DNA from: a virus
Virus record (IMG/VR): IMGVR_UViG_3300020129_000059
Location: 1-30,774 of that record
Reading direction: 5' to 3' (one strand)
Length of the DNA stretch: 30,774 bases
The notes beneath the pieces are model-generated. The model saw only the letters and a list, made by a program, of their open reading frames with translations. It ran no database searches and was not told the origin of the DNA. A program made the position numbers and the translations under genes. Positions 1-30,774 of the stretch are shown piece after piece; position 1 is the first letter of the stretch; each line of letters starts with the position of its first letter.

Positions 1-786
1 ACACCGGATGCGATAGGCGTTGCTGTCCGTGCCGTAGCGCTGCTCGATCTCCTCGATGAACTGCTTGGTCACACGCGGGCTGTCGGTCGCCGCCACCCGC
101 AGCGTGAACCACCGCCCGCGTTCGGTGTTCTGCGTGCGCCAGAAGAATCCGGACGATCGCGTCGGATTGCCGATCAGGATCGTCGTTGCACCAGCGCTGC
201 TCATGGCGCCCTGCCCAGCCTCGAACACCGGCTCTGCAATGCCGCTCGCCTCGTCGCACACCACCAGCACATGCTCGCTGTGAATGCCCTGCATCGCCTC
301 GGGCTGCTCTGGCCTGGCAGTCCGTGCCGTGACAAACGTCTCGATGTCGGACTTCAGCTTCATGTGGTCGGATGTCACGTCCCACAGATTGCGCCACAGG
401 TCCGGCAGCACCCGATGCCACTTGAGCACCTCGGGCCACAACGCATCGAACATCTGCGATGACGTCGGTGCGGTGATGACGCACTTCATCGGCGCCCGCG
501 TGTTGGCGAACCACACGACAGCCCATGCCGCAAAGCACGTCTTGCCGACGCCGTGCGCTGAGCGGATGGAGATGCGCGTATGGCCGCGCGCCAGCGCCCG
601 CAGCGCCTCGGCCTGCCATGGGTCAGGCTCTGCGCCGAGCACCTCGCGAACGAAGGCGATTGGCGCGCGGTGGTAGCGTGTCATGCAGGGGATGAACGGG
701 TTGTCCGCCTTGGCGATGGCCTCCGCCCAGTTGAACGTGGGCGTTGGTTCTAGATGCGCTGGCGGATCGGGAACGAAGTTCAGCAT
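1..786 (-). CDS. terL: Phage terminase large subunit, 3' end outside window
   Basis: This is the ATPase half of the DNA-packaging motor, which translocates phage DNA into the prohead. The open frame starts with ATG at 786 and runs off the left edge, giving 262 codons with no stop. A Walker A-type motif, HGVGKT, lies near residues 83-88 after an adenine-motif-like DPWQAEAL. A hydrophobic Walker B-like strand with acidic pair, VLVVCDEASG, lies near residue 165, and ILIGNPT follows as a probable coupling motif. The C-terminal nuclease domain would lie outside the window. The gene sits downstream of a DUF5681-type small terminase candidate, as expected for a packaging module. The order Walker A, Walker B, coupling motif is typical of large terminases, so the call is fairly secure even though the gene is truncated by the window edge. 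Confidence 0.88.
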   Translation of the reverse strand, partial: MLNFVPDPPAHLEPTPTFNWAEAIAKADNPFIPCMTRYHRAPIAFVREVLGAEPDPWQAEALRALARGHTRISIRSAHGVGKTCFAAWAVVWFANTRAPMKCVITAPTSSQMFDALWPEVLKWHRVLPDLWRNLWDVTSDHMKLKSDIETFVTARTARPEQPEAMQGIHSEHVLVVCDEASGIAEPVFEAGQGAMSSAGATTILIGNPTRSSGFFWRTQNTERGRWFTLRVAATDSPRVTKQFIEEIEQRYGTDSNAYRIRC

Positions 787-800
787 TGGTCGCTCACGGA

Positions 801-1004
801 TTAACGCAGCGGCTCGGGCACCTCTAGCTCGTGCTCGGCTGTCCACTCCTCAGGCCGCCCTCCTGCATACGCCAGGTCGAGATACGTCTCTCGATTGATC
901 GGCAGGTTGCGGTCCAGCATCCACTTAATCACCGGGTCGGAACCACGCAGGGGCATCAATGCCTCCCGCAGCTTGTCCGACGGCTGCTCTGGCTGTGTTG
1001 CCAT
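801..1004 (-). CDS. Small acidic phage protein between terminase genes
   Basis: A 67-residue protein starting at ATG 1004. A longer in-frame start exists at 1064, but 1004 has a good GGGGA ribosome site seven bases upstream and is preferred. The C-terminal half, with MLDRNLPINRETYLDLAYAG and PEEWT, resembles small proteins I recall next to phage packaging genes. No enzymatic motif is visible. The gene ends 14 bases before the large terminase start and overlaps the 3' end of the preceding gene by about 80 bases in another frame. Its role is unknown; position suggests a packaging or assembly accessory. Confidence 0.7.
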   Translation of the reverse strand: MATQPEQPSDKLREALMPLRGSDPVIKWMLDRNLPINRETYLDLAYAGGRPEEWTAEHELEVPEPLR

Positions 1005-1419
1005 CGATTTTCCCCGTCCTGTAGAGATTCCAAATGTCGTTAATCCCTCCCGTGAAAGTAGCATTTCGCTTCATTTCGGGCGAGAACAATCCCCTTACGC
1101 CTTCCCAGGTGATGGACTGCATCTGTCGGGGCAGGATGCCCGCATCGGCGGCGGCACGCCGATAGGCCTCCGCATACAACCCATACAGTCCGCGGATGCC
1201 CGTTGCCGCAGAGGACGAGCCGGTCAACCCCAACCCATTCGACACCTCAGCATCGCTGCCAGCGAGCGGCTTCAGATGGGCAGCGGCAATGGCATGGGTG
1301 TCGATGGTGACGTCGCCGTATGGGGCATTGGGCGAGACGATGTTGTTGTAGAAGTTGCGCACCTTGTGATTGCCGCCCATGGATTGGCTGATGTTGGGCA
1401 GGCTGGGATCGTTCAGCAC
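925..1419 (-). CDS. C-terminal part of a broken phage protein (DUF7178-like)
   Basis: This is the downstream fragment of a gene interrupted by an in-frame TAA at 1456-1458. It lies in the same frame as the upstream fragment; GTG at 1419, with an AAGG sequence seven bases upstream, is a possible restart. The conserved-looking core is MGGNHKVRNFYNNIVSPN, then GDVTIDTHAIAA, then LKPLAG. I recall this pattern from a widespread phage protein family labelled DUF7178 or hypothetical. Sense codons lie between the TAA and the GTG (encoding WGSFPEIAKANS), and in the relatives I remember they continue the same domain. The fragment is therefore more likely part of a damaged gene than an independent one. 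It could still be expressed by reinitiation. Function of the family is unknown to me. Confidence 0.6.
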   Translation of the reverse strand: MLNDPSLPNISQSMGGNHKVRNFYNNIVSPNAPYGDVTIDTHAIAAAHLKPLAGSDAEVSNGLGLTGSSSAATGIRGLYGLYAEAYRRAAADAGILPRQMQSITWEGVRGLFSPEMKRNATFTGGINDIWNLYRTGKIDGNTARAAVGQAAGGIDAPAWFRPGD

Positions 1420-1455
1420 GCTGTTCGCCTTGGCGATCTCGGGGAACGAACCCCA

Positions 1456-2079
1456 TTATTGGTCGGCCCAGCGATTGGCGATGGTGTTGGCACCGTCATA
1501 CCACTGCATGGCGCGCTCGCGGATTGCCGGGTCCATACCGTCATGCAGCCATTTCAGGTTGTCGCCGACTTGACCGATGAACCGCTCGGCTACGCTGTCG
1601 TCGCTGCGCAGACGTCCGGTCGGAATGTCCGGATAGCCGCGGATGAGATCGATGTTCTTGCTGAACGCATCACCGGAGGCCCTGCTGCTGTCGAGGCCGA
1701 CCGTCAGGTCCGGCGTGGCGTGCGGATCGATGGTCTGGCCCTTGGCGGTAGGCACACGGGTGGAGATGCGGCTGCCGACCCCAGGCGCGACCTCGCCGGG
1801 CGCTGCAGTGCCGGCAATCAGGCTCATCGCCGCTTGGCGCGCGGCATCGAGCGCGCCGAGATGCGTCATCCCCTGATCGCCCCACAACCCACGGTCCTGA
1901 GATATCTGCTGCTGCCGTGCCAGTTCATCGGCGTTGAACTGCCACGCTTCGGCCAGCGACGGACCGCCGCCCGTGTCCTCGATCCCCAGCAGGCTGTCGG
2001 GCTGCGCTATCCGCAACGCAGGCGCCAGCAGTCCGCCCTGCGACTGGTCGTCATCGAGGAGCAGCGATGGCATCATCAC
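1456..2079 (-). CDS. N-terminal part of a broken phage protein (DUF7178-like)
   Basis: This is the upstream fragment of the interrupted gene, 207 residues, starting with ATG at 2079 in an ATGA overlap with the DUF5681 gene. The first 70 residues are poorly conserved in appearance. The end, with VAERFIGQVGDNLKWLHDG, MQWYDGANTIANRWADQ and then TAA, looks like the start of a helical domain cut short. In the relatives I recall, the WY-GA-I helix is followed by a stretch of roughly 100 residues before the WGSF-EIAKA segment. That stretch seems absent here. This suggests an internal deletion with a stop at the scar, but it is inference from memory of the family. Position between small and large terminase suggests an accessory packaging gene. 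Confidence 0.6.
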   Translation of the reverse strand: MMMPSLLLDDDQSQGGLLAPALRIAQPDSLLGIEDTGGGPSLAEAWQFNADELARQQQISQDRGLWGDQGMTHLGALDAARQAAMSLIAGTAAPGEVAPGVGSRISTRVPTAKGQTIDPHATPDLTVGLDSSRASGDAFSKNIDLIRGYPDIPTGRLRSDDSVAERFIGQVGDNLKWLHDGMDPAIRERAMQWYDGANTIANRWADQ

Positions 2080-2510
2080 TCGGACGCCGGCTCGAAGATG
2101 TTCGGCGGTGGTGTAGATACGTTTGTGGTTGGCGCTGTCGTTTCATCCGCAACCACCTTCGCCTCGAGCGTTGGCGGTGCGTTGCTTGCGTCGATGGTGG
2201 CGACAAGCCGCGCCGCGAGCAGATGCTGCAACACGCTCGACGTTGTGCTGTCGCCATCGACGGTGACTTGCTGCGATGGACGACCGAAGCCGCGATCGAG
2301 CAGCGAATTGGCAGCGGCGAGGCGAATGCGCGGATCGCTGTCGCCCATCAGCTCGGCGACAACATCGACAGCGCGCGTTCCGTAGGCGCGGCAGAGACGA
2401 CCGATGTCGACCTCGGCCTTCGGACGACCGCCGGGATTGGCCGATTGACCGGGCTTCCACAGCCATGGTTTTGAGTCAGTGTTTTGAGTTAGCGCACTTG
2501 TTTGTGACAA
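2076..2510 (-). CDS. terS: DUF5681-type protein, probable terminase small subunit
   Basis: A 144-residue protein that probably recognises phage DNA for packaging. The N-terminus carries WLWKPGQSANPGGRPK, a close match to the DUF5681 signature (KPGQSGNPGGRPKG) of proteins beside phage large terminases. A short helical region follows, with IRLAAANSLLDRGFGRP, which is also common in this group. The tail from residue 90 on is low-complexity and Thr/Pro-rich. The start appears to be TTG at 2510, because GGAGG lies eight bases upstream and the frame is closed by a TAG a few codons further up. It ends in an ATGA overlap with the next gene. The small-terminase role is inferred from signature and position. 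Confidence 0.75.
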   Translation of the reverse strand: MSQTSALTQNTDSKPWLWKPGQSANPGGRPKAEVDIGRLCRAYGTRAVDVVAELMGDSDPRIRLAAANSLLDRGFGRPSQQVTVDGDSTTSSVLQHLLAARLVATIDASNAPPTLEAKVVADETTAPTTNVSTPPPNIFEPASE

Positions 2511-2549
2511 CGCCTCAGCCTCCGGCCTTAGCGCGTTGATCTAGCATGG

Positions 2550-3029
2550 TCAGTCTCCTGCGGCGTGTTGGTGCTGCGTCACAAAGGCCCAGACGTTTGG
2601 CGCGTATTGCCTCAGCAGGCTGACGGTGTGGCCGACCCAGTCGGTGATATCGGGCCGCGTTAGGCTGCCGTCTGGATTGCGCAGTGGGGCGAAGCGTTCG
2701 GCTTCACGGCGCTGCCAATAGGCCAGCCATCGGCGGTCTTGCGGGCTTAAGCTGGCTACGTTGTCGTTCAGCGCGACGTAGGTGGTTGTGGCTTGTGGCG
2801 GGCTGAACTCGCGCAGAGCGGCGACGAGTTCGCCGTAACCCGGCAGGTATTTGCACTCGGCTGCGACGTGTTCCAACGAGGCTCTGGTGAAGTATCGATC
2901 ATCGAACCGGTCGGCGATGAACTCGGCATAGCGGTCGACGAACTCGTTGGCGTCGGCGGATGAAAGCCTTGCGCTGGTCATTCTGCCGAGTTGGATCAGC
3001 CATGCCTCGACGCGCTGGATCTCAGCCAT
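2550..3029 (-). CDS. Phage replication-associated protein, possibly P-like
   Basis: A 159-residue hypothetical protein directly downstream of the O-like initiator, overlapping its stop by eight bases. The middle reads EFVDRYAEFIADRFDDRYFTR and then KYLPGYGELVAALREF. This pattern recalls the helical domain of lambda P-like helicase loaders and related proteins, in which a short segment ending in a 'Pxxxel' motif follows an aspartate-rich helix. The resemblance is weak. A Trp/Arg-rich helix (RRWLAYWQRREAERFAPLR) follows near residue 100. Position after a DNA-binding replication protein supports a partner such as a helicase loader. I cannot exclude an unrelated function. Confidence 0.55.
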   Translation of the reverse strand: MAEIQRVEAWLIQLGRMTSARLSSADANEFVDRYAEFIADRFDDRYFTRASLEHVAAECKYLPGYGELVAALREFSPPQATTTYVALNDNVASLSPQDRRWLAYWQRREAERFAPLRNPDGSLTRPDITDWVGHTVSLLRQYAPNVWAFVTQHQHAAGD

Positions 3030-3786
3030 TGGCCAGCCTCCTTGCGGCTAGGTCGACAACGTCTTCGGGGCTGCCTTCGATGGTTTCCCAGTGCTCTCGG
3101 CGTTGCCGCGCGCACTCGTCCCACCCCGCTGATCGGCTTCGGGGATTGGTTCCCGCGGCTCTGCCGTTGGCGCCATTGGCTCGCGGATTTTCCCCGGTTT
3201 CCCGTGGGTTAGTGCCGACTGCTCGCGGATTAGTCCCATCAGCGCGCCGCGCGGGCGGGGTCCCCGGCTCAGCCGGGGTGCCGGTCCCCACCACGTGGGG
3301 ACCTACGGGGGGTCTTTCTTCTTCTTCTGCTTCTAGATTCTTAGCATTGGGTTCCCCATTGGGGGCCCTACTGGGTTCCCCATTGGGTGACCCATTGGGT
3401 GACCCATTGGGTGACCCATTGGGTCTTTGCCCTTTCCACCGCTTCTCGGCCCACTGGCGGCCGCCGTCAGAAGCGACAGCATCCTTGACCATTCGGCGGC
3501 AATAGATCGTGCCGTCGTCGGTGCGGCTGAAGACCCTCGCCTTCTCCAGTGTGGCTAGGTGCTTGATGGCTTCGCGCTCGGTGCATCCGAAGATCATCGC
3601 CAGATCCTTCGGCCCTGGCCGCCCCCCGTTCACCAGGAGGCAGCCTACCTTGTCCGCCTCGTGCATGAGGCAGAGCATCCGCATCCAGAAACCCTGGGCG
3701 GCAAGATCGCAGAGCCGCAGCGCCGGCTCGCTCTGCCAGTCGCGCCAGAAGAACTTGGACCATGAGTGACCGTTGCAGTTGCTCAT
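3022..3786 (-). CDS. Phage O-like replication protein with repeat-rich C-terminus
   Basis: A 254-residue protein with an N-terminal winged-helix-like domain (residues 1-110; WSKFFWRDWQSEPALRLC, GFWMRMLCLMHEADKVGCL, then DLAMIFGCTEREAIKHLATL). This arrangement is common in replication initiators of alphaproteobacterial phages. Residues 120-145 are a run of PNGS/PNGE units encoded by 12-base direct repeats. A Glu-rich patch follows, then Thr-Asn-Pro-Arg repeats. The start at ATG 3786 has AGGAGG eight bases upstream and overlaps the DnaA-like gene (ATGA). By analogy with lambda O, the in-gene repeats plus the adjacent AT-richer stretch may be the replication origin. The initiator role is inferred from domain type, context and repeats; no biochemical motif proves it. 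Confidence 0.72.
   Translation of the reverse strand: MSNCNGHSWSKFFWRDWQSEPALRLCDLAAQGFWMRMLCLMHEADKVGCLLVNGGRPGPKDLAMIFGCTEREAIKHLATLEKARVFSRTDDGTIYCRRMVKDAVASDGGRQWAEKRWKGQRPNGSPNGSPNGSPNGEPSRAPNGEPNAKNLEAEEEERPPVGPHVVGTGTPAEPGTPPARRADGTNPRAVGTNPRETGENPRANGANGRAAGTNPRSRSAGWDECARQRREHWETIEGSPEDVVDLAARRLANG
3350..3425. repeat. 12-bp iteron-like tandem repeats, candidate replication origin
   Basis: Three full copies of CCCATTGGGTGA (3379-3390, 3391-3402, 3403-3414) are followed by a partial fourth (3415-3425). Degenerate CCCATTGGG copies lie at about 3355-3377. Each copy contains the near-palindrome CCCATTGGG. Immediately beside them, 3311-3350 is a pyrimidine-rich, AT-richer stretch (TTCTTCTTC and TAGATTCTTAG). 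The whole block lies inside the O-like gene, where it encodes the PNGS repeats and the Glu-rich patch. Iterons followed by an easily melted stretch inside the initiator gene is the lambda ori plan. The repeats are seen directly; the origin role is inference. Confidence 0.6.
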
Positions 3787-4262
3787 GCCGCGGCCTCCTG
3801 CGGCGTGAGTTCGTATCGCAACGTCACTGCCGCCCAGGCGAGCCCGGCATCGGAGCGCAGCAGCTCGTCGATCCGTCGGATGCCGTGGGCCACGGTGCTG
3901 TGGTCGCGCCCCAGCGCCCGGCTGATGTCGGCGATCGAGGCTAATGTGCAGTTCCGGCACAGCCAATAGACCAGCATGCGGGGGCGGGCGGCCGTCGGCC
4001 CCCTGCGGTGGGACACCAGGTCGATGGTCTCGATGCCGAAAGTGCGGGCGACGGCCGTCTGGACGGCGAAAATGGATGGGTAGGCCAAGGTCACAGCTCT
4101 CCTGTTGACGGCAGGAGGGCTGAAATGCGAGAACGGGTTTGCAACCTCCGTCTCGCAGTTCGGCTCCCCGCCGAATGCCAAAGTTACAGTGCCCCGTCGC
4201 GCTTCCAACGCGGCGGGGTTCTCGTTTGTAGCCGGGAATGTATTGAGTCGGGAAGCGCTCAC
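3783..4262 (-). CDS. DnaA domain IV-like DNA-binding protein
   Basis: A 159-residue protein whose C-terminal 100 residues match the DNA-binding domain of bacterial DnaA. A helix with AVARTFGIETIDLVSHRRG is followed by ARPRMLVYWLCRNCTLASI and the DnaA signature-like ALGRDHSTVAHGIRRI (residues 117-131). No ATPase domain is present, so it cannot be a full initiator. It could bind DnaA boxes on host or phage DNA, or act as an anti-initiator or transcription factor. The GTG start at 4262 is supported by GGAGGTGG just upstream and a GTGA overlap. A second GTG at 4094, preceded by AGGAG, would give a 103-residue domain-only form. It lies directly upstream of the O-like gene. Confidence 0.82.
   Translation of the reverse strand: MSASRLNTFPATNENPAALEARRGTVTLAFGGEPNCETEVANPFSHFSPPAVNRRAVTLAYPSIFAVQTAVARTFGIETIDLVSHRRGPTAARPRMLVYWLCRNCTLASIADISRALGRDHSTVAHGIRRIDELLRSDAGLAWAAVTLRYELTPQEAAA
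4192..4218. other. Strong hairpin inside the DnaA-like gene
   Basis: CCCCGTCGCG and CGCGGCGGGG form a 10-base-pair stem with one G-T pair around a seven-base loop. It lies in the poorly conserved N-terminal part of the DnaA-like gene, between the GTG start at 4262 and the internal GTG at 4094. No U-run follows on the minus strand, so it does not look like a terminator. It could influence which start is used. Confidence 0.4.
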
Positions 4263-4510
4263 TGCACCACCTCCCCCGGTATCCGGCCGGTGCGGGCCGC
4301 ATCGAGCAGCCTCTCCCCGATGGTCTCCGCCACCGCCACGCGGAAGTCGGCGTCCTCCTCAGCCAGCAGCATCTGAGCCAGCACGTAGGCCACCTCGGTG
4401 ATCGCCTGCAGCCAGGGGCAGTTGGCCGCCACCAGCACGTCGAGCACGTCGTCCGGGATGCTGCTGTCGCGGTCCCAGCCGTCGGGGAGGGTGACCTCGG
4501 TCGGGGTCAT
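4259..4510 (-). CDS. Small helical protein of unknown function
   Basis: An 83-residue protein starting at ATG 4510, which overlaps the TGA of the preceding gene (ATGA) and has a GAGGA site seven bases upstream. A longer in-frame start exists at 4627, but it lies inside the preceding gene. The sequence is mostly helical and acidic, with DDVLDVLVAANCPWLQAITE and then VAYVLAQMLLAEEDADFRVA. No catalytic or metal-binding pattern is visible, and I do not recognise the family. It ends in a GTGA overlap with the DnaA-like gene, so it is translationally coupled to the replication module. Confidence 0.68.
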   Translation of the reverse strand: MTPTEVTLPDGWDRDSSIPDDVLDVLVAANCPWLQAITEVAYVLAQMLLAEEDADFRVAVAETIGERLLDAARTGRIPGEVVQ

Positions 4511-5268
4511 GCGGCGTCCTCGAATAACGAAAATTGCGCATCGAATACCTCTGGCCTGGCGTGGATCGCCCCACTGAATACCGAAATGACCAGCCATGAG
4601 TTGCGGAAGCGGTTGAGGTTGCCGCATAGCAGCGGGGGCGCCGTCGTCAGGTTCAGCGCATCACCAAGCGACAGCGCCATTTCGTCGCCGTGCTTGCGCA
4701 TCAGTTCGTAGCACCCCCAGTCACGCAACATAAGATCGTGCTTGCCGGCGCTATCGCCGAACCGCAGCCGAGGGTGCCACTTGAATCGAGCCATCACCGG
4801 CAGCCCAGGGACCTCCCCGAACATATCCGGAGCCGGCGCCATTTCAGCTTGCTCACCTTGCTCCAGATCAATGCGCGGGATGTCGTCCGGGAACACCACG
4901 CAGAGCGATGCCCGGCGATCGTTCGCCGACTTAAGCGACGCAGCTTTCATGTCCTTGACGATTTCGCGCTGTGTCGCTGGACTGAGTTTGGCCGCAACCG
5001 GCTCGATCACACCGTTGATGAAGTCGTGGGCGCCTGGGCTACGATCGCCGCGGATCTTCCAACTCTCGCGCCTGGTGTCCTTGTGGTTTCGCTCGACTGG
5101 TATGCGTGACACTGACCAGCGCGCCGGGCATTGGCGACGTGCCATCGGATAGATGCGGATAGGCTGCTTTAACTCCAGGCTATAGCCTGCTGTGCAGACG
5201 AAATGCCGGCCATCGCTATTGGCCTCTGGCACTGTCTTCCCCAACATCACGAAGTCATCGAGGATCAT
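4507..5268 (-). CDS. Unknown conserved-looking protein, partner of the DUF4326 gene
   Basis: A 253-residue protein beginning MILDDFVMLGKTVPEANSD. An early segment reads VCTAGYSLELKQPIRIYPMA, followed by an Arg-rich stretch (NHKDTRRESWKIRGDRSPG). The middle contains a short basic segment, FKWHPRLRFGDS. I have an impression of the opening 'GKTVPE... VCTAGYS ...IRIYP' pattern near DUF4326-containing phage proteins, but I cannot name a function. No signal peptide or membrane segment is visible. The ATG at 5268 overlaps the upstream stop (ATGA) and has a GGAGA site. The RIYP motif and the basic patch might bind nucleic acid or nucleotides, which is speculation. Confidence 0.72.
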   Translation of the reverse strand: MILDDFVMLGKTVPEANSDGRHFVCTAGYSLELKQPIRIYPMARRQCPARWSVSRIPVERNHKDTRRESWKIRGDRSPGAHDFINGVIEPVAAKLSPATQREIVKDMKAASLKSANDRRASLCVVFPDDIPRIDLEQGEQAEMAPAPDMFGEVPGLPVMARFKWHPRLRFGDSAGKHDLMLRDWGCYELMRKHGDEMALSLGDALNLTTAPPLLCGNLNRFRNSWLVISVFSGAIHARPEVFDAQFSLFEDAA

Positions 5269-5999
5269 CCGTCGATCTCCGCCAGTTGGTCTGCGAGGTA
5301 TCCTGGCGTGCCGTCACCGTCAGCCTCACGGTTGACGATCTCGGCGATGATGTGCCCATGGCATTCCTCGGGATGACACCAGCACCCGAGCACCTTGCCG
5401 CGCAGCGTAGGGATGCGCGCCAGCAGTCCGTCCTTGTAAGGCAGATAGAACTTGCTGAATTTACCTATGACTTCTGCCCGCTCCCCGTCGTCAGGCATCT
5501 CGAACGGGTTGCCCCAATCGGTCTTGCGATCAATACGAACAAGACGTTCTGTGGTTGTTGCCCACGCGAGCAGCGCGATATCGAAGCCTTCGCGAATATT
5601 CGCCACAACGCATTTCCCCGCCTCGGCCTGCGCCTTGCGTTCCATCTGGTCTTCTGTCCAGACCGAGGTATCGGTCTCCGGCCCGTCTTCTTCCACCCAA
5701 TCGAAGATGGCTTTGAGAGCGGCCTTTTGTCCCACTTCGGCAATGACTGGCAACGTTGCCAGTCCTTCGTCAACAGCAATGAATAGCTTTATGTAATGGT
5801 CGGCTGTCCTGACAGGCAGCCCCGCGACTGTCTCAACCCATTTGCGCCATCCACCACGCGGGATGCCTTCGTCACTTTTGGCTTCGTATAGCCATTTGCC
5901 AATGTCGACAGCGCGCTCAGCGCACGCCCTGTTAGCTTGTGTTATCTCGTCGTGCGCAGCACGGATGTCGGCGGCTAACGCTGTCAGGCGGTTGCTCAT
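5265..5999 (-). CDS. DUF3102-like / DUF4326 fusion protein
   Basis: A 244-residue two-part protein. Residues 1-110 are helical, with AEIRAAH-like and IGKWLYEAK motifs, then RGGWRKWVETV-GLPVRTADHYIKL. This resembles DUF3102-type DNA-associated domains found in phage and plasmid proteins. Residues 145-235 match DUF4326: VRIDRKTDWGNPFEMPDDGE, followed by LRGKVLGCWCHPEECHGHII. The Cys-x-Cys-His and Cys-His pattern in the second motif looks like a metal or catalytic site. The function of DUF4326 is unknown to me. The gene is coupled by ATGA overlaps on both sides, to the VRR-NUC gene and to the unknown partner at 4507-5268. Confidence 0.8.
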   Translation of the reverse strand: MSNRLTALAADIRAAHDEITQANRACAERAVDIGKWLYEAKSDEGIPRGGWRKWVETVAGLPVRTADHYIKLFIAVDEGLATLPVIAEVGQKAALKAIFDWVEEDGPETDTSVWTEDQMERKAQAEAGKCVVANIREGFDIALLAWATTTERLVRIDRKTDWGNPFEMPDDGERAEVIGKFSKFYLPYKDGLLARIPTLRGKVLGCWCHPEECHGHIIAEIVNREADGDGTPGYLADQLAEIDG

Positions 6000-6406
6000 G
6001 CCGCCACCTGCACGCTGCCACGCAGCCGCATACCGGCCTCACGCAGTGCCGCCTCCACCTGCTCCGCTGACTTGCAGACCATCACCTCGGCGCCGGCATA
6101 GATCAGCCGACGCTGCGTCTCGCGCTGGGCCGCCGACACCACGCCATGCGGCGCCTTGAGTTCGAGGAAGAAGGCCCTGCCGCGCCACACGATGCAGAGG
6201 TCTGGGACACCAGCCAGCAGCCCCTCTCCGACCGCCGCGGCGCCGGCCTTCTTGGATCGCATCAGCCCGTTGGGGATGGAGAAATGCACCGCGTCGGGCG
6301 GCAGCGCCCAGCGGAGGTATTGATTCACGCTGCGCTGGACAAGCGATTCCGGCCGCCGCCGTGGCGCCCGCTGCTTCTCCCAGAGCGTGGATGTCGCAAT
6401 GCTCAT
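5996..6406 (-). CDS. VRR-NUC domain nuclease
   Basis: A 136-residue nuclease of the PD-(D/E)xK superfamily, probably acting on branched or replicating DNA. The motifs appear in family order: ESLVQRSVNQYLRW, then HFSIPNGLMRSKKAG, GVPDLCIVWRGRAFFLELKA with the catalytic D and ExK, and QRETQRRLIYAGAEVMVCKS at the end. The start is ATG 6406. A longer frame begins at 6448, but its extra residues are not family-like. The gene ends in ATGA with the DUF4326 fusion. Its start once probably adjoined the methyltransferase stop, but a plus-strand module now separates them. Confidence 0.88.
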   Translation of the reverse strand: MSIATSTLWEKQRAPRRRPESLVQRSVNQYLRWALPPDAVHFSIPNGLMRSKKAGAAAVGEGLLAGVPDLCIVWRGRAFFLELKAPHGVVSAAQRETQRRLIYAGAEVMVCKSAEQVEAALREAGMRLRGSVQVAA

Positions 6407-6425
6407 GCGGCCCCCGGCACCATGC

Positions 6426-6470
6426 GAACAATGTTCTTGACAACGCACCAGGAACGGCGCACATTGTGCG
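6426..6470 (+). promoter_or_regulatory. Candidate promoter with two ACAWTGT palindromes
   Basis: TTGACA (6437-6442) is followed after 17 bases by CACATT (6460-6465), a weak -10. Two perfect odd palindromes flank these elements: GAACAATGTTC (6426-6436) and CGCACATTGTGCG (6458-6470), which share an ACAWTGT core. Their centres are about 33 bases apart, roughly three helical turns. A GAGGAGG ribosome site precedes the first plus-strand gene. Autoregulation by the downstream HTH protein is likely, but it is inferred. Confidence 0.6.
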
Positions 6471-6486
6471 GACCGAGGAGGTTGCC

Positions 6487-6687
6487 ATGACCACGCTGCG
6501 GATCGAGATGGACCGGGGAAATGGTTGGGAATTGCGTGGCGAAGGCGAGACCGACGCCACGCTGACCGAGCGGGAACTGGTCGCCTACTGCTCGCAGTAT
6601 GCCCATCGCGTGCTTCGGGATGGCGTCGAGATCATGCGCGCCCATCGCGCCCGCAACGGCCGGGTGGTTGTCCATGTCGCCCGCTGA
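6487..6687 (+). CDS. Small unknown protein of a plus-strand regulator module
   Basis: A 66-residue protein, ATG at 6487 with GAGGAGG eight bases upstream. The sequence has alternating charged and hydrophobic residues: TTLRIEMDRGNGWELRGEGE, then LTERELVAYCSQYAHRVLRD, ending in RVVVHVAR. No known motif is visible. It overlaps the start of the HTH gene by 14 bases and probably shares its promoter. It runs against the surrounding minus-strand operon, so it may belong to an acquired module. It could be a partner or modulator of the HTH protein. Confidence 0.68.
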   Translation: MTTLRIEMDRGNGWELRGEGETDATLTERELVAYCSQYAHRVLRDGVEIMRAHRARNGRVVVHVAR

Positions 6688-6889
6688 GGTCCGCGCGGCG
6701 CGCGAGCGGTTGGGGATGACGCCGGCCCAGCTCGCGGCGGCGCTGGAATGCACGGTGCGCGCGGTGCAGCAATGGGAGACCGGCGCCCGCAATCCGCCTG
6801 GACCGGCCAGGGTGGCGATGCGCCTGCTCATGCCGCCACCTGTGCGTCGCCGTCTGCCGGCCGGAACACCGAGGCAATGTGGCGGCTGA
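6674..6889 (+). CDS. HTH (XRE/Cro-like) regulator on the opposite strand
   Basis: A 71-residue DNA-binding protein. Residues 1-50 form a compact helix-turn-helix: SPAEVRAARERLGMTPAQLA followed by LECTVRAVQQWETGARNPPG. The WETG turn is typical of XRE/Cro folds. The last 20 residues are basic and lack a visible domain. The gene starts inside the end of the 6487 gene and ends 62 bases inside the 3' end of the convergent methyltransferase gene. The palindromes at 6426-6470 are its probable operators. It may regulate only its own module, or the modification genes whose transcription it opposes. Confidence 0.78.
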   Translation: MSPAEVRAARERLGMTPAQLAAALECTVRAVQQWETGARNPPGPARVAMRLLMPPPVRRRLPAGTPRQCGG

Positions 6890-7553
6890 GCGGGAGAGGT
6901 ATCTTCGCGATCAAGGCGCTGGCCTGCTTACGCTTCGTAGAACCGCTGCTGTTCTGCCGCATCGGACTGCTGTTCCGACCAAACCAACCGTCTGAGCCTC
7001 CGCCGACCTTGACGCCTGGCGCTGCCTTGCGGCGCTCATCCAATGCCTTGTCCCACCAAAGCGCGCCGCTACCTCGCTGCTTGACCTCCTTGAAATCCCT
7101 GGACGTGATCGGCATTAGCGCCGGCACATCGCCCCACAGATAGTAGCTGCCGAAATTCCAGCGCGCTCGCCCGACCCACTTCTGCGCCCCTCGCACGTTC
7201 TCCACGATCAGCGGAATATGCCGCCCAGCCGCTTCACTAGCCTCACGTTGAATGCGGAAGCATGCCTCAAACAGCGTGTTGTCCGGTGGCGGCAGAGCCT
7301 TGGCCCGAGACCATGGCATGGCGCGATAGCTATAGCCCTGGCACGGAGGACTAGCGACGATCAGATCAGCATCGCGGAACTGCGAGCCATGCAGCGTCAG
7401 AACGTCCTGTATGACCAGCGTCGCTGGGAAGCGGTGCTTGCCGCACTCCTGCCGCTCGATGTCGAAGCCTATCACGTCGTAACCTTCGGCAAGAAGCCCA
7501 TCGGTCCACCCGCCGAGGCCACAGAATAGGTCGATGGCAAGGGGGCGCATCAT
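6828..7553 (-). CDS. DNA cytosine-C5 methyltransferase (Dcm-like)
   Basis: A 241-residue enzyme that transfers a methyl group from S-adenosylmethionine to cytosine C5 in DNA. Motif I is DLFCGLGGW (residues 8-16), motif IV is SPPCQGYS with catalytic Cys71, and motif VI is IVENVRG (117-122). The region after residue 135 is short and lacks an obvious QxRxR motif, so the target-recognition part is reduced compared with typical enzymes of more than 300 residues. Such compact Dcm-like enzymes are common in phages. ATG 7553 overlaps the TGA of the GcrA-like gene (ATGA). The stop is followed by an ATGA remnant where the next operon gene would be expected. The last 62 bases are overlapped by the convergent HTH gene. 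Confidence 0.88.
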   Translation of the reverse strand: MMRPLAIDLFCGLGGWTDGLLAEGYDVIGFDIERQECGKHRFPATLVIQDVLTLHGSQFRDADLIVASPPCQGYSYRAMPWSRAKALPPPDNTLFEACFRIQREASEAAGRHIPLIVENVRGAQKWVGRARWNFGSYYLWGDVPALMPITSRDFKEVKQRGSGALWWDKALDERRKAAPGVKVGGGSDGWFGRNSSPMRQNSSGSTKRKQASALIAKIPLPLSRHIASVFRPADGDAQVAA

Positions 7554-8083
7554 GCGGCCTCCGCAATCAGCGAGACGCGGCGCACGAACACCCGCCGGCG
7601 GTGCGCAGCGCACCACGAGCCGTGATCCACGGTGGGGCCGCCGCACATCGTCCAGGGAGCTGCCGTGTCGTCGGTCCACTGGCACGTCGTGACGCTGGAA
7701 AAAACCACCGACCGCACGTGTGGACTCAAGGGGGGCGCGGCCGGTGGCAGCTCCGGTGGCGGGGCAGCCGCCGGAGGGTCTGGGCGAACGATGCGGACCT
7801 GGGGCTCGGGCGATGGCGGCTCGCGCTGCGCCCTGGGAGCCGCCTGAACGGCGCGGGGCTTCGGTGCCCCCGGCAGTGGCGAGGGCCGCGGCAGCAGGCC
7901 CAGGCGTCGCGCACGGCCGATGGCGGCGGACTTGGTGCGCCCGATCCGCAGCCCGATCTGCGCGGTCGACATGCCGCCGTTCCACAGCAGCGTCAGCCGG
8001 GCGTCGTCGTCCGGATCCCAGACGCGGGACTCCCACTCGACGAGCGTGTCACCGCGCCAGATGTGGCAGTGCCAGGCGTCCAT
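7550..8083 (-). CDS. GcrA-family transcription regulator
   Basis: A 177-residue protein of the GcrA cell-cycle regulator family, which in alphaproteobacteria binds RNA polymerase sigma70 and methylated DNA to control cell-cycle genes. An N-terminal HTH (DPDDDARLTLLWNGGMST, then GLRIGRTKSAAIGRARRLGL, residues 24-62) matches the family's helix and K-x-A-x-G-x-x-x-R pattern. A Pro/Ala-rich linker of about 60 residues follows. The C-terminus (133-168) has CQWTDD, MCGGPT and SWCAAHRRRVF, which agree with the family's C-terminal Cys/His segment. An extra N-terminal stretch of about 20 residues is unusual. It lies between a DpdA-like gene and a C5 methyltransferase, so it may read or control DNA modified by these enzymes. 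Confidence 0.85.
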   Translation of the reverse strand: MDAWHCHIWRGDTLVEWESRVWDPDDDARLTLLWNGGMSTAQIGLRIGRTKSAAIGRARRLGLLPRPSPLPGAPKPRAVQAAPRAQREPPSPEPQVRIVRPDPPAAAPPPELPPAAPPLSPHVRSVVFSSVTTCQWTDDTAAPWTMCGGPTVDHGSWCAAHRRRVFVRRVSLIAEAA

Positions 8084-8706
8084 TAGGCAGCCGCCTTCAG
8101 CAGCAGATCAGGCTGCCGCGACCAGTTATCCAGTTTCGGCAAGGTGACGGCGTAGCGTGTGGCGCTGCTGCCATCGACGCTGTCGGCACCGGAGGCCGCA
8201 GCGAGCCGCATCCGACGCTCGGTGTTGACGCGCGCTACGTGGTAATGGACCTCCTTGCTGCGGCAGAACGCGCCCCAGCGCTCCATGGTGGCTAGCTTCC
8301 ATTCCGTCGACCCGCCGAGGAACACGCCGACATTGCGCCCGACCAGTGGAGCAACGTGCTCCTCCTCCATGCCGTCCTGCACCGCGAGCAGCGCGGTGGG
8401 ACAGGCCGACAGACAGCGGTTGAGCCATCGGGTGCTGAGTTGCAGGCTGTCGAGGCCGCCGGCGACGATATCAGGCAGCACAATCCAGTCAGCTCCGGCG
8501 CCCAACTTGTCGATCAGCTTGTCGAATGCGTCTTCATCGAACGGGCGGCCGGCCTGGAAGTCGGCCCACGCACCGTTGTCGATGGCGTAATTCGGGAACC
8601 CTTCGGTGCGCCACACGCCGGCACGAGACACGAGGAGACGCCACCCCCGCCCGCGCAGAGCTGCGAGATTGCGGCGCGTTCCGGTGCGGCTGGCGTAGCA
8701 GATCAC
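8083..8706 (-). CDS. DpdA-like / tRNA-guanine transglycosylase-like enzyme
   Basis: A 207-residue protein that appears to be a minimal TGT/DpdA fold. DpdA enzymes replace guanine in DNA with 7-deazaguanine bases; TGT does so in tRNA. Several segments align by eye with TGT motifs: YAIDNGAW (Asp43, like DSGGFQ), LLAVQDGM (like FGIVQGG), VFLGGSTEWK (like GGLAVGE), and GADSVDGSSATRY (Asp178, like the nucleophile in DMFDCVxPTR). The N-terminal ASRTGTRRNL motif is typical of short DpdA2-like phage proteins. The zinc-binding CxCxxC site of tRNA-type TGTs is absent, which favours a DNA substrate. No preQ0 synthesis genes occur in the window, so the base would have to come from the host or another locus. 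The start is GTG 8706 in a GTGA overlap. Confidence 0.78.
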   Translation of the reverse strand: MICYASRTGTRRNLAALRGRGWRLLVSRAGVWRTEGFPNYAIDNGAWADFQAGRPFDEDAFDKLIDKLGAGADWIVLPDIVAGGLDSLQLSTRWLNRCLSACPTALLAVQDGMEEEHVAPLVGRNVGVFLGGSTEWKLATMERWGAFCRSKEVHYHVARVNTERRMRLAAASGADSVDGSSATRYAVTLPKLDNWSRQPDLLLKAAA

Positions 8707-9092
8707 GGCCGTTCCGCCTGATGGTCGGTCGGCTGCGGGGTGACGGTGATGAGGGTGATGCCGCCTGCGGACTCGATCTGATGCCAGGCGCCGGCCGGGA
8801 TCACGATCAGCAGGTTCGCGGACAGCGAGCGTGGCACCATGAAGCCGTCTTCGTCGATCAGTCGCAGAAAGCCATCGCCCTCTGCGACTAGGATTAATTC
8901 CTCGCCGCTGTTATGGCGCTCCCAGGCCGACGTGCCGCTGAACTTTACCGTGCTGATGAAGCCATCGCGGTAGGGATAGGTGGGGCCGAAGCACTTGGCT
9001 TCGAGGTCGGCACCGCTGCTGTTGGGCGTCCGGTCAGTGAGACCAGCGACGCCGTTGCACTCCGCCGAGAGGTTGATGGCGCGGGTTCTCAC
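8703..9092 (-). CDS. Cupin-domain protein
   Basis: A 129-residue protein with a single cupin barrel. The first cupin motif is reduced: WERHNSGEELILVAEGDGFL has one His and the Glu. The second motif, LLIVIPAGAWHQIESAGG, is standard (PxGxxH). One of the usual metal-binding His residues is therefore missing. Single-domain cupins can bind sugars or small molecules, or act as isomerases or dioxygenases; none can be chosen here. It lies between the DpdA-like gene and the glycoside hydrolase, with GTGA overlaps on both sides. A role in base or sugar metabolism linked to either neighbour is possible. Confidence 0.82.
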   Translation of the reverse strand: MRTRAINLSAECNGVAGLTDRTPNSSGADLEAKCFGPTYPYRDGFISTVKFSGTSAWERHNSGEELILVAEGDGFLRLIDEDGFMVPRSLSANLLIVIPAGAWHQIESAGGITLITVTPQPTDHQAERP

Positions 9093-10786
9093 GGCTCAAT
9101 CACCAACAGCCGCGTGGTCGCGTGCATCGAGGTCAGATGCACCGTCTGCGCCGAGGTGGTCAGCACCGGCTGGTCGAAGCTGGCGTTGGGCCGGATTTCA
9201 TACTCAGTGACCCGCTTCGGCGCGGTGCCGAACCTGACCGTCACCTCTCGCTCATCACCCTCCGGCTCGATCTGCTCGTTGTAGACGAACAGCAGGAACT
9301 CGCCGTTCGATCGCTGGAACAGCGCATGCTGCGTGCCGCTGTTGGGCGAGGCCTCGTTGATCGGGCCGTGACCGCCCTCGACGGTGTAATCCAGCTTGCC
9401 GGGTTGGAACGTGCGTGCGGTGGCGCCGCGGTCGCCGGCCAGCGTGTGCATGGCACGCATCGCGTAGGCGGATGGGCGGGGGTTGTTGGCGTCCTTGGGG
9501 AAGAACCCGCACGGGTGATGCGTGCCGTAGTCGAAGAGCGGATACCACATCATGGAGTGGATTTTGAGCCGCCATGCCGACAGCATCATCCACGGCGTGT
9601 AATAGCCATCGAGGTGGTCGTCGGTGCCGTTGACGCCATACAAGGTGGTCTGCCACTCGGTCATCGAAATCGGCTTGTCGGAGCCGTAGGCCTTGCGCAG
9701 CCCGATGACCACGTCGTCGAACGCGCCGTCGCGATTGGCGCCACCATCCAGATCGCAGACATTCGGCGGGTAGAAGTGCCCGGCGATGATGTCCATGCGT
9801 GCGTTGAGGTAGGCGATATCCTCCGCCGAGCAGTAGCCCGGCGTGATGTAGCCCTCGGGATACGGCAGCCCGAACACGATGGACGGGCCGACAACCGGGA
9901 TGCCGGGCAGCTTGTTGCGCCACAGACAATCCTGAATATCCTTCGTCATCTGCGGCGGGACTTCGCCGTAGCCGAAGTTGGTGTTCGGTTCATTCAATCC
10001 TTCGACCATTACGAAGCCGCTGGCCGGATCGCGGGCCAGCTCGAGCGTGGCCTCGGCGTCAGCGACGTTGCCATTGGCCGCCACACCACCGACGAAGCGA
10101 TGGCCCTGCGCGGCCAACAACGGCAGCCACGGCCGCAGGATCTCCATGCGATAGGCGGCTGTATAGACGCGGTTGATCGGATAGTTGGTCGATCCGTTCA
10201 TGAGCCAGTCGTAGGCAGCAATGACGGTCTCGGGGCGGTAGTCGGCGGGCCAGCTGCCCCAGACGTTGTTGGTGTCCATGCTCGGGAACATGTCGCAGCC
10301 GCTGTAGTTACAGAGGAAGTCGGCGATGCGGCTGGCTTGGATGCCATTCCCGGGTGATGGCCCCGGACCAGGATCGGGCGGGGTGATGGTCTCCGGCGGG
10401 ACGACCGGCTGCGGCGGGACCGTAACGCCGCCATTCGCTGTGATAGCGATGCGCTTGGTGCTCTCCTGCCCGGCCTGGTTCCATACGTTGATGCTGACGG
10501 CATCGTCGACCAGCATGGCCGGCGGCAGGTAGCTCAGCGTCGCGAGGGCCGCGTTGATGCCCGCCAGCGGCGCGTCGACGCGGACCTTCTTGCCGCTCTT
10601 GAGCGGGTCGCTGACCTGCACATCGCCGTGGTCGCAACTCAGGTTCAGCGCCATGGTGCCGCCTGCGGTCGCGGCATAGGGATCGGTCACCGAGCAGCCG
10701 GGGATCGGGATGCCTTGCGACACCGACACCTTCTCCGGCGCGTTGATGACCGGCGGTGCGACGCCGGCTTTGACCTCAGTTGCCAT
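9089..10786 (-). CDS. Glycoside hydrolase with N-terminal beta domain
   Basis: A 565-residue modular protein. Residues 10-125 form a beta domain with SVSQGIPIPGCSVTDPYAAT, then INAALATLSYLPP and VWNQAGQESTK. The pattern resembles repeat domains of alphaproteobacterial (especially Acetobacteraceae) surface proteins. A Pro-rich linker follows (about 127-152). The rest is a clan GH-A type catalytic domain: MVEGLNEPN (acid/base Glu, about residue 265) and ISMTEWQ (nucleophile Glu, about 376), similar to GH39/GH5-type enzymes. A C-terminal beta domain begins near 475. No signal peptide is seen. The ATG at 10786 has GGTGG upstream; the longer frame upstream of it is not family-like. The substrate is probably a polysaccharide. 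It sits in the early operon rather than with the tail genes, so it may not be a virion depolymerase. Confidence 0.82.
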   Translation of the reverse strand: MATEVKAGVAPPVINAPEKVSVSQGIPIPGCSVTDPYAATAGGTMALNLSCDHGDVQVSDPLKSGKKVRVDAPLAGINAALATLSYLPPAMLVDDAVSINVWNQAGQESTKRIAITANGGVTVPPQPVVPPETITPPDPGPGPSPGNGIQASRIADFLCNYSGCDMFPSMDTNNVWGSWPADYRPETVIAAYDWLMNGSTNYPINRVYTAAYRMEILRPWLPLLAAQGHRFVGGVAANGNVADAEATLELARDPASGFVMVEGLNEPNTNFGYGEVPPQMTKDIQDCLWRNKLPGIPVVGPSIVFGLPYPEGYITPGYCSAEDIAYLNARMDIIAGHFYPPNVCDLDGGANRDGAFDDVVIGLRKAYGSDKPISMTEWQTTLYGVNGTDDHLDGYYTPWMMLSAWRLKIHSMMWYPLFDYGTHHPCGFFPKDANNPRPSAYAMRAMHTLAGDRGATARTFQPGKLDYTVEGGHGPINEASPNSGTQHALFQRSNGEFLLFVYNEQIEPEGDEREVTVRFGTAPKRVTEYEIRPNASFDQPVLTTSAQTVHLTSMHATTRLLVIEP

Positions 10787-11078
10787 AATCCACCATCCCC
10801 GCCCCGTATTTGACCCGGCCAGGATCGGCCGTGCCGGTCTGCGCCAGCCACGCCTGGCCGTCGGCACTGCGCAGCCACACAACGTCCAGCCGGTTGCGCT
10901 CGCAGTAGGCCAGCCCCTCGTCCTTGAGCCGCCGCAGCGCCGCCAGCGTGCGATTGATGGCGCTCACGCCGCTCTGGCCGTAGACCCGGACGGCGATCTC
11001 GGACGCGGTGCTGCCCTCCTGGTCGAGGACCGCGAGATAGGCGCGCAGGCCGTCAGCGGGTGGGGTGGTCTTGGTCAT
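10776..11078 (-). CDS. Winged-helix-like small DNA-binding protein
   Basis: A 100-residue protein. Residues 20-60 read GSTASEIAVRVYGQSGVSAI, then RTLAALRRLKDEGLAYCERN, which looks like a winged helix with a recognition helix and a following strand. The C-terminal part ends in a short Gly/Asp-rich tail. It starts at ATG 11078 in an ATGA overlap and overlaps the start of the glycoside hydrolase by 11 bases. A transcriptional role is likely. It could also be a small DNA-packaging or replication helper, since winged helices are widespread. Confidence 0.7.
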   Translation of the reverse strand: MTKTTPPADGLRAYLAVLDQEGSTASEIAVRVYGQSGVSAINRTLAALRRLKDEGLAYCERNRLDVVWLRSADGQAWLAQTGTADPGRVKYGAGMVDYGN

Positions 11079-11467
11079 TGCTGATTTCCCGGTGCAGCCG
11101 CTCCATCCGCGTCCGCCGGCCCCTGAGTTGTAGCCGCGCGAAGGCGTGCTTCATCCGCCGCCAAATGGCGTTCCATATCCGCACTGTTCGCGGTCCAATC
11201 CCGCTTGAGGGCAGCCTCGTCGTAACGCAGCTTCTGCGCGGCGATCGCCAGCGAGCGCTCGTCCAAGCCGGCGTATTCGAGGAAGGCAGCGAGGAATGTC
11301 GGCGACCGGCGGATCAGTCGCGCCAGCGTGACCACGTTGGGGACGCTCTCGCCGTTAAAGTAGCGGAAAGCTGAGCGCTCTGAGCACTCGGCCGCCGCCT
11401 CGAGTTCGCGCGCCGTTCCGAACGCCGACCGCAGCGCCTCACTAAGATGCGAGAGTGTACGGTTCAT
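11075..11467 (-). CDS. Helix-turn-helix protein of unknown role
   Basis: A 130-residue protein with an HTH-like N-terminal half: TLSHLSEALRSAFGTARELE, then AAECSERSAFRYFNGESVPN, followed by VVTLARLIRRSPTFLAAFLE. The SERSAFRYFNGE turn resembles XRE-type recognition helices. The C-terminal half is a charged helix with many Ala and Asp residues. It starts at ATG 11467, overlapping the stop of the small membrane gene, and ends in ATGA with the winged-helix gene. It is probably a phage regulator; its target is unknown. Confidence 0.72.
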   Translation of the reverse strand: MNRTLSHLSEALRSAFGTARELEAAAECSERSAFRYFNGESVPNVVTLARLIRRSPTFLAAFLEYAGLDERSLAIAAQKLRYDEAALKRDWTANSADMERHLAADEARLRAATTQGPADADGAAAPGNQQ

Positions 11468-11622
11468 TACATTTCCCGCCAGTTATGACAGTGACATTCG
11501 TCACCTGGACCGTCAGAAGCACCGAGATGGACAGCCATGCCGATGACGATGCCGACCGGAATTGAGATGACGCCCCACAGCAGCAGCGCCGCGCAGCCCA
11601 GGCCGATATCCCCGAAGTCCAT
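11467..11622 (-). CDS. Small membrane protein, 51 residues
   Basis: A short gene with ATG at 11622 preceded by GGGGGAAA. The protein has one long hydrophobic helix (AALLLWGVISIPVGIVIGMA, residues 11-30) and a Cys/His-rich tail containing ECHCHNW. The tail may bind metal. Its stop codon overlaps the next gene's ATG. Size and topology fit a small inner-membrane phage protein; a superinfection-exclusion or lysis-related role is possible but not shown. Confidence 0.65.
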   Translation of the reverse strand: MDFGDIGLGCAALLLWGVISIPVGIVIGMAVHLGASDGPGDECHCHNWREM

Positions 11623-11661
11623 TACAGTTTCCCCCGAAACAATGTGGCGGCTACGGCGGCA

Positions 11662-12018
11662 TCAGGCGGCCTCGATGCGGCTAAAGAGTTCGGTCAGTTC
11701 ATCGAACGCCGCTGCGAACTCGGCATTTTCCTCACTGGTCTCCTCGCACCGCGGCTCCGGTGGCTGCGACGGCTCGGGCATTGCCGTGAGCATGTCAGGA
11801 TGGAAAGAGAACCATTCCCTGCGGGGATCGAGCCGTTGATCCGCGAAGCGCCGATGGAACCACTTCTCGAGATATCTGCCGCCATCCACGACACGTATGA
11901 CGCAGAGAGCATCGTGGTTCGCAGTTTGAAGGGCGCTGAGACGCTCCTCCATCTGGCGCTCTGTCCAGCCGATCTTGACGGGGCCATGCGCCCCTTGGCG
12001 GACTATGTAGACGGTCAT
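11662..12018 (-). CDS. GIY-YIG-like nuclease-family protein (T5orf172/Mug113 type)
   Basis: A 118-residue protein with an N-terminal GIY-YIG-like core. TVYIVRQG and PVKIGWTE (residues 2-20) correspond to the GIY and YIG elements. RLSALQTANHDAL follows, then GGRYLEKWFHRRFADQRL with Glu51 and His55 in the catalytic positions, and REWFSF. This is the pattern of the T5orf172/Mug113 branch. A charged, acidic tail of about 40 residues follows. Such proteins occur in many phages, often with unclear function; DNA cleavage is plausible. It starts at ATG 12018, overlapping the stop of the Cro-like gene. Confidence 0.8.
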   Translation of the reverse strand: MTVYIVRQGAHGPVKIGWTERQMEERLSALQTANHDALCVIRVVDGGRYLEKWFHRRFADQRLDPRREWFSFHPDMLTAMPEPSQPPEPRCEETSEENAEFAAAFDELTELFSRIEAA

Positions 12019-12260
12019 CAGGCCGCCTCGCAGACGGCCATCGCATCGCCAACGGTCGATGGTTTGGTGCGCGCCAGAGCGGCAACCGTGAGCCCAGGAA
12101 CGCTGCCTTGAGCCAGGTCAACGATCAGATGCCAGTGCCGCGCCGGAATGCCGCGATGGAACCAGCTCTTGACGGACTCCCGATTCAGCCCAAGCGCATC
12201 GGCCACCACGGCGCGACCGCCGAGGGCTCGAAGAACTGTAGCGTGGTAGTTCTCGCACAT
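12018..12260 (-). CDS. Cro-like HTH protein, first gene of the leftward operon
   Basis: An 80-residue protein. VLRALGGRAVVADALGLNRE followed by SVKSWFHRGIPARHWHLIVD is the classic pattern of Cro-like 'carph-isopro' repressors: ALGG-x-x-x-VADALGL, then W-x-x-RGIPARHW. It is the first gene of the leftward operon, and the operators O1/O2 lie just upstream of it. It probably competes with the CI-like repressor, as in lambda. No good ribosome site precedes the ATG at 12260, so translation may be leaderless or weak. Confidence 0.8.
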   Translation of the reverse strand: MCENYHATVLRALGGRAVVADALGLNRESVKSWFHRGIPARHWHLIVDLAQGSVPGLTVAALARTKPSTVGDAMAVCEAA

Positions 12261-12272
12261 TCCTCACAGTCT

Positions 12273-12312
12273 GGGTGCAATTTGCGCGCAGAGCAAGAGC
12301 TAAATTGCGCCA
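12273..12312. promoter_or_regulatory. Left operator pair O1/O2
   Basis: O1 is GGGTGCAATTTGCGCGC (12273-12289). O2 (12296-12312) carries the same core on the other strand, AAATTGCGCC. Their starts are 23 bases apart. The complement of O4, downstream of the repressor gene, matches O1 at 16 of 17 positions. The pair lies between the divergent Cro-like and CI-like genes, so it can control both. I could not place a convincing -10/-35 pair here. Confidence 0.68.
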
Positions 12313-12347
12313 TACCCCCGGAGACAAAATGCCCCCATACTCGCCGG

Positions 12348-12755
12348 GTGTCTAAAAAAGCCAGACCCATCTCCACGCGCGCCATAACCGAGCAGGTCGG
12401 AGAGCGTATTCAGTGGGCGCGCGAGTTGATCGAGCCCAATCGCTCCGCTTTTGCGCGGATCGCCGGCATTGACCGTGGGCTGCTGCGCGCCATCGAAACC
12501 GGCCGGCGCGTGCCGTCAATTTTTGCCGTTATCTCCCTGGCCCATCGGATGCGCGTCAGCACTGACTACATTCTGACGGGGTCAATGCGAGGTGTAGATG
12601 GTGAACTGGCGCTAAAGCTAATAGAGCTGCATCCCGAGCTCGCAGCTTCTTCCAGCCAAGCAGCCGGGCGGTCCGCAGACACCCCTGGCACGGGCGGCGG
12701 ACCGAGCATACCGACCCTGCCCAGGAGACCGTCCCAGTCTCCGCTTCGAGCCTGA
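12348..12755 (+). CDS. CI-like phage repressor (XRE family)
   Basis: A 135-residue regulator with an N-terminal HTH: ITEQVGERIQWARELIEPNR, then FARIAGIDRGLLRAIETGRR and VPSIFAVISLAHRMRVSTDY. The ETGRR-VPSI turn and the Tyr-Ile-Leu-Thr-Gly end match XRE repressors. The last 70 residues are low-complexity Ser/Pro-rich, and no peptidase domain is visible, so RecA-driven self-cleavage is unlikely. GTG 12348 is the best start; there is no clear ribosome site, and a leaderless transcript is possible. It is flanked by operator pairs on both sides and probably maintains lysogeny. Confidence 0.75.
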   Translation: MSKKARPISTRAITEQVGERIQWARELIEPNRSAFARIAGIDRGLLRAIETGRRVPSIFAVISLAHRMRVSTDYILTGSMRGVDGELALKLIELHPELAASSSQAAGRSADTPGTGGGPSIPTLPRRPSQSPLRA

Positions 12756-12812
12756 TCTTCCGCGCGTTTTTCATGACGACATAGCCACAAGAAATCCGCC
12801 AAGGCCCGGCGT

Positions 12813-12856
12813 GGGTGCAATTTGTACTTGACGTGGGCGCAAATTGCACCCAGGAT
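12813..12856 (+). promoter_or_regulatory. Right operator pair O3/O4 with candidate promoter
   Basis: O3 is GGGTGCAATTTGTACTT (12813-12829) and O4 is GGGCGCAAATTGCACCC (12835-12851), an imperfect 17-base palindrome. Their starts are 22 bases apart. A good -35, TTGACG (12828-12833), is followed after 17 bases by a poor -10, CAGGAT (12851-12856). O4 fills the spacer, so repressor binding would block the promoter. This promoter would start the rightward operon at 12888. Confidence 0.65.
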
Positions 12857-12887
12857 GTGATCCATCGATACAGATGGATTGCCTCCA

Positions 12888-13193
12888 ATGAATGCCTTCT
12901 CGCGGCAAGGTTTGGTTCTCCGCTACGGCGTTTCGTCCCATTCCGGCGGACCCGTAATCGAAATTCTACCCAACGGTAATCTTCCCGTCACGCTAGAAGA
13001 ACACCCCGCACCGAAACAACCTGACAGTTACGCGCGTAACCGCATTCGTTTTCACATCGCATGCGAGGAATGCAGCGGAACGGGCCGATATTCCATCGAC
13101 GGCGGCAACAATCCATACGCACGCATCTACGAATGCGAGGCCTGTGAGGGCGCCGGCATGCGCGAAGCTCAGGACGAGGAGCTAGAGGCATGA
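12888..13193 (+). CDS. Small protein with DnaJ-like zinc motifs
   Basis: A 101-residue protein, first in the rightward operon, with ATG at 12888 (a TTG at 12879 is an alternative). The C-terminal half has two CxxCxGxG motifs: CEECSGTG (about residues 60-67) and CEACEGAG near the end. This is the DnaJ-type zinc ribbon. The N-terminal half has no recognisable domain. Such proteins are common in early phage operons and may help protein-protein or nucleic-acid contacts. Its transcription is probably controlled by O3/O4. Confidence 0.75.
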   Translation: MNAFSRQGLVLRYGVSSHSGGPVIEILPNGNLPVTLEEHPAPKQPDSYARNRIRFHIACEECSGTGRYSIDGGNNPYARIYECEACEGAGMREAQDEELEA

Positions 13194-13354
13194 GCCCCGA
13201 GAACCGCGCCCGCGTCGACGCGCTGTGCCGCGAGATATCGGCACTCGGCAGCGCCCTTGGTGCAATGCACCAGGAACTGCTGCTGCTCCGCGACGAAATG
13301 CGCGGATCGCTGAACGCAGACGAACCCACACCAGAACTCAAGGAGGCAGCGTGA
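13190..13354 (+). CDS. Short helical protein, 54 residues
   Basis: A 54-residue frame starting at ATG 13190, which overlaps the preceding TGA, and ending in TGATG with the next gene. It begins SPENRARVDALCREISALGS; the middle is a Leu-rich helix (HQELLLLRDEMRGSL). It may form a coiled coil. No function can be assigned. Overlaps on both sides support that it is translated. Confidence 0.6.
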   Translation: MSPENRARVDALCREISALGSALGAMHQELLLLRDEMRGSLNADEPTPELKEAA

Positions 13355-13518
13355 TGCTCATCCGCGTATCTGAGGACTACGACGCTCCGACTGACTGCCA
13401 TTGGTATGCGTATGACGACGACCGCTACGACGGTGCGCCGGACGGTCATACCACGATGGGCACCGGCCCGACGCGGCTCGAAGCAATCGCTGACCTGCTG
13501 GAGAAGCTCGATGACTGA
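13354..13518 (+). CDS. Small acidic protein, 54 residues
   Basis: ATG 13354 has AAGGAGG about nine bases upstream. The protein reads LIRVSEDYDAPTDCHWYAYD, followed by DGHTTMGTGPTRLEAIADLL. It is acidic, with a central Tyr/Asp-rich segment and a C-terminal helix. The pattern 'TGxTxxEAIxDL' resembles small proteins with a double-stranded-RNA-binding-like or HicB-like fold, but the match is slight. It overlaps the next gene by eight bases. Confidence 0.6.
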   Translation: MLIRVSEDYDAPTDCHWYAYDDDRYDGAPDGHTTMGTGPTRLEAIADLLEKLDD

Positions 13519-13759
13519 CATCCGCCTGATATGCGCAGAGCGCCGCGTCGAGGACCTCCTCACCGTCCTCGCTGCCGCAGTGAGAGGCGACCCGCACTGG
13601 CGGCGCGACGCGAAGCGGCTGCTGGCCGACATCGACAAGACCACATACCCCGAGCCGCTGACCGAGGCTGAGCGCGAACGGCTCCGCGAGATCGACGCGC
13701 ACAAGCGCGCCGCGGAGATCACCGCCGACATCATGGAGGATGCTGAACGTGCCGCATGA
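13511..13759 (+). CDS. Small helical protein of unknown function
   Basis: An 82-residue protein starting at ATG 13511 inside the end of the previous gene. The first part reads IRLICAERRVEDLLTVLAAA, followed by a highly charged helical region (PLTEAERERLREIDAHKRAA). No motif is recognised. Gene order and overlaps place it in the early operon before the recombination cassette. Confidence 0.6.
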   Translation: MTDIRLICAERRVEDLLTVLAAAVRGDPHWRRDAKRLLADIDKTTYPEPLTEAERERLREIDAHKRAAEITADIMEDAERAA

Positions 13760-13988
13760 AATTCTAGCCTCTATCCGCGTCCATCTGCCCGATGGGCACT
13801 CGGAGATGGCCGGCGCGCTTGCGGATATCGCGCAGGCTTGGTCCAACTTCCTCGGCGAGTTCCAGCAGTATGAGGCCTCCAGCGAGGTCACGTTCGCCGT
13901 CAACGAAACGCGCACCAAACCCGGCCCGAAGCGCAAACCGCGCACCACGCCATCCCTCGACGATGTGCCCGCTGCGGAGGCCGCGTGA
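13749..13988 (+). CDS. Small unknown protein, basic tail
   Basis: A 79-residue protein if started at GTG 13749, for which GGAGG lies nine bases upstream. ATG 13740 is in frame but directly abuts that GGAGG, so it is less likely. The first half is helical (LADIAQAWSNFLGEFQQYEA), and the end is basic and Pro/Thr-rich (TKPGPKRKPRTTPS). The basic tail may bind nucleic acid. It ends in a TGATG overlap with the Gp157-like gene. Confidence 0.58.
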   Translation: MPHEILASIRVHLPDGHSEMAGALADIAQAWSNFLGEFQQYEASSEVTFAVNETRTKPGPKRKPRTTPSLDDVPAAEAA

Positions 13989-14464
13989 TGGCTGACGTGA
14001 CCGTATCGCCTCGGCGCCTCGAGGCGGCCATGGCTGAGGCCATGAAGCTGCGCGAGTTGGTCGGCGACGAAGACGCGCAGTTGCTCGCCGACACCATCGA
14101 GGGGGAGACCGACGTCTTCTCCCTCATCGACCGCCTCGCCGAGCGGGCGCTTGCCGACAAGCTGCTGGTGGAGCGCGGCAAGGAGCGCCTCAAACGTATC
14201 GAGGCACGTGAGGATCGCGCCCGCGCCATCGTGCAGAAGATGATGGAGGCGCTGGGTGTGGCCAAGCTCGATCGCAGCCTCGCCACGCTATCGGTCAGCG
14301 CTGGGCCGAAGTCCGCGCACGTCACCGACTCCCAAGCCATTCCCGATGTCTATTGGCGACGCGCGATTGATAAGACCGAGCTGCTGCGCGCGCTGAAGGC
14401 TGGACCGGTGAGCGGTGCGGAACTGAGCAACGGCGCCCCTGTGTTGAGGATCCTATCCCGATGA
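13988..14464 (+). CDS. Siphovirus Gp157-like protein
   Basis: A 158-residue protein related to the Gp157 family, which occurs beside phage recombinases. The family pattern is visible as LLADTIEGETDVFSLIDRLA (about residues 36-55), then a charged coiled-coil region with KERLKRIEAREDRARAIVQK, and KLDRSLATLSVSAGP. Known members are linked to phage resistance or recombination; the exact activity is unclear. ATG 13988 overlaps the previous stop. It ends four bases inside the RecT-like gene. The cassette order Gp157, RecT, nuclease supports the assignment. Confidence 0.8.
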   Translation: MADVTVSPRRLEAAMAEAMKLRELVGDEDAQLLADTIEGETDVFSLIDRLAERALADKLLVERGKERLKRIEAREDRARAIVQKMMEALGVAKLDRSLATLSVSAGPKSAHVTDSQAIPDVYWRRAIDKTELLRALKAGPVSGAELSNGAPVLRILSR

Positions 14465-15375
14465 ATGAACTCGTTCCCGTAGCCGCCGGCGGCTTGGTGC
14501 CCAAGAGCATGGATGAGGCGCTGCGCCTCGCCGAGTTCATGGCCAAGGCCCGCACCGTGCCGAAGCACCTGCAGGACAGCCCAGGCGACTGCCTGATGGT
14601 GGTCGAGCTGGCTATGCGTTGGGGCATGTCTCCCTTCGCCGTAGCCCAGGGCACCAGCGTGATATCCGGCAAGCTGATGCTGGAGGGGAAGATGGTCGCC
14701 GCAGCGGTCGAGACCAGCGGCGCCATCGTTGGGCACATAGACTATTCGTATGCCGGTGAGGGCGAGGCCAGGGCGATCACGGTCAGCGCCACGCGCCGCG
14801 GAGAGACCGCCGCCCGGACCGTCACAGTGACGCTGAAGGAGGCGCGCACCAACAACGAGATGTGGAAGCGCCAGCCGGATCAGCAGCTGGCCTATCACGG
14901 CGTCAGGGTATGGGCGCGCCGTTGGACGCCATCGGTCATCCTTGGCGTCTACTCGCGGGAGGAGATGGGGCCGATCATCGAGGGGCAGAGCGAGGAAGTG
15001 CCCGACGAGAGGGATGCGCTGAACGACGCGATCCCCATGACGAAGCAGGTCCCGCTGAACAAGGCGGCCGCGGCTGCCACGCCCCGCGCCCCCAGGGTTG
15101 CGGAGAAGACCGAGGCGCCCCAGCGCACCGAGGAGGCCTGGCGCGTCTGGGTCGACAAGCTGCGCCAGGCGTGCGCCGTGCTCTACTCGCGGCAAGAGGT
15201 CGTGGAGATTGGCGAGCGGGCCTCGGTGACCGACGCGATCGCCACCGGCCCCGGCTGGGTCCGCGCCGAGGTCAGCAAGATCCTGGCCGAGAACTACGCC
15301 CGCTTCCCAGACGAGCCGGAGGCCGAGGAGCCGACCGAGGTCGAGATCGTCGGCGAGGAGAAGCTGGCGGGCTAG
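14461..15375 (+). CDS. recT: RecT-family single-strand annealing protein
   Basis: A 304-residue recombinase that anneals complementary single strands during phage recombination. The motif order fits RecT: EALRLAEFMAKARTVPKHLQ, GDCLMVVELAMRWGMSPFAV and GTSVISGKLMLEGKMVAAAV. A later segment reads DQQLAYHGVRVWARRWTPSV. The C-terminal 130 residues (Ala/Glu-rich linker, then a helical part) are more variable. It overlaps the Gp157-like gene by four bases (ATGA), and an endonuclease follows. No separate RecE-type exonuclease is visible in this cassette. Length is close to typical RecT proteins (270-330 residues). Confidence 0.88.
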   Translation: MNELVPVAAGGLVPKSMDEALRLAEFMAKARTVPKHLQDSPGDCLMVVELAMRWGMSPFAVAQGTSVISGKLMLEGKMVAAAVETSGAIVGHIDYSYAGEGEARAITVSATRRGETAARTVTVTLKEARTNNEMWKRQPDQQLAYHGVRVWARRWTPSVILGVYSREEMGPIIEGQSEEVPDERDALNDAIPMTKQVPLNKAAAAATPRAPRVAEKTEAPQRTEEAWRVWVDKLRQACAVLYSRQEVVEIGERASVTDAIATGPGWVRAEVSKILAENYARFPDEPEAEEPTEVEIVGEEKLAG

Positions 15376-15403
15376 GCGGCTAGGCGGAAAGGCGGAAAGG
15401 CGG
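15372..15403. repeat. Four 8-bp tandem units upstream of endonuclease VII
   Basis: Two copies of CTAGGCGG (15372-15387) are followed by two copies of AAAGGCGG (15388-15403), ending just before the ATG at 15404. The AAGGCGG part can serve as a ribosome site. The first copy overlaps the RecT stop codon. Copy-number change would alter spacing without changing either protein much. Confidence 0.7.
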
Positions 15404-15880
15404 ATGAGTGATGCTCAGCCACCGGCGATGCTGTTCGGCTGGGCGCCGCCCAAGACCAAGCGGTGCTCATCTTGCACGCGCTGGCAGCCGATCGAGCTAT
15501 TCGGAAAATACCGCAACGCTAGGGACGGGCTTAACGCTCACTGCAATCCGTGTCGCAACGAGCAGCAACGAGCCAAATATGCGACCAAGCCAATGGTCAG
15601 GCAGCAGGCTCGTATCCGGCACATCACGAAGACCTACAGGCTAACGACGAAGCAATACAACGTCATGTGGGAGGCTCAGGACGGGAGGTGCGCCATCTGC
15701 CGCGACCCACTGGATGGCGGGAAACTGACCCATGTCGACCACTGCCACGTAACGGGCCGCGTCCGTGCGATCCTGTGCCACCACTGCAACACGGCCATAG
15801 GCCACGCCAGGCACGAACCGGACAGGTTGCGAGCCATGATCGCCTATCTGGAGCGCCATTCTGACGGGTCACTTGCATGA
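15404..15880 (+). CDS. Recombination endonuclease VII family nuclease
   Basis: A 158-residue nuclease like T4 endonuclease VII, which cuts Holliday junctions and other branched DNA. Zinc-type pairs CSSC (21-24) and CNPC (47-50) precede the core. The core then has CAIC (96-99), THVDHCHVTGRVRAILC (109-125) and CHHCNTAIG, which are the His-me/HNH and zinc residues of the family. The N-terminal zinc-ribbon part is common in phage versions. It follows RecT in a recombination cassette, where it may resolve junctions before packaging. Confidence 0.88.
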   Translation: MSDAQPPAMLFGWAPPKTKRCSSCTRWQPIELFGKYRNARDGLNAHCNPCRNEQQRAKYATKPMVRQQARIRHITKTYRLTTKQYNVMWEAQDGRCAICRDPLDGGKLTHVDHCHVTGRVRAILCHHCNTAIGHARHEPDRLRAMIAYLERHSDGSLA

Positions 15881-15963
15881 TGCTTGTAATGATAACGACT
15901 ATTATCGCGCGTAGTGGAATTAGCCGGCGATCTGTGCAATATCGGGACGACCGGCGGCTCTGA
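15880..15963 (+). CDS. Possible 27-residue microprotein
   Basis: ATG 15880 overlaps the endonuclease stop (TGATG). The frame reads LVMITTIIARSGISRRSVQY and ends RDDRRL. A hydrophobic N-terminus and a basic tail could form a small membrane-associated peptide. There is no separate ribosome site, so the evidence is only the coupling. Confidence 0.3.
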   Translation: MLVMITTIIARSGISRRSVQYRDDRRL

Positions 15964-15972
15964 CCCCGCCGG
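15951..15972. other. GC hairpin between early genes
   Basis: CCGGCGG (15951-15957) pairs perfectly with CCGCCGG (15966-15972) around an eight-base loop. No T-run follows, so it is not a standard intrinsic terminator. It lies between the endonuclease VII operon part and the gene at 16009, and might be an attenuator or RNA-processing site. Confidence 0.4.
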
Positions 15973-16008
15973 CCGCCCCTAACCACCAGCAGGGAAGGAA
16001 CCCCCGCC

Positions 16009-16392
16009 ATGGCTGACCGCCGCCTCTACCATACACATAAGCACCGCGACGGTATCGTGATTTGCAGCCCAGAGTGGACCGACACTCTTACCGCGTCCAA
16101 AACCGACGGGCGTGGCACCACGACATGCAGCCAGATCATCGCCGGCAGCCTTATGGTGGACGGCAAGGCCGACTGGACGCGACGGGTGCTGGCTTTTGAG
16201 CACGACATCCACCACTGCATTATGACCCTTGAGCAGTATATTGCTTTCTGCAAAAGCGAACTTCGTTACGCCGAAGCGCAGTCACGCCCCTGGCAGGAAG
16301 CGTTCGATGCCAGGGTCAGTCGGCGCAATCAGCTCCGAGCCTATCGGGATGCACTGGAGCGGGGACGGACACAGACCCGTAAGGCGCGATAA
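16009..16392 (+). CDS. Unknown protein, 127 residues
   Basis: ATG 16009 has AGGGAAGGA upstream, a clear ribosome site. The first half is His/Thr-rich (RRLYHTHKHRDGIVICSPEW), with a middle segment FEHDIHHCIMTLEQYIAFCK. The second half is a long charged helix ending in TQTRKAR. Scattered Cys and His residues could bind metal, but no known motif emerges. It is the first gene after the GC hairpin, so its expression may be separately regulated. Confidence 0.65.
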   Translation: MADRRLYHTHKHRDGIVICSPEWTDTLTASKTDGRGTTTCSQIIAGSLMVDGKADWTRRVLAFEHDIHHCIMTLEQYIAFCKSELRYAEAQSRPWQEAFDARVSRRNQLRAYRDALERGRTQTRKAR

Positions 16393-16641
16393 GCCGGACA
16401 TGGAGGGGCAGTGCAGAAATACCTCATTCGGTTCGCGGCGAAGGTTGAGCGAGAGGTCGAGGTGCCCGATGGCCTGTCCTGGTCGGAGGCGTATCGGTTT
16501 GTGCGTGATCAGATCGGCTGGCACGAGATCGCCCACTCGGCCGCCGCGACGGTCACGATCGACACCAGCCGGACAGCCGAGTTTGAGACGCCAGAGCACC
16601 TCGCCTATTGGCGAGCACGCGCCCGTGAGGCGCGATAAGCC
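16376..16641. repeat. 20-bp direct repeats at ends of two neighbouring genes
   Basis: CCCGTAAGGCGCGATAAGCC (16376-16395) and CCCGTGAGGCGCGATAAGCC (16622-16641) differ at one base and are 246 bases apart. Each covers the last codons and stop of a gene, so both proteins end in Ala-Arg. Deletion between them would remove the gene at 16411-16638 cleanly. Confidence 0.6.
16411..16638 (+). CDS. Small unknown protein, 75 residues
   Basis: Starts at GTG 16411 with GGAGGGG just upstream. The protein reads QKYLIRFAAKVEREVEVPDG, then SWSEAYRFVRDQIGWHEIAH, and ends in REAR. The beta-strand-like first part followed by a helix suggests a small alpha/beta fold. No function is apparent. It ends in the direct repeat shared with the previous gene. 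Confidence 0.65.
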   Translation: MQKYLIRFAAKVEREVEVPDGLSWSEAYRFVRDQIGWHEIAHSAAATVTIDTSRTAEFETPEHLAYWRARAREAR

Positions 16642-16696
16642 ACGCCATCGCTCTGTCGCAGATCCCGCCCGGCACGGCGGACGACGAGGGGAAACT

Positions 16697-16735
16697 GTGA
16701 TGACCGCCATCGGCCGCTTCTGGATCGGAGGGTGA
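16697..16735 (+). CDS. Possible 12-residue leader peptide
   Basis: A tiny frame starting at GTG 16697 (or ATG 16700), with GAGGGG a few bases upstream. It encodes MTAIGRFWIGG and ends one base before the ATG of the small membrane protein at 16737. It might couple translation to the next gene. A longer in-frame GTG at 16625 lacks a ribosome site. The evidence is weak. Confidence 0.25.
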   Translation: MMTAIGRFWIGG

Positions 16736-16736
16736 G

Positions 16737-16886
16737 ATGGGACTTCTGCTTTGGCTCATTGCCCCGCTGGTGTTCGCCGGCGGCATATGGATTGCAGTCC
16801 GGGAAGAACGTCGCCAGTTGGCATGGCGTATAGAGCTGGGCGGCGGCAAACCTACGGCAGCGGCGGGGAGGGTGAGATGCATCTAG
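16737..16886 (+). CDS. Small membrane protein, 49 residues
   Basis: ATG 16737 follows GGAGGGTGAG, a strong ribosome site. The protein opens with a single hydrophobic helix (GLLLWLIAPLVFAGGIWIAV), then a charged stretch (REERRQLAWRIE) and a short Gly/Ala-rich tail. It overlaps the next gene by 10 bases. One transmembrane helix and a charged cytoplasmic part fit a small phage membrane protein such as a holin-like or exclusion protein; the exact role is unknown. Confidence 0.65.
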   Translation: MGLLLWLIAPLVFAGGIWIAVREERRQLAWRIELGGGKPTAAAGRVRCI

Positions 16887-17140
16887 CTCTCTCAATCGCC
16901 GCCGGCATCGTGCTGGGCGTCTATACCCTTGTGTGGGTCGAGCGATGGCGCGAACGGCGGGCCTACCGGATCTGGATGGCGGCGATGTATCCGCCGCCTC
17001 CTCCAGCACCACGCCAGCCTCTGATATCTGGGATATCGTTCGATTGGCCCCAGTTGCGGAACCTGACGGCTGCCAGCGCCGCCTCGGCCGTCTTGGTTTA
17101 CGGCATCCTGGGACTTTTGGCTTACTCTGTTATGCCGTGA
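16877..17140 (+). CDS. Membrane protein with two helices, 87 residues
   Basis: ATG 16877 is preceded by a GGGAGGGTGAG site almost identical to that of the previous gene. Two hydrophobic segments are seen: HLALSIAAGIVLGVYTLVWV (residues 2-21) and ASAASAVLVYGILGLLAYSV near the C-terminus. A charged, Pro-rich loop lies between them. The pair of small membrane proteins at the end of the early operon could be lysis-related (holin-like), but no endolysin gene is beside them. The TGA stop is one base from the stop of the convergent ejection-protein gene. Confidence 0.68.
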   Translation: MHLALSIAAGIVLGVYTLVWVERWRERRAYRIWMAAMYPPPPPAPRQPLISGISFDWPQLRNLTAASAASAVLVYGILGLLAYSVMP

Positions 17141-17141
17141 G

Positions 17142-18737
17142 CTAAAAAGGTCGCGGCGGTGGAGGCACGCCTAGACTGATCCGCCGCGACACATCGTCAA
17201 GCGTCGTTTTACTGAGCGAGGCGCGCAGTTTGGCAGCCTGCGTGGCGCCGATGTCGCCGCCGATCTCCGATCCAACGAACATGCCGCCGGGGCCGCCAAC
17301 CCAAGCGCCTATGCCGCCGCCGACAACCCGAGCAACCGGCTTGATCAGTGACACGCCAAGTCGGCCCAACATGCCGATATCGCCGCTTTTGGCGACCACC
17401 TCCGCTGCCGCACGCTCCTCGGGTGTCCAGTTACGCGACTGATCGCTTTTCAGTAGCGCAGTCGTCCGGTTGCGGATGTAGGCGTCCTGCTTCTCGGGTG
17501 ACAGAAGGCCGGCGCCGTAGTTGATATCCTCCACCTGGCTCTGCTTGATATATTGCTTATAGGCTTGCCGACCTGGGGCGAGACTGTCCAACTCAGGCAC
17601 CTGGTCCATCTGGTCGCGGAGCTTAGCTTGCAACTCTCCCAGTTCGTGCCGATCGGTCCCGGAGGCTCCCCGCAAACGTTCGGTCAGATCGCGGTCGAGC
17701 ATCATAGCGGTGTCGTATGACATCGGCCCCGACGCATCCACGTTCTTGGCTGCCTGAACGGTTGGTCTGGTAGCAGCAATCCGCGCCTGTTCCGGGTCGG
17801 GCGGGATCGCGTCGCTGAATATCTTGCGGACGGCTGAGGCGTTGTCATCCGGCAACATCGAACCCTGTGCTGCAGCCTGATCGGCAGCACTGAAATGGCC
17901 CTTTGCACGCGCCTGGATGTCGGCGGCTGACATGATTGGCACATCGCCAGTCGCCACGCGCGGGCCAAGCAGGCCGCCCCCAGGCGAGGCCGCTGGTGCC
18001 GGCGGCCCATCCAGCAATCCACCGACAGGGGGCTTATATGGAGCGCCCTTGAATGGCACCGGAGGCGTCGGCATGTCGGGTGCTCCCGAGGCGCGTCGCA
18101 GGAGTTCGATCGCTGCCTGGGTCGCTGGATCTGGAGGTATCAAGGCGCGCTGTTGCTGAAATATAGCGGGCAGCGACGAGCCCGGTGGCTGCATCATCTC
18201 GCGCATTGCCGGCGCATCGGCTGGCTTTACCCCAGGACGCATCTCCGGGGGTAGCCGAAGCTCTGGCGCAAACGGCGCGTTTGTCGCCTCGACATTGATG
18301 TCACGGATCAACGCAGGCGGTAGCCCAACAGACTTCAGTGCGGCATTGCCAAGCGCCAGAGCGCTGTTGCCGACACCGGCGATGTTCCCCGCAGCCGTTC
18401 CTGCATAATCGCCAACGAAATTGACCGCAGGCCCCAGCCAAGTGCCAGAGATGCTCTTTTGCGTTTCAGGAGTGAACATCGATCGCGCGCCGGGATGCGT
18501 GACGCTCTCAGGCAACGCACGATATCCCTCCCCGAAGGCATTGCGCAGATCCTGCGTGTCGCTTGTCACTCCCACGTCGGCGTATGCATCGGTGCCGATC
18601 TTGTTCCACGAGGTTCTCATCAGCGACTTCGCTGGTGCGGACTGCTGCGCGCTTGGGTCGAAGGGGGCACTGCGCGGATCGCCCCGCGCGACCTCGACAG
18701 AACCCTCAGACGGGTCGAATAACTCGTCGGCCATCAT
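17142..18737 (-). CDS. Large virion protein, probable ejection protein
   Basis: A 531-residue protein, last of the virion operon. Residues 40-130 are mixed, with a Gly/Ala-rich stretch (GDYAGTAAGNIAGVGNSALA). A long Pro-rich middle follows, then a helical region (about 290-440). Near residues 465-500 there are Gly-rich amphipathic segments such as GGGIGAWVGGPGGMFVGSEI. This mixture is typical of internal virion or ejection proteins of short-tailed phages that enter the host envelope. The start may be ATG 18737 or 18734; GAGGGGG lies just upstream of both. The assignment is by composition and position, not by a specific domain. Confidence 0.65.
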   Translation of the reverse strand: MMADELFDPSEGSVEVARGDPRSAPFDPSAQQSAPAKSLMRTSWNKIGTDAYADVGVTSDTQDLRNAFGEGYRALPESVTHPGARSMFTPETQKSISGTWLGPAVNFVGDYAGTAAGNIAGVGNSALALGNAALKSVGLPPALIRDINVEATNAPFAPELRLPPEMRPGVKPADAPAMREMMQPPGSSLPAIFQQQRALIPPDPATQAAIELLRRASGAPDMPTPPVPFKGAPYKPPVGGLLDGPPAPAASPGGGLLGPRVATGDVPIMSAADIQARAKGHFSAADQAAAQGSMLPDDNASAVRKIFSDAIPPDPEQARIAATRPTVQAAKNVDASGPMSYDTAMMLDRDLTERLRGASGTDRHELGELQAKLRDQMDQVPELDSLAPGRQAYKQYIKQSQVEDINYGAGLLSPEKQDAYIRNRTTALLKSDQSRNWTPEERAAAEVVAKSGDIGMLGRLGVSLIKPVARVVGGGIGAWVGGPGGMFVGSEIGGDIGATQAAKLRASLSKTTLDDVSRRISLGVPPPPRPF

Positions 18738-18747
18738 TCTTGCCCCC

Positions 18748-21027
18748 TCATCGAGGAACGGCCAAAGCTGGCGCTGCAGCGGGAGCCGGTTTCTTAGCCA
18801 GCACGAGCCGTCCGTCGGGGAAGTCGTATAACGAGCCGGGCCGCACGTTATTGTCTGTCGCCCACTTCTGTTTTGCAGCCGTCCATTCCGGCGACCGGTC
18901 CGTCCAATGCTGGGCTAGATCGTCCGGCACCGTAGGCACAAACGGCTTGACCTGTGCGTCGGCCACATCTACCGCATCGGCGTAGTTTTTGCCTCGCGCC
19001 ATTTCCTTCTGCACGATGGAGGAGAACTTCTCCCTGGCCGCGAACGCCTGTTCCAGATAAGCGGTCGCTGCCGTGCGGGTGTCTCGGTCCATCCACTCCG
19101 TTGGCCCCATGCGCTCGATAAACGACAGGTCGCGATCGGAGAGCGCTCCCATCGGCAAGCCTTCGCGCAACGTCCTGGTGAGATTGGTTATGCCACCACG
19201 CAACAACTGCACGGCGCCGGTATCGTCCAGTTTGATGCCGGCCTGTTGCAGCTTCTCGGCAATCGTCTGCTCGCTTCCTGGGAATTTCGTCGTCTGTATC
19301 CAGCCGGGTTGCTCAATCGCATCCGAAAGAGCGCGGAACCCCTGGACCTGAGCGCGGACGTTGCGCGCGGAATGTTGGTCGGCAACGGCTTGGTCATACC
19401 CCTTTTGATTGGCGGCGTTAACAACTGCTTCCTTGTTGGTGATCCGCTGCTGTTCACCTTGGGCCGCCGTCTGAGCTAGTTGCTGCTGGCCCTCCTGCGT
19501 TTTCAGCGCAGCCGTGGCGGCTCGATCCCTCAGATCCTTATACGTCGCGGCCAGCTGCCTATCCTGCTCCTGCTGCGCAGCCTGCCGGTTCTTTACCGTC
19601 TCCGTCTCTGCATCCTGCGACAGCTTGTTGGCGTTCTGCTGCGCCGTCTGCAGGTTCTGTTGCGCCGTCTCCAGCCGCTGCTGTGCTGCGGAGCGCGCCT
19701 GCAGGGACTTGTCGTCACGTTGAACTGTCCAGTCCTGCTCGGCCGCCCGCATGCCCGCCTGTGCCTGGGTGACCGACTTCTGTGCGGCGGCAACTGCTGC
19801 CTGCCGATCGGCCTGCACCTGCGGGTTCACCTTGACCGCCCCGGCGTCTGGCGCGAGCGGCGTGCGGTAGCGCTGCTGGAACTCCGGCAGGCTTAGTTCT
19901 TCGTCCTTCAGCCCGGTGGTATCGCGCGGGGCACCTGGTGCCGGCGTGGTGGCCGCTGGAGGGGGCGTGGCGTCGGTCTTGGTCCCGGTGTCAGCCGTGG
20001 CCACCTGGGTCGCCGGCGGTCGTCCATCCTGACCTGGCGTGCCGATCTTTCCATCGGGATAGACCCGCATCCCCGATCCGCCCGGCACCGGAATGCCCTC
20101 AGCAGGCGGTTCCGGCGGTAGTGGCAGCGCCGGCGCTGTGGGCGCGGCCGTGGTGCCTCCGCCTGCTCCCGGGCCCGCGTAGTCGGTGCCGCCCGTGCGG
20201 GCCGCTACGCCTCGTCCTGGAGCCGAGGCGGCCCATGGTTTCGCGCCATCTCTGTCATAGATCGCGCCAGCCACCTGTCGCTGCACGTCCTTCGGCGCGT
20301 CAATCGCCCGCGGATATTTCGAGACGTCCACGCCGGCCAGTTTCGCGCCGTCCCGCCATGTGGCGTCGCGGATCTGCCAATAGCCCGAGGCATCGCCGCC
20401 CTCGGCATTCGGGACATTCTTCCCGCCGCTCTCCCGCTGTGCGATCGCGTCCAACGCCTGCTCACGCGGCAATGCCGTAACCGGATCGGCGGCGGCGTCA
20501 GCAATCGAGGTGCCTGGTTTGCCGTCGCCTCCCTGCGCAAACGGGTTAGGCAGCGACGCCCTCTGCTGGAGTTGCAGCAGCGGGATCGCCTCCTTGATCG
20601 CGGCGATGCGGTTCTGGAACGCCTGCTGGGCCAGCGCGTTCTGTGCGCCGCGCGCGGTAAACGCTGACTGCTCGCTGCCCGCCCGCGACTGCATGGCGCC
20701 TTCGATGCCGCTCGCCAGCACCGTGCCGAAGTCCTTCGGCGTGTAGCTCGGCCCCGACGCCGCCAGCATGTGGGCGCCGGATGCCAGCATGGCCCGCAGC
20801 CCGGCGGTGTCCGACTGATCGCGTGTCAGCCCCAGCAGCCCGGTGGGGCCGCCGGCCTCGGCATTGCCAATCCGCGCCAGGAGGTGCCCGAGCCATCCCT
20901 GGCTGCTCTGCCCCTCGTCGGCACCCGATGGCGCCTGTGTGGCTGCCTGTGGCACCTGGAGCGCTTCGATGGCCCGCTGCAATGCCTCTGCATCGATCGG
21001 GGCGGGGGCGGCGGTGTCATCGGCCAT
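18748..21027 (-). CDS. Ejection protein with lysozyme-like domain
   Basis: A 759-residue virion protein. Residues 190-265 form a lysozyme/SLT-like domain: ALDAIAQRESGGKNVPNAEG with the probable catalytic Glu at about 197, then GDASGYWQIRDATWRDGAKL. It should locally cut peptidoglycan during DNA entry. A Pro/Thr-rich linker (about 290-375) follows. A Gln-rich coiled coil (about 400-515) contains repeated QTAQQN and KLSQD units, and the C-terminal part is helical. This layout matches internal virion proteins of podoviruses such as T7 gp16 in general plan. It is followed by the 531-residue protein, with which it probably forms the ejection complex. Confidence 0.8.
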   Translation of the reverse strand: MADDTAAPAPIDAEALQRAIEALQVPQAATQAPSGADEGQSSQGWLGHLLARIGNAEAGGPTGLLGLTRDQSDTAGLRAMLASGAHMLAASGPSYTPKDFGTVLASGIEGAMQSRAGSEQSAFTARGAQNALAQQAFQNRIAAIKEAIPLLQLQQRASLPNPFAQGGDGKPGTSIADAAADPVTALPREQALDAIAQRESGGKNVPNAEGGDASGYWQIRDATWRDGAKLAGVDVSKYPRAIDAPKDVQRQVAGAIYDRDGAKPWAASAPGRGVAARTGGTDYAGPGAGGGTTAAPTAPALPLPPEPPAEGIPVPGGSGMRVYPDGKIGTPGQDGRPPATQVATADTGTKTDATPPPAATTPAPGAPRDTTGLKDEELSLPEFQQRYRTPLAPDAGAVKVNPQVQADRQAAVAAAQKSVTQAQAGMRAAEQDWTVQRDDKSLQARSAAQQRLETAQQNLQTAQQNANKLSQDAETETVKNRQAAQQEQDRQLAATYKDLRDRAATAALKTQEGQQQLAQTAAQGEQQRITNKEAVVNAANQKGYDQAVADQHSARNVRAQVQGFRALSDAIEQPGWIQTTKFPGSEQTIAEKLQQAGIKLDDTGAVQLLRGGITNLTRTLREGLPMGALSDRDLSFIERMGPTEWMDRDTRTAATAYLEQAFAAREKFSSIVQKEMARGKNYADAVDVADAQVKPFVPTVPDDLAQHWTDRSPEWTAAKQKWATDNNVRPGSLYDFPDGRLVLAKKPAPAAAPALAVPR

Positions 21028-21030
21028 GGG

Positions 21031-21447
21031 TCAGAGCCCCAGAAGGTTATGGCGCCGGATCAGCGCCGCGAGTGGTGTCGTCACCCGCACCTGACCGCCC
21101 GGCACCGCCGCACGCGCCGCGGCAATCGCTGCAGGTAGTTTGCCGAAACTGGATAGCCCCTCGTGCGCGACGCCGCCCCCGGCAATGCCCTGGACAGACA
21201 ACGGCATCCCGCTGCCGATCGCCTGCCGCTTGGTCTCGGGATAGCCGAGCAGTTTGGCCATCATCTCGTCGTCCACCGGCCCCTTGCTGAATTGCTTCGC
21301 CTTGGCGGGGTTGGTGGTGATGAGCGCAGCGGGCGGGACAAACATCGCGTCTTTGCTTGAGGCTGGGTTGGCCACCTGTGCCAGTTGCGCCCGCAGATCA
21401 CTGTCCGGGTCAGGCATCACGACAGACGGATTGAGCAGGCCGGACAT
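21031..21447 (-). CDS. Unknown virion-operon protein, 138 residues
   Basis: ATG 21447 overlaps the previous stop (TGATG); a GTG at 21450 is an alternative start. A region FSKGPVDDEMMAKLLGYPET is followed by GGGVAHEGLSSFGKLPAAIA. The C-terminus is Ala/Val-rich. No motif is recognised. It lies between Gly-rich structural genes and the lysozyme-containing protein, so a virion or assembly role is likely. Confidence 0.65.
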   Translation of the reverse strand: MSGLLNPSVVMPDPDSDLRAQLAQVANPASSKDAMFVPPAALITTNPAKAKQFSKGPVDDEMMAKLLGYPETKRQAIGSGMPLSVQGIAGGGVAHEGLSSFGKLPAAIAAARAAVPGGQVRVTTPLAALIRRHNLLGL

Positions 21448-21851
21448 CACATGCCGAGCAGTCCGCCGCCGGGGCGGGTTGGAGGCGGCACCGCGCCTTG
21501 GTGTGCGGCTTGCGTGAAAGCGTTGGCCCTAGCCGCAAGCAGCTGCAGCAGCTGCCCCAGACCGCCGGCCTGGCCTCGCGCCGCCTGTGCCGCCGCTTGC
21601 TGTTGCTGCTGAGTGGGTCTGCCAGGGTCGGACTTGGTGGCGGCCCCCAGATCCTTGAACGCACCCGCGGCCTTGTTGAAATCACCGCCGGTGAGACCTA
21701 GGAGGGTGCCACTGCCGCCGCCGCTGGTATCGAAGTTGCCGGTATCGACAAAGCCCTGGCCCTCGCCAAAGTCGGCACGGGCGGGGTTGTCAGTCGGCCC
21801 AAAGCCCCAGCCGGGGACTTCGCTCAGATCGCCGGTAAAATAGTCGGCCAT
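21447..21851 (-). CDS. Gly/Gln-rich virion-operon protein
   Basis: A 134-residue protein of low complexity. It has an acidic start (ADYFTGDLSEVPGWGFGPTD), a Gly-rich middle (TSGGGSGTLLGLTGGDFNKA) and a Gln/Ala run (PTQQQQQAAAQAARG). No domain is recognised. Its position among the ejection genes suggests a structural role. Confidence 0.65.
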   Translation of the reverse strand: MADYFTGDLSEVPGWGFGPTDNPARADFGEGQGFVDTGNFDTSGGGSGTLLGLTGGDFNKAAGAFKDLGAATKSDPGRPTQQQQQAAAQAARGQAGGLGQLLQLLAARANAFTQAAHQGAVPPPTRPGGGLLGM

Positions 21852-21858
21852 GGCTACC

Positions 21859-22758
21859 TCACGCGAACAGAGCTGCGATGGACGCAGCCGTTTGTAGCCC
21901 GCCGATGACTTCGCCGGCGACGTTGGATTGCGGCTTCTGCTGTGGGCTGAAGCTCTGTGTGCCGGTCGGGTATGGCGTGCCGGTAAGTGCGCTCAGCAGG
22001 ATGTCGAGATTCTGCACCGGCCAGTTCTGGGCTTCCTGCCATGTCCCTGCCTGGGTATCCAGTTGTGACTGCTGTTGTTGTTGCTGAGCCTGCCCTATTG
22101 TTTGCAAAAGGCCTGCTTCTTTAGCCTGTTGCCCCGACTGGGCTGTAGCAAGCTGCGGGATCGCCCCTAGCGCGGTTAGGCCGGTTCCTAGATTGAGTTT
22201 GGATAAATCCAGCGACTGCCCCATGGCGTTGTTGTATTGGTTGTTGAGCAGCTGCGAGACCATCGAGCCCTCGGCCTGTGCCTCCTGCCCCTGCGCCACG
22301 CCCTCGGTGACGCCCTGCCGCGAGCCGCCATAGGCTCCGACATCGTTGGCGTTCTTGCCGATCTGCTGCAGGTTGGTGGCCAACCCCTGGCGCATCTGCT
22401 GCACGGGCGGATCGATCACCGACTGTGTGTAGGGGTTCATCAGCTGCTGGGCCTGGCCCGTGAGTTGCCCCGTGGTGATCGGCGCCGCTTGCCCGGCCAG
22501 GTTCTGATACCCCTGCATGGCGGTGTTGTAGGCGCCGGTCGTGCTGCCCTGCAGGTCGCGCACCTGCTGGTATGCCTGCTGCTGGTCGGCGGTGACGGGG
22601 CTGACCTGCTCGTATGGATTAGTCTGCACTGGCCGATTGGCGAGCGTGGAGGCCATGCTGATGGCGTCCTGTGCCGGCCCCTGCACCCACGGCGGTATGT
22701 TGGTCTGCGACATGCTGAAGCCGCCACCGCCAGCGCTGCCACCACCACCCTTAGACAT
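21859..22758 (-). CDS. Gln-rich virion protein, possibly ejection-complex component
   Basis: A 299-residue protein. The segments QLMNPYTQSVIDPPVQQMRQ and VGAYGGSRQGVTEGVAQGQE resemble a recurrent type of phage minor structural protein near tail or internal virion genes. The N-terminus is Gly/Ser-rich, and Gln-rich helical stretches follow, including AQQQQQQSQL near residue 225. A hydrophobic stretch near the C-terminus (GEVIGGLQTAASIAALFA) could insert in a membrane. I call it an ejection-type or minor virion protein; the exact role is unknown. It overlaps the previous gene by eight bases. Confidence 0.7.
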   Translation of the reverse strand: MSKGGGGSAGGGGFSMSQTNIPPWVQGPAQDAISMASTLANRPVQTNPYEQVSPVTADQQQAYQQVRDLQGSTTGAYNTAMQGYQNLAGQAAPITTGQLTGQAQQLMNPYTQSVIDPPVQQMRQGLATNLQQIGKNANDVGAYGGSRQGVTEGVAQGQEAQAEGSMVSQLLNNQYNNAMGQSLDLSKLNLGTGLTALGAIPQLATAQSGQQAKEAGLLQTIGQAQQQQQQSQLDTQAGTWQEAQNWPVQNLDILLSALTGTPYPTGTQSFSPQQKPQSNVAGEVIGGLQTAASIAALFA

Positions 22759-23116
22759 TGCTCAATTCCTTGGTGAACCGCACGCCACCGATATGCCAGC
22801 CGGCATGCGTCAGCACCGGCTCCCAGCCACGACGGCCGACCGCGGTTGCCTGCGAGCAGCCTTTCTCACGCGCCCAGCCTTCGATGTTCGGCTGCAGGGC
22901 AAGGCACGCCTCCAAATTCCCCGCCACCAGCCAAAAATGCACCGTCTTGAGGCGCGGGAATTCATACAGCTCGGTGACCACGGTTCCGTCGCCGTTGTTC
23001 CAGAACTGTGCGCGACCGGCTTTCACCAGATCCACAACGTCGCCCACCGTGTGCGTGGAGCCACCGAACTCCAGCGCCCGTTCTAATCGCCGCCGCTTCT
23101 CGCTGTCGGACAGCAT
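22751..23116 (-). CDS. Phage protein resembling small internal virion proteins
   Basis: A 121-residue protein starting at ATG 23116, exactly overlapping the DUF3309-like stop (TGATG). The middle has WNNGDGTVVTELYEFPRLKT, then VHFWLVAGNLEACLALQPNI, and the end has VGRRGWEPVLTHAGWHIGGV. I recall this pattern in a recurrent phage family of similar length; the GRRGW segment suggests a GNAT-like fold. T7 gp13 is also GNAT-like and internal to the virion, so a comparable place is possible. No acetyltransferase activity can be claimed. Confidence 0.7.
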   Translation of the reverse strand: MLSDSEKRRRLERALEFGGSTHTVGDVVDLVKAGRAQFWNNGDGTVVTELYEFPRLKTVHFWLVAGNLEACLALQPNIEGWAREKGCSQATAVGRRGWEPVLTHAGWHIGGVRFTKELSNV

Positions 23117-23283
23117 CACCAGATGCGCCCGCCGCCGAACAACAGAACCACCACCAGCACGAGGACAATGACGCCGATGACGCCGATGCCGCCGCCGCCG
23201 TAGTATCCGCCTCGGTAGCCGTAGTAGCCGCCGCCCAGGCCACCGAACAGGATGACCACCAGGAGTATCAGTATCAGGCTCAT
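23116..23283 (-). CDS. DUF3309-like hydrophobic protein, 55 residues
   Basis: A short gene with two hydrophobic segments: SLILILLVVILFGGLGGGYY at the start and GVIGVIVLVLVVVLLFGGGR at the end, with a Gly/Tyr-rich loop between. This is the layout of DUF3309 proteins, which are usually encoded on proteobacterial chromosomes. ATG 23283 and stop 23116-23118 overlap the neighbours exactly. It may be a virion or membrane protein, or a holin-like protein. Confidence 0.7.
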   Translation of the reverse strand: MSLILILLVVILFGGLGGGYYGYRGGYYGGGGIGVIGVIVLVLVVVLLFGGGRIW

Positions 23284-23816
23284 CCCCATGATCCACTTGC
23301 ATCTTGGCCCTGGCCGCCAGAGCCGCCTCCACTAGTCCAGCCGCCTTCGCCGCCGCCGTAGCCACCACCAGGGCCGCCCCATCCACCGCCACGTATCCGG
23401 CGCATGAGTTCGTCTTGGGCGTCCTGCGGGTCGACACCTGGCGTGCTGATCGTGCCCTGCGCCAGCTGTGCGAGATGGTCCTGGACCATTCTTGGATCAG
23501 ACCACAGCGGAAAGCCGGCGGAGCCAGCCAGGCCCTGCATCGCCGGGTCTTTGCCGTAGGCGTTCTGGTTCATCTGTGAGGCCCAGGCATCGGTCGCAGC
23601 GCGTGGCGTCTGATACGGCGGCGCCACCGGAGCCGGCCCCTGCGCGGCTGCTGCAGCGCGCTGGGCGGCGAACGGATCGGTTGGCAGCAGTTGGGTTGCC
23701 CCACCAAGCAAGCCCTGCACAGGCGGCTGCTGTCCGGACGGTCCGGCGCCAACGGCGTTGGGTTGCTGCTGTGCCTGATCGAGCAGCCCGAGCAGTCCGG
23801 AGATGGAGCCGCTCAT
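23280..23816 (-). CDS. Gly/Pro-rich virion-operon protein, 178 residues
   Basis: Starts at ATG 23816, overlapping the previous stop (ATGA). A longer frame starts at 23873, but its extra residues are unlike protein. The first part is Gln/Gly-rich (SGSISGLLGLLDQAQQQPNA); the middle has TDAWASQMNQNAYGKDPAMQ and an acidic helix. The last 40 residues are almost entirely Gly, with GGGWGGPGGGYGGGEGGW. No function can be assigned beyond a probable structural role. Confidence 0.65.
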   Translation of the reverse strand: MSGSISGLLGLLDQAQQQPNAVGAGPSGQQPPVQGLLGGATQLLPTDPFAAQRAAAAAQGPAPVAPPYQTPRAATDAWASQMNQNAYGKDPAMQGLAGSAGFPLWSDPRMVQDHLAQLAQGTISTPGVDPQDAQDELMRRIRGGGWGGPGGGYGGGEGGWTSGGGSGGQGQDASGSWG

Positions 23817-24028
23817 GGCCGTGGCACCTGTGCTGTGACGAGGGCGCCGGCGTTGTTCACCGACACGTTCCACGACGAGCCATCCGGCGCGATCAGCATC
23901 ACCGAGGCATAGGTCGGGCGGCTCGTGAGGTCGGCCTTGTTCGACAGCGCATCGGCGATCTGGCGCATCTGATCGGAGTGCGAGCCGGTGAGGTTCGGAC
24001 CGAATGGGGCCGGTGGGTGTATGGCCAT
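23813..24028 (-). CDS. Small virion-operon protein, 71 residues
   Basis: ATG 24028 directly adjoins the stop of the nozzle-like gene, and the end overlaps the next gene (ATGA). The sequence has a helix (GSHSDQMRQIADALSNKADL) and then YASVMLIAPDGSSWNVSVNN, a beta-strand pattern. It may be a small tail or fibre-associated protein. No family is recognised. Confidence 0.65.
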   Translation of the reverse strand: MAIHPPAPFGPNLTGSHSDQMRQIADALSNKADLTSRPTYASVMLIAPDGSSWNVSVNNAGALVTAQVPRP

Positions 24029-25570
24029 TTAGAGCTTCCCTCCTGGCCGGGCGATCAGCCGCGTCCTGCCAATCGCAAACGGCCCATCGCTCAGCGCCTC
24101 GATCCGCATCCGCATGCCGCGGCAGCTGAACCCGGCGCCGATATCCGTCCGCCCGCTGTCGTTGTGCAGTCTGAAGGTGCCGGTGTCGTATTCCGGCCCG
24201 TTCGGCTCCTCCCAGACGAAGAACCGATATCCGACGCGGTCCGCAGGCCCGGTAAAGTCCTGCACGATCTGTTTGATGGTGAAGCGCGTGTCTTCGGATT
24301 GATCGAGCGCCACCGTGCCGGTTTCCACGAAGATGGTGCCGTCCCGCGGCGCCCCGTCATCGGTCCAGCCGTATTCATGCATAAGCACATGGCCGGTCTG
24401 ATCGGCCATCATTGGCCGGGTCATCGCCGACCACTGATCGGCGGCGGTCCGGTTGAGTTGGCCGATGATCCACTGCGACGCCGCCTGGCCGCCCACGCCG
24501 ACATAGCGGTTGCATTCCTGCGCGCCTTCGTCGGGCCAGAAGAACCACACCTCGTTGAATGCCGGATTAGCAGCAGCGAACACCCGCCCGGCCATGTCGC
24601 GATTCATCAGCGAGAACAGCCAGTCTCCGACATCGCACTGCAGCGGCGTCAGGCTGCCGTCGTAGGCCCAGAAGGTCTGCGTCGACATCCACGTCGTCAC
24701 ATTGCCGGTCTGGGCGATGGCGCGGCGTGAGACCGGTCCGCAGTTGCTGCCAACCTTGACGATGCCATAGGCATACGGTGGCCCGACGTAACGCATGAGA
24801 TGCACGTCGGTGTCGGTAAAGATCAGCATGCCGGACGGAATGCGGACGACGTTCAGCGGCCGGCCTTCGGTCTCCAGCATCTTGTCGCCGGCGAGGTTGG
24901 TCACGGCCGGCGTCCAGACGGTGGTGTTCTCCAGGTCGGACCACGCCACGTTGCGGGCGTTGCCGGCGGCCCCGATCAGCACGATGGAGCGCTGATCCGT
25001 GACGGCCACCGCGGCGTTGGCGGTCGGCGCATTGGTGACGATGGCGGGGGGTGTAGCAGGCGTCGCCGGCGACCAGCGGAACAGCCGCCCGTCCTGCGTC
25101 GGCAGTATCAGCAGATCCTGGCCGTATAGCGCCAGGCTCCACATGTCGCCCTGGATTGGCGAGATGTCGACCACGCCGATATCCGCAGGATCGCGCGCGG
25201 TGCCGAATGCGTCTTCCCCGTAGTCGGCCAGTCCGTAGCCGATGGCGGCACCGGGCGGCGACAGCGGGCCGACGCCGGCCGGGGTGATGTTGGTCAGGGT
25301 CTGGGTATCGAACTCATACACCCACAGCTGGGTATCGGTGCCGATGGCGAGCCAGCGCTTGCCGGCGTTGTCGTGCCACGAGAGCATATCGCGGCCAGCG
25401 CCGGCGAGGGCGATGCCAGGGATCCCCGCCCAGCCGCCGATGGGCTGCAGCTGATCGCCGCGCCAGCGCATGAGGTTCATGTCGAACCACCGCGTTGCCG
25501 ACACGTCGGCGGTCGCACCGCGATACACACCCGGTTTCGGAAACAGCGGTATGCGGGCGTCTTTGGCCAC
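24029..25570 (-). CDS. Tail nozzle / DNA-stabilisation-like beta protein
   Basis: A 513-residue protein rich in beta strands. It opens with LFPKPGVYRGATADVSATRW and contains repeated 'W/Y-x-x-D-x-x-L' blade-like segments, such as VRIPSGMLIFTDTDVHLMRY and TTWMSTQTFWAYDGSLTPLQ. This resembles the beta-propeller proteins that form the tail nozzle or plug in podoviruses (T7 gp12, P22 gp10 in general plan), though sequence identity cannot be judged by eye. The GTG start at 25570 lies two bases after the previous stop. Its location downstream of a gp11-like adaptor is consistent with a nozzle. Confidence 0.62.
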   Translation of the reverse strand: MAKDARIPLFPKPGVYRGATADVSATRWFDMNLMRWRGDQLQPIGGWAGIPGIALAGAGRDMLSWHDNAGKRWLAIGTDTQLWVYEFDTQTLTNITPAGVGPLSPPGAAIGYGLADYGEDAFGTARDPADIGVVDISPIQGDMWSLALYGQDLLILPTQDGRLFRWSPATPATPPAIVTNAPTANAAVAVTDQRSIVLIGAAGNARNVAWSDLENTTVWTPAVTNLAGDKMLETEGRPLNVVRIPSGMLIFTDTDVHLMRYVGPPYAYGIVKVGSNCGPVSRRAIAQTGNVTTWMSTQTFWAYDGSLTPLQCDVGDWLFSLMNRDMAGRVFAAANPAFNEVWFFWPDEGAQECNRYVGVGGQAASQWIIGQLNRTAADQWSAMTRPMMADQTGHVLMHEYGWTDDGAPRDGTIFVETGTVALDQSEDTRFTIKQIVQDFTGPADRVGYRFFVWEEPNGPEYDTGTFRLHNDSGRTDIGAGFSCRGMRMRIEALSDGPFAIGRTRLIARPGGKL

Positions 25571-25572
25571 GG

Positions 25573-26436
25573 CTAGTTCAGCCCCCGCATTGGCGAGCGC
25601 AGCAGCGCCATGGCAGGCGCCGGTGCCGGTCCGAACTGGGTCAGGCCGGGCGGTCCGCAGAAGATGATCTTGGTGGTGACGAGCAACGGCTGATAGAGCG
25701 GCAGCGGCTGGCCGCCCCCCGACAGTCGCCCGGTGTGGCTATGGCCGCCGGCGTTGTAGGTGGCAACGTTATGCTGGTGCGCGGGATAGGTGTTGGTGGT
25801 GAAGGTATGGGCATGGGCGCCGGCCGCGCTCGTGGCACCGCCGGTTGTCGGCACGTTGTAGGGGTTGCCTGCGGCGATGCCGCCGCTCGTCGTCAGGTTG
25901 CCATACGAATAGCTATGGGCATGGTCGCCGACTGGGTCGGTGGTGCCGACGTGGCCATGCGCGCCTTGCGCATCGGTGTAGCCGTTGTGGGCATGGTCGG
26001 CGACAGCATCAATGGTGATCGGCGCGGCGGGCAATTGGGCAACCGTCAGAATCTGCTGAAACCAGCCAGCGCTTTGGCCAAGAGAAAACCCGCCGACAAC
26101 GCCTCCCGAATCTGTTGTAGTGCCAGCGCCCGCCAGGACCCGCGCTCGCGTATCCGGCACGGCGAAGTGGGTCACGCCGTCGCCGCCGTAGCGATTGCCG
26201 AGCACGGCGAACAGCCGGGGATAGGCCGCCACGGTGTAGATTGTCCCGTCCGCGAGCAGCCAGCCCAATGGCGCATTGGCGCCGGCGTAGTCGAGCATCA
26301 CCCCGATGGGCGTGGACGCCATCAGCAGCGCGTCGATGTTGTCGAGGTCAGCGTTGAGCTTCGCGCCCCAGGTGTCGCGACTGGACCCAACCTCTGGCTT
26401 GGTCAGGCCCCAGTATGTGGTGTTGCTATCGGCCAT
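25573..26436 (-). CDS. Tail-collar fibre protein with His-rich region
   Basis: A 287-residue fibre protein. The N-terminus ([20 protein letters not shown], then [11 protein letters not shown]) is the same anchor found at the start of the large fibre. A tail-collar domain follows: [20 protein letters not shown] and [15 protein letters not shown] (about residues 45-110). The later half has many HxH pairs: DHAHNG, HGHV, DHAHSY, AHAHTF, AHQH and GHSH. Such His pairs bind metal ions in fibre tips such as T4 gp37. It probably acts in receptor binding. Confidence 0.85.
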
Positions 26437-26446
26437 CGCCCGTCCC

Positions 26447-26767
26447 TCAGATCGCCTGCACGCCGTTGTCGAGCTGATCGATGGACGGCTTCGCCGCTGC
26501 CCAGAACGTGTCCCACGCGCTCTGCAACTGGTTCACCGCGTAGGCGTAGTCGGTGCCGCTCTTGCCCGGCTCGGTCGCGTCCGGCAGCACGCCGAAATTG
26601 CTGTCCGTCTCGTATTCGGTGCCCGGCACGCCGTCGAAGCCGGACGCAGCGGTGGCCACGGCAGCGGAGAGCCGAGCGACTGCGTCGTTAAGCGCATGCA
26701 GATCGGCGACCGCACCGTTGGTCATGGCCCCGAATGGCGGGGTGTTGGAGATGATGAGCGCGCTCAT
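26447..26767 (-). CDS. Small fibre-associated protein, 106 residues
   Basis: ATG 26767 overlaps the previous stop (ATGA). A longer frame continues upstream, but this overlap fixes the start. The protein reads [20 protein letters not shown], with a helical N-terminus and a tail containing [20 protein letters not shown]. No domain is recognised. It lies between fibre genes and may be a fibre-assembly or virion protein. Confidence 0.6.
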
Positions 26768-27048
26768 GGCGTTTGTCCCTCGATGATGGAGATCAGCGCG
26801 GCAACGGCCTCGTCGGTGCGGCCCTGTGCGGCGAGCGACTTGGCGTCGGCGAGTTGCAGCGACTGCGCGCTCTGGGCGATGGCGCCGGCAGCGGACGGCG
26901 GTGGTGCTGGGTCTGGCGTGTTGCCCTCGGCAAGCCACGCCTCGTATTCCTGCCGATCGCGGTTAGCCGGATCGTTCGGTATGAACGCCTGATCCTGCAC
27001 CCGGAGCACCGCGTCCGAGTCAGCCACGAGCTGGTATGGCTGTGCCAT
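26764..27048 (-). CDS. Phage tail-fibre-associated protein, 94 residues
   Basis: Starts at ATG 27048, directly after the large fibre stop. The segment [20 protein letters not shown], followed by [11 protein letters not shown], matches a motif I recall in small proteins next to phage tail fibres. The C-terminal half is helical ([20 protein letters not shown]). It may be a fibre chaperone or attachment protein. Confidence 0.7.
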
Positions 27049-29130
27049 CTACAGGTCCGCTGATGCTGTGTAGGGTCCGACGCACGCTACGGCGCCAGAT
27101 GCAACGCTATTGTATGAGAGGTAGACCCAATCCGCCGCAGCCGAGAAGGCGCCACTATTCGCGTTCACATAGGTGAAGGTGCCATTCACTGCCACAGTCG
27201 GGGCCGCTCGCATTTGCACCGGGAACATGAATGAGGTCACAAACGACACCGCGCCTGCGCCCGCATAGGCGTTCAGTTGTAGCCGGCCAAGCTGATAAAA
27301 CCGCTGGCACTTCGCCAGGTCCTGCTGCGGGTCGGGCTTCTCCAGCGGTGTTGCCACCGAGCCGATTTCGAGTTGCACACCCCATAGGCTGATGGTGCCG
27401 GACTGCACGCCGATCGCCCCTGCGCGTGTCGCATTGGTCGCGCCGCTGGAATACCAGATATTGAGCCCGGTAGCGTCGCTCGCGCTGCTGCTGAGTGTCT
27501 TTCCCGCCGTGCTGGCCAGCGCGAATGTCAGACTGTAGCGTGCCCAGGTCGTGCCGAGCGTGACCGACTGCCCCGCACCGCTGACCTGTGTCGATCCGCC
27601 GCCTCCTGGCGTGCCGAACCATTGATCCAATGACACTCCCAACTTTGGTGTGCCACTCGCAGCGGCCGCCCAGAATGAGACGGTCACTGTCTTGCCACTA
27701 AGCCGACGCACGCCCTCAGTCCATTGCGTCAGCATGTTGAATGCACCGGCGGCGGCATTGCCGGTGAATACATTGGTCAGGGCATAGGTCGCCGCCTCGT
27801 CGCCTATCGCGGCGCGACCCGCATCGGCGAGGGAACTCTGCGTTATACTGGCGGTGTCGCTCGCCAGCGCCATGGTCCAACGATCGGCGGTATAGACGCC
27901 ACTTGTCGTCCACGGCCCGACCCCGCGCTGCGATATATTGAACAGCGGATTGTGCAGCAGGTTGCGCCCGCCGTTGTTCAGCGCCGGAGCCGATGCCACC
28001 GCCGTCTGCACGAATGCCGTGGTCGCTATGCTCGTATCGTTGTCGCCTGCGGTTGGCGTGACGGCCCGCGCGTCTCCGGTGAACACCGGCGAGGCGAGCG
28101 GCGCGCGTGACGTGTCGGTGGGATGGATATGGTCGGCGCGCGCATACGTGGTGCCGACACCGATGGTCGCGGTGCCGTCCATGATGGGCGTTGTCGATGA
28201 ACCGGCCGGAGGCGCGGTCAGTGCTGACCACGACGCGCTGCTGCCTATGCGGCCATAGGTCTGCCCGTCAGTCGGGGCTTCGGGGATGCCACCACTGCCG
28301 CCGCCTGTGCCGGTCTGCGACACCAGCGGCAGCAACTCCATAAATACGCTGAATACGGTGCCACACGCCGCGACAGCATTGGTGCTGTTCTGGAACGTGA
28401 CGCTGAAATACATCGTGCCGGTGTCATTGATCGCCGTCGTGCTTTCGTTGGCCAGCACCGAGTTTGTGGCCTGCACGTTGACGTATGCTGTCTTCTGGGC
28501 ATTCGTGCCGGACTTGGTGATCCACGCCTCGATGCTCGATTGCGTCGTGCCGACAGCATTGGCGTTGCTGGTGCAGACATTCACAGCGCCCGTGAGACCG
28601 TTGCTGTTGGTCCCCAGCTTGAACCGGAACGCCTTGCTGTCGGTGCTGCCGATATAATCGAACTTGGCGACGATATGCAGCATGTCGCCGACTTGCGTCA
28701 GCGTGCCCGCGGGGATCGGCCAGACGTAGATCAGTTCCTCTGCTGTGGATGCGCCAACGTTCGGGGTGCTGACGGTGTTCTGATAGAGCACCCGGCGCTG
28801 CACGCCAGCCACTGCGGTCTGCACGAAGCTGGTTGTGGCAATGCTCGTGTCGTTATCGCCAGTCGTCGGCGTCGGCGCCTTCGGATCCCCGGTGAAGGTA
28901 GGCGAGGCGATCAGCGCGTAGGGACCGAGTGCCGTGGTGACTTGTGCGGCGGTCTGGTAGCCGTTGGGGTTGGACGCTGGATAGGCGGCGCTGGCCTTGG
29001 TGTCGGTGGCCTTCAGTTGGGTGTCGAGGATGTCGAGGTCGCCGTTGAGATGCGTCCCCCACTGGTCGTTATCAGCGCCTGGGACAGGCTTGAGCAGCCC
29101 ATAGTTCGGCGTGCTTGTTGTGCCGCTCAT
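27049..29130 (-). CDS. Large tail fibre protein with repeated module
   Basis: A 693-residue fibre. The N-terminus (TPNYGLLKPVPGADNDQWGT, then LNGDLDILDTQLKA) matches the anchor of the collar protein. A 33-residue module, with SPTFTGDPKAPTPTTGDNDT then SIATTSFVQTAVA, occurs at about residues 76-108. It returns at about 344-377 with a few changes (SPVFTGDARAVTPTAGDNDT). Between and after these are beta-rich regions. A motif ADHIHPTDTSRAP precedes the second copy. The C-terminal part begins at GGRNLLHNPLFNISQRGVGP and resembles carbohydrate-binding fibre tips. It is a likely receptor-binding protein. Confidence 0.85.
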   Translation of the reverse strand: MSGTTSTPNYGLLKPVPGADNDQWGTHLNGDLDILDTQLKATDTKASAAYPASNPNGYQTAAQVTTALGPYALIASPTFTGDPKAPTPTTGDNDTSIATTSFVQTAVAGVQRRVLYQNTVSTPNVGASTAEELIYVWPIPAGTLTQVGDMLHIVAKFDYIGSTDSKAFRFKLGTNSNGLTGAVNVCTSNANAVGTTQSSIEAWITKSGTNAQKTAYVNVQATNSVLANESTTAINDTGTMYFSVTFQNSTNAVAACGTVFSVFMELLPLVSQTGTGGGSGGIPEAPTDGQTYGRIGSSASWSALTAPPAGSSTTPIMDGTATIGVGTTYARADHIHPTDTSRAPLASPVFTGDARAVTPTAGDNDTSIATTAFVQTAVASAPALNNGGRNLLHNPLFNISQRGVGPWTTSGVYTADRWTMALASDTASITQSSLADAGRAAIGDEAATYALTNVFTGNAAAGAFNMLTQWTEGVRRLSGKTVTVSFWAAAASGTPKLGVSLDQWFGTPGGGGSTQVSGAGQSVTLGTTWARYSLTFALASTAGKTLSSSASDATGLNIWYSSGATNATRAGAIGVQSGTISLWGVQLEIGSVATPLEKPDPQQDLAKCQRFYQLGRLQLNAYAGAGAVSFVTSFMFPVQMRAAPTVAVNGTFTYVNANSGAFSAAADWVYLSYNSVASGAVACVGPYTASADL

Positions 29131-29131
29131 G

Positions 29132-29512
29132 CTACGCCGCCCGCTTCCAGGTGCCGGTGGAGCAGGCTCCTACGGGCGTCCAGGTGCCGGTGGATGGTGC
29201 GAGCGGACTCCACGTCCCGCCCTCGCACGGATCGAGGCGCGGCCACGCATAGGTCAGTGCGAGGCTGGCACCGAACACAATGCCGGTGCGGCCCCAGGTG
29301 ATGCGGGTAATGCCGAGATAGCCGCGCACGGCGAATACCAGCGCCGATCGTCCATTGACCGCCGCCCGCAACGCAACGCTGCCAGCCGTGCCGAAGGTGA
29401 GCGTCGCGGCCCCGCCGATGGTCCAGATGTTGCCGGCGCCGCTGTCCGCATAGACCGAATACGGCCCGACGCCATACGGACCCAGGCCATACGGCCGCGG
29501 TGGGGCGGCCAT
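29132..29512 (-). CDS. Small beta-rich tail protein, 126 residues
   Basis: The start overlaps the previous stop (TGATG at 29512). The N-terminus has a Pro-Tyr-Gly repeat (RPYGLGPYGVGPYSVYADSG). The rest alternates hydrophobic strands (GNIWTIGGAATLTFGTAGSV and RSALVFAVRGYLGITRITWG). A Thr/Trp/Gly-rich tail (GTWSPLAPSTGTWTPVG) repeats GTW three times. No family is recognised. It is probably a structural tail protein or fibre linker. Confidence 0.65.
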   Translation of the reverse strand: MAAPPRPYGLGPYGVGPYSVYADSGAGNIWTIGGAATLTFGTAGSVALRAAVNGRSALVFAVRGYLGITRITWGRTGIVFGASLALTYAWPRLDPCEGGTWSPLAPSTGTWTPVGACSTGTWKRAA

Positions 29513-29931
29513 CAGTCGGCATTGACGACGAGCGCGCCGACCGGCACGCGGACGATGTCGCCGGACAGCACATTCCGCACGATCGGCGTCACGCCGTCAG
29601 CTGGGTCTATAAGCTGGCCGTAGAACAGCCGATTTCCGGCGGTGACGGCATCCCACAGTTCGAACCAGCCGACGTTGCCCCAGTTGCCGGTGGCGGCCGG
29701 GAAATCGACGCTGGCGCTGTTGGACGCCGAGGTTGGCTGGCCACCACCCATGACGAAGGCAGCCGTCACCCGCGCATACCCCATGCCACTGATCGCGGTG
29801 CCTGGCGTGGAGTCTGTGGGCGCCGTGGTGCAGAGCCCGATCCACATCGCCGCTGGCTTGGTGTAGGCGGTGATGCCCAGACCATGCGCCAGCAGTGCGG
29901 CTTCCAGGAAGTCAGTGGCTGAGCCCGCCAT
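29512..29931 (-). CDS. Phage tail-fibre-like protein, 139 residues
   Basis: Starts at ATG 29931 in a TGATG overlap. The family-like order is visible: FLEAALLAHGLGITAYTKPA, MWIGLCTTAPTDSTPGT and AISGMGYARVTAAF. Later come SASNSASVDFPAATGNWGNV and DIVRVPVGALVV. This pattern is common in a small phage tail protein family, often annotated as tail fibre or hypothetical. It is probably a beta-rich structural protein next to the adaptor. Confidence 0.75.
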   Translation of the reverse strand: MAGSATDFLEAALLAHGLGITAYTKPAAMWIGLCTTAPTDSTPGTAISGMGYARVTAAFVMGGGQPTSASNSASVDFPAATGNWGNVGWFELWDAVTAGNRLFYGQLIDPADGVTPIVRNVLSGDIVRVPVGALVVNAD

Positions 29932-30578
29932 CAGAAGCACACCAGTTCGGCGCGCAGCGGAGCGCCGGAATATTGCGCGTCTTCCTTCAGACGATTAGCG
30001 ACGGCGACGGCCTCGCTGAACCGCGTCGTCATCTGCAACTCGCGGTCATCGTCCATGCCCCACATCGCGCCGTAGCGGACGCAGCCGAACAGATAGATCT
30101 GGTAATGCCGATCGAGGATCGCGTTGGTGTCCTGCGGGTCCACCAGCGGCCGTGGCTTGGCGTAGTAGGCGATATCGACCTGCATCGGCACCCACGCCGG
30201 ATCGGGCGGCGAGGGGATCGTGGGATGTGGCAGGAACTCGATGCAGTCGCCCACCAGCCGGTAGGCCGACACGGCATCGCCTTGAACGCAACGCATGCAG
30301 CCTGAGCCGCAGGGCAGTGGCCCGGACCAGTAGTCGGCGAGCGTCAGCAGGTTGCCGCAGCACGAGGACGCCACGCTCTCGAACTTCACGAAGTCGGTCG
30401 GCAGCGTGATGAATGCGGCGTCGACGGCTTGCGTTGCGCGGGTAATCATGGCCTGGGCGCGCAGCATTTCGGCGATATCGGTTTCGACGGCCAGCACCCA
30501 TGACGGGATGACGGCGTCTAGGTCCTGGCGCTTGAGATACGCTTTGATATCGGCCTGTAGCTGCGCGTAGGACGCCAT
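29931..30578 (-). CDS. Tail adaptor protein, gp11-like
   Basis: A 215-residue head-to-tail adaptor. ASYAQLQADIKAYLKRQDLD is followed by VIPSWVLAVETDIAEMLRAQ, and then FITLPTDFVKFESVA. Later come QVDIAYYAKPRPLVDPQDTN and ILDRHYQIYLFGCVRYGAMW. This order (helix, L-P-x-D-F strand, Y-Y-A-K/P, helix) matches adaptor proteins such as T7 gp11 and relatives. A cysteine-rich insertion (VASSCCGN, LPCGSGCMRC) is unusual. It is flanked by the zinc-ribbon gene upstream and tail proteins downstream. Confidence 0.8.
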   Translation of the reverse strand: MASYAQLQADIKAYLKRQDLDAVIPSWVLAVETDIAEMLRAQAMITRATQAVDAAFITLPTDFVKFESVASSCCGNLLTLADYWSGPLPCGSGCMRCVQGDAVSAYRLVGDCIEFLPHPTIPSPPDPAWVPMQVDIAYYAKPRPLVDPQDTNAILDRHYQIYLFGCVRYGAMWGMDDDRELQMTTRFSEAVAVANRLKEDAQYSGAPLRAELVCF

Positions 30579-30745
30579 CAGGCCGGGTCCAGATCAGCCG
30601 GCGACAGCTCGGCGCGCGCCGCATCGTCCGGCTTGGCCTCGGGCGGTGGCGGCGGCCGGGTGAGCCCGCAGTTGCAGCAGAACTCGTAGTGCGTCCACGA
30701 GCGATAGCCGCACTGGCAGGCCCACAGGAGGCTGTCGAGGCTCAC
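30578..30745 (-). CDS. Small zinc-ribbon protein, 55 residues
   Basis: Starts at GTG 30745 in a GTGA overlap with the previous gene. The N-terminus contains CQCG and CCNCG (residues 10-13 and 23-27), a Cys4 zinc-ribbon pattern, with WTHYEF between them. A Pro-rich tail follows. Its stop overlaps the adaptor start (TGATG). Function is unknown; it may help head-tail assembly. Confidence 0.65.
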   Translation of the reverse strand: MSLDSLLWACQCGYRSWTHYEFCCNCGLTRPPPPPEAKPDDAARAELSPADLDPA

Positions 30746-30774
30746 GCGATCTGCACCGGGTTGGACGACGGCGC
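30742..30774 (-). CDS. 3' end of an unidentified gene
   Basis: Only the last ten codons are present (APSSNPVQIA, then TGA at 30742-30744), and the frame continues beyond the right edge. The stop overlaps the GTG of the zinc-ribbon gene, as at most junctions of this operon. Position suggests a head or head-completion protein. Confidence 0.5.
   Translation of the reverse strand, partial: APSSNPVQIA

Follow-up and report, generated by a model that had tools for sequence, protein, structure and literature searches.

Probable operators of a lambda-type lysis/lysogeny switch flank the gene of a short helix-turn-helix repressor in a metagenomic phage

The GC-rich palindromes on either side of a short repressor gene in the virus DNA analyzed here are very likely the operators of a lambda-type lysis/lysogeny switch, which would make the region the immunity region of a temperate phage. 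The DNA, referred to below as the window, is the whole 30,774-nt stretch formed by positions 1 to 30,774 of IMG/VR record IMGVR_UViG_3300020129_000059. Sequence comparison strongly supports the sites being phage operators that flank the repressor gene, one of them inside an early promoter, because their positions are kept while their letters change in about nine other lineages.

Five 17-bp sites, all given here on the plus strand, were located in the window. O1 (12273 to 12289; GGGTGCAATTTGCGCGC) has the arms GGGTGC and GCGCGC around AATTT, and O4 (12835 to 12851; GGGCGCAAATTGCACCC) is a near-perfect palindrome with the arms GGGCGC and GCACCC around AAATT. O2 (12296 to 12312; AGAGCT and GCGCCA around AAATT) is weak with a single good half, and O3 (12813 to 12829; GGGTGC and GTACTT around AATTT) joins one good half to a poor one; both are half-sites. 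In O5 (12320 to 12336; GGAGAC and GCCCCC around AAAAT), the left arm departs from the O1/O4 consensus. An initial annotation had described O1 to O4 as two pairs, and on re-checking the window we found its coordinates to be correct, as were the 16 of 17 positions at which O1 matches the complement of O4 and the claimed spacing of 22 to 23 bases (centers are 23 bp apart for O1 and O2 and 22 bp apart for O3 and O4). The description as pairs held only in part: there are operators on both sides of the repressor, but O5 had been missed, so that the 87-bp intergenic region between the repressor gene and a cro-like gene contains a triad (O1, O2, and O5, centered at 12281, 12304, and 12328, with spacings of 23 and 24), and some relatives have only one downstream site. 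Inspection by eye near 12798 revealed no third site accompanying O3 and O4.

Across the 30.8-kb window, no site other than O1, O3, and O4 matches GGGYGCAAWTTG with one mismatch or none. The five strand-hits at this level all fall inside the two clusters, against 0.68 expected, and a count of five was reached by 1 of 100 shuffles. Allowing as many as three mismatches gives 65 matches versus 84.6 expected, no more than chance would yield, so the random scatter that the initial annotation had named as an objection is not seen. The best 17-mer common to the upstream and downstream regions is identical at 17 of 17 positions, compared with a mean of 11.8 and a maximum of 15 among shuffles (0 of 500). 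O2 differs from the 12-mer at two positions, no better than background (the window contains about ten matches of this quality); what makes it credible is solely that relatives share its position and its good half-site.

O1 and O4 both lie within candidate early promoters. The PL-like promoter (12828 to 12856, plus strand) consists of TTGACG (12828 to 12833) and CAGGAT (12851 to 12856), and O4 occupies its 17-bp spacer, as had been annotated. Unmentioned in that annotation, O1 likewise occupies the 17-bp spacer of a PR-like promoter of the cro-like gene (12258 to 12296, minus strand), between TTGCTC (12296 to 12291) and CAGACT (12273 to 12268), the latter 7 nt from the ATG. The two whole promoters are near copies of one another, forming a 34-nt inverted repeat (12264 to 12297 against 12827 to 12860) in which 28 positions match. 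Upstream of the repressor, a PRM-like −10 box, CATACT (12336 to 12341), is followed after 6 nt by the GTG start codon at 12348 (12336 to 12347 together, plus strand), and the repressor's own promoter has no recognizable −35. A strict sigma-70 scan of the region found no promoter, which is explained by the poor −10 boxes. Both divergent transcripts look leaderless from their geometry. On the cro side, the ATG is 34 to 36 nt from the −35 in 10 of 10 lineages, leaving no space for a leader; on the other side, the CATACT-N6-GTG arrangement, which recurs in lineage L009 and as TATACC-N6-ATG in L032, suggests the same for the repressor.

Repressor relatives in IMG/VR are 31 to 69% identical, and nine lineages (L006 to L010, L015, L019, L021, and L025) were compared with the window, with L032, L033, and L034 fetched later. 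A cro-like gene adjoins the repressor gene on the opposite strand in the nine other lineages. In all ten lineages a palindrome is present in each of two promoters, that of the cro-like gene and the one beyond the 3′ end of the repressor gene, and the three lineages fetched later fit this pattern, with the two genes again adjacent. The letters differ: GGGGGC-N5-GCTCCC and GGGAGC-N5-GCCCCC in L009, GATGGC-N5-GCCATC in L006, L007, L019, and L021, AGGGGC-N5-GCCCCT in L008, CGGGGC-N5-GCCCCA in L015, and a GGGAC type in L025. In promoter alignments of the cro side, all ten have a TTG(A/C)C −35 with an operator directly behind it in the spacer, with the exception that L008 has a half-site alone in the spacer and its full site overlapping the −35. 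Downstream of the repressor, the −35 is TTGAC or TTTACA and the operator either occupies the spacer or overlaps the −10, again in 10 of 10.

Ungapped 17-mer identity across the two regions flanking the repressor proved too blunt a measure for palindromes with free centers and was not significant for L015 and L025. It was replaced by a score combining arm symmetry with arm identity between the two regions, set against 400 dinucleotide shuffles per locus. This joint score was above all 400 shuffles at every locus, L032, L033, and L034 included. At native control positions in the window, 8 of 1155 equally spaced positions equal its palindrome score, a modest result attributable to the one imperfect arm of O1, and the case is therefore carried by the comparative evidence from the relatives.

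The finer layout is conserved to different degrees. The center of O1 is at the identical position in L009 and L032 with different letters, the offset and good half of O2 are shared with L009 (GCACCA) and L032 (GCCCCG), and L006, L007, and L033 have a counterpart of O2 lying 23 to 24 bp from O1. The O5 position is −20 in L009 and L032 and −21 in L015, and an operator abuts a −10-like box (CATACT, TATACC, CATATA, TATAGT, TATCCT, and similar) in the window and in L009, L032, L015, L008, L034, and L025; in the GATGGC clade, no further operator was found beside a −10-like box upstream of the repressor start. The 22-bp spacing of O3 and O4 is found also in L009 (site GGGGGC-ATTTT-GCGCTT), and across lineages the spacing is 22, 32, or 44 bp or the second site is absent, four lineages having a single downstream site. 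The relatives are all metagenomic contigs, with neither an isolate nor a host genome among them; a repressor search of bacterial genomes and a comparison of the window DNA with phage records each gave no match.

Two further loci were observed among the relatives. Near an end of its contig, L012 encodes a repressor copy of 100 aa (2950 to 3303) that shares 68% identity with the window protein. This locus has neither an adjacent cro-like gene nor O1 and O2 and retains the O5/PRM-like block alone; it may represent either a truncated form or a remnant serving immunity only. In L033 (3348 to 3548), L019, and L021, the promoter region beyond the repressor gene has almost the same sequence, whereas the cro-like gene of L033 is strongly unlike those of the other two, which points to recombination inside the immunity module.

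The repressor gene (12348 to 12755, plus strand) encodes a 135-aa protein in which an HTH_3 domain is followed by a pair of short conserved helices and then a disordered tail. Its match to PF01381 (HTH_3), 26.3 bits with a cut-off of 23, places it in the Cro/C1-type HTH family. The structure model has HTH helices at residues 8 to 77 and the two short helices at 85 to 105, and by structure comparison its fold resembles the HTH of P22 c2 and 434 Cro. The P22 c2 and phage 434 repressors, whose N-terminal domains have the same HTH fold, are the best named phage-repressor matches by structure and by sequence (a weak E of 0.012), but their C-terminal oligomerization/cleavage domain is absent from the window repressor. 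The only tblastn matches among annotated phages were to short HTH repressors such as Listeria A500 gp33, which are distant at ~32% identity with the similarity limited to the HTH, and a literature search for short repressors without a peptidase domain returned nothing useful. Peptidase_S24 matched 0 of 10 members of the repressor family, which match HTH families alone. Judged by its domains, the protein is not a member of the lambda CI/LexA-like (S24) family, although it would work like CI; the initial label "CI-like" thus suits the layout and the P22 c2-type HTH fold and fails for domain content. With no S24 or C-terminal domain, self-cleavage driven by RecA and the tetramer and octamer contacts of lambda CI would be unavailable by the known route.

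We infer the following mechanism. Bound as a dimer, the short HTH repressor would recognize operators of 17 bp built around a GC-N5-GC core. On O1 and O4 it would sit between −35 and −10, silencing the leftward cro-like operon and the rightward recombination operon. By analogy with lambda, repressor bound at O2, centered 44 bp upstream of the likely transcription start of its gene, would touch RNA polymerase and activate transcription, and O5, which overlaps the repressor's promoter, would mediate negative autoregulation. The Cro-like protein, whose gene lies on the opposite strand, would compete with the repressor for these operators and favor lysis. An extension of this scheme, in which repressor at O1/O2/O5 and at O3/O4 loops the ~540 to 560 bp of intervening DNA to tighten repression, seems unlikely. 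Operators do flank the gene in 10 of 10 lineages, like OL and OR in lambda, and the initial annotation had called looping possible, which it is, but the repressor has no lambda-type C-terminal domain or known oligomerization domain, the O1 to O4 center distances of 498 to 573 bp (47.4 to 54.6 turns) are neither constant nor in phase, and some relatives have one downstream site only.

The 80-aa product of the cro-like gene (12018 to 12260, minus strand), the first gene of the leftward early operon, is a putative lytic regulator with a YdaS/P22-Cro-type HTH. Its best Pfam scores, YdaS_toxin (4.4e-6, 26.9 bits; cut-off 30) and P22_Cro (0.0056, 16.9 bits; cut-off 30.2), are below threshold, suggesting a protein related to the YdaS/P22 Cro family under the curated cut-offs, and it matches phrog_8008 DNA binding protein (7.6e-8). 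We consider it improbable that this protein is the main or sole occupant of the sites, with the HTH_3 protein using other DNA or protein contacts. Its gene is always adjacent and varies along with the operator, and O1 overlaps its own promoter, but at the loci sharing GATGGC-N5-GCCATC it is the HTH_3 recognition helix that is almost identical (DRTTLQKIEDG in L006, L007, L019, and L021 and DRTTLHKIEDG in L033), whereas the Cro-like helices differ (IPRNSITRW, LDRGSVTRW, and ISPKRVVKW), and O5 is located at the repressor's own promoter. The remaining lineages differ in the recognition helix as well as in the operator. That the repeats are merely duplicated early-promoter elements read by polymerase or a host factor is very improbable, for although the 34-nt inverted repeat spans the whole promoter and a GcrA-like transcription factor gene is nearby, O3, O2, and O5 lie mostly outside the two duplicated promoters, and a host factor would not produce palindromes whose letters vary with the repressor at fixed positions.

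Reading the sites as operators of a lambda-type switch finds a close parallel in lambda itself. In the annotation of lambda (NC_001416), OR3, OR2, and OR1 are centered at −19, −42, and −66 relative to the cI start, with intervals of 23 and 24 bp; the corresponding values for O5, O2, and O1 in the window, L009, and L032 are −20, −44, and −67 relative to the repressor start, with intervals of 24 and 23 bp. The OL/cI/OR/cro topology has its counterpart in a RecT operon, an OL-like cluster, the repressor, an OR-like cluster, and the cro-like gene: divergent repressor and cro genes with an operator cluster between them, and a second cluster in the promoter beyond the repressor. Operators are 17 bp in both, one lies within each early promoter, an OR1-like site (O1) is in the cro promoter and an OR3-like site (O5) over the repressor promoter, the OR2-like O2 being weak here, O4 corresponds to OL1 with O3 as the second OL-side site, and the geometry of the repressor transcript is leaderless. 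The matching spacing and gene layout argue strongly that these sites function as lambda operators do. Unlike lambda, the window has an HTH-only repressor of 135 aa with no S24 domain, its OL side and those of its relatives have two sites or one, ~0.5 kb rather than 2.3 kb and no rex genes separate the clusters, the cro transcript looks leaderless as well, and the operators are GC-rich with other letters. The operators of Rhizobium phage 16-3, ACAA...TTGT, are unlike those of the window. We treat this temperate alphaproteobacterial phage as a lead; its control region (immC) holds both PL and PR, and one C repressor acts on both (PMC3694467).

The early genes also correspond to the lambda pL and pR operons, with Gp157/Gam-like and RecT genes on the OL side and the cro-like gene and a DnaA_C-domain gene on the OR-side strand. 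The O3/O4-side operon (12885 to 15375, plus strand) comprises a CxxCxGxG zinc-finger ORF (12885), a Gp157/Gam-like gene (13985), and a RecT annealing protein gene (14461). The zinc-finger motif of this first ORF (12885 to 13193) is related to DnaJ/antiterminator-Q-like families, similar ORFs occupy the corresponding position in L006, L007, L019, and L021, and the product might play the part of lambda N. Lying 3′ of the cro-like gene is a T5orf172/MUG113 GIY-YIG-like ORF (11662 to 12018, minus strand), and an ORF of similar sequence likewise follows the cro-like gene in L006 (424 to 1014); the former may belong to the switch operon. On the same strand, the ORF at 3783 to 4262 has a Bac_DnaA_C origin-binding domain (1.6e-17) with no DnaA ATPase part and is possibly a phage replication initiator. 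A gene for a GcrA-like cell-cycle regulator (PF07750, 3e-13; 7550 to 8083, minus strand) adjoins a C-5 cytosine methyltransferase-like ORF (6828 to 8036) and points to an alphaproteobacterial host, and the phage is probably one of an alphaproteobacterium.

The system is a clear and well-conserved variant of the classic lambda switch rather than a new kind, so far from metagenomic phages only. It raises the puzzle that lambda operator spacing is retained although the domain that makes lambda dimers cooperate is missing. We tentatively suggest, as a possibility short of even chances, that a repressor family with no C-terminal oligomerization/cleavage domain keeps the OR triad geometry and both leaderless divergent transcripts while achieving cooperativity, PRM activation, and induction by a non-CI route, for example the conserved GVDGEL/HPEL helices and an antirepressor. 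About ten diverged lineages, each with its own operator alphabet at fixed positions, offer a natural comparison set from which the recognition code of a small HTH repressor, and with it phage immunity groups, could be worked out.
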